A stretch of 64,000 nt of DNA, taken from contig SHBD01000005.1 in assembly GCA_004212735.1 (NCBI GenBank), positions 62,001 through 126,000 on the forward strand, read 5' to 3'. This DNA comes from SAR116 cluster bacterium (GTDB lineage: Bacteria > Pseudomonadota > Alphaproteobacteria > Puniceispirillales > Puniceispirillaceae). Positions 1 through 64,000 of this stretch are shown piece after piece (position 1 is the first letter of the stretch; each line of letters opens with the position of its first letter). The position numbers and the translations under genes were made by a program. The notes beneath the pieces were generated by a model. It was given only the letters and a program-made list of their open reading frames with translations. It had not been told where the DNA came from and did not search any database.

Positions 1-154
1 CATGCATGCCGGTGTAGCCTGACCCAATAATCACAACATCTGCCTCTGACACAACAGACGTGTGTGTCTCTGGAAGTGGCGCGATATCATCGGTCCAGTA
101 AACGTGATGCTTTTCAGGAAGCGATACGATGTCTGCAGTAGAATTTAATGCCAT
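1..154 (-). CDS. FAD-dependent oxidoreductase, N-terminal part (cut by window edge)
   Basis: Only the first 51 codons lie in the window. The reading frame starts at the ATG at 154 and runs off the left edge. Residues about 41-49 form a beta strand followed by the GxGxxG-type turn IGSGYTG, the usual dinucleotide-binding start of the DAO-type amino-acid oxidase family, preceded by a YWTDD stretch often seen in these proteins. By family it should oxidise an amino acid or N-methylated amine with FAD. It is divergent from the LysR gene at 451, which may control it. The substrate cannot be told from this fragment. Confidence 0.72.
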   Translation of the reverse strand, partial: MALNSTADIVSLPEKHHVYWTDDIAPLPETHTSVVSEADVVIIGSGYTGMH

Positions 155-180
155 GCTCCCCCCTCTTTTACAGCCTACCC

Positions 181-265
181 TTTTTTGCGACCCGGCCTTT
201 TTTGCGACCCGGCCTTTTTTGCGACCCGGCCTTTTTTGCGACCCGGCCTTTTTTGCGACCTGCCC
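181..265. repeat. 17-bp tandem repeat, five copies
   Basis: The unit is a T6 run followed by GCGACCCGGCC. Four copies are identical and the fifth (249-265) differs at its end. The array sits between the divergent oxidoreductase (start 154) and LysR (start 451) genes. An AT-rich stretch at about 340-415 follows it and is the likelier promoter DNA. Reading frames across the array are low-complexity and are not genes. Changes in copy number would change promoter spacing in 17-bp steps. That effect is an inference. Confidence 0.95.
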
Positions 266-450
266 ATTTATACCCTGAGAGATTTTTGAAAACGCTTCGG
301 GTTCTTCTGGTCGCAATAACAGCAAAGTCTCGCCGTATTGACTTAACGCTAAAAAACAAATCAAATAAAAACAATTTAATTAATATTATAAAAATATAAA
401 TTTTGTTTATATCCACCTAATCAGGTTGGCGATCAGCGTGGGGGCTTCAC

Positions 451-1371
451 TTGCAGATCAAGCAACGCCATATCGAGGTCTTTGATGCCATCATGGCTGC
501 TGGCTCAATCTCCCGTGCCGCAACACAGCTCAATCTCAGCCAACCGGCCGTGAGCATTGCGTTGGCAAATCTGGAGAAATTCATCGGTTTTAAATTGTTT
601 CAGCGCGATCGTGGCTTCTTTGCCCCAACCAGAGAGGCGCTACTGTTGCAGGATGAAATGGCCCAAGGATTGCTGGTGTTGGAGAGAATTACGCAACGCG
701 TGACAGAAATCCGTGCTGGTTCAACGGGACGTGTCCGCATTGCCACCAACGGCGCAATGGCAATCAATTTTCTTCCGTCACTGATCGCGGCGTACCAACA
801 CAAACATAGTGACGTCAACATTGACATACTTGTGCGAAGCTCCCGCCAGATTGCCGATTGGGTGAGCACGAAGCAAATTGATATTGGCCTGATTGACACG
901 CCTGTTCCCGTCGCCGGGCTGGACGCAAAATTTTTTAATCTTGAATGTGTGTGTGTGATGCATCGGGATGACCCAATCAGCGCTCAAAAATCTATTGCGC
1001 CTCCTGATTTGGCCGGACGATCAGTGGTTGCCATTACCGGACAACATATGGTGGATCGCCAGTTGGATACCCTGCTGAGCGCTGCAGATGTCACTGTTGA
1101 GAAACACATTTCCAGCTATTATTTCGCGATTGCACGTAACATCATTGCCTCAGGTGGAGGTGTCGCAATTATCGACCCAACCAACGGAAAAGCAGATTTG
1201 AATGATGGCGTTGTATGGAGGCCGTTCTCGCCAAAAATCTATCATGAGCTGGCGCTCATCAGGGGCTCCAATCAGGAGCTTGGCAAGGCGCCAGCCGGTC
1301 TGTACAACCTGATTGATCGCTCATTGCAAAGCCTTATTGGCATTGGTAACGCCGGAGATTCCAATGAGTGA
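451..1371 (+). CDS. LysR-family transcriptional regulator
   Basis: This 306-residue protein has the standard LysR size. Residues 1-60 form the winged helix-turn-helix (QRHIEVFDAIMAAGSISRAA, then LNLSQPAVS), and about 90-295 form the periplasmic-binding-protein-like effector domain. The TTG at 451 is the best start because it places the helix-turn-helix at the usual distance from the N-terminus. The stop overlaps the start of the DMSP-lyase-like cupin by 8 bp, so the two are co-transcribed. The divergent FAD oxidoreductase is a second likely target. The effector is unknown; an osmolyte-derived compound would fit the neighbours. Confidence 0.9.
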   Translation: MQIKQRHIEVFDAIMAAGSISRAATQLNLSQPAVSIALANLEKFIGFKLFQRDRGFFAPTREALLLQDEMAQGLLVLERITQRVTEIRAGSTGRVRIATNGAMAINFLPSLIAAYQHKHSDVNIDILVRSSRQIADWVSTKQIDIGLIDTPVPVAGLDAKFFNLECVCVMHRDDPISAQKSIAPPDLAGRSVVAITGQHMVDRQLDTLLSAADVTVEKHISSYYFAIARNIIASGGGVAIIDPTNGKADLNDGVVWRPFSPKIYHELALIRGSNQELGKAPAGLYNLIDRSLQSLIGIGNAGDSNE

Positions 1372-1966
1372 TGATTTTACAGAATTGCTGCAATCAATGG
1401 CGGTCAGTTTGCGTCTGTCGGACCTTCATACCTGCAATCATATCTGCAACCATGTTGCAACAGCCTTGGATAAACCCGTCACATCGGCACGTCTCGTTAA
1501 AGACGCACCAGCATCAGGCCCTCGGATATCTCTTGAGACGGTTGATCTGGAGGGTCATGGCACGCATGCGGATCTGGTCCATAACATTCAAAAAACCAAT
1601 CCAAATTTGGCGTGGCGACAACCCGGCTTTGGAAAAATCCCGAATACCATCGCCAGCCATTTGGCTGTCTGCGAGATCATTGGCCCGGACGGACAAATTG
1701 CCCATGAAGACATCCGCGCCGGGCTTCTTTATCAGGCTGCCAACGTCACCTACCCCAGCCACTGTCATGCCGCTGAAGAGGTGTATCTGGCATTAACCGG
1801 ACCTCAAGAATGGCAAAAAGATAACAACGCCTGGTATGAAGGCTCCTCGGGGGATTTCATTCACCATTTACCGTATCAACCGCATGCCATCCGCACAGCC
1901 AGAACCCCATTATTGGCCCTTTGGGTGTGGACGGGCAACATTGATGGAAGCACTTACCGAATCTGA
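1364..1966 (+). CDS. DMSP-lyase-like cupin (DddL/DddQ/DddW/DddK type)
   Basis: The 200-residue protein has its cupin motif at the C-terminal half: Y130, H133, H135, E139 and Y141 form an HxHxxxExY pattern, followed by an IHH-x-PYQPHAIRT stretch with H174. In cupin DMSP lyases these positions bind the metal and hold the catalytic tyrosine that splits dimethylsulfoniopropionate into DMS and acrylate. The start at 1364 has a GGAG 7 bases upstream and overlaps the LysR stop. No acrylate-processing genes are visible beside it, so another small osmolyte or a non-lyase cupin function remains possible. The exact Ddd subclass is not assigned. Confidence 0.6.
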   Translation: MSDDFTELLQSMAVSLRLSDLHTCNHICNHVATALDKPVTSARLVKDAPASGPRISLETVDLEGHGTHADLVHNIQKTNPNLAWRQPGFGKIPNTIASHLAVCEIIGPDGQIAHEDIRAGLLYQAANVTYPSHCHAAEEVYLALTGPQEWQKDNNAWYEGSSGDFIHHLPYQPHAIRTARTPLLALWVWTGNIDGSTYRI

Positions 1967-1976
1967 TCCAAAAGAA

Positions 1977-2035
1977 CTGACCCGCAAAAATCTGACCCAA
2001 AAAATTTATCCGCAAAAATTTATCCGCAAAAATCC
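1977..2035. repeat. Short AT-rich tandem repeat, 14-bp period
   Basis: Two exact adjacent copies of a 14-bp unit (AATTTATCCGCAAA, 2003-2030) are flanked by degenerate versions ending in CGCAAAAA or GACCCAAAA. The array lies between the cupin gene and the mttB homologue. It may be part of the spacer or promoter region for mttB. No hairpin typical of a terminator was seen here. Confidence 0.75.
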
Positions 2036-2102
2036 TTTGCAATTTCAGACTTCGACAAACAGTGTAACTGTTATATTGGGTTGAAGATGTGGGGGCACTG
2101 CC

Positions 2103-3653
2103 ATGGCCAAAACGATAACTGGTTCGCGTACAGGTGGGCGGTCAGCCCGCCGCGCTTTGCGCACGGCAAATGATTTTACGATGATGCCCGGCCTGAAACG
2201 CAATATCCCCGAATGTGAGGTGATGGACGGATCGCAGGTGGAGCGGATTGACGCCGCCTCGCTGGACATTCTGGAGAATGTCGGTATCCACTTCCGCGAT
2301 GAAATTGCGCTGGAGGATTGGCGGCGCGTCGGCGCAAAAATCAAGGGCGAACTGGTCTATCTTGACCGCGGCCTTGTGCGCGAACTGATCAGCTCAATCC
2401 CGCCAGACTTCACCTATCATGCCCGCAACCCGGCCAATAATCTGCGCCTGGGCGGCAAACATTCAGTTTTCGTGCCGATGACTGGTGCGCCATTCTTGCG
2501 GGATATCGATGATGTGCGCCGTAACCCGACCCTTGATGATCTGGCGATGTTTCACAAGCTCAGCCATATGTTGCCGGCGATGCACTCCTCGGCGCACCAC
2601 ATTGTCGAACCCTATGATCACCCGATCAGCCAACGCCATTTGCGCATCACCTATTCATCGATGAAGCATTCGGACAAGATGTTTATGGGGATGACGACCA
2701 GCCCGAAGAACGCTGAGGATGTGATGGATATGTGCGCGATTCTGTTTGGCGAGGAGTTCATTCAGGAAAACCCGGTGACCACTGGAAACTGCAACGGCAA
2801 CTCGCCGCTTGTATGGGATGAAACCATGCTTGGCGCGATGCGGGCGTTTGCCGCCCGCCGTCAACCAATTTTGTGCTCGCCCTTTGTTCTGGGAGGGGCC
2901 AATACGCCCGCGTCAGTTGCCGCGTCGGTGGCGCAACTAAATGCCGAGGCGCTGTCAGCGCTTGCTTATACTCAGCTGATCCGAAAAGGCACACCGGCGA
3001 TCTATGGCCACTTTCTATCCACAGTTTCGATGAAATCCGGCGCACCAATGGCAGGCACGCCCGAGATTTCGCTGATGAACTTCATGATCGGTCAGATGGC
3101 GCGGCATTACAACATACCGTGGCGCACATCAAACACGCTGGGCGGTGCCAAAACCTTTGACGCGCAGGCGGGGTATGAGAGTGCCACAACGCTGTCTTCG
3201 GTGATCCATGCGGGCGCCAATTACATCTGGCACTCGGCAGGCTGGAACGAGGCGGGCATGCATTGTTCTGTCGCGAAATTCGTCGTCGATGCCGAACAAT
3301 GCGCCATGGCCTATCGCATGGCGGAAGGCCCGAAGTGGCAGGATTTTGACGCGGCGCTGGCAACCGTGCCAGATATCGGGCCGGGCGGGCATTATCTGGG
3401 GCATCCACACACATTGGAAAATTTCCAGACTGCTTTTTTCATGCCCGAATTGTTCGACAACAACTCTATTGAACAATGGCAGGCTGAGGGGAGTGTCGAA
3501 ATCACCGAACGCGCACAGAGCTATGCGAAAAAATTATTGTCGGAATATCAGGAACCAAAACTCGATGAAGCGAAAGATGAGGAACTTCTGGATTACATCG
3601 CCCGGCGCGAACGGGAGATCCCGGCATCGGATGAGCTGAACCAAAGCTATTGA
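2103..3653 (+). CDS. Trimethylamine methyltransferase (MttB) family protein, non-pyrrolysine type
   Basis: The 516-residue protein covers the whole MttB family length and reads through without an internal TAG, so it is not a pyrrolysine methyltransferase. Pyrrolysine-free members (MtgB, MtpB and relatives) demethylate glycine betaine, proline betaine or similar quaternary amines onto a corrinoid protein. Family-like segments include LDILENVGIHF near residue 60 and GGAKTFDAQAGYES near 350. No corrinoid protein or reductive activator lies nearby, as is common for the many alphaproteobacterial members of unknown substrate. The ATG at 2103 follows a GGGGG-containing leader. Substrate unknown; a betaine is the best guess from context. 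Confidence 0.85.
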   Translation: MAKTITGSRTGGRSARRALRTANDFTMMPGLKRNIPECEVMDGSQVERIDAASLDILENVGIHFRDEIALEDWRRVGAKIKGELVYLDRGLVRELISSIPPDFTYHARNPANNLRLGGKHSVFVPMTGAPFLRDIDDVRRNPTLDDLAMFHKLSHMLPAMHSSAHHIVEPYDHPISQRHLRITYSSMKHSDKMFMGMTTSPKNAEDVMDMCAILFGEEFIQENPVTTGNCNGNSPLVWDETMLGAMRAFAARRQPILCSPFVLGGANTPASVAASVAQLNAEALSALAYTQLIRKGTPAIYGHFLSTVSMKSGAPMAGTPEISLMNFMIGQMARHYNIPWRTSNTLGGAKTFDAQAGYESATTLSSVIHAGANYIWHSAGWNEAGMHCSVAKFVVDAEQCAMAYRMAEGPKWQDFDAALATVPDIGPGGHYLGHPHTLENFQTAFFMPELFDNNSIEQWQAEGSVEITERAQSYAKKLLSEYQEPKLDEAKDEELLDYIARREREIPASDELNQSY

Positions 3654-3654
3654 C

Positions 3655-3786
3655 CGCCTATTCGAGGTGGCAGCGTTGGCGGCGTTTCTTGCGGCGCCGG
3701 AAAGCGGCTTCATCACCGGACAGGTTTACACTGTGAATGGGGGCGCATGGCACAGCTCAACCTGCCGTGAGGCAAAACCCGGCTGA
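3655..3786 (+). pseudogene. Remnant of a short-chain dehydrogenase C-terminus
   Basis: The 44 codons directly after the mttB stop read RLFEVAALAAFLAAPES then FITGQVYTVNGGAW, the near-universal C-terminal signature of classical SDR enzymes (FLAS...ITGQ...VNGG). The frame ends at a TGA at 3784. There is no Rossmann domain or start upstream because the mttB gene abuts it. This is the tail of an SDR gene whose front was lost, most likely when the mttB segment was inserted or by deletion. It is on the same strand as mttB and convergent with the aldehyde dehydrogenase. Confidence 0.8.
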
Positions 3787-3809
3787 TCTGCTGGCGCTCC
3801 TCCGCTCAC

Positions 3810-5309
3810 TCAGGCGATCGCCTCATCCTCATCATCAGACAGATCAATCCAGATGGTCTTTAGCTGGGTGTATTGATCATGGGCATGCAGACCATTGTCA
3901 CGCCCGCCAAAACCGGATTGCTTGAACCCACCGAACGGCGTGGAAATATCGCCTTCGCCAAAGCTGTTCACGGTGACAGTGCCGGCCCGCAACATGCGCG
4001 CACCACGAATCGCGCGTTTGGTGTTGGCGGTGAAAATTGACGCGCACAGACCATATTCGGTGTCATTGGCAATGCTGATCGCCTCGTCAAATCCGTCAAC
4101 GGTGATGACACTCAGCACCGGGCCGAAAATCTCGTCACGCGCCAACTTATGGCTATTGTCAGGCACCTCCAGCACGGTAGCCTCGACAAAAGCGCCGTCA
4201 TGGGATTTGCCGCCGATTAGCACATTATCCGCGTGATCGAGGTAGGAGCAAACCTTGTCGAAATGCGCCTTTGATACAAGGGCGCCCATGCGGGTTTCCG
4301 GGCTCAAGGTGTCGCCCACATTCCAGTGGCGGGCATGGATTTCGATCCGCTCGAGAAGGGCGTCCTTGACGTCACGATGCACAATCAGACGCGAACTGGC
4401 CGAGCAGTTCTCACCCATGTTCCAGAACGCGCCATTAACCACATGCTGCGCGACCCTATCAAGGTTTTCGGCATCCGCCATCACAACGCAGGGGTTCTTG
4501 CCCCCCATTTCTAATACCACTTCCTTTGCATTGGATTCTGCGGCGTAGGTGAGGAAGCGTTTGCCGGTCACTGTGGATCCGGTGAAGGACACCATGTCGA
4601 TATCCATGTGGCGGCCAATTGGCTCACCCACTTCCGGGCCGCCACCCGGCACGATGTTCAAAACCCCACGTGGGATGCCGGCTTCTGTTGCCAACTCGGC
4701 AACGCGCAATGCGGTCAGGGATGTCTCGAGGGCCGGTTTCACCACAACCGAACAACCCGCCGCCAGTGCGGGGCCAATTTTCCAGGCCAGCATCAGAAGG
4801 GGGAAATTCCACGGCAGGACAAGCCCAACCACGCCGATGGGTTCACGCACAACCATCGCGATGTGATTATCCGAGGGCGGCGCGACCTGATCATAGATTT
4901 TGTCGATCGCTTCGGCATGCCATTTCAGGCAATGGATGGTCTCCGGTATATCGACGGTTTCGCAATCAAAAATGCTCTTGCCACTATCCAGACTTTCCAT
5001 AACCGCCAAGTCTCTGGCATTGCGGGTCAGAAGTTTGCACAACCGGATCAGCACATCCTTGCGATCCGAGGGGTGCAGCCGCGACCACCGACCATCCTCG
5101 AATGCGTCACGCGCTTTTTGCACCGCAAAATCCACGTCATTGGCGTCACACGCCGCGATTTCGGCCAGCTTGGCGCCGGTGGCTGGATTGACCGTCTCAA
5201 AGGTTTTGCCCGTGCCTGCCGGCCGGTAACTTCCGTCAATGAACGCGTTGTTGGGAAGCGCCAGATTATCGGCGATGGCTTGGTATTCTTCTTGGGTCAA
5301 CAGGTCCAT
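3810..5309 (-). CDS. Aldehyde dehydrogenase (NAD-dependent, PuuC-like)
   Basis: The 499-residue enzyme has full family length. The NAD-binding WNFPLLM motif, the general base in LEMGGKNPCVV, the catalytic cysteine in NMGENCSASSR and the C-terminal FGGFKQSG are all present. It should oxidise an aminoaldehyde or semialdehyde to the acid in the cytosol. It follows the DapA-like gene by 3 bp and is its operon partner. A DapA-like deaminating lyase plus this kind of dehydrogenase is the layout of hydroxyproline and aldarate routes, where the substrate is alpha-ketoglutaric semialdehyde. Gamma-aminobutyraldehyde-type substrates are the alternative. Confidence 0.9.
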   Translation of the reverse strand: MDLLTQEEYQAIADNLALPNNAFIDGSYRPAGTGKTFETVNPATGAKLAEIAACDANDVDFAVQKARDAFEDGRWSRLHPSDRKDVLIRLCKLLTRNARDLAVMESLDSGKSIFDCETVDIPETIHCLKWHAEAIDKIYDQVAPPSDNHIAMVVREPIGVVGLVLPWNFPLLMLAWKIGPALAAGCSVVVKPALETSLTALRVAELATEAGIPRGVLNIVPGGGPEVGEPIGRHMDIDMVSFTGSTVTGKRFLTYAAESNAKEVVLEMGGKNPCVVMADAENLDRVAQHVVNGAFWNMGENCSASSRLIVHRDVKDALLERIEIHARHWNVGDTLSPETRMGALVSKAHFDKVCSYLDHADNVLIGGKSHDGAFVEATVLEVPDNSHKLARDEIFGPVLSVITVDGFDEAISIANDTEYGLCASIFTANTKRAIRGARMLRAGTVTVNSFGEGDISTPFGGFKQSGFGGRDNGLHAHDQYTQLKTIWIDLSDDEDEAIA

Positions 5310-5312
5310 TAA

Positions 5313-6245
5313 TCAGCCCTTTGCCTTTGGTTGTTCATTCTCAATCTCGGAAATCGTGGTTCTTGCCACGCGGATCACCTGTTCCAGCGCCCGTTTGTCA
5401 TCCTTGTTCAGCCCTTTTAGCGGCGGGCGCATCGGGCCGGCGTCTATGCCGTTCATCGTCACCCCATGCTTGACACATTGGATGAATTTTCCACCCTGTT
5501 CCAAAATCCGCATCAACGGCATCATTGCCGACATGATCCGACGGCCTTTGTCAAAATTTCCCTCAACAGCGCACGCCTGATAAAGGGCAATATGTTCCTC
5601 AGGCAGAAAATTCGATCCCGCACAAATCCAGCTTCGCGCCCCCCACACAAAAAACTCCAGAGCCTGATCATCCATGCCGCAGGACAGTTGGATATGCGGA
5701 TAGTCACGGGCCAGCAGATGGACGCGGTTTATATCGCCAGAGCTTTCCTTGATGGCACAGATGTTACGCGACCGGCCAACACGATCCAGAAATTCCTCGC
5801 CCATATGAACACCCATGCGGCCCGGATAATTATAGAGAATCACCGGCAGGTCTGCGGCCTTGTCGATGGCCAACGCGTTCAGCGCATTTTCCCGTTCGGT
5901 GGGCACCGAATAAGGTGGTGTGGCCAAAAGAATGGCATCCGCGCCCATTTCGCGCGCCGCCGTGGCAAGGGCTATGCTGTCAGGCGTCATCATCGCCCCG
6001 GTGCCAACAACCAAGGGAACGCGCCCGTTTACGACATCTTTGGTAAAAAGCGCCGCAGCGATCCGCTCTTCCACCGTCTGGGCGTAGTTTTCACCGGTCG
6101 ATCCACCGGAGATAACCCCATGCACCCCCTTGTCGATTAGATTTTCGACAATCTTCGCAAGGGCATCCCAATTCACCGCATGATCAGCGGTCATCGGGGT
6201 CACAACGGGGGTGTAAATCCCCTCAACATTAAAAAACGGTGTCAT
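5313..6245 (-). CDS. Dihydrodipicolinate synthase (DapA) family lyase/aldolase
   Basis: The 310-residue TIM barrel has GGSTGEN near residue 50, the shared catalytic tyrosine in YNYPGRMG near 139 and the Schiff-base lysine in AIKESSGD near 168. Its catabolic neighbours (aldehyde dehydrogenase 3 bp downstream, racemase-like and TRAP genes upstream) argue against lysine biosynthesis. By family it could be a keto-deoxy sugar acid aldolase or a 4-hydroxy-pyrroline-carboxylate deaminase. It differs from classical DapA by a longer C-terminal end. The start at 6245 is the first in-frame ATG. Exact reaction unknown. Confidence 0.85.
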   Translation of the reverse strand: MTPFFNVEGIYTPVVTPMTADHAVNWDALAKIVENLIDKGVHGVISGGSTGENYAQTVEERIAAALFTKDVVNGRVPLVVGTGAMMTPDSIALATAAREMGADAILLATPPYSVPTERENALNALAIDKAADLPVILYNYPGRMGVHMGEEFLDRVGRSRNICAIKESSGDINRVHLLARDYPHIQLSCGMDDQALEFFVWGARSWICAGSNFLPEEHIALYQACAVEGNFDKGRRIMSAMMPLMRILEQGGKFIQCVKHGVTMNGIDAGPMRPPLKGLNKDDKRALEQVIRVARTTISEIENEQPKAKG

Positions 6246-6578
6246 TCGGTCCTCATGCTGATGATGGCCGGCCGGTCAGCTCAGGCGACATGTCAATTCC
6301 AGCTGGCATCATAAAACATTCACACTGATCAAGCGAGATATGCCAAAGCGCGGTAGCTATCCATGCGGCAGCGACCGGCCTTTTCCTTGCGGATCGTCCA
6401 GACATGCTACAGCGGTTGCACAGCTTCTTCAACGCAGTTGCATGCAAGGCTGCTACCTATCCTGTTCAACCCCTATATGCCCAATCCCGACATGTCCAAT
6501 CCCGACATGCCAAAGCCCGGCATAATCTTGTCCACATCATCCCCTGCCCGCTGTCTAGCCAACGATCTTTAACGATGG
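6246..6578. other. Intergenic region upstream of the DapA-like gene
   Basis: These 333 bases separate the racemase-like gene from the DapA-like gene, both on the minus strand. The region presumably carries the promoter of the DapA-like/aldehyde dehydrogenase pair. A two-copy repeat of CCAATCCCGACATG (15-bp period, about 6480-6510) is visible. Reading frames here show no recognisable protein features. Confidence 0.6.
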
Positions 6579-7250
6579 CTAGAGAAACCCGGCATTAACC
6601 ATATGGGGGTTGGTGGCATGGATCAGCGTCAGAATATCAAATATCTCGACATCAAATCGCGCCCGAAGTGCCGCTTTGTAGGGTGGTAAATTTGTGCATT
6701 CAAGCAGGAGCGCACGCACCGGGCGTGTCTGCTGCAGCCCGGCAACGAGGTCGATCAATTCAGCCTCTGCGCGGGCCTGATCCAGCGTTTTAAGATCCTC
6801 AGCAATCACGCGGCGCAGATGAGAGGTTGGCGGCAGGCCGAGGACCGGCCCACTGAACCCTGCCAGTACCGGCGTGAAGGCAGGGGCGGCAAGACTGTCA
6901 GCATCGAAAGTCAGAATGGCCGTTTCATCTACCGCAAAGGAAGCGCCAAGCATTGGCAGTTGCAACAATGCCGAGCTTAGAAAGGGTACTGGGCTGCGCG
7001 CAGCCAATTGGGTCTGCCAGATCGAGAGAAACCCGCAGGATGTGGCAATCACATCACCGGGCGCACCACAAAGATGGTTCTCAATGAACGACAGATCACC
7101 ATGATCAGGGTGGGTGGAGACCACCCGCGCCACTGACAGGCCAGGGATCGTCCGGATGTCCAGCGCACAATTATAGGTATCAGGCGAGGCCACGTCCCCC
7201 GGAATGCGGGGAAATTGCGTGTCAAGCTGGAGCAGGCTGAGACAGGGCAT
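6579..7250 (-). CDS. Asp/Glu racemase superfamily-like protein
   Basis: The 223-residue protein carries the second-half signature LLLECTNLPPYKAAL near residue 180, whose cysteine in a (E/T)CTN context is one of the two catalytic cysteines of aspartate/glutamate/hydantoin racemases. The first-half cysteine would be in ATSCGFLSIWQ near residue 70. It lies 23 bp downstream of the TRAP large permease, so it is the last gene of the transporter operon. It may racemise or isomerise the imported amino or hydroxy acid. Many family members in such operons remain without a known substrate. Confidence 0.7.
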   Translation of the reverse strand: MPCLSLLQLDTQFPRIPGDVASPDTYNCALDIRTIPGLSVARVVSTHPDHGDLSFIENHLCGAPGDVIATSCGFLSIWQTQLAARSPVPFLSSALLQLPMLGASFAVDETAILTFDADSLAAPAFTPVLAGFSGPVLGLPPTSHLRRVIAEDLKTLDQARAEAELIDLVAGLQQTRPVRALLLECTNLPPYKAALRARFDVEIFDILTLIHATNPHMVNAGFL

Positions 7251-7273
7251 CAGACGTCACGACCGTATCCGCA

Positions 7274-8587
7274 TCAGTCATTTGGCCGCTGGCGGATATT
7301 GTCGGGCAGCCAGGTCGCCAACTCCGGCCAAACAACCAGAATTATCACCATCAGAACCATCAACAGCACCATCGGAATCGCCGTGCGGGCAATATAGGAA
7401 ATCTCGTGCTGCGTCATACCCTGTAGAACAAACAGATTAAAGCCGATGGGCGGCGTCACCTGCGCCATCTCAACCACAACAACGACAAAGACACCAAACC
7501 AGATGACATCAATGCCTGCCTGCCGGATCATCGGCTCGACAATCGCCATTGTCAGCACCACCGAGGAAATGCCGTCAAGAAACATCCCAAGAATGATGTA
7601 GAACACTGTCAGTGCGGCGATCAGAATAATCGGCGAGAGCTGCATTTCGTCAATCCAGCCGGCAAGCGCGCGAGGCAGACCGTTGAAACCCATTGATAGC
7701 GACAGAAAAGAGGCGCCCATCAGGATCAGTGCAATCATTGCCGAGGTACGTGTCGCCCCCATCAGGCTGGCAAAAAATGTCTCAAACGTCAGCGACCGCT
7801 GCATTGCCGCCAATAACAGCGCCCCGATAACCCCAACCGCAGCCGCCTCGGTTGCTGTGGCCCAGCCGAAATACATCGAGCCAATGACGATGAATACAAG
7901 GGCAAGCACCGGTAGGAGGAAGCGGCTGTCATGGAACATCTTGCCAATCGACATCCGCGGTTCGGGGCGCGGCCGCTCACCCGGGCGCAGAAAATGCCAG
8001 CCGATGATATAGAGCATGAACAGACCTGCCAGAACAAGGCCGGGGATCACCCCGGCAAGGAACAGCTTGGTGATTGATTCATTGATCGAAACGCCATAGA
8101 CGATCAGCGTCAGCGAGGGCGGGATCATCAACCCTAGCGTTGCTGCGCCAGCAAGTGTGCCGATGATCATATATTCAGGATAACCCCGGCGGCGCAGTTC
8201 AGGGATCGACATCTTGCCAACTGTGGTCAAGGTCGCCGCAGATGACCCGGAAACAGCCGCAAAAATCGTGCAGCCAGCAATGTTGGTATGAAGCAGACCG
8301 CCGGGCAACCAGCGCATCCATGGCGCAAGCCCGCGAAACATATCCCCGGATAATCGCGTTCGATAGAGAATCTCGCCCATCCAGATAAACAGCGGGAGCG
8401 CTGTCAGTGTCCAACTCGAGGCGCCGGTCCATATTGTCGTGATCATCGCATCGCCAGCCGGACGCGAGGTGAACAGCTCCATCCCGATAAAGGCAACGCC
8501 GACAAGAGCAAGCCCGACCCAGACCGACCCCCCAAGAAGCGCGAACAGGGCAAACAGAAAAATGAGCGTCGCATATAGTTCGGTCAT
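7274..8587 (-). CDS. TRAP transporter large permease (DctM type)
   Basis: This 437-residue protein has the very hydrophobic 12-helix pattern of the DctM ion-transporter family and its conserved short motifs, for example GSSAATLTTVGKMSIPELRRRGY. The start at 8587 overlaps the dctQ stop as ATGA; a longer frame to 8650 would run into dctQ and is rejected. It should drive sodium-dependent import of a carboxylate or small zwitterion captured by the binding protein. The binding-protein gene next door is interrupted by two stop codons, so the function of the whole transporter is in doubt. Confidence 0.92.
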   Translation of the reverse strand: MTELYATLIFLFALFALLGGSVWVGLALVGVAFIGMELFTSRPAGDAMITTIWTGASSWTLTALPLFIWMGEILYRTRLSGDMFRGLAPWMRWLPGGLLHTNIAGCTIFAAVSGSSAATLTTVGKMSIPELRRRGYPEYMIIGTLAGAATLGLMIPPSLTLIVYGVSINESITKLFLAGVIPGLVLAGLFMLYIIGWHFLRPGERPRPEPRMSIGKMFHDSRFLLPVLALVFIVIGSMYFGWATATEAAAVGVIGALLLAAMQRSLTFETFFASLMGATRTSAMIALILMGASFLSLSMGFNGLPRALAGWIDEMQLSPIILIAALTVFYIILGMFLDGISSVVLTMAIVEPMIRQAGIDVIWFGVFVVVVVEMAQVTPPIGFNLFVLQGMTQHEISYIARTAIPMVLLMVLMVIILVVWPELATWLPDNIRQRPND

Positions 8588-9297
8588 TCGACGGTTTCCC
8601 TCTGAATCGCTGTCTGGCCGGCAACCAGAAGTCTGATCAACTGATCCCACATGCAGATGGCCAAAAGGACGGTGCCAATCGACATCGGTATCTGCGGCAC
8701 CCAGACCGGGGTATAGATCTGGGCATCACCACTTGCTCGCCAGAGTGCCGCCCACTCCGAGGGGAAAGTGCCAAACATTTTGAGCACCGTGACAACCCAT
8801 TGGGGAATCTGGTCCTGCCCTTGCGTGCGGTCATTCAGCAGCGCTGACAGAAAATTGGTTTTGATGGCGTAGCGCGCAAAATAAGTGGCGATGATCGCCC
8901 CCAAAAGGGTCGCCGCCGCATCCAGCCATAGTCGGGTGAATTGATTGATGTTGAGAAAAATGGACACCCTGATATGGGCACCGCGGCTGAGCGCATGAGC
9001 AAGGGCAAAAAAGCTGGTAGCAGCCATCGCATAGCCCGCAAATTCAGTCGATCCCTCAAATGTCAGCCCGGTCCAGCGGGCCGTCATCTGAACGGCAATC
9101 AGTAAAAGGATCAACAGCATAAAAATCGCGGCACAGACGCCTGAGCCAAGATACAGCATATCCAGTAACGCCCAGAGACGCCGCAGGGGCCGTTCGATGT
9201 GGTGACGGCTGAATCGCGCACCAACAGCCAGCAATGTTGGCAGGACAAAAAGCCAAACCCACAGCGGCACGCCAAAATAAGAGGACCAGTCAGACAT
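8584..9297 (-). CDS. TRAP transporter small permease (DctQ type)
   Basis: The 237-residue membrane protein has about four hydrophobic segments (near 11-28, 53-70, 90-105 and 205-222), matching the DctQ fold but longer than the usual 160-180 residues. The extra length comes from a hydrophilic loop around residues 150-200. It sits between dctP and dctM in the standard P-Q-M order and overlaps dctM by 4 bp. It forms the membrane complex with DctM and gives no direct hint of the substrate. Confidence 0.85.
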   Translation of the reverse strand: MSDWSSYFGVPLWVWLFVLPTLLAVGARFSRHHIERPLRRLWALLDMLYLGSGVCAAIFMLLILLLIAVQMTARWTGLTFEGSTEFAGYAMAATSFFALAHALSRGAHIRVSIFLNINQFTRLWLDAAATLLGAIIATYFARYAIKTNFLSALLNDRTQGQDQIPQWVVTVLKMFGTFPSEWAALWRASGDAQIYTPVWVPQIPMSIGTVLLAICMWDQLIRLLVAGQTAIQRETVE

Positions 9298-9310
9298 TAT
9301 CAGAAAGACT

Positions 9311-9336
9311 GGCTCCCCAGCCGAAACCGGGGAGCC
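9311..9336 (-). terminator. Intercistronic hairpin between dctP and dctQ
   Basis: GGCTCCCC (9311-9318) pairs with GGGGAGCC (9329-9336) across a 10-base loop. On the minus strand it lies just after the dctP stop and is followed by a weak T-rich stretch. Such hairpins commonly protect or partly terminate the binding-protein message, giving more binding protein than permease. The role here is inferred. Confidence 0.6.
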
Positions 9337-9354
9337 TTGCCTTGATATGCCAGC

Positions 9355-10329
9355 TTACATTGCTTTGTAAGCATCAATGATCGCCTGACCATCACTGCCT
9401 ACCGCCGCCAGCCAATCGGATTGCATTTTGGCACCAATGGCCTGCAACTCTTTTAGAAAGGCTGGACTGGCATCCTCAACCTTCATGCCATTGGACTCCA
9501 GCTGCTCAAAATACCAGTTGGCAAGCTGCGCTGATTTGGCGGCACAGGCGGCGCCGGTCTCATCTGCGGCTTTCTGCACCGCGGACCGTGTTCCGTCATC
9601 AAGATTATTCCAAACACCCTTGTTGACGATCACATAGTTGCGGGGCAGCCAGGCATTGACCTTGTAGTAATGGCTGAGATGTTCCCATACCTAGCGGTCA
9701 TAACCGGTTGATCCGGACGAGATGAAGGATTCGGCAACACCCGTGGCAAGCGCCTGCGACAGTTCGGCCGCCTCAATTTGCACCGGTGTCATACCAAGTT
9801 CCTTGGCAAAGGTAGCCGTTGCAGCATTATAGGAGCGGTATTTAACCCCCTTGGTATCGGCTGAGGAGGTCACGGCCTTGTTGAAGTAAAATCCCTGGCC
9901 AGGCCATGGACAGGTCTAAAGTGCCACCAGATTTAGGCTGTCGAGCTGGGCGTTAACCTTGTCTTGGGCGGCTTCCCACAGCTTGTTGTTCTCTTCATAG
10001 GTGGTAGCAATAAACGGTAGATTATACCAGCCAAGAAGCGGCGCTTCGTTCGCATGTGCCGACATGAACCGCTCACCAATGGGAGCTTGACCTGTCTGCA
10101 CGGCACGCTTGATTTCACCGCCCTTGAACAGTGACCCACCCGCATGCACCGTTATGTCGATCTTTCCGCCGGTGTAATCGCGCACCTTGTCAGCAAATAC
10201 AACACCCATTTCAGAATGGAAATTTGTCGCCGCATAGGCCATCGGCATATCCCATTTTTCCGCCTGCGCTGTCGTTGCAGATAACACCATCCCAGCAGCA
10301 GTTGCTGCCAATAAAATTGTCCTTTTCAT
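9355..10329 (-). pseudogene. TRAP transporter binding protein (DctP type) interrupted by two in-frame TAG codons
   Basis: One continuous frame of 325 codons starts at the ATG at 10329 behind a strong GGGAGGG leader. It begins with a clear signal peptide (MKRTILLAATAAG to AQA) and keeps DctP features throughout (HAGGSLFKGGEIKRAVQTGQ, PWPGQGFYFNKAV, ELSQALATGVAE). It is broken only by TAG at 9916-9918 and TAG at 9691-9693. Family context suggests tyrosine and lysine at these sites, each one base change from TAG. There is no frameshift. Because TAG ends several intact genes nearby, recent inactivation or sequence error is most likely; amber readthrough is the exotic alternative. Confidence 0.88.
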
Positions 10330-10554
10330 GAGTCCCTCCCCTAATTTGGCTTTATGAAAATGATCAGTTGACACCGGCATTCCGTCATCAACGAGATGAC
10401 AGCATCGATATGCAAACCCCACTGCAGACGATCTTGTAGCCAGTGTCACGGGGCAGCCTGGACAGTCGCGTTCAACCACGTTCAACCACGTCCTGAAGCC
10501 TCCACACCTCAAGCTAACATGATTAACCAAATACAAGAATTTCCGAATGGTTGT

Positions 10555-10788
10555 TCAATCGTCCGCGTTGCGGCGTGGCCGGGTGACAATTTTCAGGAAG
10601 ATCATGATGAAAATGACCGTCAGCACATAGAGCATGAGCACTTCTGGGTGCTCCTGCATGTTTTCATGTAAATTATCATTCACGCAGACAAATTTCCTGC
10701 GGAACTCACTGACCCCCTCGGTGTTGGAGAGGATTGTACAGGTGTTGGGACCGTCATAAGTCGCCTGATTGAGCGGTTCGGATGCCAT
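10555..10788 (-). CDS. Small single-pass membrane protein, unknown function
   Basis: The 77-residue protein has a hydrophilic N-terminal half and one strong transmembrane helix at about residues 51-68 (LMLYVLTVIFIMIFLKIV), ending in a basic tail. It lies 3 bp after the four-helix membrane protein at 10792-11256 and is almost certainly co-transcribed with it. Two cysteines occur in the N-terminal part (NTCTI, FVCVND). It resembles nothing I recognise. The pair may form a small membrane complex. Confidence 0.55.
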   Translation of the reverse strand: MASEPLNQATYDGPNTCTILSNTEGVSEFRRKFVCVNDNLHENMQEHPEVLMLYVLTVIFIMIFLKIVTRPRRNADD

Positions 10789-10791
10789 GCG

Positions 10792-11256
10792 TCAGATGCC
10801 TATTCTGGTGGAAAGAATAATGTCCTTGAGGAACATCAGCGTGAAATAGCCAGCATTGACCATCAAGACGAAACAGACAAACAGAAGAATCTCCGATGGC
10901 AGCTCATCACCCAGCAGACGCTTGAAAAAACCACGTGACAGCAGAATGGCAAACTCGATGACATAGAGCGTCACCACCCCGGCATTGAACATCAGCACCG
11001 TGGTGACACCGCTGGATCTGCCGACCAGAATGTTGGCGATCGCGATCAGGGCCGCCAGAAGAACAGCCAGCACGATCCAGAGGATCCCCTTGTTGGCGAT
11101 CAACCGCACCCGCCCCAAAGTGGACTCGGGTTGAAACCGTGACATCAGAAACAACAGGACAAGTGCCACGCCATGAACGACAAAAACCGTTAGCAGTTTT
11201 GCACGGTCCAGATTGTCAGCAAAATGGAAGATTGGGGTCGACTCACCGTAATCCAT
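10792..11256 (-). CDS. Four-helix membrane protein, unknown function
   Basis: The 154-residue protein has hydrophobic segments near residues 21-39, 58-78, 86-110 and 123-145, with short loops. No catalytic or metal-binding pattern is visible. It starts at the ATG at 11256, about 100 bp downstream of kdgK, and is followed after 3 bp by the single-pass protein. The pair could belong to the uronate operon or be independent. It is conserved-looking in composition but not assignable to a family. Confidence 0.6.
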   Translation of the reverse strand: MDYGESTPIFHFADNLDRAKLLTVFVVHGVALVLLFLMSRFQPESTLGRVRLIANKGILWIVLAVLLAALIAIANILVGRSSGVTTVLMFNAGVVTLYVIEFAILLSRGFFKRLLGDELPSEILLFVCFVLMVNAGYFTLMFLKDIILSTRIGI

Positions 11257-11357
11257 CCGTCACCACCTGTGCAGATCGATACATCCCCCTACCAAAAGAA
11301 ATGGGACCGGATGGCGGATTTTCAATAGCTGGCGGGGCAAACAAATTGGCCGTGGTA

Positions 11358-12281
11358 TCAGCGGTCCGCGAGAATGATATCTGCTGGCACAAGAGCCCCC
11401 GGATGCAGCACCACCTGCGCTGCAAGCGCATGAGCGCCCGGAATTGCCTCACGAATGGTCTTGCCTGCCGCCATGCCAGCCAACAGGCCAGCATTGAAAG
11501 CGTCACCGGCGGCTGTGCTGTCAACCGGCAGATGAACCATGTCAGGCGGGAACCACACAGCATCATTCACATTCACCAACAAGCTCGGCGCGGCACCGTC
11601 CTTGATCAAAACGGCTTGCGCGCCCCAGCCAAGATACCGGTCGGCAACCGCAGGCGCATCAGCATCGCCAAATCCGCGTTTTTCATCATCGAGGCTCGAC
11701 AGGACAACATCGGTGACGGCGCCCGCCGCCTTGATCGCGACTCGCATCTCCTCACCATCCGGCCAGAGCTTTTCGCGAATATTGCTGTCAAAAAAGACCG
11801 TGCGGTCTGCGCTGCGGACATGTGCGATCATCTCCAGTAACAGCTGCCTGTCCGCTGGCGACAGAATCGCCAGAGTAATGCCTGAAAGATAGATAAACCG
11901 GGCATCGGCAAGTTTGGCAGCCAGCAAATCAGGACTCCGCATCAGCAGACGCGCCGCCGACATATTGCGCCAATAGGAAAAACTGCGCTCACCATCCTGC
12001 AGAGTGATCATGTAGAGACCGGGGCTGCGTCCCTCAATCCGCGGGGTGTTCGTGCAATCGATGTTGTGCTGCGTGATGAAGGCCATCATGTTGTCTGACA
12101 GGGTGTCAGTGCCAAACGCCGTGTGAAAGCCAATTTGCCAGTCGGCAGGCATCAGAATGCGCGCATAATAGAGCGTGTTGAACACATCGCCGGCAAATCC
12201 ACGGCGCAGATGATCGGGGCTGTCCGATGGTGCCAACTCGACCATCAATTCCCCAATGCCCAGACAAAGCGGCATCGCCAT
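11358..12281 (-). CDS. kdgK: 2-keto-3-deoxygluconate kinase (PfkB family)
   Basis: The 307-residue sugar kinase shows the PfkB signature VDSTAAGDAFNAGLLAG near residue 250, with the catalytic aspartate in AAGDAF, and the KDG-kinase-like N-terminus (CLGIGELMVEL, then RGFAGDVFNTLYYARIL). It phosphorylates 2-keto-3-deoxygluconate to KDPG with ATP in the cytosol. Its ATG at 12281 overlaps the uxuA stop by one base (TGATG). The preceding uxuB and uxuA genes supply its substrate, which makes the assignment firm. The KDPG aldolase is not in the window. Confidence 0.88.
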   Translation of the reverse strand: MAMPLCLGIGELMVELAPSDSPDHLRRGFAGDVFNTLYYARILMPADWQIGFHTAFGTDTLSDNMMAFITQHNIDCTNTPRIEGRSPGLYMITLQDGERSFSYWRNMSAARLLMRSPDLLAAKLADARFIYLSGITLAILSPADRQLLLEMIAHVRSADRTVFFDSNIREKLWPDGEEMRVAIKAAGAVTDVVLSSLDDEKRGFGDADAPAVADRYLGWGAQAVLIKDGAAPSLLVNVNDAVWFPPDMVHLPVDSTAAGDAFNAGLLAGMAAGKTIREAIPGAHALAAQVVLHPGALVPADIILADR

Positions 12282-13480
12282 CACCCCTGCTGCCCGTGGA
12301 ACAGCGGCTTTTGGGACAGGGCGTGGATCACACCACGCAGTTCAGCAAGGCCGCGCATGCGCCCGACAAGCGGATAGCCGGGATGCGTGCCGCGTCCGAT
12401 GTCGGACAGCAATTCATGGCCATGATCTGGCCGAAACACGATATCACAATCTAATGACCCGGCCTGTTTACGGCGTTGCTCCTCATCCAGAAGAATGCGG
12501 ATGAGCGCGACCATATCCGTATCGCCGGCCAGATGCGCTGCTTCCTGAAAGGATCCATCCGGCTCCTTGCTGACATTACGTAGATGGGCAAAGTTGATCC
12601 GGTGGGCAAATTGGCGGGCAATCTGCGGCACGTCATTGTCGGGATGCGCGCCAAGTGATCCGCTGCAGAGCGTCACCCCGTTGGCACTCTCATCAACAGC
12701 ATCGAGAAGCCAGGCAATGTCCGCCTTGGTTGAGACAATGCGGGGCAAGCCGAGAATGTCACGCGGTGGATCATCGGGATGCACGCACATGCGCATGCCA
12801 AGCTCTGCCGCGGTTGGGATGATTTCTGTCAGGAACCGATGATGATTTGCCCGCAGAGCAGCATGATCCATCCCCTGATAGAGATCCAGTGCGCGGCGTA
12901 ATTCAGCCAGTGAATAGCGATCATAGGCCCCCGGCAAACCAGCCATGATGCTGGCAAGCAATGTATCCTTGTCATCTTTGGTCATTGCCTCAAATTGGGC
13001 GGATGCCGCGGCCAGTATGTCCGATGAATAAGTGTTGGCCGCTGCCTCACGCCCGAGCATGAAAATCTCAAAAATAGCCATTTCCGTCTGATCAAAGCGT
13101 AGCGCCGTCCCACCGCCAGCCACCGGCGCATCCAGCCTTGTCCGCGTCCAGTCGAGAAGGGGCATGAAATTATAGCAGATCGTCCTGATCCCGCAGGCCG
13201 CAAGATTGGCCATTGACTGACGATAATTGGCAAAGAGCTGCGAGAGATCACCCTCACCGCGCTTGATCCGCTCATCAACCGGCAGGCTCTCAACCACCGC
13301 CCATTGCAACCCCCCTACGGCAGCAATCTGCGCACTTCGCGCCGCTATGACTTCCCGGGGCCAGACCTCACCATAGGGAATTTCATGCAGCGCCGTAACG
13401 ATGCCGGACGCCCCTGTTTGCACAATTTCAGGCAGGCTGATTTTGTCGAGCGGGCCGAACCAGCGCCATGATTCCCTCAT
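12281..13480 (-). CDS. uxuA: Mannonate dehydratase
   Basis: The 399-residue protein matches UxuA in length and key segments: the N-terminal WRWFGP motif, VVESLPVDERIKRG near residue 60, CYNFMPLLDWTRTRL near 105, and metal-ligand stretches CVHPDDPP near 236 and FRPDHGHELL near 350. It dehydrates D-mannonate to 2-keto-3-deoxygluconate in uronate breakdown. It overlaps uxuB upstream by 4 bp and kdgK downstream by 1-3 bp, a tight three-gene operon. No dedicated transporter or regulator is attached to it in the window. Confidence 0.95.
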   Translation of the reverse strand: MRESWRWFGPLDKISLPEIVQTGASGIVTALHEIPYGEVWPREVIAARSAQIAAVGGLQWAVVESLPVDERIKRGEGDLSQLFANYRQSMANLAACGIRTICYNFMPLLDWTRTRLDAPVAGGGTALRFDQTEMAIFEIFMLGREAAANTYSSDILAAASAQFEAMTKDDKDTLLASIMAGLPGAYDRYSLAELRRALDLYQGMDHAALRANHHRFLTEIIPTAAELGMRMCVHPDDPPRDILGLPRIVSTKADIAWLLDAVDESANGVTLCSGSLGAHPDNDVPQIARQFAHRINFAHLRNVSKEPDGSFQEAAHLAGDTDMVALIRILLDEEQRRKQAGSLDCDIVFRPDHGHELLSDIGRGTHPGYPLVGRMRGLAELRGVIHALSQKPLFHGQQG

Positions 13481-14934
13481 TCTTGCGCACTCCTGTTACT
13501 GCTGTCCAAAGCCAAGGTGGCGGCATCCTCAAGACAGGCGGCAATGCCATCGGCACCGATCCGACGATACCACTGGGAGACAGCGTCAATCACCAATTCA
13601 TGGCCGGCGATGGCGGGAGAGAAAACCCCCTCAAGACCCAGCATCCCCTCTACATAGCCATCCCCGTCAGGCGTTGTGGATATGATCCCATTTATCCGGT
13701 CAGCGAGTGGATCGTGAAGCGGACGTCCCATATCGTGCAGATGTCGGACAAAAGCCATCCAGCCGGCAATCACAAGGCAAAGCCCGGCAATCGGTCGCCC
13801 AGCTGCAAGATTTTCTGCTAGCGGCGCCAGAATGCGCGGCGGCAATTTCTGCGAGGTGTCCATCGCAATCTGGGCTGTCTGGTGAATGATCCGGGGGTTG
13901 GAAAAGCGCGCGCCAAGCGCCTTGCAATAGGCAGTGATGTCCTGCCCCTGTGGGACGGTGACCGAGGGAATGATCTCCTGTGACCACAGGCTGTCAATAA
14001 AGCCGGCAAGCAAGGGATCGGTGATTGCCACACTGACCGTTTGTTTGCCATGCAACTGGCCCAACAAGGCAAGCGCAGTATGGCTGCCATTCAAACAGCG
14101 TAGTTTCATCATCTCATAGGGCGTGACATCGGCAACCAGCTGCACCCCGACACTGGCGAGATCGGGCCGGCCCATCAGCCCGAAATCATCCTCAATCACC
14201 CATTGCCAGAATGGCTCATGGATCACTGGCGCTTGATCCTCGCGCCCGGCAAGCCGTAAAACATCATCACGGTCATCTTTAGTGGTTGCCGGAACGATGC
14301 GGTCAACCATGCTCACGGGGAACCTTGTCTCAGCCTCTATCCAGCGGCCGAGTGCCGGATCGACAAGGGCAGCGAGATCCGTGACAACACGGGCCAGCAG
14401 ACGACCATTATCAGCCAGATTATCGCATGACAGACAGGTAAAAGACGGCGTTCCAGCGGCGCGACGGCGCGCCAGTGCCGCCACAATAAAACCCGGCGCC
14501 GAGACGGGCATTTCTGCGTTTTCAATGTCATGCTGGATATCGGGATGGCTGGCATCAAGCTGGCCATTTTTATGGCAATATCCCTTTTCGGTAATGGTCA
14601 GCGAGACAAGACCCACATCCGGTGCCGCCATCGCCGCAAGAATGCGCTCGCGGTCCTCTCCGGCATAGCCAACATCTGACAGGCACGTGATCTCTCGTGG
14701 CACATCCCCATTGGGCCCACGCTCAATGGCATGATAGGTGAAATCCTGCGGAGCAAGTGCATCACGGATCGCCGGTGAGCGCAGACTTACCCCCATCACC
14801 GCAGAACGATCCTGTGGCCGTGGCAGGGCGGCATTCAATGCCTCAAAACGCGGTAGACCAAAGGCACGAAAAAAGGCACCTATGCCGAGATGCACAACAC
14901 GGATTGGCGGGCAGGCAACGTCAGCTGGCAACAT
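13477..14934 (-). CDS. uxuB: Mannitol dehydrogenase family oxidoreductase, probably fructuronate reductase
   Basis: The 485-residue protein has the N-terminal Rossmann start VVHLGIGAFFRAF and the family core FPVSMVDRIVPATT near residue 200 and LRCLNGSHTALALLG near 280, where K-x-R and N-x-x-H are catalytic in this family. Directly upstream of uxuA and overlapping it, it should reduce D-fructuronate to D-mannonate with NADH. The frame starts at 14934, before an AT-richer promoter region. Mannitol or arabinitol dehydrogenase activity is the family alternative but fits the operon less well. Confidence 0.87.
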   Translation of the reverse strand: MLPADVACPPIRVVHLGIGAFFRAFGLPRFEALNAALPRPQDRSAVMGVSLRSPAIRDALAPQDFTYHAIERGPNGDVPREITCLSDVGYAGEDRERILAAMAAPDVGLVSLTITEKGYCHKNGQLDASHPDIQHDIENAEMPVSAPGFIVAALARRRAAGTPSFTCLSCDNLADNGRLLARVVTDLAALVDPALGRWIEAETRFPVSMVDRIVPATTKDDRDDVLRLAGREDQAPVIHEPFWQWVIEDDFGLMGRPDLASVGVQLVADVTPYEMMKLRCLNGSHTALALLGQLHGKQTVSVAITDPLLAGFIDSLWSQEIIPSVTVPQGQDITAYCKALGARFSNPRIIHQTAQIAMDTSQKLPPRILAPLAENLAAGRPIAGLCLVIAGWMAFVRHLHDMGRPLHDPLADRINGIISTTPDGDGYVEGMLGLEGVFSPAIAGHELVIDAVSQWYRRIGADGIAACLEDAATLALDSSNRSAQE

Positions 14935-15292
14935 GGCAAGGAACTCTCGATTGGTACCACCTGACTATATTCAGATATGACCTGTGTATTCAAGCAATGG
15001 GTCACAACCCGGTACTGCGGGAGGCACCAACTTTGCGGGAGGCCGATGTGACGGGAGGGGTCAGCATCCAGTAAAGAGCGAATTGCGCCACGCAACAGCC
15101 TGACACACGGGATCTTTCACATGACCAAATCACAGCCTAACTTTTGAACAATTTTTTAATATATGCTTATTTTTTCATCAAAAATTGATTTTACTGGCCA
15201 AAAACTGGGCAAAAAACTTGCCCCGCCCGGCCCCAGCCCGGCATTAACGGGGCCGAAATGGCGCCGTGCCATAGTCCATTTGGAGTAAGTTA
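14935..15292. other. Divergent promoter region between uxuB and amt
   Basis: This 358-base gap between two divergent genes must hold promoters for both. The part near amt (about 15130-15200) is AT-rich. A short GCGGGAGGC repeat occurs twice at about 15018-15045. No recognisable gene is present; an 70-codon frame here has no protein-like features. Confidence 0.6.
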
Positions 15293-16588
15293 ATGTTGAT
15301 TTTCCGCCTCGCGGGACGGCTGGGCCTTGGCCTGCCTGTCCTGTTCCTTGCCGCGCCCGCGCTGGCAAGTGACGCGGTTGATACGGGCGACACCGCCTGG
15401 ATCCTGACCGCAACCGCTCTTGTCCTTTTCATGACCCTTCCCGGCCTTGCGCTTTTCTATGCCGGACTTGTTCAAGCAAAAAATGTTGTATCCGTTCTGA
15501 TGCACCATTTCGCGCTCGCCTGTCTGATGTCGCTTTTGTGGGTGATTGCCGGATACTCGCTTGCCTTTTCCGGCAGCGGGGCCTGGTTTGGCTCGTTCGA
15601 CAACATGTTCATGATGGAGCTTGGTTTTGACGCAATGTCCGGCACCATTCCGGAGAGTGTCTTTGCAGCTTTCCAGATGACCTTTGCCATTATCACACCG
15701 GCGCTGGTCATTGGTGCCTATGTTGAACGCATCCGGTTCTCGGCTGTGTTGCTGTTCTCAGCCCTGTGGCTGCTGGTTGTCTACGCGCCCGTCACCCATT
15801 GGGTGTGGGGTGGCGGCATCATGGCTGGCTGGGGTGTGATGGATTTTGCTGGTGGTATCGTTGTTCACGCCACCGCCGGAACGGCAGCCCTTGTCTGTGC
15901 GGTGATGATCGGCAAGCGCCGCAATTTTCCGGCATCCCTCGTCCCTCCTCACAGCCCAGTTCTGACGATGATTGGTGCCAGCATGCTGTGGGTCGGCTGG
16001 TTTGGCTTTAATGGCGGATCGGCGCTTGGTGCTGGCAACAATGCCGGCATGGCGCTTCTGGTAACGCATATTGCCGCGGCCACCGCCTCGCTGACGTGGA
16101 TGTTCATTGAGTGGAGGCGTTTCGGCCGCCCATCACTTGTCGGCATCGTCACCGGGATGGTTGCCGGACTTGCAACAGTGACACCTGCCTCGGGCTTTAT
16201 CGGCGTTCCGGGCGGCTTGATCCTTGGCCTTGTTGGCGGTGTCGGTTGTTACCTCGCGGTCGATTTGATCCGTGTGAAACTGCAAATTGATGACTCGCTC
16301 GATGTGTTTGCCGTTCATGGTGTTGGCGGCATTCTTGGCAGCCTGTTGGTAGCGTTTCTGGCCCTGCCGATATTTGGCGGGCTTGGTCTTGGCGAGGGAG
16401 TCAGTGCCGGCGCGCAATTCATGGTACAGCTGAAATCGGTGGTGATCACCGTGATCTGGACAGCGATTGCCTCTGCCATCATCCTTACGATCGTGCGGAT
16501 GTTTGGCGGACTTCGGGTTGATGCAGAGGTCGAGGTCGAGGGCCTCGATCTGAGTGAGCATGGTGAACGGGGCTATCACACCAGCTAG
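15293..16588 (+). CDS. amt: Ammonium transporter
   Basis: The 431-residue Amt/Mep/Rh protein begins with a cleavable signal (residues about 1-25, ending ALAS) followed by 11 hydrophobic helices. Conserved segments include FYAGLVQAKNVVSVLM near 60, WGGGIMAGWGVMDFAGG near 175 with the substrate-path histidine nearby, and VHGVGGILG near 342 with the second pore histidine. It passes ammonium into the cell. No glnK gene adjoins it, unlike the usual glnK-amt pair. A strong hairpin terminator follows at 16637. Confidence 0.95.
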   Translation: MLIFRLAGRLGLGLPVLFLAAPALASDAVDTGDTAWILTATALVLFMTLPGLALFYAGLVQAKNVVSVLMHHFALACLMSLLWVIAGYSLAFSGSGAWFGSFDNMFMMELGFDAMSGTIPESVFAAFQMTFAIITPALVIGAYVERIRFSAVLLFSALWLLVVYAPVTHWVWGGGIMAGWGVMDFAGGIVVHATAGTAALVCAVMIGKRRNFPASLVPPHSPVLTMIGASMLWVGWFGFNGGSALGAGNNAGMALLVTHIAAATASLTWMFIEWRRFGRPSLVGIVTGMVAGLATVTPASGFIGVPGGLILGLVGGVGCYLAVDLIRVKLQIDDSLDVFAVHGVGGILGSLLVAFLALPIFGGLGLGEGVSAGAQFMVQLKSVVITVIWTAIASAIILTIVRMFGGLRVDAEVEVEGLDLSEHGERGYHTS

Positions 16589-16636
16589 CCCTCTGGAGTC
16601 TCTGGCCCTTCTATATCTCTGCCCATTTGAGGCAAA

Positions 16637-16675
16637 CAACGGCAGTGTTCAACCGAGCACTGCCGTTGTTTTATC
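16637..16675. terminator. Terminator hairpin between amt and the GST gene
   Basis: CAACGGCAGTG (16637-16647) pairs perfectly with CACTGCCGTTG (16658-16668) across a 10-base loop, followed by TTTTATCTTT on the plus strand. It ends amt. The gene on the other strand stops at 16671, so the same hairpin may serve both directions, though the minus-strand tail is less T-rich. Confidence 0.85.
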
Positions 16676-17330
16676 TTTCCATCATGTCGTTGACCACAGT
16701 CTCGCGCATGGCGGCGGCGGCCCATTCCTGCCAAGCAGGAAGCGCAGACAGTGCTGTGCCAAACTGGCCGACAACCGGATCAGACGACAACCGATAGCTG
16801 ATGATCCGCGAATAAACCGGTGCAAACATGGCATCGGCAATCCCAAACTCACCGAACAGAAACGGTCCACCAGACCGTGCGAGACATTCGCGCCAGATTT
16901 CGACAACCCGCCTGACATCATCAATAACATTATCCCGCACCGTGAGGGGCACTGTAGGACGGCGCAGATTCATCGGGCATTCCTGGCGCAGAGCGTTAAA
17001 GCCAGCATGCATCTCGTTTGCGATGACGCGAGCCCGGGCGCGGTCGGCGGCCCTATTCGGCCATAACGGCAAATCACCGAACAATTCGGCCAGATACTCC
17101 AGAATGGCGAGTGATTCCCAGAGCGTCAGATCACCATCCGGTTCCTGTGCAATCAGGCATGGCACCTTTCCAGTTCCCGATATTCTCATTATTCCGGGGA
17201 CTTTGCCCTGCGCATCGAGGGGCATCATCCGCTCCTCGAACACGATGCCGAAATGGCGCATCACAAGCCACGGTCGCATCGACCAAGAGGAATAATTCTT
17301 ACTTGTTATATAAAGTGTCAATCTTGGCAT
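16671..17330 (-). CDS. Glutathione S-transferase family protein
   Basis: The 219-residue protein has a thioredoxin-like N-terminal domain (about 1-80) with TLYITSKNYSSWSMRPW near the start and GTGKVPCLIA near 55 (the cis-proline of the glutathione site), then an all-helical C-terminal domain. The start at 17330 has AGAGG 5 bases upstream; a longer frame would overlap queG. It lies 28 bp after queG and ends the kdsD-queA-tgt-queG run. Likely a glutathione-dependent detoxification or isomerase enzyme; the substrate is not predictable. Confidence 0.85.
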   Translation of the reverse strand: MPRLTLYITSKNYSSWSMRPWLVMRHFGIVFEERMMPLDAQGKVPGIMRISGTGKVPCLIAQEPDGDLTLWESLAILEYLAELFGDLPLWPNRAADRARARVIANEMHAGFNALRQECPMNLRRPTVPLTVRDNVIDDVRRVVEIWRECLARSGGPFLFGEFGIADAMFAPVYSRIISYRLSSDPVVGQFGTALSALPAWQEWAAAAMRETVVNDMMER

Positions 17331-17358
17331 TTTCACCTCTGCGATCGTAGGCGGAGGC

Positions 17359-18489
17359 TCAACCCCACTCGGCACAGATCCATTCCACACGAACCAAGGG
17401 GTCATGCTCGCCCGCCATGTGGAGTGACCCTAGGGTCCGGTAAGATTTTTTGTCCACCAGTCGCCTTATTGCCCATACAGCCATACCGCGCACCAGAGAG
17501 CTGTCACTTTCCAGATGCGCTGTCACCTGCTCAGCAAGGGTGGGATCACCGCTATTGCCCGCGGCCACCAACACATTCCGCATAAAACGTTCAAAGCCAG
17601 CACGGCGCACCGGTGTACCAGCAAAACGGGTGCGAAAGCCCGCATCATCAAGCGCCAGCAATTCAGCCAGCGGTGGCATGATGGAGGCTGGGCGCGCCTG
17701 TAACTTTATCTCGCTGGCAATGGCGGCGTATTTATTCCATGGACAAACAGCTAGGCAATCATCGCAGCCAAAAATGCGATTGCCGATTGCAGTGCGGAAT
17801 TCCAATGGGATCTGCCCCTTATGTTCGATCGTCAAATAGGAAATACAGCGGCGCGCATCCAACCGGTAGGGCGCGGGAAAGGCATTGGTCGGACAGATAT
17901 CAAGGCATTTTGAGCAACTGCCACAGTGATCCTGCTCGCCCGCGTCATGGGCAAGGTCCGCATCGGTGAGGATCACCCCCAAAAACAGCCATGATCCGCC
18001 ATCACGGGCAACAAGATTGGTATGCTTGCCCTGCCATCCGGCCCCCGCAATGGCGGCCAGCGGCTTTTCCATCAGCGGTGCGGTATCGACAAAGACCTTG
18101 ACCGCAGCGCCCGATTTTGCGGCGAATTTTCCTGCCAGCTGTTTGAGCTTCCCCTTGATTACATCATGATAATCGCGGCCGCGCGCATAGACCGAAATAT
18201 TGCCATGACCGGTTTCGGCAAGATTATCCATCGGGTCATGATCTGGGCCGTAATTCATCGCACATATAATCGCTGAGCGCGCCGCAGGCCACATATGCAC
18301 AGGCTGGGACCGGCGCTCCGCACTGTCACGTAGCCAGCTCATATCCCCCTCAAAATCATCAGCAAGGAAGGAGGCGAGACCGAGAGCAGCGGCGTCTGGC
18401 AGTTTTGCAGGCCCAACCCGGATAAAGGCAAATCCTTCAGCCTTGGCCGCGGTGGCAAGCCAGTCACGAATGTCGGGTGATGCCGCCAT
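17359..18489 (-). CDS. queG: Epoxyqueuosine reductase
   Basis: The 376-residue protein carries two ferredoxin-type iron-sulfur motifs, CGSCSKCLDICP near residue 195 and CDDCLAVCPWNKYA near 245, typical of the cobalamin-dependent QueG. A HEAT-like C-terminal segment follows. It reduces epoxyqueuosine to queuosine in tRNA, the last step of the pathway. The ATG at 18489 gives the usual N-terminus; the longer frame reaching 18585 would overlap tgt. It lies 13 bp downstream of tgt in a queuosine gene cluster. Confidence 0.95.
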   Translation of the reverse strand: MAASPDIRDWLATAAKAEGFAFIRVGPAKLPDAAALGLASFLADDFEGDMSWLRDSAERRSQPVHMWPAARSAIICAMNYGPDHDPMDNLAETGHGNISVYARGRDYHDVIKGKLKQLAGKFAAKSGAAVKVFVDTAPLMEKPLAAIAGAGWQGKHTNLVARDGGSWLFLGVILTDADLAHDAGEQDHCGSCSKCLDICPTNAFPAPYRLDARRCISYLTIEHKGQIPLEFRTAIGNRIFGCDDCLAVCPWNKYAAIASEIKLQARPASIMPPLAELLALDDAGFRTRFAGTPVRRAGFERFMRNVLVAAGNSGDPTLAEQVTAHLESDSSLVRGMAVWAIRRLVDKKSYRTLGSLHMAGEHDPLVRVEWICAEWG

Positions 18490-18502
18490 CGCCAGCCAAC
18501 CC

Positions 18503-19651
18503 CTAGCCAGCGCCGCTGTCGGGTTCAGGCGGGTCAATATCGCCGAGCGCCTGCATGGCATGAAAATCAGCCTCAAAACCAGCAAAGGTGGCTGTTTCGA
18601 TAGCGGCCCGCATCCCTGCCATCAGATCCTGATAATATTGGATGTTATGCCAGCTCAACAGCATCAAACCCTGCACCTCATCAGCCTTGAACAGATGATG
18701 AATATAGGCCCGCGAAAAGCGGGAACAGGCTGGACAGTTGCACGCCTCATCAAGCGGCCGTTGATCCTCAGCATGGCGGGCGTTCTTGATGTTGACGGGA
18801 CCACGGCGGGTAAAGCCCTGCCCGGTTCGCCCGGAGCGCGTCGGCAACACGCAATCGAACATATCGACCCCGCGGGCAACACCACCAACAAGATCGGATG
18901 GTTTGCCAACCCCCATCAGATAGCGCGGCCGGTCGGCGCGCATCAACGGCGTGGTGAATTCGAGTGCTTCAAACATCGCTTCCTGCCCCTCGCCAACGGC
19001 AAGGCCGCCAATCGCGTAGCCCTCAAAATCAATCTCCTCCAACGCGGCAACGGACTCGGCACGCAACTCAGGAAAGACCGAACCCTGAACGATGCCGAAC
19101 TGGCCATAGCCAGGACGCGGCTCAAAGGCATTGCGCGACCGCCGCGCCCACCGCATCGACAGGCGCATGGAATCTGCCGCAACAGCCTCGGTCGCCGGAA
19201 ACGGCGTGCATTCGTCAAAGGCCATGGTGATTGTTGCATCAAGCAGATGCTGGATCTCGGTCGAGCGTTCCGGCGTCAATCGATGTTTGCTGCCATCAAG
19301 ATGTGATTTGAAGGTAACACCATCCTCGTCGAGTTTGCGCAAAGGGCCAAGTGACATCACCTGAAAGCCACCCGAGTCGGTCAATAGCGGTCCGTCCCAC
19401 CCCATCATCCGGCGCACCCCGCCAAGCCGGCCAACGCGCTCAGCCCCCGGGCGAAGCATCAGATGGTAGGTATTGGCCAGAATGATGCTTGCCCCGGTTG
19501 ATTTAACCGAGTCCGGCATCATACCCTTGACCGTGGCGGCGGTGCCAACCGGCATGAAAACCGGCGTTTCAACCTGCCCCCATGCCGTGGTGACACACCC
19601 GCGTCTGGCCGCGCCATCGGTTGTTTTCAATTCAAATGAAAAGTCGGGCAT
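18503..19651 (-). CDS. tgt: tRNA-guanine transglycosylase
   Basis: The 382-residue enzyme has the length of bacterial Tgt. Catalytic parts are visible: [12 protein letters not shown] near residue 90 (aspartate base), [16 protein letters not shown] near 215, [16 protein letters not shown] near 262 (nucleophilic aspartate), and the zinc ligands in [17 protein letters not shown] near 305. It exchanges guanine 34 for preQ1. I place the start at 19651 because GGAGG lies 8 bases upstream; a longer frame to 19711 would only add translated copies of a MADK repeat from the leader. Confidence 0.95.
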
Positions 19652-19674
19652 CCGCGCCCCTCCTGTGACATTCA

Positions 19675-19740
19675 GCTTATCAGCCATCTTGTCAGCCATC
19701 TTGTCAGCCATCTGGCCAGTCGTCTTGTCAGTCGTCTCGT
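19675..19740. repeat. 12-bp tandem repeat in the tgt leader
   Basis: Three near-identical copies of CTTGTCAGCCAT (plus strand) are followed by diverged copies (CTGGCCAGTCGT, CTTGTCAGTCGT). The array fills the gap between the queA stop and the tgt ribosome site. Read on the minus strand it gives three in-frame ATG codons and an apparent MADK repeat upstream of the true tgt start. It could add weak upstream initiation. Confidence 0.88.
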
Positions 19741-19744
19741 CAGC

Positions 19745-20845
19745 CTAGCCGATTTTAGTGGCGGAATCTGCCCTGCTGTCTGCGGCAAGAGACATCAGAC
19801 ACGCATCGCCATAGGAAAAGAATCTGTAATCACCGGCAATGGCATGGCGGTAGGCATCACGAATACGCTCAATCCCCGAAAACGCACTGACAAGCATCAG
19901 CAGCGTTGATTTCGGTAGATGAAAATTGGTCAGAAGCATATCAACCGCGCGAAACCGGAAACCGGGCGTGATGAAGATATCGGTCTCGCCAGAAAATGCG
20001 GTCACCCCATTATGGCGCGTGGCGCAGGTCTCCATGATGCGCAGGCTGGTTGTGCCAACGGCGATGATCCGCCCCCCAGCGGCTCTGGTTGCGGCGATGC
20101 GATCGGCCGTATCTGCACTGATCTGGCCCCATTCACTGTGCATCCGGTGATCGGCAATGTCCTCGACAGTGACCGGCAGAAAGGTACCAGCCCCGACATG
20201 CAGCGTGACCTCGGCAACGCCAACCCCGCGCGCAGCCAGCCCGGCCATCAGCGAATCTGTGAAATGCAGACCCGCCGTTGGTGCGGCGACCGCTCCCTTC
20301 TGGCTGGCGAACATCGTCTGATAATCATCGGCATCAGCACTGGTGGCGCCATCAGGCCGCGCGATATAGGGCGGCAGGGGCATGCTGCCATGGGTGGCAA
20401 GGCGCGCATCCATCTCACCGGCGGTAAGATCGCGCCCATTTTCGGGATTGATAAAGGCCAGCTCGACATCACCACCAGGACCCCGCCCCCGCACGCGCGC
20501 CGCAAAATCAGCGGCAAAATGGATGATGTCATCGGGCCGGCATTTTTTTGCCGGTTTGGCGAATACCCGCCAGATATTGGCCACGCCGCCAACCTTTTCC
20601 TGCTTGTGCAGGGTGACATTGATTCGCGCTTCACCGCGCCGGCCGCGCAGCCGTGCGGGAATGACACGGGTGTTGTTGACAATCAGCAGATCACCCGGAC
20701 GCAATAGTGATGGAAGATCGCGGACATGGCGGTCAAACATCCCCTCACCCGCAAGATCCAACAGGCGGGCGGCGTCACGTGGATTTGCCGGATGCGTGGC
20801 AATCGCCGCGGGCGGCAGATCATAATCAAAATCAGCGAGTTTCAT
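19745..20845 (-). CDS. queA: tRNA preQ1(34) S-adenosylmethionine ribosyltransferase-isomerase
   Basis: The 366-residue protein starts LADFDYDLPPAAIATHPA, the standard QueA N-terminus, and has LLIVNNTRVIPARL near 55, AAPTAGLHFTDSLM near 188 and GTTSLRIMET near 258. It transfers and isomerises the ribosyl part of S-adenosylmethionine to make epoxyqueuosine, after Tgt inserts preQ1. The ATG at 20845 lies 11 bp after the kdsD stop; the earlier in-frame ATG at 20860 would overlap kdsD. The pathway order queA-tgt-queG is complete here. Confidence 0.96.
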   Translation of the reverse strand: MKLADFDYDLPPAAIATHPANPRDAARLLDLAGEGMFDRHVRDLPSLLRPGDLLIVNNTRVIPARLRGRRGEARINVTLHKQEKVGGVANIWRVFAKPAKKCRPDDIIHFAADFAARVRGRGPGGDVELAFINPENGRDLTAGEMDARLATHGSMPLPPYIARPDGATSADADDYQTMFASQKGAVAAPTAGLHFTDSLMAGLAARGVGVAEVTLHVGAGTFLPVTVEDIADHRMHSEWGQISADTADRIAATRAAGGRIIAVGTTSLRIMETCATRHNGVTAFSGETDIFITPGFRFRAVDMLLTNFHLPKSTLLMLVSAFSGIERIRDAYRHAIAGDYRFFSYGDACLMSLAADSRADSATKIG

Positions 20846-20856
20846 CGAACGGCAGA

Positions 20857-21813
20857 TCACTCAAAAATCTGGATGACGCCATCGACATGGCCATCATCAC
20901 CAGTAACGACAAGGCATTGCACCCGCGCCTCCAGCATCTTCGCTTCGGCATCGGCCATCAAAAGATCACCGGAAATGGTCAGCGGCGATGTGCTGGCAAC
21001 CGAGCCGACAGGTGTTGTCATCAAATCCTTGCCATCAACAAGCAGACGCCGCAGATCGCCGTCCGTGACTATGCCATGAAGTTCAGTACGGTTACCGACA
21101 AGAACAAGACCAAGACGGCCCTCAGTCATGGTCATGAGGGCGTTCTGTACGGTCTGATCCGGGGCGACAAAAGGCAGATTGTCACTGCGCATCTTGTCCC
21201 TGACATGGGTGAGAAGCCGCGCCCCGAGGCGTCCACCCGGATGCGTCTTGGCAAAATCCACCTCCTCAAATCCGCGTTTTTCCATCAGCGCGACAGACAG
21301 CGCATCTCCAACCACAAGCGTATTCAACGATGAGGTTGTCGGCGCGAGATTGAGCGGACAGGCCTCGCGGTCAACCGAAATATCAAGTGCCAACGCAGCC
21401 TCGCGCGCCAGTGTGCTTGTCATGCCTCCCGTGAGTGCAATCAGCCGCGTATCAAGCCGTTTGAGGGCGGGCAGCAGACGCAGGATTTCCTCGGTCTCGC
21501 CAGAATTGGAGAGCAGCACCACCACATCACCGCGCCGAACCATGCCAAGATCGCCATGGATTGCCTCCGCAGGGTGCAGGAACAAGGACGGTGTTCCAGT
21601 CGACGCCAGCGTTGCGGCGATCTTGCGCCCGATAAGACCGGATTTTCCCATGCCGCAAACGACCACATGACCGGTGGTGTCCAGCATCATCTGAACGGCA
21701 TTCTCAAAATTGGCATCAAGCCCCGATTGCAGGCGGCCAATGGCGTCGCGATAGGCATCGAACAATCTCGCCGCCGCAGTCACGGCGGATGTTGTTGGTG
21801 CTGCGGGCGTCAT
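20857..21813 (-). CDS. kdsD: Arabinose-5-phosphate isomerase (KdsD/KpsF/GutQ family)
   Basis: The 318-residue protein has an N-terminal SIS domain (about 35-170) with CGMGKSGLIGRKIAATLAS and LLSNSGETEEILRLLP, followed by two CBS domains (about 205-318). It interconverts ribulose-5-phosphate and arabinose-5-phosphate, the first step toward KDO for lipopolysaccharide. It heads the operon leading into queA. Residues for the isomerase (lysine in GKSG, histidine in AIHGDLG) are present. The KdsD versus GutQ distinction cannot be made from the sequence alone. Confidence 0.93.
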   Translation of the reverse strand: MTPAAPTTSAVTAAARLFDAYRDAIGRLQSGLDANFENAVQMMLDTTGHVVVCGMGKSGLIGRKIAATLASTGTPSLFLHPAEAIHGDLGMVRRGDVVVLLSNSGETEEILRLLPALKRLDTRLIALTGGMTSTLAREAALALDISVDREACPLNLAPTTSSLNTLVVGDALSVALMEKRGFEEVDFAKTHPGGRLGARLLTHVRDKMRSDNLPFVAPDQTVQNALMTMTEGRLGLVLVGNRTELHGIVTDGDLRRLLVDGKDLMTTPVGSVASTSPLTISGDLLMADAEAKMLEARVQCLVVTGDDGHVDGVIQIFE

Positions 21814-21889
21814 GGGACGAGTCCTCTGCGGCTGTTATCCGAAAATTGACTAAGGTTCTAGCCTGTTTCAGCGGCGATTTCCAGCGCGA

Positions 21890-22501
21890 TCAAGCGTCCA
21901 AAAATTGCTGCGCCAGACCAAAATCCTCAGGTGCGTTCAAATTCATGAAAGGATCGGGTTCGCCGACAAATGGCACCGCCCTGCATTTATATCTGGCGGT
22001 AAAATGGTCAATCTTGCGCAATCCCTCATCAACAAGCGCCGTGCGCAGCACCGGTGCCAGCGATACCGGCCAGATGCCAAACACAGGATGCCGCCGGTCA
22101 TTTGACAGCGCCTGTGCAAGATCAGCCCCGCCCTCGATGGCGGCGATCAATTCGGCACCAAGATTTTGGGGCAAAAACGGAGCATCCGTCGCAAGGCTGA
22201 TGACATGGCTGCAGTCTGGCTGGTTGGCCATCGCCCATTCAAGCCCTGTCAGAACGCCCGCAAGCGGTCCGGCAAACCCTTCCACCACATCGCCGACAAC
22301 CGGCAGGCCAAACGCCTTATAGCGGGCAGCATCACCATTGGCATTGATGATGGCTTGTGCGCCATCGGGCACGGCGCGCGCCAGAACATGCCCCAATAGG
22401 GGCATTCCCCCCAGCTCACGCAAATTCTTGTCACCGCCGCCCATACGCCGTGATTGACCGCCGGCAAGCAGCAGATAGAGAACATCTCTCACTGACGCCA
22501 T
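21890..22501 (-). CDS. mobA: Molybdenum cofactor guanylyltransferase
   Basis: The 203-residue nucleotidyltransferase begins with the signature LLLAGGQSRRMGGGDKNL near residue 9, which binds GTP, and has LATDAPFLP near 100 as the metal site. It attaches GMP to molybdopterin to form the dinucleotide cofactor used by DMSO-reductase family enzymes. The ATG at 22501 directly follows the fdhD stop at 22503; the longer frame to 22645 would run inside fdhD. Co-occurrence with fdhD suggests maturation of a formate dehydrogenase encoded elsewhere. Confidence 0.93.
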   Translation of the reverse strand: MASVRDVLYLLLAGGQSRRMGGGDKNLRELGGMPLLGHVLARAVPDGAQAIINANGDAARYKAFGLPVVGDVVEGFAGPLAGVLTGLEWAMANQPDCSHVISLATDAPFLPQNLGAELIAAIEGGADLAQALSNDRRHPVFGIWPVSLAPVLRTALVDEGLRKIDHFTARYKCRAVPFVGEPDPFMNLNAPEDFGLAQQFLDA

Positions 22502-22502
22502 T

Positions 22503-23462
22503 TCACCGCCCCGCTTCGCCCTGCCGGGCGCGCTGCAACGACGGCGCATCGCGAAATTCATCACCCGAGCCGCCATCGCTCTGATCAAAGTCGATACGGT
22601 CCTCACCAGCCAGAGCGATAAAGCGCTTACCCTTGGCCCGGCCAATCAATGTCAACCCTGCCTCACGCGCAAGCTCGACCGCTGCCGCAGTGAAACCAGA
22701 GCGCGACACCAGGACGGGGATTTGCATCTGCACGGTTTTAATCACCATCTCAGTGGTCAATCGGCCAGTGGTGTAGAACACCTTGTTCTGCGGCGCTACC
22801 TTGTTGAGAAACATCCAGCCGGCGATTTTATCAACGGCGTTATGTCGGCCAATATCCTCCATATAGACAAGCGGGCGCGCCCCCTCGCACAGCACACAGC
22901 CGTGAATGGCGCCAGCACTCAGATACAGGCTTGGCGCGGTGTTGATCGCTTTTGACAGCGGAATGAGCCAGCTTGCGTGAAACCGGGCATCGGGATCCAG
23001 CCGGATATCGGCAAAACGCTCCATCATGTCGCCATAGGCGGTGCCTTCGGCACAGCCGCTGGTTCTGATCTTGCGCTTCATCTTGGCTTCAAAATCAGTC
23101 TCACGCGCGGTGCGCACAATGACCACGCCCAGTTCCTCATCATGGTCGATGCCGGTAATTTCATCATCGGCGCGCAGCATGTTCTGGTTCAAAAAATAGC
23201 CGACCGCCAGTTCCGCTGGCCAGTCACCGATGGTCATCGAGGTGACGATCTCCTGCCGGTTGAGAAACAATGTCACCGGCTTTTCCGTGACCACAGGCAA
23301 GGTCACAGGCGCCCCTGTCTGGTCAACGCCTGTTACCGGTGTTGACAGGCCGGGCGCATCCGGATCTGGCGCAATCAGAAACTCGGACGCTGGCATTGAT
23401 GGTTTTGGTCCCGACCTGGTGTTGGGCCGTGATAGGGACCGGGATGTGGGTGCTTTGCTCAT
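22503..23462 (-). CDS. fdhD: Formate dehydrogenase accessory sulfurtransferase
   Basis: The 319-residue protein shows FdhD features: PVTLFLNRQEIVTSM near residue 75, ELAVGYFLNQNML near 98, VYMEDIGRHNAVDKIAG near 210 and TTGRLTTEMVIK near 240. FdhD passes sulfur from a cysteine desulfurase to the molybdenum cofactor of formate dehydrogenase. The usual CxxC sulfur-carrying pair is reduced: RTSGCAEGTAYGD has only the first cysteine. The start at 23462 is chosen because the N-terminal 50 residues of the longer frame look non-coding. It forms an operon with mobA. Confidence 0.9.
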   Translation of the reverse strand: MSKAPTSRSLSRPNTRSGPKPSMPASEFLIAPDPDAPGLSTPVTGVDQTGAPVTLPVVTEKPVTLFLNRQEIVTSMTIGDWPAELAVGYFLNQNMLRADDEITGIDHDEELGVVIVRTARETDFEAKMKRKIRTSGCAEGTAYGDMMERFADIRLDPDARFHASWLIPLSKAINTAPSLYLSAGAIHGCVLCEGARPLVYMEDIGRHNAVDKIAGWMFLNKVAPQNKVFYTTGRLTTEMVIKTVQMQIPVLVSRSGFTAAAVELAREAGLTLIGRAKGKRFIALAGEDRIDFDQSDGGSGDEFRDAPSLQRARQGEAGR

Positions 23463-23587
23463 ATCCCTAAAATGGCCGAAAGCGGTTGCCTGTTGCAAGC
23501 TGTTTTGCCTTTCCGTCCTGAACAAGCTATGATGCAGCCACGCATAATCCACGGTCATCTCCAATCCCCGCCAGGCAGGGTTTCCCG

Positions 23588-24346
23588 ATGAAAATTCATT
23601 TTTCCGCCTCAAGCCATGAAGAAGCCACTCTTAGACTTGATGCCCTGACCAGATTATACGGTCAGGCTGATGTCGAGACTGCCGATTACATCGTCCCCTT
23701 GGGCGGCGATGGTCACATGCTGCATGTGTTGCATGACACGATGGATTACGGGTTGCCGGTTTTTGGCATGAATTGTGGACGCCTTGGCTTTCTGATGAAT
23801 CATTACGCCAGTGCTGAGCTTCCTGAGCGACTTGCCGCCGCAGAGAGCGCACCGCTGCATCCGCTGCGGATGACCGCTGTTGGCATAGATGGTGTGACCA
23901 GTGATGCTCTGGCAATTAATGAGGTGTCGTTGATCAGGCAGACACACAACGCGGCCCATATCGGCATTACGGTCGATGACAAGCACCAGCTCGAACAACT
24001 GGTCTGTGATGGCGTGCTGTTGGCAACGCCGGCAGGTTCCACCGCCTATAATTTGTCGGCGCATGGGCCGATCATTCCACTTGGCGCGGGGCTGATGGCG
24101 CTGACACCAATCTCACCCTTCCGGCCACGGCGGTGGCGGGGAGCGTTGCTGGGCGAGCAATCGCATGTTGTCCTCGATATTCTGGAGCCGGATTTCCGGC
24201 CGGTCAGTGTCAGCGCTGACAGCACCGAATTTCGAAAGGTCAAATCGGTCAGCATCAAACAGGCGAGTGATATTACACTCAATCTGCTTTATGACCCCGG
24301 ATTTTCACTTACTGACCGGGCCATTTCTGAACAATTCCTGACGTGA
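23588..24346 (+). CDS. nadK: NAD kinase
   Basis: The 252-residue enzyme has the NAD-kinase motifs PLGGDGHMLHVLH (GGDG, near residue 38), MNCGRLGFLMN near 60 and TPAGSTAYNLSAHGPI near 150. It phosphorylates NAD to NADP in the cytosol. The size matches the short alphaproteobacterial form. It is divergent from fdhD with a 125-bp gap that must hold both promoters. The ATG at 23588 is the first in frame. No co-transcribed partner is evident; the cupin at 24437 starts 90 bp later. Confidence 0.95.
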   Translation: MKIHFSASSHEEATLRLDALTRLYGQADVETADYIVPLGGDGHMLHVLHDTMDYGLPVFGMNCGRLGFLMNHYASAELPERLAAAESAPLHPLRMTAVGIDGVTSDALAINEVSLIRQTHNAAHIGITVDDKHQLEQLVCDGVLLATPAGSTAYNLSAHGPIIPLGAGLMALTPISPFRPRRWRGALLGEQSHVVLDILEPDFRPVSVSADSTEFRKVKSVSIKQASDITLNLLYDPGFSLTDRAISEQFLT

Positions 24347-24436
24347 CCCTTCACCATTTTGTGAATAGGCGCGCCCCTGTCTTCTGGCTACTCTCCGAGA
24401 ACAGCCGATAGACCCGGTCAGGAAAGGAGCTTTGAA

Positions 24437-24781
24437 ATGACCCTGCAAGATGCGTTCAAGCTGGATCACCGCACCGCCGCCGCGGCCATTACCGGCGCCG
24501 GCAAGCCCAATTTCACCACCCCTGTCGAGCGTGGTACTCTGCAGGTGGAATTGTACAGGCCGGTCAAAGTGGATTTGCAGCAGCCGCATTCCCGGGATGA
24601 ATACTATGTTGTTACCGAGGGTAGTGGAAAATTCGAGATGGGCGACGAGATAGTTCCCTTTGCCGAGGGTGATTTTCTATTTGTCGGCGCTGGCGTGCCA
24701 CACAGATTCACGGATTTTGGCGACTCGATGACACGCTGGGTTATTTTATACGGCCCTGAAGGTGGTGAGCGTGACAGCTAA
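24437..24781 (+). CDS. Small cupin-domain protein
   Basis: The 114-residue protein is a single cupin barrel: histidine in QQPHSRDEYYVVTEGSG near residue 50 (HxxxEYY...G type) and the second motif FVGAGVPHRF near 84. A GGAAAGGAG leader precedes the ATG. Such stand-alone cupins bind a metal and may be isomerases, dioxygenases or sugar-binding regulators; nothing here decides. It ends exactly where the MATE exporter begins, so the two are translationally coupled and may act on related compounds. Confidence 0.8.
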   Translation: MTLQDAFKLDHRTAAAAITGAGKPNFTTPVERGTLQVELYRPVKVDLQQPHSRDEYYVVTEGSGKFEMGDEIVPFAEGDFLFVGAGVPHRFTDFGDSMTRWVILYGPEGGERDS

Positions 24782-26125
24782 ATGATGATCAGGGAATTGC
24801 GCCGTGAAATGCGTGAAATCGGGATCTTTGGTGGCCGCATTGCCATTTCCGAGGTTATCCTTTTTTCGATTTTTCTGGCGGATATTCTGATGCTTGGCCT
24901 GATCGATGAGATCAGCCTGTCAGCCGCTCTTCTGGTCAATTCGACCTTTGTCCTGTTTTTCGTGACCGCACTTGGGTTCCTGCAAGGTGCACTTCCCCTT
25001 GCCTCGGCGCATTGGGAAAAGGCCGATAAACCCCGTTTCTTTGCCACGGTTATGGGCAGCCTGATCATTGCGGCGCTGATTGCAGGCGGTGTTGTGACCC
25101 TGTTTGCCGGTTATGTTCCCTTATTGCGGATGCTGGGTTTTGCCGACGATCTGCTGGCCGAGGCACAACGCTACATCATTTTCATCTTGCCCGGCTATGC
25201 GCTGGCATTCCTCTATATCGCCGTCCGCAATGCGGTGATTGCAACGGGGGACAGCAGTGATTTTATGACGCTAAGCCTGTCTGCCCTGCTGCTGAATGTC
25301 GGGTTGAACTGGGTGCTGGGGTTTGGCGTTTCGGTGGCTAGCATCACCATTCCGGGGCTTGGCATTGCCGGTATCGGCCTTGCCTCCAGCCTTGTTGAAA
25401 TTTTCCTATTAACCGGCTTTACGCTGCTTTTATGGCGTACAGGCTTTCGTCCTGTCCGCATGGCACGCGACCAAATGCGACAGGTGATTGGCGAGCAATG
25501 CCGGCTTGGCCTGCCGGTCGGGGTGCTTTTCTTCGTGGATTCAACGCTGTTTTCGGCAATTTTAATCATTGTTGGCCGCCACGATGTGCAGGGAATGGCG
25601 GCACTGGCATTAATTTTTGAGTGGATCGCTCTGGCCGTGATGGTGCCAGTTGGCCTATCTGAGGCAATTATCCAGCGGGTATCCGCCTTGCGGGCAAGCG
25701 GTGGTAGTTTTCAGATATTGGTTATGGCGTGCATGTGCCTGAGCGGCCTCTATCTTGCCGTGCTGGCGCTGATCCAGTTTGGCTTTGGGATCAATATGCC
25801 GGCGCTGTTCATCCTCGAGGGCGAGGCGCATCCAGCATTGATGCTGTTGCTCAATGAATATGCGCTGATGGGCTTTGGTGTGGCCATCATGTATTCGCAT
25901 GTGATCATCGTGGCTGGCATCCTGCGCGGCCTGCTGGATGTCATGGCCAGCATGATCGCTGTTGTTCTGTGCTACTGGGTTGTTGGCATCGGGCTGACGC
26001 TGATCTTTGTCGAGATCATGGGGCTTGGCAGCCGACATGCATTGATCGCGGTGTTATTGTCCGCGGTGCTGGCGGCGCTCAGTATTTCCTGGCAACTGCA
26101 CCGCAGCGGAAGAAAATTTGGATGA
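24782..26125 (+). CDS. MATE family efflux transporter
   Basis: The 447-residue membrane protein has about 12 hydrophobic helices in two similar halves, with MATE-like features such as FLAGYVPLLRMLGF... and ALALIFEWIALAVMVPVGLSEAIIQRVSALRAS split over helices 7-8 (shown by segments FEWIALAVMVP and GLSEAIIQRVSA). It should export a drug or metabolite using a sodium or proton gradient. The ATG at 24782 abuts the cupin stop. It is convergent with the hydrolase at 26167. Substrate unknown. Confidence 0.85.
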   Translation: MMIRELRREMREIGIFGGRIAISEVILFSIFLADILMLGLIDEISLSAALLVNSTFVLFFVTALGFLQGALPLASAHWEKADKPRFFATVMGSLIIAALIAGGVVTLFAGYVPLLRMLGFADDLLAEAQRYIIFILPGYALAFLYIAVRNAVIATGDSSDFMTLSLSALLLNVGLNWVLGFGVSVASITIPGLGIAGIGLASSLVEIFLLTGFTLLLWRTGFRPVRMARDQMRQVIGEQCRLGLPVGVLFFVDSTLFSAILIIVGRHDVQGMAALALIFEWIALAVMVPVGLSEAIIQRVSALRASGGSFQILVMACMCLSGLYLAVLALIQFGFGINMPALFILEGEAHPALMLLLNEYALMGFGVAIMYSHVIIVAGILRGLLDVMASMIAVVLCYWVVGIGLTLIFVEIMGLGSRHALIAVLLSAVLAALSISWQLHRSGRKFG

Positions 26126-26166
26126 AACCAGACACTCCGCAGGCCAATGCGGTCTAGAGGAACACC

Positions 26167-27159
26167 CTATCCCGATAGAGCGTCAAGGAACCGGTCAACC
26201 AACCCCCAGATCCGGTTGGTGATGGTCGGGTTTTCCTGCAACAACTCATGTTTTGCACCGGCAATCTCATGCACCTGGCAGGATGAAAGGCACGGCAGCA
26301 TCCTAATCGTCGAGGGTTTATCGACAACACGCTCCTCACCAGCGGTCAGTGCAAGTACCGGCACGTCAAGCTGGCGCATCCAGACCGCGCTCATCGTCGT
26401 CGCTGCACAGGAGGCATAGGCAGCCCTCACCCAGCCAACGGTGGGCCCGCTGCGCCGCAGTGCCGGCTGGTCATCCAACCACAAAAATTGTGCCTCAAAG
26501 CCAGGCTGCCATCCCGACAAGACATTGTCCGGATGGAACTGGCGCGCCGTGGCAAGTGTCTGAACGCGATAAAAAGGGGGATGGGAGCGTTGCCAGCCAA
26601 GCAGGCAGAGACAATTAGCCAGCAACCGGACGCCAACGGCCGGCGTGACCGGGGGCAATATCATTGGCGCGGACAGGATGACGCCACGCACTTGCTGGCG
26701 ATAACGTGCAGCCAACCTGAGGGCCAGATGCCCACCCATTGAATGACCAAACAGATAGACGTCATTGCGTTCAGCAAGGCCGGCAAATCTCAACAGATGA
26801 TCCATCGCCTCCAGATAGGTCTCAAAACTGTCTATATGAATTGCCAGCGAATGCCTGCCAAAATGACCGGACATTCCCTGTCCGGGCCAGTCAATTACCA
26901 GCACATCATACCCTCTTTCATGCAGCGCTCTGCAGGTACTACCATGCTTTTCACAGAATTCGGTAAACCCCGGGCAGACAATTACCAAACCGTTGTTTTT
27001 TGCGCTATCACCGGAGGTATCTGTTGGCTGCACCGGCCAGAAATGGCCACGCAAAGGCTCACCTCGGAGGCTGGTGATGATGTCAGCACCACCTAACAGG
27101 GTAAGGCCGGCACGCTCTGCGGTTGGAAATTCGGATCCGCCTCTGGCGGACCCTGTCAT
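26167..27159 (-). CDS. Alpha/beta hydrolase (monoglyceride lipase/lysophospholipase-like)
   Basis: The 330-residue protein has the oxyanion region CPGFTEFCEKHG near residue 57, DWPGQGMSG near 85 and the nucleophile elbow GHSMGGHLALRLA near 125 with the catalytic serine. The acid and histidine are expected in LALTAGEERVVD and AGAKHELLQ. This layout is typical of PldB-like lysophospholipases and monoacylglycerol lipases. The ATG at 27159 overlaps the ABC-exporter stop as ATGA, so it is the second gene of that operon. A lipid substrate is likely but not proven. Confidence 0.85.
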   Translation of the reverse strand: MTGSARGGSEFPTAERAGLTLLGGADIITSLRGEPLRGHFWPVQPTDTSGDSAKNNGLVIVCPGFTEFCEKHGSTCRALHERGYDVLVIDWPGQGMSGHFGRHSLAIHIDSFETYLEAMDHLLRFAGLAERNDVYLFGHSMGGHLALRLAARYRQQVRGVILSAPMILPPVTPAVGVRLLANCLCLLGWQRSHPPFYRVQTLATARQFHPDNVLSGWQPGFEAQFLWLDDQPALRRSGPTVGWVRAAYASCAATTMSAVWMRQLDVPVLALTAGEERVVDKPSTIRMLPCLSSCQVHEIAGAKHELLQENPTITNRIWGLVDRFLDALSG

Positions 27160-29000
27160 TGTGCGGGCTCGCCGGGCATTACGTCTGCAACGGGCGCCTT
27201 GGTCTGTTCCTGAAAATCGTCCTCGGATTTGAAACCATCTGACTGGCGGGCCCACATGCGCGCATAAAGCCCATCAAGAGCCAGCAATTGGCGGTGTGTG
27301 CCCCGCTCGACAATTTCACCCTCAGCCAACACCAGAATCTCATCTGCATCGACAATGGTCGAGAGCCGGTGCGCCACCACCATCGTCGTCTGTGCCTTCG
27401 AAACCGCATCAAGCGCCGCCTGAATTTCACGTTCTGTCTGACTGTCGAGCGCCGATGTCGCCTCATCGAACAGAAAAATTGAGGGCCGCTTCAAAAGGGC
27501 GCGGGCAATTGCAACACGCTGTTTCTCACCGCCGGAGAGTTTCAGACCACGCTCGCCTACCTTGGTTTCATAGCCCTCCGGCAAGCGGGAAATGAACCGG
27601 TCAATGGCGGCAAGGCGCGCCGACGCCTCGATCGCCGGCTGGCCTGCATCATGCTTGCCATACCCAATATTATAGCCAATCGTGGCGTTGAACATCACCG
27701 TATCCTGTGGCACCACCCCGATGGCGGCGCGCACACTTGCCTGAGTCACGTCGCGCAGATTTTGTCCATCAATGCGAACAACACCCGATGACGGGTCATA
27801 GAAGCGGAACAATAATCGGGAAATCGTTGTCTTGCCCGCCCCGCTGGGGCCGACAATAGCCACACGCTTGCCTTTTGGCACGGTAAAGCTGACACCCTTC
27901 AAAATAGGTCTGTCAGCATAAGAAAAATGCACATTTTCAAAGCTGATCGCGGCATCACTTACAATCAGATCAGGGGCACCCGGCCGGTCAGCAATGTCAG
28001 GATTTTCGTCCATCAGGCCGAACATCCGCTCCATATCGACGAGCGACTGACGCAATTCACGATAAACCCACCCCAGAAAATTCAGTGGCATGTAAAGTTG
28101 CAGCAGGTAGGTGTTGACCACAACAAAGTCACCAATGCTGAGGTGGCCTGCCTTGATGTCGGCTCCGGCCATGCTCATCATCACCATCAAGCCGATGGCG
28201 ATGACCGCCCCTTGCCCGATATTCACCACCGAGAGCGAGGTACGCGAGCGCACCGCCATCGTCTCGTAGCGCTTCATCGCCTCATCATAGCGCTCAGCCT
28301 CGACATTCTCGGCATTGAAATATTTAACTGTCTCAAAATTCAACAATGAATCGACAGCACGCGTCGCCGCGCTTTCATCGGCCTTGTTCATCTCCCGGCG
28401 AAAGCGGATCCGCCACTCGGTAACGCGCACGGTGAACAGCACATAGGCCATCACCGTGACAAAGGTCACCGCGGCATAGGTAAAGCCGAACATGCCCCAG
28501 AGGATCACACTAACAAACAACACCTCGACAAACAGAGGTAGAACCTCGAAAAAGGCAATAGTCAGCAAAAACTCGATGCCTTTTGCGCCCCGGTCAATCG
28601 CCCGCGTCAGCCCCCCGGTCTGTCGGTCAAGGTGAAACTGTAACGACAATCTGTGCAGATGCTGAAAAGCCGCCATGGCGCCCCCGCGAACGGCACGCTG
28701 GGCAACAGCGGCAAACAGATATTGCTTGGCTTCGGCAAAAACCTGTTGGCCAAGCCGGGACAGCGCATAGCCAGCGACGATCAACATCAGGATTTTCATT
28801 GAAAAACCGCTGTCACCGCTAACCAGATCAACAGCCGCGCCATACATCAACGGAGTAATGATGTTTGAGCCTTTGGAGGCGACAAGGCAGCCAAAAGCCG
28901 CTCCAATCCGACCCCGCACACGCCAATTGCCCCTTGGCGCGGTGTAAAACCACAATTCACGCAACAGCGTGACGGTCTTTGCCAATGTTGACTGTGCCAT
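27156..29000 (-). CDS. ABC exporter, Atm1/heavy-metal-tolerance type half transporter
   Basis: The 614-residue protein joins a six-helix membrane domain (about 20-330) to an ATPase domain with Walker A GPSGAGKTT near 395, signature LSGGEKQRVAIARALL near 500 and Walker B IFLFDEATSALD. Length and the segment YFNAENVEAERYDEAM match the Atm1/ABCB7 group, which exports glutathione-linked sulfur species in bacteria. The start at 29000 follows an AGGAC site. It lies beside the suf operon on the same strand, which fits a role in sulfur or iron metabolism. It acts as a homodimer. Confidence 0.87.
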   Translation of the reverse strand: MAQSTLAKTVTLLRELWFYTAPRGNWRVRGRIGAAFGCLVASKGSNIITPLMYGAAVDLVSGDSGFSMKILMLIVAGYALSRLGQQVFAEAKQYLFAAVAQRAVRGGAMAAFQHLHRLSLQFHLDRQTGGLTRAIDRGAKGIEFLLTIAFFEVLPLFVEVLFVSVILWGMFGFTYAAVTFVTVMAYVLFTVRVTEWRIRFRREMNKADESAATRAVDSLLNFETVKYFNAENVEAERYDEAMKRYETMAVRSRTSLSVVNIGQGAVIAIGLMVMMSMAGADIKAGHLSIGDFVVVNTYLLQLYMPLNFLGWVYRELRQSLVDMERMFGLMDENPDIADRPGAPDLIVSDAAISFENVHFSYADRPILKGVSFTVPKGKRVAIVGPSGAGKTTISRLLFRFYDPSSGVVRIDGQNLRDVTQASVRAAIGVVPQDTVMFNATIGYNIGYGKHDAGQPAIEASARLAAIDRFISRLPEGYETKVGERGLKLSGGEKQRVAIARALLKRPSIFLFDEATSALDSQTEREIQAALDAVSKAQTTMVVAHRLSTIVDADEILVLAEGEIVERGTHRQLLALDGLYARMWARQSDGFKSEDDFQEQTKAPVADVMPGEPAQ

Positions 29001-29119
29001 CAGGTCCTGTTCGTTACGGCCCCCATTTAACGGGCCAAGTTTAAAGAGGTCAGGTCGTAAGAAGTCAGGTTTTACAATAACCCGGGCTTTAGAGGCCCAG
29101 ATTTCACAAAAATAGCTGT

Positions 29120-29467
29120 TTAGGCAACCGAGAAGCTCTCTCCACAACCGCACCGCGCAACCTCATTGGGGTTGCGAAAAACGAAACGTGCGGCGAATTT
29201 ATCCTCTTCCCAGTCCATTTCTGAACCGACCAGAAACATGACGGCTGTGGGATCAATGAACAGGGTGACGCCCTTTTCCTCGATCTTGTCTTCGAACTGT
29301 TTCTGTTCGGTTGCATATTGGACATCATACTGCATGCCCGAGCAACCAGCCGTCTTTACGCCGACACGAAGCCCGATCACATCAGAGTCACCCTGTTCGA
29401 TCAGGCGCTTCACATGCATGGCGGCTGTGTCTGTCAAAGTCACAATCGGTTGTCCGGTGTTAAACAT
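29120..29467 (-). CDS. HesB/IscA-type iron-sulfur assembly protein
   Basis: The 115-residue A-type carrier has the three conserved cysteines: one in KTAGCSGMQYDV near residue 37 and a pair in ARCGCGESFSV at the C-terminus. It carries Fe-S clusters or iron to apoproteins. It follows the sufT gene and is the last gene of the suf operon before the Atm1-like exporter. The ATG at 29467 is preferred, with an upstream in-frame alternative at 29488. By position it would be called sufA, but the subgroup (SufA, IscA, ErpA) is unresolved. Confidence 0.92.
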   Translation of the reverse strand: MFNTGQPIVTLTDTAAMHVKRLIEQGDSDVIGLRVGVKTAGCSGMQYDVQYATEQKQFEDKIEEKGVTLFIDPTAVMFLVGSEMDWEEDKFAARFVFRNPNEVARCGCGESFSVA

Positions 29468-29531
29468 CGTATTTCCAGTTCCTAACAATCAGTGTCTCAA
29501 AAAATCAGGCCCTCACCCAAACTTCGCCCCG

Positions 29532-30002
29532 TCAAAAGCCAAGGTCAAGCGCCATCTTTGCATCTTCACTCATTCGCTCAGGTGACCATGCCGGCTCCCA
29601 AACAAGCTCAACAGCCACTTTTCCGGCATCAGCAACCCCCGCGACTGCCTCAGCAACCTGGCCCGGCATCTCACCGGCGACAGGACAGCCGGGCGCTGTC
29701 AGCGACATGGTGATGTGCACATCACCATTATCGTGTCTGTTAACTTCATAGATGAGTCCAAGGTCGAAAATATTTACCGGAATCTCTGGGTCATGAACCG
29801 TCTTCAGCGCTGCCTCAACGGCGGCAGCATCAACCGGTCCTTTTGGATTTTCACATGACGCACCGGCATGCGCGGTATATCCCGCCGAAACATCCGGCAG
29901 AAAATCAGCGAGGCCAGGGCCATCGTCACTTTTCCCTGATGGTGTCTCCATCCGGCTTCCCGGGCCATTCGGCAGATATGGGTTTTCAATTGGATCCTGC
30001 AT
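29532..30002 (-). CDS. sufT: SufT-like MIP18/DUF59 family Fe-S assembly protein
   Basis: The 156-residue protein has a 55-residue variable N-terminus followed by the DUF59 domain with TVHDPEIPVNIFDLGLIYEV near residue 68 and the conserved cysteine in LTAPGCPVAGEM near 105. In suf operons this family helps mature Fe-S proteins under high demand. It sits 15 bp after sufS. The N-terminal extension is rich in Gly, Ser and Pro and carries no motif. The ATG at 30002 is the first in frame. Confidence 0.9.
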   Translation of the reverse strand: MQDPIENPYLPNGPGSRMETPSGKSDDGPGLADFLPDVSAGYTAHAGASCENPKGPVDAAAVEAALKTVHDPEIPVNIFDLGLIYEVNRHDNGDVHITMSLTAPGCPVAGEMPGQVAEAVAGVADAGKVAVELVWEPAWSPERMSEDAKMALDLGF

Positions 30003-30017
30003 TCACGTTATCCCTTC

Positions 30018-31256
30018 CTAGCCGAAAATCCGCCGGACCTTTTCCAGCGATTCTGCCAGCACGTCAAACTCCGCTCTTGTGGTGTAGACACCAACCGAGG
30101 CCCGCGCGGTCGATGGCAGGTCAAGACGATCCATCAGCGGCTGCGCACAATGATGCCCTGCCCTGATAGCCACACCATTATTGTCGATGATCGTGGATAT
30201 ATCATGCGGATGCGCACAATCCATGGTGAAAGACACAACGCCAGATTTCCCCGGTGCCGTGCCAATCAGCTGCAACCCCTCAACGGAAGACAGGCGCTGA
30301 TGCGCGTATGACAGAATATCCTGTTCATGCGCCCGAATGGCCTCCATGCCGATGTTGGTGACATAATCCACTGCTGCGCCCAGAGCGATCACTTCGGCAA
30401 TCGGCGGTGTTCCTGCCTCAAAGCGCACCGGAGGCTCGGCATAGGTGCTGTGTTCGATGGTAACCCGGTCAATCATGTCACCACCTCCCATATAGGGAGG
30501 CATCTCAGCCAGAATATCAGCCCGGCCCCACAACACGCCAACACCATTCGGTCCGTAGAGCTTGTGAGCGGAGAACACATAAAAATCACAGCCAAGAGCG
30601 ATCACATCCACCGGCATATGCACCACACCCTGACAGCCATCAACGACCATCAGCGCGCCAGCCTGCTTCGCTACTTTAGATATCTCAGCGACCGGAAATA
30701 CCGTCCCCAGAACATTTGAGACATGTGGAATGGCGATAATCCGCGTTTTGGCCGTGATCATGTCCGTCAGATTAGCCATGACAAACGCGCCATCGGGGCC
30801 CATGTCAAAAGCGCGAACCGTGGCACCTGTTTTTTCCGCGACCATCTGCCAGGGAACGATGTTGGCATGATGTTCGGCAATGCTGATCAAAATCTCATCA
30901 CCGGGCTGCAACCGAGGCTCGGCCCAGCAGCGCGCAATCAGATTTAGCGCCATCGTAGCGCCGGAGGTGAAAACAATTTCATCTCCACTGGCCGCACCGA
31001 TGAAGGATCCCACAGACCCGCGCACCGCTTCATACGCATCGGTTGAGGCTTCAGACAGGAAATGCAGGCCACGATGCACATTGGAATAGGTATCGGTATA
31101 AGCCAGCATCAACGCATCCATGACCTGACGCGGTTTCTGCGCCGATGCTGCACTGTCCAGATAGACCAGTGGCTTGCCATGTACCTCGCGCGAGAGAATG
31201 GGAAAATCCGCCCGGATCGCTTCAACGTCATAGAGTTTTGTTGTCATCTCATCCAT
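30018..31256 (-). CDS. sufS: Cysteine desulfurase
   Basis: The 412-residue PLP enzyme has the cofactor lysine in VFSAHKLYGPNGVGVL near residue 225 and the sulfur-carrying cysteine in RAGHHCAQPLMD near 365, the type II (SufS) context. It releases sulfur from cysteine for cluster assembly on SufBCD. The start is at one of three close ATGs (31268, 31256, 31247); 31256 has a GGGAA site and overlaps sufD by 8 bp. No sufE gene adjoins it. Confidence 0.95.
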   Translation of the reverse strand: MDEMTTKLYDVEAIRADFPILSREVHGKPLVYLDSAASAQKPRQVMDALMLAYTDTYSNVHRGLHFLSEASTDAYEAVRGSVGSFIGAASGDEIVFTSGATMALNLIARCWAEPRLQPGDEILISIAEHHANIVPWQMVAEKTGATVRAFDMGPDGAFVMANLTDMITAKTRIIAIPHVSNVLGTVFPVAEISKVAKQAGALMVVDGCQGVVHMPVDVIALGCDFYVFSAHKLYGPNGVGVLWGRADILAEMPPYMGGGDMIDRVTIEHSTYAEPPVRFEAGTPPIAEVIALGAAVDYVTNIGMEAIRAHEQDILSYAHQRLSSVEGLQLIGTAPGKSGVVSFTMDCAHPHDISTIIDNNGVAIRAGHHCAQPLMDRLDLPSTARASVGVYTTRAEFDVLAESLEKVRRIFG

Positions 31257-32508
31257 GCTGATTCCCATCTGTGGTCAGACCCGTCTGGGCCATCCATCGT
31301 GTTGCCGTCTCGCGCAGGATTTGCGCAAGATTGTCAATCTCAACGCTGTCGATCGCGTCAATGAGAAACGCCTCGATAAGCATGGCGCGTGCCTTTGCCT
31401 CGGGGATGCCACGTGACGTCAGATAAAACAGCTGCGTTGCGTCAAGCTCGCCAACCGTCGCGCCATGCGCACAGACAACATCATCAGCATAGATTTCCAA
31501 CTCAGGCTTTGCGTCTACCTCGGCTTTGCGCGACAGCAGTAAAGCCCGACTCATTTGTTGGCCATCCGTCTTTTGTGCATCCTCGGCAACACGGACTTTG
31601 CCCTGATAAACGCCCCGCGCCCGATCATCAAGCACGCCGCGGATCACCTGATCGGAGGTGCAATGCCCGATATCATGATTGAGAACAGTGGTGATGTCAT
31701 GATGCTGCCGACCGCGACCAAGGTAGATCGCAGAGAGCTGGCAATCAGCACCCTCACCTGCCATTGTCACATGCGTCTCAAGACGCGCCATCTCACCACC
31801 AACTGAGAGCGAGAAACCGGTTAGTCTGGCTTCCCCAGCAAGTGAAACCCCGGTGGCCGCCAGATGCGATGTCGTGCTGCCTTCTGACTGAATTTTCACA
31901 AAATCGAGACTTGCTTTAGCGGCCAGATCAAGCCCGATCAGTGGCGCCGACAAGGCAACCGCTGACTGATGCCACTCAGCCATCACCATCCGCGCGGCTG
32001 GTGCCAGACGGATCAGGACAACAGGATGCGCCGACAGGCTGGCGTCATCCCCCTCAAAAATCAACATCAGTGGCCGCGCAACCTCCCCCACCACATCGAG
32101 AACAAGGCCACCGCTCATCACCGCCATGCTCAGATTGCTGACTGGATGATTGGGTGGTGCCAGAGCCATCATCGCATCCTGCGCACCTTGATCGTCGCTC
32201 AGATTGCCGGCAGTGACACCCGCCGGGAGTCCTTCAAGGCTGGCAGGATCAATAACGCCATTGACGATCTGGATGGCATGCGCCCCCATACCCGCTGCCA
32301 TGGCAAGGCCGTCACCAGCCGTTGCTGTTGACAGCGATGATGCCGGGGTGATTTCACGCGCGGCAAGCCGGTCCAGTTTCGTAAAGCGCCAGGATTCGAC
32401 CCGTGGGCCGGGCCACCCCTGTTGCTGCCACGCTGTCAGTGCGGCCGTGCGAACAGGGCCGGAAACGACGACATTGCTCAGATCAGGCTGCATCATCAAT
32501 GCCGGCAT
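31249..32508 (-). CDS. sufD: Fe-S cluster assembly scaffold SufD
   Basis: The 419-residue protein has the SufD/SufB beta-helix and C-terminal features HGATVGELDATQLFYLTSRGI near residue 360 (seen as HGATVGELD and LFYLTSRGI). It forms SufBC2D with SufB and SufC, the scaffold where clusters are built, and provides the conserved histidine of the HGATVG segment. It overlaps sufC upstream by 26 bp. An ATG at 32496 is an alternative start. Its N-terminal half is divergent, as is usual. Confidence 0.93.
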   Translation of the reverse strand: MPALMMQPDLSNVVVSGPVRTAALTAWQQQGWPGPRVESWRFTKLDRLAAREITPASSLSTATAGDGLAMAAGMGAHAIQIVNGVIDPASLEGLPAGVTAGNLSDDQGAQDAMMALAPPNHPVSNLSMAVMSGGLVLDVVGEVARPLMLIFEGDDASLSAHPVVLIRLAPAARMVMAEWHQSAVALSAPLIGLDLAAKASLDFVKIQSEGSTTSHLAATGVSLAGEARLTGFSLSVGGEMARLETHVTMAGEGADCQLSAIYLGRGRQHHDITTVLNHDIGHCTSDQVIRGVLDDRARGVYQGKVRVAEDAQKTDGQQMSRALLLSRKAEVDAKPELEIYADDVVCAHGATVGELDATQLFYLTSRGIPEAKARAMLIEAFLIDAIDSVEIDNLAQILRETATRWMAQTGLTTDGNQHG

Positions 32509-33238
32509 ATCCCGTTTCCTCTACCTGTAGCGCCAACTCCTTGCCGCCAGATTTACGAATTTTACCGCCTGCCAGAATATGGACATGATCAGGAACGATA
32601 TGGTTAAGCAGACGTTGGTAATGCGTGATGACAAGCATCGTGCGTTCCGGGGCGCGCAGCATGTTAACACCGTCAGACACAATTTTCAGGGCATCCACAT
32701 CCAGCCCGGAGTCCGTTTCATCAAGGATGCTGATGGTTGGCTCAAGCAATGCCATCTGCAAAATCTCATAACGCTTTTTCTCACCACCGGAGAAACCGAC
32801 ATTCACCGCGCGTTTGAGCATATCATCATTAATGTCAAGCTCACCTGCCTTCGCCCGTACCATCTTGACGAAGGCCAGTTGGTCAACTTCCTCCTCACCA
32901 GCCTCAACACGGCGGGCATTGACCGCCGCTCGCAGAAAGCTCATACCACCCACGCCGGGCAGCTCAACCGGATATTGGAACGCCAGAAACATGCCCGCAC
33001 GGGCACGCTCATCCGGCGAGAGTTCCAACACTGACTCGCCGTTGATCAACACATCACCACCAGTGATTTCATACCCATTCCGGCCTGCCAGCACATAGGA
33101 CATGGTGCTTTTGCCGGAGCCGTTTGGCCCCATTATGGCATGCACCTCACCCGCGTTCAGCGTCAGGTTAATCCCCTTGAGAATTGGCGTGTCCCCGACC
33201 GAGGCATGCAAATCTCGAATTTCCAATAATGCAGTCAT
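32483..33238 (-). CDS. sufC: Fe-S cluster assembly ATPase SufC
   Basis: The 251-residue ABC-type ATPase has Walker A GPNGSGKSTMSYVLAG near residue 37, the signature NVGFSGGEKKRYEILQMAL near 145 and Walker B ISILDETDSGLDVDALK, the SufC-specific form of the D-loop region. It is soluble and drives conformational change in SufBC2D. It starts at 33238, 170 bp after sufB, an unusually wide gap in this operon with no hairpin strong enough to call a terminator. Confidence 0.97.
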   Translation of the reverse strand: MTALLEIRDLHASVGDTPILKGINLTLNAGEVHAIMGPNGSGKSTMSYVLAGRNGYEITGGDVLINGESVLELSPDERARAGMFLAFQYPVELPGVGGMSFLRAAVNARRVEAGEEEVDQLAFVKMVRAKAGELDINDDMLKRAVNVGFSGGEKKRYEILQMALLEPTISILDETDSGLDVDALKIVSDGVNMLRAPERTMLVITHYQRLLNHIVPDHVHILAGGKIRKSGGKELALQVEETGYAGIDDAA

Positions 33239-33408
33239 TTCAATACTTTCTAATGCTTGTAGCTTTGATTTTTCAAACCGGTGTTTTTAAATTGGGTTTC
33301 TCAACTTGGATTGGGGCCCACTGGATGCGTTTGGGCACCCTTTTTAGCCAGCCCTCCTGACCAGTCTTCTTGACCGGCGCTCCCGGCCAGCACACCCACT
33401 GAACTGCA

Positions 33409-34860
33409 TCAGCCGACCGATCCCTCAAGTGAGATGCCAATTAGTTTTTGCGCCTCAACGGCAAATTCCATTGGCAGTTCCTTCATCACTTCCTTGCAGA
33501 AGCCGTTGACAATCAGCGACACAGCGGCCTCCTCCTCAATACCGCGTTGCAGACAATAGAAGAGCTGGTCCTCGGAAATCCGCGAGGTGGTGGCCTCATG
33601 CTCGATTTTGGCGCTCGGATTGCGCGACACGATGTAGGGAACAGTGTGGGCACCGCAGCGGTCACCGACAAGCAGGCTGTCACACTGGGTGAAATTGCGG
33701 GCATTCTCTGCCGTAGGCTGCATCTGCACAAGCCCACGATAGCAATTTTGCGACTTGCCTGCCGAGATGCCCTTGGAAATGATTGTCGACCGGCTGCCAG
33801 CGCCGATATGGATCATCTTGGTTCCCGTATCAGCCTGTTGATAGTTATTTGTCAGCGCAACTGAATAGAATTCACCAACCGATTCCTCGCCCTGCAGCAC
33901 GCAGGATGGATATTTCCAGGTGATCGCCGAACCCGTTTCGACCTGTGTCCAGGAAATTTTGGACCGTGCCCCACGACAAACACCTCGCTTGGTGACGAAA
34001 TTATAAATACCACCCTTGCCGTTTTCGTCACCGGGGTACCAGTTCTGAACAGTCGAATATTTGATCTCCGCATCCTGCATCGCAACCAGTTCGACAACGG
34101 CGGCATGAAGCTGGTTCTCATCACGTTGCGGTGCTGTACAGCCCTCGAGATAGCTGACATAGGACTCATCCTCGGCGATGATGAGGGTGCGTTCAAACTG
34201 TCCCGTATTCTGCTCATTAATCCGGAAATAGGTCGACAGTTCCATCGGGCAACGCACACCCTTCGGGATGTAGACGAAAGAGCCATCGGTAAAGACAGCG
34301 GAATTCAGCGCGGCAAAATAATTGTCGCCAACCGGGATGACCGAACCCATATATTTTTTCACCAGCTCAGGATAATCCCGGATGGCTTCTGAGATCGGGC
34401 AGAAGATCACCCCCACCTTGCTCAACTCCTCACGAAACGTTGTCGCCACCGACACCGAGTCAAAAACCGCATCAACAGCGACATTCGCTAGACGCTTTTG
34501 CTCATTAAGGGGAATCCCCAGCTTTTCGTAAGTGGCCAGCAGTTCAGGATCAACCTCGTCAAGTGACGCCAGCTTTTCAGCCTGTTTAGGTGCGGCGTAA
34601 TAATAGCTGTCCTGATAGTCAATCGGAGGAATGTCGAGTTTAGCCCAGTCCGGGCTCGTCATCGTCAACCAGCGGGCATAGGCTTTCAGACGCCATTCCA
34701 GCATCCATTCAGGTTCATCCTTTTTCGCCGAGATGAACCGGATCGTGTCCTCGTTCAATCCCTTGGGGGCCTTGTCCGACTCGATCTCCGTGACAAACCC
34801 GTATTTATATTTACCGGTTGCCTGTTCGACCTGCTCAATTGTCTGGGTGGTTGCGGCCAT
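33409..34860 (-). CDS. sufB: Fe-S cluster assembly scaffold SufB
   Basis: The 483-residue protein has the canonical SufB segments [19 protein letters not shown] near residue 85 (given as separate pieces YYYAAPKQ and SLDEVDPE), [21 protein letters not shown] near 275 ([14 protein letters not shown]), and [17 protein letters not shown] near 400 with the sulfur-accepting cysteine. It is the main scaffold of SufBC2D. The ATG at 34860 lies inside the end of the regulator gene (26-bp overlap), which makes the two co-transcribed. Confidence 0.97.
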
Positions 34861-35353
34861 GCGGCTCATCCTCTCTGTCGACTAATGGTAATGGGGTATG
34901 AAGTGGCGCGGTCATCTCGTCATCATCGTCAGCAATTGGAAACAGATGTGCCGGATCGATAAGATCGGCCAGACTCATCTGTTCCAACGCCGCGCGAACA
35001 CGCGCATTGACCTTGTTCCAGGTGCCACTCATAAAACAGCAATTCGCGACAGCGCAGGGATCCTGCGCCCCGTCTACACAATCATTCACAGCAATCGGGC
35101 CCTCGATGCTCTCAATGATCCGAACCAGCGAGATGTCTTCTGCCGGAAACGCCAGCCGATATCCGCCGTTAGCTCCGCGCTGGGTATCGACAAGGCCGGC
35201 CCCCAACAGCAGCTTGGCAACCTTGGCAACGGTTGGCTGATTGATCCCAGTCAATTCAGCAAGCGATGCTGTGGCGATAACCTCGCCATGCCGGTGGGCC
35301 AACGCCCCCAACACGACAATGCCGTAATCTGTCATCCTATTTAGCCGAAGCAT
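34835..35353 (-). CDS. Rrf2-family Fe-S-sensing regulator of the suf operon (IscR/SufR-like)
   Basis: The 172-residue protein has an Rrf2 winged helix (about 1-85: [17 protein letters not shown], then [14 protein letters not shown] and [10 protein letters not shown]) and the cluster-binding cysteines in [18 protein letters not shown] near 105-120. Rrf2 regulators of this layout bind a labile Fe-S cluster and switch cluster-assembly genes by cluster status. The ATG at 35353 gives the canonical N-terminus; a longer frame to 35422 lacks protein character. It leads the suf operon. The C-terminal tail (145-172) is acidic and variable. Confidence 0.92.
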
Positions 35354-35429
35354 CTCTGAGATTCCCGCCTTCTGCACGCCATTGGCAATCTGAAAAAACC
35401 ACCGATAAACCCAAGCACACACTGCGATT

Positions 35430-35448
35430 GCGAATGATTATCATAATC
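35430..35448. promoter_or_regulatory. Fur-box-like palindrome upstream of the suf operon
   Basis: The 19-mer GCGAATGATTATCATAATC matches the classical Fur consensus (GATAATGATAATCATTATC) at 15 of 19 positions when compared by eye. It lies 77 bp upstream of the regulator start, where an operator would be expected. Alphaproteobacteria often use Fur/Mur, Irr or RirA for iron control, so the true protein may differ. An AT-rich region surrounds the site. Confidence 0.55.
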
Positions 35449-35583
35449 AAGACCATTTTGGTCCAGATTAATAGATACATAGGGCGACCAGGCAAATTTG
35501 ACAAGCCCGTTAACAGTGCCATTATTTATCAAATGGTGGTTTTTTTTCGCATTATTGGTTGTTCCGGTGCCCACGTAGACAAG

Positions 35584-35859
35584 ATGAGACACGCTGAGAT
35601 AAAGCAAGACAAGGGGCAGGATTTGGAAACCCCTGACAGATCGTTCGGACATGGGTTGGTCGGGCGCCTGTTCACCAATCATCCCAGAAGTGTTGGCGAA
35701 ACCTATGGGGAGCATATGGGTTTTGCCATGGGTGTCGCGGGAAGCCTGTTTCTGGCTGGTGCTGCCGCGTTCATCCACGCCCTCGTTCCGGCGCTGTATC
35801 AGACAAGTGCAAGCAAACGCATCACCCGCCTCGCCACGAAAGTCTCGCCCACAGACTAG
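35584..35859 (+). CDS. DUF6356-type small membrane protein
   Basis: About 91 residues from the ATG at 35584. The segment GLVGRLFTNHPRSVGETYGEH, then GFAMGVAGSLFLAGAAAFIHALVPAL and TSASKRITRL, matches a small alphaproteobacterial family of unknown function in which a VGETY-x-EH motif precedes one or two hydrophobic helices. The family is sometimes labelled capsule-related, without direct support that I know. A longer frame extends upstream to 35428 but its first part is not protein-like. It lies between the suf promoter and hspQ, convergent with hspQ. Confidence 0.7.
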   Translation: MRHAEIKQDKGQDLETPDRSFGHGLVGRLFTNHPRSVGETYGEHMGFAMGVAGSLFLAGAAAFIHALVPALYQTSASKRITRLATKVSPTD

Positions 35860-35910
35860 GCATACAGTCGGCATCCGAAAAGCAAGGCTGCTCCGGGGCC
35901 TTTTCTGGTT

Positions 35911-36255
35911 TCAGTTGTAGGAACCGGGGCGCAGCATATAGTTATCACCCGCTATACCATCAAACATCTCCTCGACATCTGGATGGTCTACCGGCCCGTT
36001 GTCACCATCCAGCACAAGGTTCTGCTGGCTGACATAGGCGGTGTAATAGCTGTCAGAATTTTCCGCGAGCAGATGATAGAAGGGTTGCGCCTTGTCAGGT
36101 CGCACCTCTGCGGGGATGGATTCATACCATTCGTCCGTGTTGTCGAACTCTGGGTCAACATCGACAACAACACCGCGAAACGGATATAGCCGATGGCGAA
36201 CAATCGCCCCGATGCCAAACTTCACATCGCCGTTTTTCTGATTTTTTTCGGACAT
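35911..36255 (-). CDS. hspQ: Heat shock protein HspQ
   Basis: The 114-residue protein has the HspQ/YccV-like core: KFGIGAIVRHRLYPFRGVVVDVDPEF near the N-terminus (seen as FGIGAIVRHRLYPFRG), then QPFYHLLAE and AYVSQQNL, and a variable acidic C-terminal region. In enterobacteria HspQ is a specificity-enhancing factor of Lon protease and binds hemimethylated DNA. It is 58 bp downstream of rpmF on the same strand. The start at 36255 is the first ATG. Confidence 0.9.
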   Translation of the reverse strand: MSEKNQKNGDVKFGIGAIVRHRLYPFRGVVVDVDPEFDNTDEWYESIPAEVRPDKAQPFYHLLAENSDSYYTAYVSQQNLVLDGDNGPVDHPDVEEMFDGIAGDNYMLRPGSYN

Positions 36256-36313
36256 GATTGCCAGAGCGCCAAAAGTGACAGCCGAGCCCGGCGGTCACTC
36301 ACCTGTCAGAGAG

Positions 36314-36499
36314 TTAGAAGCGGTCTTTGACCTTGAGGATCTGCTTGCCACGATACATCCCTGTTTTCAGGTCGATGTGGTGCGGGCGATGCAACTCACC
36401 TGTCGTCTTGTCTTCGACATAAGCATCACCAGAAATGGCGTCATGTGCGCGGCGCATGTTACGCTTGGATTTGGTGATTTTGGACTTTGGAACGGCCAT
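36314..36499 (-). CDS. rpmF: 50S ribosomal protein L32
   Basis: The 61-residue protein begins [20 protein letters not shown], the alphaproteobacterial L32 start, and continues with LHRPHHID and [10 protein letters not shown]. It lacks the zinc-binding cysteine pairs present in some L32 proteins, as expected for this group. It is a small, essential large-subunit protein. hspQ follows on the same strand. Confidence 0.97.
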
Positions 36500-36872
36500 T
36501 TTCTTGCTCTTTCATTCTTCGCGAATTCGGATACCAATGATCTGCACCTGTGTCGCCAGTGTTAGCGCCATGGGAACAGGTGCAGATAACTAGGCCAAGC
36601 AGTCCCGTCTGTCAACAAAATCTCTGTCACCGCCACGCCTTTGGGTTTGGCAAATTCAGCACCGGGACACACCCGCACACGAAAATACGTGGCAAATTGG
36701 TATCTGCCATCCTGCCTGTGTTCACGTTTGCGTGAAACGATTGTTTCCACATCCATTACTTCAGATTTTTCTAAATTATTTAACTCTTTTTTAACCAAGC
36801 ACCTCATAGCCTTTCATAACACCGGCTGAGCGCCACCGCGCAGCGGCTGCACAAAAAGAGGCCAGAGTGGTA
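36500..36872. other. Intergenic region between rpmF and the Sel1-repeat gene
   Basis: This gap of about 370 bases holds the divergent promoters for rpmF and the Sel1-repeat gene. A minus-strand frame of 81 codons (36562-36807) is open, but its composition and lack of a ribosome site do not convince. An AT-rich stretch lies at about 36745-36800. No structured RNA was recognised. Confidence 0.5.
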
Positions 36873-37694
36873 ATGACAGTACTTAAATTTTTCAGACCAG
36901 ACGAACGAATCCGCACTGACCAGTATATTGCTGGACAGAGTATCCAAATGCCGAAATGGAGCCGGAGACGACGGCGCATTGCGATCATCAAGCGGGTGAC
37001 CCGGATTATCTGTATGCTATTGATCGGTATCGGGGTAGCGCTGGTCGCAGTTTTGGGATTTGCCAGCGCCGCATTGGCCGCACCACCCCACAAGGCAACA
37101 GCCGATGGGCAAATCGTCTTGGATGCTGGCCTTGCCGCGCTGAAAAATGGCAATGTGGATGTTGCTATTTCGCATTTTCAACCACTTGCCGAAGCTGATA
37201 ATCCCTATGCGCAATTTGCCCTTGCAATGATCCATGCCGAAAAATTCGGCAACAAGCAGGACAAAAGTTACAACCCCGAGCGCGCTCATCACCTGATGGC
37301 GGCCGCGGCTGCCCGGGGACATGAAGAGGCGCAATTTCAGCTTGGCTTGCAATTCATCACAGGGGTTGGCGTTCCAGCAAATTTTGAAAGAGCGCTTCTG
37401 TGCCTAACAATTGCCGCTCGCAACCGCCATGTCCGCGCACAAATCTATCTCGCAGTCATTCTTGAACAGATCGCAAAATTCAGCAAAGGGGCACCGGCAA
37501 AGAAAGCACATTATCGGACCAGAGCCTATAAATGGGCCCTGATTGCCCTCCAGACAGCCACGACATCCGACATCGGGCCTGTCGCCAAACAGAAATTGGT
37601 GGAAATTGCCACCATCTTGAAATCTGGACTTAGCTATGGCCAACTGCTGCACGCCAAGGCGGCAGCCCGGATATTCAACGGCACGCCTATCTAG
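36873..37694 (+). CDS. Sel1/TPR-repeat protein with N-terminal membrane anchor
   Basis: The 273-residue protein has an Arg-rich stretch (WSRRRRRIAIIKR, near residue 32) followed by one hydrophobic helix at about 48-70 ending ALAAPP, so it is anchored or exported. The rest holds Sel1-type repeats: AQFALAMIHAEKFG, AAAAARGHEEAQFQLGLQF and AARNRHVRAQIYLAVI. Such repeats mediate protein contacts in the periplasm. A GTG at 36867 is an alternative start. Function unknown; it stands alone. Confidence 0.75.
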   Translation: MTVLKFFRPDERIRTDQYIAGQSIQMPKWSRRRRRIAIIKRVTRIICMLLIGIGVALVAVLGFASAALAAPPHKATADGQIVLDAGLAALKNGNVDVAISHFQPLAEADNPYAQFALAMIHAEKFGNKQDKSYNPERAHHLMAAAAARGHEEAQFQLGLQFITGVGVPANFERALLCLTIAARNRHVRAQIYLAVILEQIAKFSKGAPAKKAHYRTRAYKWALIALQTATTSDIGPVAKQKLVEIATILKSGLSYGQLLHAKAAARIFNGTPI

Positions 37695-38065
37695 CCCAAT
37701 CAATCCAAACCAACAAAAATTGGAAATATCCCGATTCTGTTATCCAGCGTTAACGAAATATAGACGTTCGGCTGCTAGCGTGGTCGCCAACTCTGCACAC
37801 CGGCGCGTCCGATGGACACCGATGTCAGAGAATTTTACAGACATTCACTTGCTCCAGAGAGGAGAGACTCCGATGACCACCCATACCATCAGCAGCTGTC
37901 TCCGAATGTCTCCGGCCCTGTTGGCTGGTTTACGGGGCAAAATGAGCGTCATCTTCTAACGTCGCGCGTTTTTCCACCCGACATTCGGACCCATTCACTG
38001 CAGAGAAGCTGCCGCCAGACCCGCTTTGGCGCGCGGTAATCTATTTCAGCTATGGACGCGAGATT
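37695..38065. other. Intergenic region with possible micro-ORFs
   Basis: About 370 bases between the Sel1-repeat gene and a small membrane protein. A 28-codon frame from the ATG at 37873 is preceded by a strong AGAGGAGAG site, and an overlapping 75-codon frame from 37812 is open in another phase. Neither shows family features. They could be a leader peptide or decayed sequence. Confidence 0.4.
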
Positions 38066-38230
38066 ATGAACGACAAAAACGATAAAGAAGACAAAATCAC
38101 AAATGATGCAGACAAAAGTCTGGTGCCCGTGATCATCACCATTGTAATTGGCTGGGTGCTGCTAGCTATCCTGGCCTGTGTGATCATCATAAAGATCAGC
38201 GATGTCACTCCAGAATCAGTCCCATTATAG
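38066..38230 (+). CDS. 54-residue single-pass membrane protein
   Basis: The frame from the ATG at 38066 to the TAG at 38228 encodes a highly charged N-terminus (NDKNDKEDKI), one strong helix at residues about 20-43 (VPVIITIVIGWVLLAILACV) and a short tail. The composition is typical of real small inner-membrane proteins rather than chance. No family was recognised. A purine-rich site before the start is weak. It is followed by the N-demethylase-like gene after about 140 bp. Confidence 0.5.
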   Translation: MNDKNDKEDKITNDADKSLVPVIITIVIGWVLLAILACVIIIKISDVTPESVPL

Positions 38231-38373
38231 CGACCAGCCTGCGTCAACAGGTTTACAGCTGCTGATTGTCAAGGATCCGCTTCATGCCTAGACTGAGAGC
38301 TCTGGTGGGATAACCCGCACCCAAAGGTGCGTGAACGCCCGATTGGTAGGTCAAAGGGATGATAATTTAGCGC

Positions 38374-39246
38374 ATGAAAGCTGAACAGGCACCATGGCAG
38401 AAATTGGGCTTCAAGCTGAAGCTGGGGTTGCGTGCGCGTGATGAGGCTGACTGGCTGCCGCATGACGATCTGTTTGACGATCATTCTGCGCGGGACAGCC
38501 AACTCGCCTACAAGGCACAACTGCTAGGTGACCGGCATGATGAGGTTTTCGCCGCCCTTCCCGGGAGCGAACCCGCAGGGCGTGAAGTTTTGGCAATGGT
38601 GCGCACGCATCTGCAGCAGTTTCATGATGCCAGCCTGCCTGATTTGCCCGCAGATGCCGACCTGCATCCTCTTGATGCGGCCGCTCGGCTTGTGCCCGAG
38701 GATCTGTTGCTCCTCGAACCACGACGCCGCGCCAATGGCGGTACCGGGGGTGATTTTGACTGGTATCTTGTCGCGGCTTCGCTGTGCTTTCCGGCCCATT
38801 GGGTTCTGGCCGAAAAGATGAACAAGCCGCTCGCTGCCATTCACGCTCCTGTTCCAGACTATCGTGAACGGCTGGAGACACCCATGGACCGGTTTTTCAC
38901 AAATATGAAAATTGGCCCAATCAGCAGCCGGATGAATTGGTCGCTGCAATTGGGTGATGAGCTGTTTTCGCCACACCGATCGACCCGCAAGGCGGCGATG
39001 GGTGATCTTGCGAATGAGGATATGTGTCTGCGGATGGAAAACCAGACATTACGGAAATTGCCTGAGACTGGTCTGGTGCTGTTCACCATCAGGACGCACA
39101 TGGTGCCGATGATCAGATGGCAATCGACGCCCGGCGCAATCGCCGCGCTTGTGGACATGCTGGACCAGATGTCGGAAGCGGCACGGAATTACAAAGGCGC
39201 ACACCTCTATCGCGACGCATTACAGCAATTCCTGATCAATTCATAA
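38374..39246 (+). CDS. DUF3445 protein, heme-dependent oxidative N-demethylase-like
   Basis: The 290-residue protein matches the DUF3445 family: FPAHWVLAEKMNKPLAAIHAPVP near residue 148 (seen as CFPAHWVLAEKMNK and AIHAPVPDY), MDRFFTNMKIG near 175, NWSLQLGDELF, and LRKLPETGLVLFTIRTHM near 235. The characterised member is the alpha subunit of a heme-dependent enzyme that demethylates dimethylamine in methylotrophic bacteria. The reductase subunits are not adjacent. The nearby osmolyte-catabolism genes make a methylated-amine substrate attractive but unproven. Confidence 0.78.
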   Translation: MKAEQAPWQKLGFKLKLGLRARDEADWLPHDDLFDDHSARDSQLAYKAQLLGDRHDEVFAALPGSEPAGREVLAMVRTHLQQFHDASLPDLPADADLHPLDAAARLVPEDLLLLEPRRRANGGTGGDFDWYLVAASLCFPAHWVLAEKMNKPLAAIHAPVPDYRERLETPMDRFFTNMKIGPISSRMNWSLQLGDELFSPHRSTRKAAMGDLANEDMCLRMENQTLRKLPETGLVLFTIRTHMVPMIRWQSTPGAIAALVDMLDQMSEAARNYKGAHLYRDALQQFLINS

Positions 39247-39274
39247 TCAGTCGCCAATAATTCCCTAACAGCTT

Positions 39275-39871
39275 TTATCGCTTCAGATCGAGTTTGACAG
39301 CGCGGCCCGTTACAGGGTCGAACGCCACCGCCTCGCCGCTTGCCACACCCCTATTGGTGATGGCGCTGATCGTCACATAATGTGTGACCATCAAGGTCAC
39401 CCCACCATCATCAGGCAGGCTGGCCATCGCCTTGCGCAGCGCAGCCAATGTGGCATCGCGCGGCACGATTCCCTGATAGAAGGAGTTGAGGCCCGGCAGA
39501 TCAAGAACCGGCCCCATATCCAGCAGGCGCGCGGTCTCGCGGCACCGACACCATTGGCTTGAATAGACGCGCTCAAAGACAAGGCCATGCTGGCGAAAAA
39601 GCTCACCAAGCTGCGCAGACTGCCGCCTGCCAACCGCATCCAGATTGCGTTGGCTAGAGCAATCGGCAAGGGTGAAATGCGCCGGATCACCATTCCCCGG
39701 TGCCAGCGCATGCCGCAGAAACAGAATCTTGCCGACAGGGGCTTTGGCGTAGGCCGACAGCGCAATTACATCCTGACCAGCCAACGCTGGCGAGACCAGA
39801 AGGAACGCCGCAGCAATCAGCCCCAAAACCCACCGCCAGATTCCTGTCAGATGGTTTGACAACATCTTCAT
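39275..39871 (-). CDS. Secreted histidine phosphatase family protein
   Basis: The 198-residue protein begins with a signal peptide (residues about 1-32, hydrophobic RWVLGLIAAAFLLVSPALA). The phosphatase core has ILFLRHALAPG with the R-H pair near residue 49, then SQWCRCRETARLL near 108 and MVTHYVTISAI near 165 with the second histidine. It should hydrolyse a phosphate ester in the periplasm. The start overlaps the azlD stop as ATGA, so it is in the azlCD operon. The physiological substrate is unknown. Confidence 0.85.
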   Translation of the reverse strand: MKMLSNHLTGIWRWVLGLIAAAFLLVSPALAGQDVIALSAYAKAPVGKILFLRHALAPGNGDPAHFTLADCSSQRNLDAVGRRQSAQLGELFRQHGLVFERVYSSQWCRCRETARLLDMGPVLDLPGLNSFYQGIVPRDATLAALRKAMASLPDDGGVTLMVTHYVTISAITNRGVASGEAVAFDPVTGRAVKLDLKR

Positions 39872-40206
39872 ACCCCCATGAAACCGACGGCGATGGCAAA
39901 TGTGCCGATGGCACCGAGGATCGCAAGCCACAGTTTTTTCGTCACCAACATCAGCACCACACCGACCGCAAAGCCAAGCAACCTGTGATCAAGCTGCGTC
40001 GTTCCCAGAACGCCGCCCGGAAACACCAATATCAACATCATGACACCGGCGACCATCGAATAGGCGACTGCATTGATCCATTGCATCAGCGGTCCATCGG
40101 GCGTGATGCGCTCTGCCAGCAAAACCCCCAAGAAACGCCAGATGAAGGTGCCAAGAAAAGCCAGTGCTACCGCCGCCCAGGCCTCGGTCGGGCTATAGGA
40201 TGTCAT
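39868..40206 (-). CDS. azlD: AzlD-type branched-chain amino-acid exporter small subunit
   Basis: The 112-residue membrane protein has about four helices and the AzlD pattern (TFIWRFLGVLLAERI near the start, AVAYSMVAGVMMLILVFP in the middle). It pairs with AzlC to export branched-chain amino acids or analogues. The start at 40206 overlaps azlC by 14 bp. Its location next to a Liv-type importer pairs export with import of the same amino-acid class. Confidence 0.82.
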   Translation of the reverse strand: MTSYSPTEAWAAVALAFLGTFIWRFLGVLLAERITPDGPLMQWINAVAYSMVAGVMMLILVFPGGVLGTTQLDHRLLGFAVGVVLMLVTKKLWLAILGAIGTFAIAVGFMGV

Positions 40207-40930
40207 TGGCGTTTCTCCGCTGGTGATAGGTGAATAACCCCATTGCCATGGAACCACCAATCAGGCCCGCAGCAAGAACTGACCAGCTGCCGAGACCAAG
40301 ATAGAAAAACGGACATAAGCTGCCGCCAATGACAACAGCAAGACGGTTGATTGTCTGGCGAGAATTGATCACCAACATCAGGATGTAGATCGGCGTGATG
40401 AAAATGATGATCCGCAGAAACTCTGGCGGGATCAGATCATCAAAGAAGAATCCAGCAACCGTCCCAGTCATGCCAAAGACAAAAATCATCAGCGAGAAAC
40501 CCGTGTAATAGGGCACCAACTGGTCCGGGCTGTAACGCGTTTGCATGAACCCGATCTGCGCCCAGCTGGTGATTGCCAGAAAATGCATCATCAGCACCCG
40601 CCGCCACAGCGGCAGGTTACGTTCTCGAAGATGCAGAATGTCAGCACCTGAGATCACCATCAGCATCATCCGCATGTTGGCAAGCGCAACCGCCACAAAG
40701 ATCAACATCAGTGATGCACCTGTGGCATAAAGACTGGCGAAGGCAACCTGGCCCGGCAGACCCCAGACGGAGGCGGTGGTAGCAACGATCATCCAGAAGT
40801 CGAACCCGGCTTCCTTGGCGATCACGGCAAAGCCTGTCATTGTACTACCAAGGGCAAAACCGGGAATGTTGACGGCATCAACCACCCCCCGGCGGATCAA
40901 CTGACCCTTTGCCATTGATGTATCAGGCAT
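40193..40930 (-). CDS. azlC: AzlC-family branched-chain amino-acid exporter
   Basis: The 245-residue protein has the AzlC arrangement: N-terminal IPGFALGSTMTGFAVIAKEAG (seen as GFALGSTMTGFAVIA) then WGLPGQVAFASLY near residue 55, and ALANMRMMLMVIS near 82, with about seven helices. AzlC is the large subunit of AzlCD. It lies 24 bp after livF on the same strand, so it may be transcribed from the liv operon. An ATG at 40915 is an alternative start. Confidence 0.85.
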   Translation of the reverse strand: MPDTSMAKGQLIRRGVVDAVNIPGFALGSTMTGFAVIAKEAGFDFWMIVATTASVWGLPGQVAFASLYATGASLMLIFVAVALANMRMMLMVISGADILHLRERNLPLWRRVLMMHFLAITSWAQIGFMQTRYSPDQLVPYYTGFSLMIFVFGMTGTVAGFFFDDLIPPEFLRIIIFITPIYILMLVINSRQTINRLAVVIGGSLCPFFYLGLGSWSVLAAGLIGGSMAMGLFTYHQRRNANDIL

Positions 40931-40954
40931 AAAACCTCGCCTCCAAAGGCGGCA

Positions 40955-41968
40955 TCAGCCACCAAGGAATAGACGGCCGACATCAGGGTTTTCAAGCAAT
41001 CTGTCACCCGCATCAGCGATCGCTGTCTCACCCGAAACCAGAACATAGCCAATATCCGCAAAGGCGAGGCCTTTCTTGGCGTTCTGCTCAACCATGATGA
41101 TGGTTTTGCCATCTTTTCGCTGTAGATCCTCAAGAATTTCAAAGACCATGTCAATGAAGCGCGGCTCAAGACCGATCGACGGCTCATCGACAAGCAGAAC
41201 CTGCGGCTGCATGACCAGCGCCCGCGAGATTTCCAACAGGCGACGCTCACCACCAGACAGAACGCCAGCAGGCTTGTTACGCCGGTCGGCAAGGCGGCTG
41301 TACTTATCGAACACCATTTCAGCGGCTGCCTTGGCCTCGGCGGGCTTATCCTTGAGGAAGCCGCCCATCAGCAAATTTTCCTCAACCGTCATCTGCGGAA
41401 ACACCGATTTATCCTGCAGGATATAGGCAATCCCAGCTTCCGAGAGCTTTTGCGATGGTGTCAGGCTGGTAACATCCTTGCCATTGACCATGATCGAGCC
41501 TGAGAAGATGTTTGTGAAGCCAAAAATCGAGTGCAGAACAGTCGATTTACCGGCGCCATTTGGCCCGATAAGGCACAGCGACTGCCCCTGCCCAATCCGC
41601 AGGCTGAAGTCATGAAGAATTTCCATTTTGCCGTAACCGGCACACAAATCATTTATGCTCAGATACACATCGCCCGGTAGTAGATTTTCGAGTTCTTTGA
41701 TCGTTGGCGCGGCAGCGGCGATTGACGCAGCCTCTTTTGCCACCTGATCAACCGACATCACAACATCAACGCCACCCGATCCGTATCCACTGACATTCTG
41801 CTCAGTCTTTTTTGCCGACTTGTTGGCCGCCTTTTTTGCGGTTTTTTTGGCAGGAGCAGTCGTCTTTGAAGCCTTCTTTGCTACCGTCTTTTTCACAGCT
41901 TTCTTTGGTGCAGCTTTTTCCGATTCGGCTTTTTTCGATGCGGCTTTTTTCTTTGTGCGTTCGGCCAT
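40955..41968 (-). CDS. livF: Branched-chain amino-acid ABC ATPase LivF with histone-H1-like N-terminal tail
   Basis: The 337-residue protein is about 100 residues longer than LivF. Residues 1-57 are Lys/Ala-rich (about 20 Lys and 15 Ala, repeats such as KKAAPKKAVKK), like the tails of H1-type or AlgP-like proteins. Residues 58-100 form a Gly/Ala linker, and a complete LivF domain follows: Walker A GPNGAGKST near 137, signature LSGGERRLLEIS near 235 and LLVDEPSIGLEPR. A GGGAGG site lies directly before the tail's ATG, which overlaps the livG stop as TAATG, so the tail is translated. The tail's function is unknown. Confidence 0.9.
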   Translation of the reverse strand: MAERTKKKAASKKAESEKAAPKKAVKKTVAKKASKTTAPAKKTAKKAANKSAKKTEQNVSGYGSGGVDVVMSVDQVAKEAASIAAAAPTIKELENLLPGDVYLSINDLCAGYGKMEILHDFSLRIGQGQSLCLIGPNGAGKSTVLHSIFGFTNIFSGSIMVNGKDVTSLTPSQKLSEAGIAYILQDKSVFPQMTVEENLLMGGFLKDKPAEAKAAAEMVFDKYSRLADRRNKPAGVLSGGERRLLEISRALVMQPQVLLVDEPSIGLEPRFIDMVFEILEDLQRKDGKTIIMVEQNAKKGLAFADIGYVLVSGETAIADAGDRLLENPDVGRLFLGG

Positions 41969-42714
41969 TAGTGACCTCCCAGATATGCGTCAATCACGCG
42001 TTGATCATTTTGCAGCTCAGCAGGCTTTCCGTCTGCAAGCATATGGCCATTCGACAGGCAGTAGATGTGCGAGGCCAAATTCATGATCACCCGCATGTTG
42101 TGCTCAATCACACACAAGGTGATGCCCAACTCCTCATTGGCCCGGCGCAGCCGGTCAATCAGCCCGTTGATCAGCGTGGGGTTGATGCCAGCTGTCGGCT
42201 CGTCAAGCAGGAGTGCTTTCGGCTCATTCATCAGAGCCATGGCCAGTTCGAGCAGTTTCTGCTGACCGAATGACAAATCACCGGAAATCAGGTTTCGCTT
42301 TGAATACAGGCCCACAAATTCAAGCAGATGTTCGGCCCGGTCCCTGATTTCACCTTTGCGGCTGGCAAAAATGGATGATTTGGAGTCCGGGCGATGCGAG
42401 ACAGAGATCTGCATGTTGTCGACACAATCCATCTTTGAATAGATGCGCGTTTGCTGAAACGTGCGGAGCATGCCAAGACGCGCTATGTCACCCACGCGCA
42501 ATTTCGAGATTTCCTGCCCGTCAAACTGGATCGAGCCCTGATCAATGGGATGATAGCCGACAATTGAGTTGAACAGGGTGGTCTTGCCACACCCGTTTGG
42601 CCCAATGATGCCAGTGATTGATCCGCGCTCGACCTGCATGGTGATATCAACATTGGCATGCACGCCGCCGTATGATTTAGAGACGTTTTCTACATTGATG
42701 ATTGGATCACTCAT
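41968..42714 (-). CDS. livG: Branched-chain amino-acid ABC transporter ATPase LivG
   Basis: The 248-residue protein has Walker A GPNGCGKTTLFN near residue 37, the long LivG-type insert with FQQTRIYSKMD near 90, signature LSFGQQKLLELAMAL near 148 and LLLDEPTAGINP. Unlike LivF it has no extension. It overlaps livM upstream by 4 bp and livF downstream by 3 bp. With LivF it powers the LivHM permease. LSFGQ in place of LSGGQ is common in LivG. Confidence 0.95.
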   Translation of the reverse strand: MSDPIINVENVSKSYGGVHANVDITMQVERGSITGIIGPNGCGKTTLFNSIVGYHPIDQGSIQFDGQEISKLRVGDIARLGMLRTFQQTRIYSKMDCVDNMQISVSHRPDSKSSIFASRKGEIRDRAEHLLEFVGLYSKRNLISGDLSFGQQKLLELAMALMNEPKALLLDEPTAGINPTLINGLIDRLRRANEELGITLCVIEHNMRVIMNLASHIYCLSNGHMLADGKPAELQNDQRVIDAYLGGH

Positions 42715-43775
42715 TGTCCGTCTCCTCCCTGCCGCGATCCGACCTGTGTGGTTGAGGGATCAACCACAATGCCGAAGCGCTCGGGGAATTTGGCTTGCAG
42801 CCAGCCCATGATTCCCTGCTGGAAATACACGATGTTGACGATCAGGATCAGACCGAGTGCCACCCATTGCAGGTTCAGCAGATAAGTCCAGGTTGTTTCC
42901 TTGATAACATGGAAGATGATTGCGCCCAGCACAGGGCCCCACAAGGTTCCTTTGCCACCAAGCAGCACCATGGCAACCATGAAAATACCGAAGGTCGGAA
43001 CCGGATAGGCCACTTCCTTGTCGATGAAGCCGGCCATGTTGCCGGCGATGGCACCGATCCCGCCCATGAAAAAGGCGGCAATACCCCAGCCGATGCGCTT
43101 GTAGACAAGCGTAGGAATGCCCATCGCCTCGGCCTTGTCCTCATCGTCGCGAATGGCGTTGATGGCCAGACCAAACTGCGTTGAATAAAGCCAGCGCAAA
43201 AGGAAATGGGCAATAACAGCAGCCCCAAAGCAAAGCATATAAAAGAAGGTCGATCGAAATTCGATATCGCCGGGGAACAGCGGCATGGAGATACCCGACG
43301 CACCGCCGACATAGTCGATGGTGATGGTGAGTTCAGCCGCAGCAATGGCAAGACCCAGTGAGCCAATGGCGAAATAGGGACCGCGCAGTCCAAACATGAA
43401 GGAACTGAAAAGCACTGAGAGAACAAGCCCTGCCACTGATGCCGCCAGAATGCCCCAAAACAATCCGAGGAAATATTCACTGTCGGTAAATTCGGGTTTT
43501 ATCGACCCCATCGCCGAGGTGTACTCACCAACACCGCCATCATAAAAGAATGAAATCTGCACGATGGCCGACACATACATTCCTACGCCAAAAAAGGTAA
43601 TGTTGCCAAGCGAGTTGTACCCCATCTGGCCGCCCAGAGTATCCCAGGTGCAGGCCATCAGAACCATCATCCACAGATAGGCAATCGAGAGCGTATAATC
43701 AGGAAAAAGAATGGGGCCCAAAATACCGAGCACCCCAAGCGCCCCATACGCCATTACATCATTTGATTTGATCAT
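42711..43775 (-). CDS. livM: Branched-chain amino-acid ABC permease LivM
   Basis: The 354-residue membrane protein has about nine helices and the LivM loop contacts IRDDEDKAEAMGIPTLVYKRIG near residue 215 (seen as AIRDDEDKAEAMGIP), followed by FFMGGIGAIAGNMAG and MVLLGGKGTLWGPVLGA. It forms the membrane pore with LivH. It overlaps both neighbours by 4 bp. The C-terminal end is short, as in many alphaproteobacterial LivM proteins. The actual substrate may be amides, urea or other compounds, since this family is broad. Confidence 0.93.
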   Translation of the reverse strand: MIKSNDVMAYGALGVLGILGPILFPDYTLSIAYLWMMVLMACTWDTLGGQMGYNSLGNITFFGVGMYVSAIVQISFFYDGGVGEYTSAMGSIKPEFTDSEYFLGLFWGILAASVAGLVLSVLFSSFMFGLRGPYFAIGSLGLAIAAAELTITIDYVGGASGISMPLFPGDIEFRSTFFYMLCFGAAVIAHFLLRWLYSTQFGLAINAIRDDEDKAEAMGIPTLVYKRIGWGIAAFFMGGIGAIAGNMAGFIDKEVAYPVPTFGIFMVAMVLLGGKGTLWGPVLGAIIFHVIKETTWTYLLNLQWVALGLILIVNIVYFQQGIMGWLQAKFPERFGIVVDPSTTQVGSRQGGDGQ

Positions 43776-44677
43776 TTAACTACCTGTCTGTTCCTTCTCA
43801 TTGAAATTTGACGCCAGATTAGGACGAGAAGCAGAATGCTGACCGGTGCGGCAACCTCATAAGCGGTGCCTAAGATAATTCCGGTGTATTTCTCAAACAA
43901 ACCGATGCCAAACGCAGCGCTAATCACGCCCGGTAGATTGCCAAGACCAGCCGCCGTCACGATAGCAAAGGAGCGCACCGAATAGGTGATGCCGTAAAAT
44001 GGCTGGATCACCCAGATGATCGACACCAGAACACCAGCCGCGCCACAAAGCGCCGCATTAAAGGCAAAGGTGAAAGCGTAGACACGGTCTGTATCAATGC
44101 CCAGAACGCGGGCGGCGCGCGGATCCTGCGCGGTGGCGCGGATCGCCTGTCCGGTGCGTGATTTCTTCATGAAGATCACAACACAGGTGGCGATAACCGC
44201 AGCAAGGAAAAGGGAAATGATCTTTGATGACGGGATCGTCACCATGTTGTCAAAGAAGTCATAGACCGGCAATTCCATGTCGACTGTGCGAACCTCGGGA
44301 CCAAAGATCAGATTCATCACCTGCTGCATCAGCAGAGACAGACCAAAAGTCGCCAGCAAGGAGACAAACATGTCCTGATCAATGATCCGGCGGATCATCA
44401 CCACATAGACAATCCACCCGTAAATGAACATCGCAGTGATAACTATTAAAAGAATGAGGGCAAGGGGAATGTCAGCGGCTGTCAACGCCAATGCCATATA
44501 ACCGCCCATAATGACAAAATCACCCTGAGCCAGATTTTTGATATTCATGACACCCCAAACCAACGCCAGACCATAGGCACTGAGGGCAAATACGGCACCA
44601 ACAAAAATGCCTTCCAGGATGATCTGTATGTTGATCACCGGTGCCCAAACAAACAGGAGTTGCAAATTGTCTAGCAT
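43772..44677 (-). CDS. livH: Branched-chain amino-acid ABC permease LivH
   Basis: The 301-residue protein has about eight helices with LivH features: GAVFALSAYGLALVWGVMNIKNLAQGDFVIMGGY near the start (seen as AYGLALVWGVMN and NLAQGDFVIMGGY), RATAQDPRAARVLGID near 180 and SVRSFAIVTAAGLGNLPG near 235. It pairs with LivM. The start at 44677 lies about 70 bp after the livK stop, across a hairpin. Order K-H-M-G-F is complete on the minus strand. Confidence 0.93.
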   Translation of the reverse strand: MLDNLQLLFVWAPVINIQIILEGIFVGAVFALSAYGLALVWGVMNIKNLAQGDFVIMGGYMALALTAADIPLALILLIVITAMFIYGWIVYVVMIRRIIDQDMFVSLLATFGLSLLMQQVMNLIFGPEVRTVDMELPVYDFFDNMVTIPSSKIISLFLAAVIATCVVIFMKKSRTGQAIRATAQDPRAARVLGIDTDRVYAFTFAFNAALCGAAGVLVSIIWVIQPFYGITYSVRSFAIVTAAGLGNLPGVISAAFGIGLFEKYTGIILGTAYEVAAPVSILLLVLIWRQISMRRNRQVVK

Positions 44678-44707
44678 GAAATGCTCCGGGGTGAGGGAAA
44701 TGGTAGG

Positions 44708-44736
44708 AAAAAGGGAAGGAGGATGCCCCCCTTCCC
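44708..44736 (-). terminator. Hairpin after livK
   Basis: GGGAAGG (44713-44719) pairs with CCTTCCC (44730-44736). On the minus strand the stem is followed by TTTTTCC. It lies between livK and livH and would act as a partial terminator, giving more binding protein than permease, a common arrangement in such operons. The stem is 7 bp. Confidence 0.6.
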
Positions 44737-44748
44737 CTTCAATTTTGC

Positions 44749-45969
44749 CTAATACTTAACGTTCCGTGGGAACGCCATGTCGCCGAACTTCTCGACCAGC
44801 TTGTAGCTGCCGTCAGAGCCGATCTGGCGCATGAACATTGGCTTAGCGATGTTGTTGCCATTCTCGGAGAATTTTATGTCGCCATAGAATGTTTCCATCT
44901 CAACAGCGGAAATCGCGTCGCGGACAGCGTCCTTGTCGAAGCTGTTGGCGGCCTCAAATGCCTCTTTAAAGACATACACGGCGGCAGATGCCTGTGCAGA
45001 CTGGTAAGGAACAGATGAGTAAGATGGATTGTCGCCTTTAAAGCCAGCATTCCACTCAGCCGCAGACCCGAACATCGGATCAGACTTCGACAATGTCTCA
45101 ACCCACTGTGTCGGGCAGAGGAAGCCTGTTGACGCGTTCGGAAACTTCTCCTGAACCTTTGCCGCTTCACAATGCGTCATTGCAATCATCGGCACATTGA
45201 CCTTCATTTCGTCAATCTGGCGGGCAGCTGTCGCCGCACCCTTTGAATGACCGGAGACGATCAGAATATCAGGCTTAATGGCCTTTGCCTTTGTCAGCGT
45301 CGTTGACATGTCTGACAGATCGGCAGGCAGTTGGTCATCAATGACGACCTTCATGTTGTATTCTTTGATCTTGTCAACAACACCAGCACGCACATCCATA
45401 GAGAACGGATCGCCCTCAAAGGCAAGTGCTACCTTGATGCTTGACGGGTCGCTGGTGCTATCTGCTGCCATGTCAATGGCTGTTGCAAGATACTGCTCAG
45501 ACGTTGACAGCACGGCAAACAGATACTTGTAGCCCTGTGTAAAGAGCGACCGAGAGGCACCCTCAGCCTCGACCATCGGCACGCCAAATTTCTCAGACAC
45601 CGGAGCGATCGCCTTTGTCATACCAGAGCTGTATGGCCCAAGCATATATTCCACGCCATCCTGCTGGATCAGACGCTCAGCAAGCTGTGCACCACGAGCA
45701 GGTGTTGACTCATCGTCATAATATTTTACCGCCAGCTTGTAGCTTTTGCCGCCGACCTTCACACCGCCGGCCTCGTTGATCACCTTTACGGCATAATCAT
45801 AGCCACGCTGGGTATGCAGTCCGTTGGTTGCGTATTTACCAGTCAGCGAAATCGATGAACCAAGGATGATGGTGTCACCCTCGACCTTTGCCGCGGCTGT
45901 ACCGGCAACACCGGTCACGCCAACAGCTAGCATTGCGCCAAGCGCAATCGTGTAACGTTTCATTGTCAT
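44749..45969 (-). CDS. livK: Periplasmic amino-acid-binding protein (LivK type)
   Basis: The 406-residue protein has a signal peptide (residues about 1-25, MKRYTIALGAMLAVG to TAAA) and a periplasmic-binding fold: IILGSSISLTGKYATNGLHT near 33, YDDESTPARGAQLAERLI near 80 and LGPYSSGMTKAIAP near 105, matching the amino-acid ABC receptor family. The ATG at 45969 has a GGGAGG site; a second ATG two codons later is possible. It is the first gene of livKHMGF. About 290 bases upstream separate it from the divergent permease gene and hold both promoters. Confidence 0.93.
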   Translation of the reverse strand: MTMKRYTIALGAMLAVGVTGVAGTAAAKVEGDTIILGSSISLTGKYATNGLHTQRGYDYAVKVINEAGGVKVGGKSYKLAVKYYDDESTPARGAQLAERLIQQDGVEYMLGPYSSGMTKAIAPVSEKFGVPMVEAEGASRSLFTQGYKYLFAVLSTSEQYLATAIDMAADSTSDPSSIKVALAFEGDPFSMDVRAGVVDKIKEYNMKVVIDDQLPADLSDMSTTLTKAKAIKPDILIVSGHSKGAATAARQIDEMKVNVPMIAMTHCEAAKVQEKFPNASTGFLCPTQWVETLSKSDPMFGSAAEWNAGFKGDNPSYSSVPYQSAQASAAVYVFKEAFEAANSFDKDAVRDAISAVEMETFYGDIKFSENGNNIAKPMFMRQIGSDGSYKLVEKFGDMAFPRNVKY

Positions 45970-46261
45970 GTGCGTCCTCCCAGACATTATTAGCTTTATC
46001 AAATCCAAACGCGTATTCGTGATTTGTACTCAGGATGGATGGTTGCCTTTTCGCTGCGCTTTGTCACCCCCCTAATCGCTAAAATTTGTCGCAGCAATGG
46101 AGTTTATTGCATTTTGTTGATGTGCACCATGGATTGGACAGTTTGGGCAAAGCCAGTGTCAACACCGATTCTTTGATTGGCCAGAGCCGGGTGGATGTGG
46201 CATTGAGGAGAGATTAACAGAATTATTCATTCCACTTTGTTACGAGTTTTGATGTCAGTTA

Positions 46262-47620
46262 ATGGCCATGTCAGATAGAATCAGCCACCCGATCCAGGGT
46301 CGGTTGATCGACACCGCGCGCCTCGGCCTGATCACAATTGCGTGGTTTGCGGCACTCGTTACCGTGTTGTTCGGTGAGTCGGCACGAAGTCTCACAGAAG
46401 TGGGTATTTACTGTTTCATTTTGTTTGCCATCTGCACCCTGCCGAGGTTGCGGCGCGACAGCCTGATCATTCTGACGGTGCTCGCGGTGCTGACACTCAT
46501 GTTGCTACCGACAACGCCGGACCTTGATGCGCTAATGGGCGCTGTTGAATATGTTCTGATTTTTGCCGCCCTGCTGCCGACAATGGCCTTGGTCAAGGCA
46601 ACGGCAATGACAATGCCATCGGTGCAGACATCGCAGGCCAATCTTGGCGCCCTGCCGCCAGAGGCATTGGCAGGCGGCTTTCAGCTTACGGGCCATTTTT
46701 TTGGTGGGATCATCAACACCGGCACCTTTGCCATTCTGTCCGCCGTTTTGCCACCCGAGAGCCCTGAGACGGATCGCCGGGCCGCAGCAGAGGCGGCCAT
46801 CAGGGGTATGGTGACATCGGCCGCATGGTCACCCTTTTTTGTTGGCTTCGCTGTTGGCCAGAGCTTTGTCGAGCCACAATATGCCTGGATGGCAATCGGC
46901 TTTGGTGTGATCACGGCCACTTTGTTCACGGCAATCTCGCTTCCCGCCATCAACCGCAATTTCTCGCTGCAGCAGCTTCGCTTGGCGCTGTTATGTCTGC
47001 GGCCTGTCGCCTCTCGGCTTGCTTTTGTGTTTGTCTGTGTGATCGGCGCCGCCCTGCTGTTCGAGCTGACAGCACTGGCCGCCGTTGTTTCGGCGATGCC
47101 GTGGCTGGTCGGGTTGCAGATGCTGCGCAACCGCGACAAGGCAGGGCGTATTCTGGGCCAGACGAAGACAGCCCTGAACAACATAGCCGATGATGTGATT
47201 GTCATCAGCGCTGCGATGATGGTCGCCTTTCTGGTCAACAGCTACAACAACATCAATGAGATTATGCAGGCCGTTTATCCAGATATGCTGCCGGGGTGGG
47301 TTGCGCTGATGTCAACGCCGCTGCTTGTCACCCTCGCCTCGGTTGTTGGTGTTCATCCGGTGATCACCAGCACGGCATTATTAACGATTTTCAGTGGCGG
47401 CGGCGCGGATGTGCATCCGGCCCTGCTGGTGCAGGCGCACTTGATTGGGTGGGGCACCGGAACGATGAGTTCAGTGGCATCTCTGTCTGTAATCTCCTGT
47501 GCCGGGCTTTATAATGTGCCGACGCACAAGCTCGTTTTCGGCCACAATATGATGATCGCCTTCATCTACGCCATCGGCGGCGGGTTGCTTCTCAGCCTGA
47601 TCAACTTTTTGATCTGGTAG
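46262..47620 (+). CDS. Polytopic membrane protein, permease-like, unknown substrate
   Basis: The 452-residue protein has about 12 hydrophobic segments, with longer loops near residues 85-150. Its layout (two halves each with GG or SS-rich breaks such as TGHFFGGIINTGTFAIL near 140 and IGWGTGTMSSVASLSVIS near 395) resembles ion-transporter superfamily carriers such as anion or citrate permeases, but no family signature was recognised. It is divergent from the livK operon and ends at a hairpin shared with tRNA-Ala. No clear ribosome site precedes the start at 46262; an ATG at 46268 is equally possible. Confidence 0.75.
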   Translation: MAMSDRISHPIQGRLIDTARLGLITIAWFAALVTVLFGESARSLTEVGIYCFILFAICTLPRLRRDSLIILTVLAVLTLMLLPTTPDLDALMGAVEYVLIFAALLPTMALVKATAMTMPSVQTSQANLGALPPEALAGGFQLTGHFFGGIINTGTFAILSAVLPPESPETDRRAAAEAAIRGMVTSAAWSPFFVGFAVGQSFVEPQYAWMAIGFGVITATLFTAISLPAINRNFSLQQLRLALLCLRPVASRLAFVFVCVIGAALLFELTALAAVVSAMPWLVGLQMLRNRDKAGRILGQTKTALNNIADDVIVISAAMMVAFLVNSYNNINEIMQAVYPDMLPGWVALMSTPLLVTLASVVGVHPVITSTALLTIFSGGGADVHPALLVQAHLIGWGTGTMSSVASLSVISCAGLYNVPTHKLVFGHNMMIAFIYAIGGGLLLSLINFLIW

Positions 47621-47621
47621 C

Positions 47622-47654
47622 AAAAAAACAACCCCCGGCCGCGAAGGCCGAGGG
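47622..47654 (-). terminator. Terminator of tRNA-Ala
   Basis: CCCTCGGCC and GGCCGGGGG (arms 47646-47654 and 47632-47640) form a 9-bp stem with one T-G pair and a TTCGC loop, followed on the minus strand by TTGTTTTTTT. It is placed 32 bp after the tRNA end and just after the permease stop on the other strand, so it may serve both. Confidence 0.85.
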
Positions 47655-47686
47655 CTTGTGTTTGAGGCATTGCCTCTGTTGCGGGT

Positions 47687-47762
47687 TGGTGGAGCCAGAC
47701 GGGATCGAACCGACGACCCCCTGCTTGCAAAGCAGGTGCTCTCCCAGCTGAGCTATGGCCCC
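47687..47762 (-). tRNA. tRNA-Ala (anticodon TGC)
   Basis: The 76-base minus-strand sequence folds as a standard cloverleaf: acceptor GGGGCCA with TGGCTCC, D arm with AGCTCAGCTGGGAGAGC, anticodon loop CTTTGCAAG with TGC, T arm GGTTCGATCC, and an encoded CCA end. This is tRNA-Ala, usually found in rRNA spacers; here it stands alone with its own terminator. Confidence 0.97.
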
Positions 47763-47956
47763 ATTAACCACATCGCAACATGGTGTGTCAGCCGCGGAGG
47801 GCCGATGGACGGTGTTATGTGACAATGTCGCTTTTCGGTCAAGCCCTTTTCGCATTGAAATGACACAAAAGCCAGATGCTTTATCGGCAAAAAGAAACCG
47901 GCGCGGTCACCCCACACCGGCCCTCTATTGGTTTGTCGATCTGGCCCGCATTGAGA

Positions 47957-49051
47957 TCAGGCGGCTGGCCGCTCACCCAGCGCATCGATGACCGCCTGAT
48001 AGGTGACTTTTCCACCACGTACATTCAATCCGTTCATCAAATGCGGATCCTGATCCAGCGCGGATACACCCTTGTCAGCCAGGGCCAACACATGCGGCAG
48101 CGTCGCGTTGTTCAATGCCTCGGATGAGGTCAGCGGCACCGAGCCCGGCATATTGGCAACGCAATAATGCAGCACATTGTCGACAATATAGGTCGGATCG
48201 TCATGCGTAGTTGCTTTTGAAGTCTCAAAACACCCACCCTGATCGATTGCCACATCCACCAGAACAGAACCCGGCTTCATCTCGGACAGAAAGGCCCGTG
48301 AAATCAACTTTGGCGCGCTTGCACCAGGGATCAACACGGCGCCGATAACCATATCGGCATCACGGCAGACTTCCTCGAGGATGGCCCGGCTTGAATAGCG
48401 GGTGGTGATGCTGTTGCCAAAAATGTCCGACAGATAGCGAAGACGAGGCACCGAACGGTCGAGAACCGTGACACGTGCGCCCAGACCAACCGCCATTTTC
48501 GCCGCGTTCACGCCAACAACACCACCGCCAACAACAACCACATCCGCAGGGGACGTTCCCGGAACACCAGAAATCAGCAGACCGCGACCACCGGCATTCG
48601 CCTTCAGATTTGCCGCACCCTCAATCACCGCAAGACGCCCGGCAACCTCACTCATCGGTGCCAGCAATGGCAAACCACCCTGATCATCGGTGATCGTTTC
48701 ATAAGCAATCGCGGTACAGCCGGACTCCATCAGGCCACGTGTCTGCGCCGGATCGGCAGCAAGGTGCAGATAGGTGAAGAGGATCTGATCCGCCGAAAGC
48801 TGGGCCCACTCACCCGGCTGAGGTTCCTTCACCTTGACAATCATTTCGGCTTTGTCGAACACAGATTTTGCATCGGGTGCAATCTCAGCGCCAGCTGCCC
48901 GGTACACATCATCTCCAGCCCCGATACCAGCCCCGGCATTCGTTTCGACAAGCACCTTGTGGCCGCGGCCAGTCAGCTCAGCGACTGAATTTGGCACAAG
49001 ACCAACCCGTGCCTCGCGTACTTTGATTTCCTTTGGAACACCAACAAGCAT
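47957..49051 (-). CDS. ald: Alanine dehydrogenase
   Basis: The 364-residue enzyme starts MLVGVPKEIKVREARVGLVP, the conserved Ald N-terminus with the substrate-binding arginine and lysine region. It has a Rossmann core with VVVGGGVVGVNAAKMAVGLGA near residue 170 (GGGVVG) and DVAIDQGGCFETSK near 270. It converts L-alanine to pyruvate and ammonium with NAD. The divergent Lrp-type gene at 49288 is its likely regulator, a common pair. The start at 49051 is the first in-frame ATG. Confidence 0.96.
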   Translation of the reverse strand: MLVGVPKEIKVREARVGLVPNSVAELTGRGHKVLVETNAGAGIGAGDDVYRAAGAEIAPDAKSVFDKAEMIVKVKEPQPGEWAQLSADQILFTYLHLAADPAQTRGLMESGCTAIAYETITDDQGGLPLLAPMSEVAGRLAVIEGAANLKANAGGRGLLISGVPGTSPADVVVVGGGVVGVNAAKMAVGLGARVTVLDRSVPRLRYLSDIFGNSITTRYSSRAILEEVCRDADMVIGAVLIPGASAPKLISRAFLSEMKPGSVLVDVAIDQGGCFETSKATTHDDPTYIVDNVLHYCVANMPGSVPLTSSEALNNATLPHVLALADKGVSALDQDPHLMNGLNVRGGKVTYQAVIDALGERPAA

Positions 49052-49287
49052 CGTCAGCTCCTCTTCACTAAAAATGGGTAAAATTGTTTATGTTATGCGA
49101 GCGTTCATTCAATCACTCTAGACAGCATATTATGCGATATTTTATAGAATTTCATTGCTTTTTGTTGTTCAAAATATTTAAAAGTTAGAATAAAATTAGA
49201 AAAATAAGAATTTTTGTTAAACATTATTCGATTACTTTGTCCACAGGGTGAAAGAACTCTCTGCGGCGAAGCAAAACAGGTGATTTC
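49052..49287. promoter_or_regulatory. Divergent ald/Lrp promoter region
   Basis: The 236-bp AT-rich gap between ald and the divergent Lrp-type regulator holds A/T-rich tracts (about 49120-49220) of the type bound by Lrp/AsnC proteins. Binding sites for AldR-like regulators would be expected here. No exact motif is claimed. Confidence 0.5.
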
Positions 49288-49746
49288 ATGGACCGGATTG
49301 ACCGCACGATTCTGACCGCCCTGCAAAGTAACGCGCGCATCTCAAATGTCGAGTTGGCGGCATTGGCTGGACTTTCGGCATCCGCCTGTCTGCGCCGTGT
49401 ATCGCAATTGGAGAAGTCAGGTGTCATTGACGGTTATCATGCCACCTTGAATGCATCGCGGATGGGTCATGATGTGTTGGTTCTCATGCAGATCACGCTG
49501 CGCGGTCAGTCAGCTGAGATGATGGCTGAGTTCGAGGCCGCCGCCGCGGACATCCCACAGGTTTTGGCTTGTTTTCTGATTGCCGGCGAGAGTGATTACA
49601 TTCTCCGTGTTGCCGCGCGTGATGTTGCCGACTTTGGCCGTGTTCACAGCGAGTATCTCTCGGCATTGCCGCATGTGCTGCGAATGGAAAGCAGCTTCAT
49701 CCTGCGCGAGGTGTTTCATCGCTCACTCACACCAACACCTGATTAG
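49288..49746 (+). CDS. Lrp/AsnC-family regulator, probably of ald
   Basis: The 152-residue protein has the AsnC helix-turn-helix (DRIDRTILTALQSNARISNVELA, here split as DRTILTALQSNARIS and NVELAALAGLS) followed by the RAM ligand domain (about 65-145) with LACFLIAGESDYILRVAARD near 100. Lrp proteins form octamers that sense amino acids. Its position divergent from ald suggests control by alanine. The start at 49288 fits family length. Confidence 0.92.
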   Translation: MDRIDRTILTALQSNARISNVELAALAGLSASACLRRVSQLEKSGVIDGYHATLNASRMGHDVLVLMQITLRGQSAEMMAEFEAAAADIPQVLACFLIAGESDYILRVAARDVADFGRVHSEYLSALPHVLRMESSFILREVFHRSLTPTPD

Positions 49747-49764
49747 GCTGGCAAGCGCACCTCG

Positions 49765-49798
49765 TTGGATAGGATAGGCTGGATTGGATAGGCTGGTT
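49765..49798. repeat. 14-bp tandem repeat after the Lrp gene
   Basis: GGATAGGCTGGATT and GGATAGGCTGGTT occur in a 14-bp period (from 49772), preceded by a partial copy TTGGATA. It lies directly after the Lrp stop and before the VOC-gene remnant. Confidence 0.85.
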
Positions 49799-49814
49799 GC
49801 CAAGGTTGAGCAGG

Positions 49815-49965
49815 TTACAGACTTGCAATTTGATGCAGCTTTGAGGGTAGTGCGGCTGTATCCCGAGGGTGAATGTCGGCAAAGATCTCAATAATGTTGG
49901 CCTCCGGATCAGCAAAAAAGAGAGTGCGGTGGCACCAATACCCCCACGGTCAACCATGCTTGCTA
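49815..49965 (-). pseudogene. Decayed VOC/glyoxalase-family gene remnant
   Basis: On the minus strand the codons before the TAA at 49815 read WGYWCHRTLFFADPEANIIE, then IFADIHPRD, the C-terminal metal-binding motif of vicinal-oxygen-chelate enzymes (...FF-D-PE-N-IE...). A TGA interrupts the frame just upstream, and no start or full domain is left, so this is a fragment of a lost gene. It sits between the Lrp gene and selO on the selO strand. Confidence 0.72.
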
Positions 49966-50056
49966 TTTCCCCTGAACAGATGCCACTTTATCTCCAAATG
50001 ATAGCAGCATTAACCATTCGTCCCATTTTACGTTGGGGCGTCTGGATGTCTGGACG

Positions 50057-51451
50057 TCAAACCTTCAGAGCGGCGCCCATCTCCCGTAAGGCGGTGATTT
50101 TCTGGTGTAGCGCAGACCAGTCATCAGATGCTGCGATCGGTTCCCAGATGGCTTCAACCTCGTCTATCGTCATCGACAGCGCTGTCTTTCTGGTGAAAAA
50201 GACATGATCAGCATTGCTCGCAGGGGTAAAGCTGGACAGGCAGTCCGCAAAACCGGCAATGACATCTTCCGGATAATTACCGCGCCGCTGGCTGCCGCCC
50301 CAGAAATCATGCAGGAGCTGGTCAAATCCTGCTTCCGAGGCCCGCGCCGCATTGAAAAACTGGCGGCATAACTCCTGACCAGCCTTTAGATCATGCGTTG
50401 GCACCACCCCTAGCCGCCGGGCAAGACCAGCCGCAAGGGCGGTCTCCATTTGTGGGTAAAAATCATGCAATTGTTCTTCAAGCGTCTGTTTGTCACAAAA
50501 TGCCATGAAACAATCAGCGAGGCGGCACATAGCCCACATAGAGGCATCAGCCTGCCGGCCATAGGCATAGCGAGAGGTCTGGTCGAAATAGGCTGCGGTA
50601 AAGCCGGGATCGAAATGGGGCAGAAACCGCCATGGACCATAATCGAAGCTCTCGCCAGTCACATTGAAATTATCGGTGTTGAGAACGCCATGAACAAAGC
50701 CGGCGGCAAGCCATGCCCCGGCTGTCGCGGCAACAGCGCTTGCGACTGCCCGCAGGAATGCCGGCACAAGTGCCTCCAGATCACCATCCGCCTGCAGCTG
50801 GTCAGCAAAATAATGGCGGGCGGTATGACGCACCAGCATTTCCAACCCTTCACGGTCATCAAGAAAGCTGAGCCGCTGAAAACTGCCGATACGAATATGA
50901 CTGTGGGATAGACGGACAAGCACCGCCGCGCGTGTTGGCGATGGCTCATCATTGCGCTGAAGCGCCTCACCAGTCTCGATCACAGACAGGGTCCGGGAGG
51001 TATTGACGCCAAGCGCTTCAAGCATCTCGGTCGCCAGAATTTCCCGCACGGCACCTTTGAGTGTGAGCCGCCCATCCGCAGTCCGAGAAAAAGGCGTCTG
51101 GCCAGAGCCCTTTGTGCCCAAATCGAGGATACGACCATCACTGCTGCACATCTGGGCAAAGAGAAAGCCGCGACCATCCCCAAGATCCGGATTGTAATGA
51201 CCGAATTGGTGGCCGTGATAGCAGAGCGCCAAGGGTGTTTCGATATTGTCGGGCAGGGCCGTGAATTTACCGAAATGCTCAATCCAGGCCTGATCATCGA
51301 GCCCATCAAGCCCTACACTCGCCGCCGCACGGTCGTTGCGAAACCGCAGCTTGTGATCGGGAAAAGACGCCGCTGTGACCGGCCGGTAGAAACGCTGATC
51401 AAGCGCCAGATGGACCGGTGCGGCCTGATAGGAGACTGATCTGTGCGGCAT
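50057..51451 (-). CDS. selO: Protein adenylyltransferase SelO
   Basis: The 464-residue pseudokinase-fold protein has the SelO signature segments: LALCYHGHQFGHYNPDLGDGRG near residue 92 (HGHQFGHYNPDLGDGR), LGTKGSGQTPFSRTADGRL near 120 with the ATP-binding lysine, FVHGVLNTDNFNVTGESFDYGPW near 255 (VHGVLNTDN, FDYGPWRFL). SelO attaches AMP to proteins under redox stress. No selenocysteine is near the C-terminus, as in most bacterial SelO proteins lacking it. The length is slightly below 480. Confidence 0.95.
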   Translation of the reverse strand: MPHRSVSYQAAPVHLALDQRFYRPVTAASFPDHKLRFRNDRAAASVGLDGLDDQAWIEHFGKFTALPDNIETPLALCYHGHQFGHYNPDLGDGRGFLFAQMCSSDGRILDLGTKGSGQTPFSRTADGRLTLKGAVREILATEMLEALGVNTSRTLSVIETGEALQRNDEPSPTRAAVLVRLSHSHIRIGSFQRLSFLDDREGLEMLVRHTARHYFADQLQADGDLEALVPAFLRAVASAVAATAGAWLAAGFVHGVLNTDNFNVTGESFDYGPWRFLPHFDPGFTAAYFDQTSRYAYGRQADASMWAMCRLADCFMAFCDKQTLEEQLHDFYPQMETALAAGLARRLGVVPTHDLKAGQELCRQFFNAARASEAGFDQLLHDFWGGSQRRGNYPEDVIAGFADCLSSFTPASNADHVFFTRKTALSMTIDEVEAIWEPIAASDDWSALHQKITALREMGAALKV

Positions 51452-51585
51452 GAGAATTCCTCTGGTGCAAACGCGACATCACAATGCCGTGCGTGGGCTA
51501 GACAACCCTATCATGCTGGCGGAAACAAGTCTTAATATCTGGGTTGCGCGGCATTGACGCGCACTACCAAGAACGGAGACCGATG

Positions 51586-52743
51586 ATGCTTGATCTAGAA
51601 AATGTGCTGGCACCCATCGCGCAAGCCAGCGGACTGCCAAACGCCTGTTATGTCGACGCGGCGATGTTTCAACATGAACAGGATACCCTATTTCGCAATA
51701 ATTGGGCCGCCATTGGCTTTGGCAAGGACATCAGCGAGCCGGGCATGGTCAAGCCGGTTACATTTCTCGGCATTCCGATGATCATGGTGCGCAACCGGGA
51801 CGGCGAGATCAATGTGTTCCAGAATGTGTGCCGCCACCGGGGCATGATTCTGGTTGAGGAACCACAAAAGCTGCGCGGGCCTATCACCTGCCCCTATCAT
51901 GCCTGGTCCTATGACCTTGATGGCAAATTGCGCAAGACACCACACATCGGTGGCCCCGACATTGACACGCTGGATTCTGTTCAACATTGCGATTACCCGC
52001 TGATCAGCGTGCGCGCGCATGTCTGGAATGACATGATTTTCGTCAATGTCGGTGAGAATGCGCCCGCCTTTGAGGTGTTTGCGGCGGATTTGATAGCGCG
52101 GTGGCAGGAATTTGACCAGCCGCTCTATCATGGCGGTGCCGACTCATCGTTGTGTCTCCAGCTGGCATGTAACTGGAAACTTGCGGTCGAAAATTATTGT
52201 GAGGCCTATCATCTGCCCTTCATCCATCCATCTCTCAACAGCTATTCTCGGTTGGAGGATCATTATAACATTCTTGACAATGCCGGGTTTGCCGGACAGG
52301 GAACGACCGTCTATCAGCCGCAAATAAATGCGGATGGCCGACGCTTTCCCCGCTTTGCCAACCTGTCGGAAATGTGGGAACAGGGGGCCGAATATGTGGC
52401 GCTGTTTCCAAATGTTCTGCTTGGCGTGCATAACGACCATTATTTCAACATCATTCTGACGCCAGACGGTACCGGCAGAACGAATGAACAGATCGAAATC
52501 TACTACGCCGACAAGGCTGCCCTTGGCGAGGATTACGCCGCCATGCGCGCCATCAACACCGAGATGTGGAAGACGGTCTTTTCCGAGGATATTCAGGTGG
52601 TTGAAGGAATGCAAAAGGGGCGCAGCGCACCCGGATATGACGGTGGAAAATTCTCCGCCGTGATGGATGAATCAACGCATCATTTCCATAAATGGGTGGC
52701 CGAAGAGCTTGGCGGTTGCCAAAGAACGGCTCAGACCTCGTAA
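51586..52743 (+). CDS. Rieske-type oxygenase alpha subunit
   Basis: The 385-residue protein has the Rieske cluster ligands in VCRHRGMILVEEP near residue 80 and CPYHAWSYDLDG near 100, and the non-heme iron ligands in VENYCEAYHLPFIHPSL near 200 (two histidines plus a later aspartate). Carnitine, choline and glycine-betaine monooxygenases share this layout. GGAG lies 7 bases before the ATG at 51586; a preceding ATG at 51583 is less well spaced. No reductase gene is adjacent. Substrate unknown; a methylated amine or aromatic compound is possible. Confidence 0.88.
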   Translation: MLDLENVLAPIAQASGLPNACYVDAAMFQHEQDTLFRNNWAAIGFGKDISEPGMVKPVTFLGIPMIMVRNRDGEINVFQNVCRHRGMILVEEPQKLRGPITCPYHAWSYDLDGKLRKTPHIGGPDIDTLDSVQHCDYPLISVRAHVWNDMIFVNVGENAPAFEVFAADLIARWQEFDQPLYHGGADSSLCLQLACNWKLAVENYCEAYHLPFIHPSLNSYSRLEDHYNILDNAGFAGQGTTVYQPQINADGRRFPRFANLSEMWEQGAEYVALFPNVLLGVHNDHYFNIILTPDGTGRTNEQIEIYYADKAALGEDYAAMRAINTEMWKTVFSEDIQVVEGMQKGRSAPGYDGGKFSAVMDESTHHFHKWVAEELGGCQRTAQTS

Positions 52744-53438
52744 ATCCTGTCCAGCTCGCCGCTGACAACATATTCCACGATGAATTCACCGAGGCGTTCA
52801 ATCTCGTTCATGAAGCGCGTTCCCTCAACCGCCTTGATACCACCAAAATCATGGTTGTGGGTGCGGGCAATGGACAGGTCGGAGATCGGCGGGGCCATGA
52901 TCGCATTGACTTCCTGTAATGCCTCGGACAGCTGGCCAAAATTGCGTTGCGACGGTGATGTACGGTTCGGCACGACAATCACATGCGGCTTGATGGTGTC
53001 GAAATCCTCTTTGCGCTCATCAATTTCCTTGATGAAATCAATGGTTGGGCGCAGATCAGTCCACGACATCGATGTTGGAACAAGTAACGTATTGCATAGC
53101 ATCGCCATCTGCCAGATGTTGCCGAGCTTGCCAGCACCGGTGTCGATGATGGTGATGGCCTGATCCTGCGCTAGCATCCGGCGCAAAACTCCGTCCAGCG
53201 TAGTCATATTCACGCCATCATAGCGATCACCAACAGGCATATGTTTGATATCACTGGATTTACTGAGTGGCGACATCATCTCGAATGAGCTGCCCTGCGG
53301 GTCGGTATCGAGCAGCATGATGGACCGCCGTCGAAACCGTTTGCGCAGATAGTCTGTCAGATAAACAGCAAGCGTACTTTTGCCAACACCACCCTTGATG
53401 TTGCCAATGAATATCGCTTTTCCGGCCTGGTTCGCCAT
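52731..53438 (-). CDS. ParA/MinD-like ATPase, orphan
   Basis: The 235-residue P-loop ATPase has the deviant Walker A GNIKGGVGKSTLAVYL near residue 12, switch region LLDTDPQGSSFEM near 45 and IIDTGAGKLGN near 98. ParA proteins position DNA or large complexes. No parB or centromere-like repeat is adjacent, so a role outside chromosome partition (for example positioning of a pilus, storage granule or signalling cluster) is possible. It is convergent with the Rieske gene (13-bp overlap). The start at 53438 follows a purine-rich site. Confidence 0.85.
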   Translation of the reverse strand: MANQAGKAIFIGNIKGGVGKSTLAVYLTDYLRKRFRRRSIMLLDTDPQGSSFEMMSPLSKSSDIKHMPVGDRYDGVNMTTLDGVLRRMLAQDQAITIIDTGAGKLGNIWQMAMLCNTLLVPTSMSWTDLRPTIDFIKEIDERKEDFDTIKPHVIVVPNRTSPSQRNFGQLSEALQEVNAIMAPPISDLSIARTHNHDFGGIKAVEGTRFMNEIERLGEFIVEYVVSGELDRIYEV

Positions 53439-53684
53439 ATGCACCACTCCCACTCAAAGAGGTATCAGAAATAGGCTACAACACAGTATCCCAAATTTAT
53501 TACAGAATATTTTCTGCTTTTGCAAAGAAAACAATAAATCAGCGCAATATCTTAGTTTGCTAATTCAACAAACCGATGCAAACCACCACCCTTAAATGAA
53601 CTCCCCGATTTGCTCATGCCTCAAAATTTTTGGCTCGCGCATCCGCCCGCATCACACTCAGGGCACCTGCATTTTAGACATTGA

Positions 53685-54109
53685 TCAGCTATTGTTTGCC
53701 TGCCTCGTGAGGCGGAATTTGATTACCGCCCTGTTTCCATCTGGCATGGCAAAAAACACGGCTTCATCCGCCAACTCCTCGATCATTCGCAGACCGTGCC
53801 CCCCATGCTCAGGCGCAATGGCAGCCGACGACCAAATCGAAGGGTCGGAGGGCGGCGCATCATCAACAATTTCAATCACCAGATCCGATCCGGTAATGAT
53901 GGCCTCCAAGCTGAAAACGCCCTCTGCCCTCGCAGCCATGAAGGCATGACGAACCACATTCTGCACCACCTCGCCAATAGTGATGATGATATCAAGTTCA
54001 TGATGCCCGAGACCATTTTGTGCAAATATGCCCGCATGAAGTCTCGTGCAGGCGCCAGGCTCGATAAATCAGCTGGCAGGGTCACTGCGGCCTTTTTATC
54101 CTTACTCAC
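53685..54109 (-). pseudogene. RsbW-like anti-sigma-factor kinase, frameshifted
   Basis: A GTG at 54109 with a GGGAGG site starts a frame reading AVTLPADLSSLAPARDFMR. After one missing base in the A4 run (54016-54019 on the plus strand) the other frame continues IITIGEVVQNVVRHAF, then VIEIVDDAPPSDP and HGGHGLRMIEELADE, the N, G1 and G2 boxes of the HATPase_c_2 anti-sigma kinases. The total becomes 141 codons if an A is added. Either the gene is inactivated, the run is slippery, or the base call is wrong. It follows the RsbU-like phosphatase gene. Confidence 0.85.
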
Positions 54110-54151
54110 AACAGAAATCCTCCCGTTCTACCCCACAAGGTTCATCCGGCG

Positions 54152-54898
54152 TCATGCGATGGATGCACAGGGCTGACCAGCCAACACAAGCAACGTGGCG
54201 TCATCATGTGTTGTCAAATTTCCCTGTTCAAACTGGTCCATAATCCGGTGCAGCTTCTCCGCCGCATTGCGCCCCGGAATTTTTGTCGCCAACGCGGCAA
54301 AACCATTCACGCCCAGTTCCCGCTCCCGCCACTTTGCCTCGGTAATGCCATCGGTCGCGAGATACAGGTACCCATCACCAAGCGTAAGCTCGATGGGTCG
54401 CAAATCACCCAGATCAAATGGTTTGATGCCAAGCGGAATGGTCTGTGCAGGAAACATCACATGCGGCTCATGCGATGGACAGAAAACAGCAGGCCCATGA
54501 CCACAATTGAGGGTCTGCACGTTTCCGGATGTGGGATCAAGCCACCCAATGATAAGTGAGACAAAGCGATCAGACCCAGCGTCAATCAGCTCGGCGTTCA
54601 TGTGGTTGACAATCTGCGGGCAATCAAGACCTTGGCGGGCAAGCTGGCGAAACAGGGCGACGGTACGCGCCATCATCAATGAGGCTGCAATGCCCTTTCC
54701 AGAAACATCCCCCTGACAGAAAGCGATGCGCCCGTTGATTTCCATATGATCAAAAAAATCACCGGATAGATTGCGTGCGGGTATGACCATGCCAGCGATG
54801 TGCCCCGCCGGATCATCATTCGGCATCAGCGCATCCTGGGCCTGTCTGGCCTGTTCCAGGTCACGCGCCAATAGGCTGTCGGAAACCATCATTTTCAT
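54152..54898 (-). CDS. PP2C-type serine phosphatase (RsbU/SpoIIE-like)
   Basis: The 248-residue protein has the SpoIIE phosphatase domain: ARNLSGDFFDHMEINGRIAF near residue 40 (metal aspartates in SGDFFDH), GDVSGKGIAASLMMART near 66 and YLATDGITEAKWRERE near 175, with TTHDDATLLVL at the end. It should dephosphorylate an anti-anti-sigma protein in a partner-switching system. A short N-terminal helix (about 1-30) replaces the sensor domain of RsbU. No STAS-domain target is encoded beside it. Confidence 0.88.
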   Translation of the reverse strand: MKMMVSDSLLARDLEQARQAQDALMPNDDPAGHIAGMVIPARNLSGDFFDHMEINGRIAFCQGDVSGKGIAASLMMARTVALFRQLARQGLDCPQIVNHMNAELIDAGSDRFVSLIIGWLDPTSGNVQTLNCGHGPAVFCPSHEPHVMFPAQTIPLGIKPFDLGDLRPIELTLGDGYLYLATDGITEAKWRERELGVNGFAALATKIPGRNAAEKLHRIMDQFEQGNLTTHDDATLLVLAGQPCASIA

Positions 54899-55059
54899 GG
54901 CACCAACAGTGATCGACCCAAGCGCAGAAAATCAGCCCCATTCGGCATTCAGAACACGGTTGCGGCGCAAGATGCAGGAAGCGAGCGAGGCAGACACAAC
55001 TGTCGATGATGGCAGCCAGTCATAGGCACCACTCAAGAGGAGGCGCCAGCAGAGAGATG

Positions 55060-55629
55060 CTAAATTTTCTGCTGAGCCTTACCGTAAAGGTTTCTCGTCT
55101 CAGCGACGTAGACATCTTTTGAGATCACACCATCGAGATAAAGTTGACGCGTCGCAAGCATTTCCTGCTCGATGGCAGCCAGAGCCACCTCTGGGTCCGC
55201 ATCCTTAATCTGCGCTGCCGTTCCCGTATTTTTCGCTTTGCGGCGATGAAACACAAACCCATCGACATTTGTTCCGCTCTTCTCCGCTCCTTCAGGCGGC
55301 GCAGATACTTTTTTTGCAGCAACTGCCGCAAGCGCGTCAGCCTGCGCATCGGGGGTCGGCATGGCTGCTGCGGCCTCGCCATTGAACTCTGCCTTTGTTA
55401 CCAGTTCGTTCAGCAACACCGGTTCACTGGTTGCCGCGGCAGAGCGCTGCGTAGATTGCCCCTGCCGCCTGGCAACAACGAACAGCAACATGATGACCAC
55501 AACACCAGCAAGGGCCAGTGCCTGCAACGTTCCCTGCGGTCCATTAAAATGGGCCGTCAACCGCGCTGTCACATTGGTCAGAATTGGTAGGATGCTGTCG
55601 AATATTTCCATAATGTGTTCAAAGCCCAT
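55060..55629 (-). CDS. Membrane-anchored protein of unknown function
   Basis: The 189-residue protein has a single helix at about residues 36-53 (LALAGVVVIMLLFVVA), followed by a basic segment and an Ala-rich, probably disordered region. Near the C-terminus (residues 145-185) an acidic helical segment with LAAIEQEMLATRQLYLDGVI (here IEQEMLATRQLYLDG) resembles the SHOCT-like motif. It is divergent from the pilM/pilC chimera, sharing a 118-bp promoter gap. Unknown role, possibly linked to the signalling genes downstream. Confidence 0.7.
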   Translation of the reverse strand: MGFEHIMEIFDSILPILTNVTARLTAHFNGPQGTLQALALAGVVVIMLLFVVARRQGQSTQRSAAATSEPVLLNELVTKAEFNGEAAAAMPTPDAQADALAAVAAKKVSAPPEGAEKSGTNVDGFVFHRRKAKNTGTAAQIKDADPEVALAAIEQEMLATRQLYLDGVISKDVYVAETRNLYGKAQQKI

Positions 55630-55747
55630 TTATCCAGTTGTTATCCGGTTACCAAATTGATTACCCCTCTTTTTCGCTGGGGGTAAATGGTTAAAGCACC
55701 GCACTATCGGCAGGTAAACATTAACAAATTATTACGCGCGATATCAC

Positions 55748-56932
55748 ATGGCAAAAACGTTAACCAAACTAGCCAGCTTTTTCCGCCCTCTGGGCGGAGG
55801 AAGCGATGACCTAGTCGCTGTCAAACTTCACCGACGCGCCATTACGGTAGCTGAAATAAGGCATAATTCCAATGTCATAAATATCGATACTATTGCGAGC
55901 GCACCGCTGGCCCGCGATCTACAGGTCGCACGCATCACTCGCCAGCATGACATGATCGCCGATACATTGCGCGGCATGCGCGAGGGTGGACTGTTCTCGG
56001 CACGGGATGCAGGCATCATCATTCCAAGTGGTGTTGTCACGCTTCGCCAGTTCAATTTGCCCTATCTGACAGCGGCCGAACTCACACGGGAAAGCAAGGA
56101 CGTTGCCTTCTGGGTCGAGGCTGGCGAAATTTCGGGCAAGCTGGATGTGTTTCTCGACCGCTTGGTGGAAATGCTGGAAAAGCAGCAAAAGATCAAGGCT
56201 GGCATAAAATCCGCACTGTTCTATCCAATAACGCTGGTGGTGATCACCGTTGCCATTTCCTATTTCATGCTGACCAAGGTGGTGCCAACCTTTCAGGAAA
56301 TGTATGAGGGGTTGGGCGCCGAATTGCCGGGCCCCACACAAGCAATTGTCGATGCCAGCAATTGGATACAGGATGGCGGCAACCTGGCCAGTGTCATCGG
56401 TGTGGTGATCAGCATCTGGCTGACAAACAAGATGTTGCACCGTTATCTGCGCCCCTATCGCAAACTGAAAAGTGTCATCGCCCTGCGGTTGCCGGTTGTT
56501 GGTGATATCATCGTCAAGGCAACGGTCGCCCGCATGTCGCTGTTGATGGCCAATCTTCTGGCGGCAGGTGTTTCGGTCATCGACACGCTCGAGGTCTCCA
56601 GCACGGTCTCGCAGAATGTCAAATTTCTCGACGCAATGACACAGATCAAACAGAAGATCGTGACAGGCGCACCGCTGTCGACGCTGTTCGGCAATGAGGC
56701 CGTGTTCCCGATTGCGCTGTCGCAGTTGATGGCTGTCCGCGAGCGCACCGGTAACATGGACGAAATGCTGACCTCGATCGCCCGCTATTACGAGGAGGAA
56801 TTCACCACCGTTGTTGATGGGCTGTCGACAATCATTGAACCGCTGATGATCGTCTTTGTCGGATTGATGATCGGGGTGATGGTAGTGGCGCTGTATCTGC
56901 CGATTTTCTCCGCTGGCGATGCCATCAAATAG
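55748..56932 (+). CDS. Chimera: PilM/MshI-like N-terminus fused in frame to PilC/GspF C-terminal part
   Basis: Residues about 20-122 look like the N-terminal actin-like part of PilM/MshI: LVAVKLHRRAITVAEIR, then GIIIPSGVVTLRQFNLPYL and ELTRESKDVAFWVE. From about 124 the sequence is PilC/GspF: GEISGKLDVFLDRLVEMLEK, ALFYPITLVVITVAIS (first helix pair), then a complete second GspF domain with MANLLAAGVSVIDTLEV, FPIALSQLMAVRERTGNMDEML and IIEPLMIVFVGLMIGV. The first half of the first GspF domain is missing. A deletion between pilM- and pilC-like genes, joining them in frame near 56115-56125, explains it. No pilB, pilA or pilQ gene is in the window. Confidence 0.72.
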   Translation: MAKTLTKLASFFRPLGGGSDDLVAVKLHRRAITVAEIRHNSNVINIDTIASAPLARDLQVARITRQHDMIADTLRGMREGGLFSARDAGIIIPSGVVTLRQFNLPYLTAAELTRESKDVAFWVEAGEISGKLDVFLDRLVEMLEKQQKIKAGIKSALFYPITLVVITVAISYFMLTKVVPTFQEMYEGLGAELPGPTQAIVDASNWIQDGGNLASVIGVVISIWLTNKMLHRYLRPYRKLKSVIALRLPVVGDIIVKATVARMSLLMANLLAAGVSVIDTLEVSSTVSQNVKFLDAMTQIKQKIVTGAPLSTLFGNEAVFPIALSQLMAVRERTGNMDEMLTSIARYYEEEFTTVVDGLSTIIEPLMIVFVGLMIGVMVVALYLPIFSAGDAIK

Positions 56933-57088
56933 ATGGCCAGATAAATGAACAGATCGGCGGCGGCGCCAGCTGCCATCGTGAGTGATCCCCCCCTTTACAA
57001 ACGGGCCAAAAGCGGGTGAGACTTGGGCATCGGGGGGTCGGTGCCGGAGACGCCCTGCCCCCTTCACGAAACAGAGGAGGCCAGCTGC

Positions 57089-57682
57089 ATGAACATGGAT
57101 CAACAAACCGTCAGTTTTCGCCGGATGGATGAAGGCAGTGCCGCCGATTACGCGCTGCTGGCATCGTGCGAGGATGATTATGCCGCCGGGCTTGCCGACC
57201 GTTTGCTGGCAGCATTGGAAGATTTGCAACATTCGCTTGGCGGATTCCGGATCGACCGGCTGCAACATTCGCTGCAATCGGCGACGCGGGCCGAAGCGGA
57301 TGGTGCCGACATCGAGATGATCGTTGGCGCGCTGATCCACGACCTTGGTGATGATCTGGCGCCGCATAACCACTCGCAGCTGGCGGCGTGCATCATCCGG
57401 CCCTATGTGCGGGCTGAGGTGACCTGGGTGATTGAGCATCATGGTATTTTCCAACTCTATTATTTCGGTGACGCCGAGGGCGTGAACAAGAATGAGCGTG
57501 ACCGCTATGCCGGCCACAAATGGTTCGACAGCTGCGACAATTTCTGTGGGCGCTGGGACCAGATGTCCTTTGACCCAGAATATCCGACCAAACCGCTGAG
57601 CCATTTCGAACCGATGCTGCGCGAGGTGTTCTCCCGCACGCCCTTTGACCCGGCGATCATCGGCGAGAGCGCTGAGACCTGA
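57089..57682 (+). CDS. HD-domain protein with MIOX/PhnZ-like ligand pattern
   Basis: The 197-residue protein has H60, H84-D85 (ALIHDLGD), H93/H95 (APHNHSQLAA), H117/H118 (VIEHHGIFQ) and aspartates near 150-157 (KWFDSCDNFCGRWD). This His-HD-His-His-Asp set is the ligand list of mixed-valence diiron oxygenases such as inositol oxygenase and the phosphonate enzymes PhnZ and TmpB, as well as of HD phosphohydrolases. AGAGGAGG precedes the ATG at 57089. An SDR gene follows after 57 bp, so the pair may oxidise a small molecule. Substrate unknown. Confidence 0.75.
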   Translation: MNMDQQTVSFRRMDEGSAADYALLASCEDDYAAGLADRLLAALEDLQHSLGGFRIDRLQHSLQSATRAEADGADIEMIVGALIHDLGDDLAPHNHSQLAACIIRPYVRAEVTWVIEHHGIFQLYYFGDAEGVNKNERDRYAGHKWFDSCDNFCGRWDQMSFDPEYPTKPLSHFEPMLREVFSRTPFDPAIIGESAET

Positions 57683-57739
57683 AGGGCATGACCGACATGA
57701 AGCGACCCAGATTGAGGCAATCCAGATGACGGTACAAAG

Positions 57740-58462
57740 ATGACGGGCAGCACCGCCAGACGCGTGATGATCACCGGCGCCAACCGTGGCATCGGGCTGG
57801 AAATGGCCCGCCAATCTGCCGCGATGGGTGACGAGGTGATCGCCTGTTGCCGCACCCCGATGGAGGCTGCCGAGCTGATGGCACTCGCCCGGGAGACCGA
57901 CCGGGTGAGCATCCTCGGCCTCGATGTGCGGATCGAACGCGACATGAAGCCAATCGCCGCCGGGTTTGGCCGCGCACTCGATCTGCTGGTCTGCAATGCC
58001 GGCGTGCTGTCCGGACGCGGCGGTGTTCAGGACCCGGAACAGGACAGCCGGGCTGTCGAGGACACGCTGATGACCAATGTCGCCGGGGTGTTTTTCACCG
58101 CCCGCCATTTTCTGCCACATCTGCTGGCAGGGGGTGAGCAACGCGGCACTGCCCCCGGCAAGCTGGCAATCATCTCCTCGCAGATGGGAAGCAGCACCCG
58201 CGCCGGCAGCGGCGCCATCATGTACCGTGCGAGCAAGGCGGCGGCAACCAATCTGGCCCGCAGTCTGGCCGTCGAGCTGGCCAGCCAGAACATCGCCGTC
58301 GGTGCGTACCACCCGGGCTGGGTGCAGACGGAGATGGGCGGACAGGAAGCGGCGGTCACCCCGGCTGACAGCGCGGCCGGCCTGTTGCAGCGTTTCGCCG
58401 CGCTGGGCATGGGGAGCACCGGCGTGTTCGAGGATTACACCGGCGCGGTGATTCCGTTTTGA
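57740..58462 (+). CDS. Short-chain dehydrogenase/reductase
   Basis: The 240-residue SDR has the cofactor motif TGANRGIGLEMA near residue 12, NAGVLSG near 89, the catalytic serine in IISSQMGSS near 145 and tyrosine/lysine in MYRASKAAATN near 160. The arginine in CCRTP near 37 would favour NADP. It lies 57 bp after the HD protein and 70 bp before the methyltransferase, all on the plus strand, and may share their operon. Substrate not predictable. Confidence 0.92.
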   Translation: MTGSTARRVMITGANRGIGLEMARQSAAMGDEVIACCRTPMEAAELMALARETDRVSILGLDVRIERDMKPIAAGFGRALDLLVCNAGVLSGRGGVQDPEQDSRAVEDTLMTNVAGVFFTARHFLPHLLAGGEQRGTAPGKLAIISSQMGSSTRAGSGAIMYRASKAAATNLARSLAVELASQNIAVGAYHPGWVQTEMGGQEAAVTPADSAAGLLQRFAALGMGSTGVFEDYTGAVIPF

Positions 58463-58531
58463 GCGACCGCCCTGTTATGTGTCCCCCCCCTGTTTTGACC
58501 TGCCTTGAGCAAATAGTGGAGTGCGCCCCAA

Positions 58532-59311
58532 ATGACAGATGACACCCCCAATGACAAATCAGAAATGGACAAGTCAGCACCCCCGGTGACAGATAAGGGA
58601 ACGGGCCAAACGGTGATGGGCCAAACGGTGACGAACAAGTCAGGCGCCGCAGAGGCAAACAACACTCCCGAGGACGGCATGGCCAGCGCGATGACCCGCA
58701 ACCGGATGATCAAACGGACCTATGAGGACCCGCCAACCGACGAGTTGATGGGCGTCTATGCCGCCTGGGCCGATGCGTATGACAGCGACCTGATTGACGG
58801 CCACGGATACAAAGCCCCCGAGGACGCCGTTGCCGGTTTTGCCACGCTGGACCTTGCCAAAAATGCCCGCATTCTGGACGCCGGATGCGGCACCGGGCTT
58901 GTCGGGCTGCTGCTGCATGAGGCAGGTTTCACCCATATTGACGGGGCTGATCTGAGCGCCGAAATGCGCGCCATCGCCGCAAAACATGATGTCTATAACC
59001 GGCTGTTCCAGCTGGACATGACCGATGATTTTGGCATTGCCCCGGCAGATGCCTATGACGCGGTGATCTCGGTCGGGGTGTTTGGCTTTGGCCCGCCCCA
59101 TGTGCCGCATCTGCATCACATTATGGGGGCGGCAAAACCGGGAGCCCCGGTGATGATCACCGTCAATGGCGCCGGCTGGAAGGTGCGCGGCTGGGACGAC
59201 AGCTTTGCCCCGCATCTGGCCGAACATGGCATCGCCTGTGTGCGCAACGAGCCGATCCGGCATATGACGAAAGATGGCATCGGAGCGCGGCTGATCGAGC
59301 TGCGGCGTTAA
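58532..59311 (+). CDS. Class I SAM-dependent methyltransferase
   Basis: The 259-residue protein has the SAM motif ILDAGCGTGLVGLLL near residue 113, followed by GADLSAEM and QLDMTDDFG. The first 50 residues are low-complexity (Thr/Lys/Asp-rich) and contain a two-copy GGGCCAAACGGTGA repeat at about 58604-58632, so part of them may be repeat expansion. GGAG precedes 58532; an internal ATG at 58679 behind GAGGA would give a 210-residue enzyme of normal size. Either start may be used. Substrate unknown. Confidence 0.88.
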   Translation: MTDDTPNDKSEMDKSAPPVTDKGTGQTVMGQTVTNKSGAAEANNTPEDGMASAMTRNRMIKRTYEDPPTDELMGVYAAWADAYDSDLIDGHGYKAPEDAVAGFATLDLAKNARILDAGCGTGLVGLLLHEAGFTHIDGADLSAEMRAIAAKHDVYNRLFQLDMTDDFGIAPADAYDAVISVGVFGFGPPHVPHLHHIMGAAKPGAPVMITVNGAGWKVRGWDDSFAPHLAEHGIACVRNEPIRHMTKDGIGARLIELRR

Positions 59312-59346
59312 CGGCACCAAGGGCGTTACGGACCGTTTGAGCACTC

Positions 59347-59399
59347 ATATGATCGCTTATATGATCACAAGTATGATCGCTTATATGATCGCTTATATG
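59347..59399. repeat. 12-bp tandem repeat of ATATGATCGCTT type
   Basis: Four partly degenerate copies of a 12-bp unit follow each other, the first array after the methyltransferase gene. The unit is near-palindromic (ATATGATC). It starts the repeat-rich zone that runs to about 60.65 kb. Confidence 0.85.
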
Positions 59400-59404
59400 T
59401 TCAT

Positions 59405-59526
59405 TGGGCCGGGCCGGGCCGGGTCTTGATTGCCGGGTTTGGGTTTGGTTCTTGGTTTGGGCCGGGTCTTGATTGCCGGGTCTTGGTTTGGTTCTGGGTT
59501 TGGTTCTGGGTTTGGGTCTTGATGGG
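59405..59526. repeat. GGGTTT/GGGCC-rich low-complexity array
   Basis: Blocks of GGGCCGGG, GGTCTTGATTGCCGGG (twice) and repeated TTTGGTTCTGGG units alternate. The plus strand is G/T-rich. Units are imperfect and of mixed length, unlike the neighbouring arrays. Confidence 0.75.
59406..59423 (+). other. G-quadruplex motif
   Basis: Four GGG runs separated by CC form G3N2G3N2G3N2G3 over 18 bases. This is the canonical four-tetrad-run pattern with very short loops, predicted to fold as a stable G-quadruplex on the plus strand. It sits at the start of the G/T-rich array, about 95 bases after the methyltransferase stop. Confidence 0.7.
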
Positions 59527-59596
59527 CCTCCTTTCGGGTGCGTGAGGGGCAGACTGGCGGTTCAGTGCACCATGGTCCCCCCAAGATTTTTGATGT
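59527..59596. other. Short unrepeated spacer between arrays
   Basis: About 70 bases between the G/T-rich array and the next array. No gene, hairpin or motif was recognised. Confidence 0.5.
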
Positions 59597-59745
59597 CGGC
59601 GGTTGTTCAGTTTCGGCGGTTAGGCGGTTAGGCGTGTGTTCAGCTAGGCGTGTGTTCAGCTAGGCGGTTAGGCGTTAGGCGGTTGTTCAGTTTACTCAGC
59701 TAGGCGGTTAGGCGTGTAGGCGGTAGGCGTGTGTTCAGTTTAGGT
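59597..59745. repeat. Tandem array of AGGCGGTT and CAGCTAGGCGTGTGTT units
   Basis: Two interleaved units alternate: GGCGGTTA (about 8 bp) and TTCAGCTAGGCGTGTG (16 bp). Copies are partly degenerate. Between this array and the next, a small repeat of AACAGTCAAATGA appears (59780-59820). Confidence 0.82.
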
Positions 59746-59860
59746 TTCAAGCACCCCCCATGAGTTGGCATACCCCTGAAATAACAGTCAAATGACACTC
59801 AGATAACAGTCAAATGATGCTAAAATGATCACATTCATGATCCTGAACTGACCATAAAAT

Positions 59861-60009
59861 GATCATCCAGCTTGTCATCCAGCTTGTCATCCAGCCTGCA
59901 TCCAGCCTGTCATCCAGCTAGGTCATCCAGCTAGGTCATCCAGCTAGGTTATATAGCTTGGTCATCCAGCTTGGTTATATAGCTCGGGGCCATATAGCTC
60001 CGGGCCATG
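59861..60009. repeat. 12-bp tandem array of GTCATCCAGCTT/GGTCATCCAGCTA
   Basis: About ten copies of a 12-bp unit with variants GTCATCCAGCTT, GGTCATCCAGCTA and GTTATATAGCTT occur in series and end in GGGCCATATAGCTC. Variation between neighbours suggests growth by slippage and later point changes. Confidence 0.85.
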
Positions 60010-60060
60010 CCGCCTCATGAGGCGTGTCCTGACGGGTCAGGGGGCCGCCGATGATTGTTC

Positions 60061-60180
60061 GACACCATGTTACTGGCACCGCGTTTTCGATACCATGTTA
60101 CTGATACCGGGTTACTGATACCGGGTTACTGATACCGGGTTACTGATACCGGGTTACTGATACCGGGTTACTGATACCGG
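60061..60180. repeat. 14-bp tandem array GATACCGGGTTACT, five perfect copies
   Basis: Five identical copies at 60103-60172, preceded by degenerate copies (GATACCATGTTACT at 60089) and followed by a partial one. Perfect identity implies recent expansion, and the copy number is probably variable between strains. Confidence 0.92.
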
Positions 60181-60590
60181 TTTTCCAATCACCACCGGAT
60201 GATCCGCGTAGGTCATACGCGAGATCAGCCCCGCTGCCCCGGAGGGATGTGGCCGCGTTGGGTGGGATTGCCACCCCCGTTTGGCCACCTACGCATCAGG
60301 TGGTCTGCCCGATGCGGCGATTGCGGGGTTGGGTGACCTGCCCGTCTCCGCCGTCTCATCAACACCGCCCGGCTGATCGGGGTCTCCCGATCATCAGATG
60401 TTCCCAGCGATGGGGGTGTCCGGTTTTACGGAGGACCCAGCGATGGGGGTTTGATGTGGTGCCCGGACTGGTGCGATGCCTCCACGGTCAGCATGACGCC
60501 TTGGGGGAGATGCCGTATCAGTCAGGAGGCGCAATATGGAAGCAACCGATTTCAATAGCAAGAGGTTTTTGTTCACCCTCTGTTCACATT
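60181..60590. other. Non-coding spacer before the enolase-superfamily gene
   Basis: About 410 bases with no recognised gene. A two-copy CCCAGCGATGGGGG repeat occurs near 60405-60455. Inverted stretches such as CAGGTGGTC and GGTGACCTG may form weak hairpins. A long plus-strand frame opening at 60249 is mostly the complement of the next gene and is not credible. Confidence 0.55.
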
Positions 60591-60643
60591 CCCTTATTCC
60601 CATTCCCTCATTCCCGTTCCCTCATTCCCATTCCCTTATTCCA
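60591..60643. repeat. 12-bp tandem array CATTCCCTCATT type, overlapping a stop codon
   Basis: About four units of ATTCCCATTCCCT type run to 60643 and include the stop codon of the enolase-superfamily gene (60636-60638). The last residues of the protein (VSELE) are thus at the array border. The array is C/T-rich on the plus strand. Confidence 0.8.
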
Positions 60644-61757
60644 GTTCGGAGACGGCGTAATCGGCGCGCGCCAGCCAGTCTGGATTGACCTCAACACCCC
60701 AGCCGGGCGCGTCCGTCACCGCAACCTTGCCATCGGTCACGGCAAAGGGATCGCCGCAGAACAGATCTTCGGTCCAGGGGTAGTAATCCGCGCCCTCAAT
60801 GGCGAATTCGAGATACGGCCCAGCATTGGGAATGGCGCGCAGCAGATGCATCGTGCAAATCGTCACCAGCGACAGATTGGCCGCATGCGGCGTGCAGACA
60901 AAGCCACCCGCCGCCGCCATCGCCGCAACCTGAAGCGTCGGGGTCAGGCCGCCCATATACATCACATCAGGCTGCATCACATCGGTGACATGATTGTCGA
61001 TGGCGTGCTGCCAGATCCGCATGTCGCAATCCTGCTCGCCGCCGGTGACATCAATCGCCAGCGCGTCAGTCACCTGTTTTGTCTGCTCCGGCCGCCAATA
61101 GGGGCAGGGCTCCTCATAATGGGTGATGCCGTGATCCTCGAGCAGATGGCCAATTTCAATCGCCCGCTCAACGCCGAAACAGCTATTGGCATCGACCATG
61201 CGCACAACATCATCGCCAAGCGCGCGGCTCATCGCCGGGATGATCTGTTCGGTGCGGCCGGGCCATTCATCACGCCCGCGCCCGCATTCAGCGCCAACAC
61301 GGAATTTGAACGCGTCAAACCCCTTCTCATCACGCAGCCGACACAGCCGCGCCGCCTCCTCATCCGGGGTGATGTCGCGCTTCATCGACGAAGCATAGGC
61401 ACGCACCGGCCCGGGCGAACCGCCAATCAGACTGGCAACCGGCTGTTCGGCCAGCCTGGCAACAAGATCCCACAGCGCGGTGTCCAGCCCGGCCAGCGCC
61501 CGGCGAACATAGGAGCCCGGAAATTTATGCTCCCGCTCATGCACCAGCGCGGCGATATCGGCAAAATCAGCGGCCGGCGCACCGCGATCAATTGGCCGGC
61601 CCAGAACCCAGGGGGCAACCTGCCGGTGAAAGACCATCGTCGTGATATCGGCATGATAGGTCGACATCTGGCCGATCCCGCTATGCCCGCTATCCGTGGT
61701 CAGGCGCACAAACGCAACTTCGGGGGTGGTGAAACTTTCCAGCCTGACGATCTTCAT
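60636..61757 (-). CDS. Enolase-superfamily enzyme (mandelate racemase/muconate lactonizing type)
   Basis: The 373-residue protein has the superfamily layout: N-terminal capping domain (about 1-120), the lysine motif FDAFKFRVG near residue 160, metal ligands in RMVDANSCFG near 195, YEEPCPYW near 222 and TGGEQDCDM near 248, and the base in CTPHAANLS near 295. Members dehydrate or epimerise sugar acids or epimerise amino acid betaines. Length and KxR-type lysine point to the mandelate racemase group. It stands alone amid repeats. The start at 61757 is the first ATG. Confidence 0.9.
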   Translation of the reverse strand: MKIVRLESFTTPEVAFVRLTTDSGHSGIGQMSTYHADITTMVFHRQVAPWVLGRPIDRGAPAADFADIAALVHEREHKFPGSYVRRALAGLDTALWDLVARLAEQPVASLIGGSPGPVRAYASSMKRDITPDEEAARLCRLRDEKGFDAFKFRVGAECGRGRDEWPGRTEQIIPAMSRALGDDVVRMVDANSCFGVERAIEIGHLLEDHGITHYEEPCPYWRPEQTKQVTDALAIDVTGGEQDCDMRIWQHAIDNHVTDVMQPDVMYMGGLTPTLQVAAMAAAGGFVCTPHAANLSLVTICTMHLLRAIPNAGPYLEFAIEGADYYPWTEDLFCGDPFAVTDGKVAVTDAPGWGVEVNPDWLARADYAVSELE

Positions 61758-61854
61758 GGCTCGGGTCTCCAGTTACAGGACATCGGTGTGGCACCCTATG
61801 AAAGAGCGGCTTGGTAAAGGGTGGCGTGAGGCGTGGTTGAATGGGTGGCGGCGC

Positions 61855-61994
61855 GTTTGGTGCTGGTGTTGGTGCTGGTGTTGGTGGTGCATTTGGTGTT
61901 GGTGCTGGTGCTGGTGTTGGTGCGGTGCTGGTGTTGGTGCGGGTGCTGGTGTTGGTGCTGGTGTTGGTGCGGGTGCTGGTGTTGGTGCGGGGCT
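61855..61994. repeat. 12-bp GGTGCTGGTGTT tandem array
   Basis: About eleven units of GGTGCTGGTGTT (variants with GCGG or GGT inserts) run in series. Low-complexity frames cross it in several phases (Val-Gly-Ala-Gly on the plus strand, His-Gln on the minus) but none has a convincing start. Regard as non-coding repeat DNA unless expression is shown. Confidence 0.9.
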
Positions 61995-62010
61995 CCCGCA
62001 CCCCATGCCA

Positions 62011-62064
62011 GCCTGAACCCAGCTCGCATGTCCGTTTGCCTGAACCCAGCTCGCATGTCCGTTT
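62011..62064. repeat. 27-bp direct repeat, two perfect copies
   Basis: A 27-bp unit (starting GCCTGAACCCAGCTCGCATG) occurs at 62011-62037 and again at 62038-62064, followed by a short partial copy. Both are perfect. The region after it (62070-62300) shows AT-rich stretches and no gene. Confidence 0.88.
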
Positions 62065-62380
62065 GCCTGAACCTCAGTTTCAAAGACTTCACCTACCGAC
62101 ACCCCCGCAAAGACCCGCATCGACGACACCTGTATTTCCGCCCGACTGTTCCATGCCAGAACGGACAGGGTCAATCAAAAAGCAGTGCAACTTGTGGCTG
62201 AGAGAGAGACCGGCGCGCGCAATCAAATGGCTTTAATATACTGATTTCGATCACTTTTTCGTGAGTTTGGGTGACTTTGAGTGATTTTCATTAATTAGAT
62301 TTTACTAATTTTCAGCATGGTGCCAGCGATCCGGACAGCGACACCCCCCGACAGGGCTGCCCCGTTCCGGCCTAAACCAT

Positions 62381-62488
62381 TTTGCAGGAAACATTTTGCA
62401 GGAGCCGATCTGCAAGACCGATGTTGCAGGAACCATTTTGCAAAACCCAATCGGCGAGGCTGATTTTGCAGGAAACATTTTGCGAGAC
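62381..62488. repeat. Degenerate repeat with ATTTTGCAGGAAAC units
   Basis: Units of about 14 bp (ATTTTGCAGGAAAC, GTTGCAGGAACC) recur with longer variable spacers up to 62488, close to the start of the exported protein gene at 62511. The ribosome site of that gene (ACAGGAG, 62496) lies just after the array. Confidence 0.75.
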
Positions 62489-62510
62489 CCACTGACAGGA
62501 GTGCAGAGAT

Positions 62511-63464
62511 ATGACCAAATTCATCCCCAAATTCACCCCCAAATTCACCCCCAAATTCGCCAAAAGGGCCGCGCAGGGATTTAGCCGTGTTAGCCCTGTT
62601 CGCCATAGTGGCCATGCAGGTCATAGTGGCCATGCGGGTCATATTGGCCATTTAGACCAAGCAGGCCACACCTCCCCCGCGCAGGGGCAGTGCGCCCCCG
62701 TCCCCCACCGTGGCTTCTGGCAGATGGCGCTGGCCGCCGCGACTTTGGCAGTGATGGGAATTGGCATCTGTATTGGTGCGGGGCCAGCGGCAGGGCTGAC
62801 GCTGAAAACCGGCGAGGTCATGGCCAAGGATGGCTCAATCCATGTCGGTGCCTCGCCGCGCAACAAAGCCAACATGATTGCCAATGCCAACCGGCGTGAT
62901 GAACCAGCCGGCGTTTTCGGCAGCAATGTCTATGTCGTCGTTGGCGACAGCATCACCTCTGTGCCAACGCGCGAGCTGCGCGGCAAGACCAAGGAGAGCG
63001 AGGTGGCCGTTGTCGGCGATGCCGTCGTGCAGGAGATTACCGGGCTTACCGAGGTCAGTTTCGAGGAGGTCATGGCTGTCTCGAAAATTTCCGAGAGCTC
63101 CGGCGTCGAAATTGACAAACTTCTCGACAAGGAAGAGTTGGCATCCCTCGATCCCGAGACGCTGAAGGACATTGAGGAATTTAGCACGGAAACAGGCCTG
63201 ACAGTTGAAAATCTGGTGGCCGTCAACAGCGTTCTGGAAAAACTGCCCGCTGATCAGGTTGAGCATTTCGTCGATGAGCTGGAAACCATGGTCGAGAACG
63301 GACTGGCCGATGAGGTGGAAAAATTCATGAGCGACCTCAGCGAGATTGAGGGCGGGACTGAGGCCTTCTTCAGCTTCGAAAGCTATCATGACTGCGTGGC
63401 TGGCGGTGGCGGCGGTGTCTGCGATCAGATTCAGGCTGCCCATGGCCAGAGCGGCCTTGAGTAA
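62511..63464 (+). CDS. Membrane-anchored or exported protein of unknown function, repeat-derived His-rich N-terminus
   Basis: The 317-residue protein starts at an ATG about 10 bases after ACAGGAG. Residues 4-17 are three copies of PKFT from a DNA repeat; residues 31-53 are His/Gly-rich (HSGHAG copies) from an 18-bp repeat. One helix at about 70-95 is an anchor or signal. A domain at 96-175 with VFGSNVYVVVGDSITSVP is followed by an acidic, probably helical part (175-285) and a C-terminal cysteine pair around a Gly run (CVAGGGGGVCDQ). No family recognised. It stands alone and may be secreted. Confidence 0.7.
   Translation: MTKFIPKFTPKFTPKFAKRAAQGFSRVSPVRHSGHAGHSGHAGHIGHLDQAGHTSPAQGQCAPVPHRGFWQMALAAATLAVMGIGICIGAGPAAGLTLKTGEVMAKDGSIHVGASPRNKANMIANANRRDEPAGVFGSNVYVVVGDSITSVPTRELRGKTKESEVAVVGDAVVQEITGLTEVSFEEVMAVSKISESSGVEIDKLLDKEELASLDPETLKDIEEFSTETGLTVENLVAVNSVLEKLPADQVEHFVDELETMVENGLADEVEKFMSDLSEIEGGTEAFFSFESYHDCVAGGGGGVCDQIQAAHGQSGLE
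62516..62562. repeat. 12-bp AAATTCACCCCC array inside a coding start
   Basis: Four copies (first and last degenerate) of the 12-bp unit AAATTCACCCCC lie within codons 3-17 of the gene at 62511. Each unit adds PKFT to the protein. Because the period is a multiple of three, length changes would not shift the frame. Confidence 0.92.
62604..62656. repeat. 18-bp CATAGTGGCCATGCAGGT array inside a gene
   Basis: Three copies (62604-62621, 62622-62639 and a degenerate 62640-62656) encode HSGHAG blocks in the same protein. The 18-bp period also keeps the frame. Confidence 0.93.
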
Positions 63465-63534
63465 AAGCCCTGACCAGACGATTTGGACGGGCAAGCTGAT
63501 TGGTCAGGCTGATTGGTCAATTTAGACGGCCAAC

Positions 63535-63599
63535 CAGACTGGCTAATCAGACTGGCCAACCAGACTGGCCAACCAGACTGGCTAATCAGACTGGCTGGT
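63535..63599. repeat. 13-bp CAGACTGGCCAAC array, five copies
   Basis: Copies at 63535, 63548, 63561, 63574 and 63587 alternate the endings TAAT, CAAC and TGGT. Degenerate pieces (GGTCAGGCTGATTGGTCA) precede it from about 63490. It lies after the exported-protein gene in a region without a gene. Confidence 0.93.
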
Positions 63600-63768
63600 C
63601 AGGGTGACTGGTCAAGGTGGCTTGCCCAGATGAACGGGCAACCAAATTGGTCAAGCTGGACGACGGACCTCAATTCAGGAGGTAGGCAGCAGGTTTTGAT
63701 AAATGACTGGCGCAAAGAGGTGGTGGGTAGCTGGCTGGAGTCACTGACTGTAAATTAAGTCTGTCTTT
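63600..63768. other. Spacer between two arrays near the right end
   Basis: About 170 bases with short scattered copies of GACTGGTCAAGG and no gene, hairpin or start site that I recognise. The region from the preceding gene stop to the window end is otherwise repeats and one terminator. Confidence 0.5.
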
Positions 63769-63847
63769 GGCTCTTTGACTCTGGCTCTTTGACTCTGGCT
63801 CTTTGACTCTGGCTCTTTTGCTCTTTGACTCTTTGGCTCTTTGACTC
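63769..63847. repeat. 14-bp GGCTCTTTGACTCT array
   Basis: Five to six copies of a 14-bp unit, three of them perfect, with a degenerate internal copy (GGCTCTTTTGCTCTTTGACTCT). T-rich on the plus strand. It precedes the strong hairpin at 63885. Confidence 0.92.
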
Positions 63848-63884
63848 ATTATGCGGGTCTGTGGGGTCAAACCCAAGCATTGAT

Positions 63885-63930
63885 GCGGCCCTCCGATATC
63901 GTCAAACGATATGGGAGGGCCGCTTTACTG
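63885..63930 (+). terminator. Long hairpin, probable transcription terminator
   Basis: GCGGCCCTCC (63885-63894) and GGAGGGCCGC (63914-63923) pair perfectly, with an inner ATATCGT/ACGATAT extension across a G-G mismatch and a CAA loop, about 17 bp in total. TTTACTG follows, a weak T run. It may end a transcript of the upstream exported-protein gene or of a gene reading in from the right edge. AT-rich DNA follows to 64000. Confidence 0.7.
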
Positions 63931-64000
63931 TGAGACAACAGCAAATTTTGTTTGTTTTGAGTAAATTCTGGATAAAAAAATTGCTTTTGCTTATTGCCAA

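Follow-up and report, generated by a model that had tools for sequence, protein, structure and literature searches.

An open reading frame (ORF) of 394 codons in a 64,000-nucleotide stretch of SAR116 cluster bacterium DNA (the window) begins like PilM and ends like PilC/GspF, the inner-membrane platform protein of type IV pili and type II secretion systems (T2SS). This raises the question of whether the ORF encodes a fused pilus component or marks the loss of a pilus. An earlier note on this DNA had described an in-frame chimera and offered both readings. Our comparison with related genomes favours the second: we consider the ORF to be a young deletion scar of a type IV pilus operon, without pilus function, with a probability of about 0.83. 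The features discussed below are listed in Table 1.

Table 1. Features of the fused ORF and its surroundings in the window
Feature	Positions	Strand	Remarks
SpoIIE-type phosphatase ORF	54152–54898	-	Starts antisense within the secretin tail; probably 5'-truncated by a second deletion
Secretin gene scar (C-terminal tail, SETIIFMAPTVIDPSAENQPHSAFRTR...)	54879–55025	+	Corresponds to the C-terminus of the G010 secretin (alignment at 812–865); reads in frame
Divergent small protein gene 'up'	55060–55629	-	Neighbour of pilM where the operon is intact; retained after operon loss; no Pfam match
Fused ORF	55748–56932	+	394 aa; ATG start
N part of the fusion	55748–56110	+	Codons 1–121 of a pilM(N)-type gene, the first gene of the lost operon
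Deletion joint	56105–56116	+	TGG then GTCGAG (Trp, then Val-Glu), codons 120–123; compared with parent sequences of relatives
C part of the fusion	56111–56932	+	Codons 138–409 of pilC/gspF and stop; 87% identity to G010 GspF 138–409
HD-domain gene	57089–57682	+	Downstream flank of the operon in relatives

Composition of the fused ORF

The chimeric nature of the ORF was confirmed by alignment to the proteins of G010, a single-contig genome of the same family, in which the two halves correspond to separate proteins: the first 121 residues of a PilM/PilN-type protein and residues 138–409 of a PilC/GspF protein. The N half was also searched on its own, in line with a check proposed in the earlier note. 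The N part aligns from Met1 with the G010 PilM/PilN-type protein (61–63% identity), and its identity is 60% to the G031 protein and 49–57% to those of other family members. The Pfam PilM_2 profile matches the N half alone weakly (E 0.0014, below the cut-off), and its coverage in the fusion extends only over profile positions 6–83 of 340, which is not a full PilM domain. The agreement with the relatives' operon gene nevertheless makes the descent of this part from pilM clear. The C half is matched strongly by the NCBIfam PilC/GspF/HofC models (residues 123–394, entering at model positions 130–151 and running to the model ends; E 1e-57 to 8e-62). PilC/GspF platform proteins contain two complete T2SSF domains, whereas Pfam T2SSF finds one complete domain in the fusion (residues 266–385) and, of the other (first) domain, only positions 61–125 of 125, just as had been noted from the translation. 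A further possibility raised at that time, that residues 1–121 are an alternative N-terminus of a GspF subfamily, was ruled out, because they do not align to the normal PilC N-terminus.

In relatives, the N part corresponds to the beginning (121–133 residues) of a ~535-aa protein, whereas the last 272 residues of a ~410-aa protein correspond to the C part; the genes of these two proteins lie several kilobases apart. Compared with PilM or the PilM-PilN-type product of the first gene of pilus operons (PF11104, PF05137), with which residues 1–121 align from the start codon (G010 protein; PilM_2 weak, PilN), the fusion lacks 415 of 536 residues, among them the PilN part and the remainder of the PilM region. 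Residues 122–394 align to the end of the type IVa pilus platform protein PilC/T2SS protein GspF (PF00482, TIGR02120; PDB 3jc8, 2whn), including the second T2SSF domain and the membrane helices. The fusion differs from this protein in lacking residues 1–137, and with them half of the first T2SSF domain (its first half), in having no partner machine in the genome, and in carrying arginine at position 330 (G330R) in place of a glycine that is invariant in the compared PilC proteins and also present in a distant PilC.

Parent operon and deletion joint

An intact operon was sought in relatives between the same flanking genes and was found in G010, where the gene order is HD gene, nitronate monooxygenase-like gene, gspF, gspE, pilP-like, pilO-like, pilM/N, 'up', secretin and prepilin peptidase, with a PilT-like gene and a SpoIIE-type phosphatase gene farther out past the peptidase gene. 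The gspE product contains T2SSE with MshEN, and the pilM/N product contains PilM_2 (weak) and PilN; the names pilO and pilP rest on position, as neither product has a Pfam match. The same core order, with part of the flanks, is present in G031 and G006 and on contigs L059 and L060. The latter two are titled Acidimicrobiaceae and Myxococcales; their GspE and GspF are 79–82% identical to those of the alphaproteobacterial relatives, and the record names look wrong. Searches of the literature turned up no account of this operon or of how it was lost.

Both halves of the fusion and its flanking genes are collinear with G010, in which intact pilM-pilO-pilP-gspE-gspF lies between 'up' and the HD gene. 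Relative to the G010 sequence, the fusion corresponds to the loss of ~5,690 bases, from PilM codon 121 to GspF codon 138 (by subtraction of G010 coordinates). A deletion between pilM and pilC, suggested earlier as the simplest origin, is supported by this intact operon in the same neighbourhood and by the absence of the machine's other genes elsewhere in the genome (see below).

The joint had been placed near VEAGEISG and in frame, and the comparison of parents agrees. The sequence across it is TTC TGG GTC GAG GCT GGC. At this site, PilM of relatives has Trp, then Val, Ile, Thr, Ala or Gln, then Glu or Asp, and PilC has Met-Val-Glu-Ala-Gly, so that the Val-Glu codons of the two parents coincide. 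Trp-Val-Glu occurs in PilM of G006 and G078; the direct parent of the fusion is not preserved. The crossover thus likely took place at a short word, GTCGA(G), common to both parents, and the identical phase of this word would have kept the frame without special cause. The exact joint is carried by one genome only, that of the window, and a search among viral contigs did not find it.

Second deletion and the rest of the machine

A second deletion just upstream appears to have removed two genes completely, the PilT-like and the prepilin peptidase gene, and to have spared only the tail of a third, the secretin gene. On G010 spacing it would amount to ~7 kb (by subtraction; loci L028 and L079), and the remaining secretin tail lies ~0.7 kb from the fused ORF. 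The SpoIIE-type phosphatase was probably affected as well: the frame of its G010 counterpart continues upstream of the phosphatase domain, past the start point of the ORF in the window, which therefore seems to have lost an N-terminal part.

The assembly that contains the window (2.49 Mb, 66 contigs) is 96% complete, and the absence of single genes is therefore not absolute. The G010 GspE query had no match in it. No T2SSE gene over the family cut-off was found; one match below the cut-off is another gene on another contig. Neither a secretin nor a prepilin peptidase (peptidase A24) was found in the assembly, and its only T2SSF gene is the fusion itself. Thus, gspE is absent from the rest of the genome together with the linked secretin and peptidase genes, and the GspE/PilB-type ATPase and secretin that should accompany a platform protein in the same genome are both missing. 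The lack of an over-cut-off T2SSE, a secretin and a prepilin peptidase in a 96% complete genome indicates that the pilus machine is gone and that the cell can apparently no longer assemble a pilus.

What persists is a prepilin-like cluster at the end of contig C16 (L085, 3180–5778 and 5991–6254), with open frames of 666 and 191 aa and a third frame, carrying a methylation motif, that is interrupted by the contig end. Related clusters in G010, G031, G014 and G006 accompany an intact machine, and pieces persist in some machine-less genomes; the cluster was not found in G001–G004, which are only 57–73% complete. An open pilin cluster without peptidase or ATPase fits recent loss of the machine. 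The G010 equivalent of the third frame (L103, 9030–11459) has laminin-G and weak C-type lectin matches.

Scars in related genomes

The same operon has left remnants of several kinds in other genomes of the family. G001 and G004, the members of the genus with a readable site, share a decayed relic that consists of PilM codons ~33–52 followed by GspF relics from approximately residue 266 (fusion numbering); in the HD, SDR and 'up' genes, these two genomes are mutually closest, with the genome of the window outside. In G056, PilM 1–159 is joined out of frame to a GspF tail, and in G051, PilM 1–92 is joined in frame, with one stop, to a GspF tail similar to that of G056. G007 has an open frame of 117 aa with ~110 PilM residues that ends in PIFSAGDAI, the GspF end. 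Decayed operon remnants are present in G060 and G040, and only the start of PilM is retained in G005, G015, G021 and G017. The operon has thus been cut several times in the family, with different breakpoints. Enrichment of in-frame scars was considered and rejected: those of the window, G007 and G051 are in frame and that of G056 is not, and three of four versus an expected one-third is not significant (P ~0.11), in a count in which G051 and G056 may share a breakpoint.

Within the G001 and G004 relics (L039, 5870–5905 and L067, 8135–8170), ~35 bases of pilM (GAAAAAAGGCATAATTCCAATT.CATAAATA) are much better kept than the remaining relic, and this stretch is possibly an upstream signal of the divergent gene.

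Age and selection

In a codon model of the PilC half, omega was 0.067 on the branch leading to the fusion versus 0.046 elsewhere, a difference that is not significant (likelihood ratio test statistic 1.07). The N half by itself has too few and too divergent residues for such an estimate. The absence of relaxed constraint implies that the fusion is either young or still constrained. When an unconstrained terminal stretch was fitted to this branch, counting stop codons, the best fit for the PilC half was 0–0.03 substitutions per codon, and values above ~0.1 were disfavoured by two log units; this fit is rough, with the topology fixed from a tree with weak support. Synonymous divergence from the sister species is ~0.7–1 per site or more. 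An unconstrained fusion must, given these values, be young, whereas a constrained one could be old.

An open frame and a low omega are equally expected of a constrained protein. The fusion could instead date from the ancestor of the genus, with selection maintaining it as an orphan protein of the inner membrane whose head derives from PilM. The frame open over 394 codons and the omega of 0.067 would agree with this, as would the relic shared by G001 and G004, which lies within the parts kept in the fusion and could represent a further deletion of the same fusion. However, the PilC half evolves like PilC of intact machines despite its absent partners, it has decayed in each of the two sister species in which the site is readable, the still-open prepilin cluster speaks for late loss, and the N fold is a fragment in a model that is poor across the joint (pLDDT 32–47; pTM 0.26). 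We therefore regard such an origin as unlikely, and its fuller version, in which the PilM head on a partial PilC platform performs a membrane task without a pilus, kept here and lost in the sisters, as slightly less likely again. The fusion is probably a young relic.

Interpretation of the fused ORF

A misjoin inside an intact operon is very unlikely. The sequence does come from a single draft assembly of 66 contigs, but the site is internal to a 170-kb contig, none of the other contigs carries the remaining genes of the machine, a second scar lies close by, and relatives are scarred at the same site. Least likely of all is that the translated product modulates some other secretion system, a role with which the kept pilM start codon and the complete PilC membrane part might agree, because the genome yielded neither a secretin nor a further T2SSF gene nor a T2SSE gene over the cut-off.

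For the young deletion scar, we propose the following course. A deletion of ~5.7 kb between two short, in-phase matching words (the Val-Glu codons, GTCGAG) would have eliminated pilO, pilP and gspE completely, together with the 3' part of pilM(N) and codons 1–137 of pilC/gspF, so that the remaining ends were joined in frame behind the original pilM start codon. In the second, upstream deletion, the genes for the PilT-like protein and the prepilin peptidase would have been lost along with most of the gene for the secretin, and pilus assembly would have been lost from the cell. The fused frame may still be translated; it most likely does nothing, because the joint interrupts both folds and no partners remain, and it would be expected to decay as in the sister species.

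Translation would yield a membrane protein whose N-terminus is a broken piece of PilM. Its predicted structure has a mean pLDDT of 56, with the low-scoring blocks at residues 91–160. A Foldseek search with this model recovered PilC and, weakly, actin-like/FtsA-type folds; these matches are too weak to argue for function and support only the two origins of the fusion. The fusion most likely does not work as a pilus part, because the platform protein has lost its beginning and the ATPase, the secretin and the prepilin peptidase are missing. The proposal that it ties the PilM fold to the platform is accordingly weak, given that only 121 of 536 PilM/PilN residues remain; of the alternatives in the earlier note, loss of a type IV pilus fits best.

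Fusion pseudogenes arise by deletions within an operon during gene loss. The present case is like them in that the first and last genes are joined, the intervening genes are lost, the flanks are kept and decayed versions exist in relatives; it differs in being open over its whole length and in having counterparts at this operon in several lineages of the family. The fusion is ordinary in kind and useful as a clear example of stepwise loss: across one bacterial family, this pilus operon ranges from intact, through recently cut with the fusion still open, to decayed, with several different breakpoints. It is also a warning that a PilM::PilC-type fused frame can receive a pilus-gene annotation although the cell has no pilus machine.

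Elsewhere in the window, a short-repeat stretch at 61690–62240 gives overlapping low-complexity frames on both strands.
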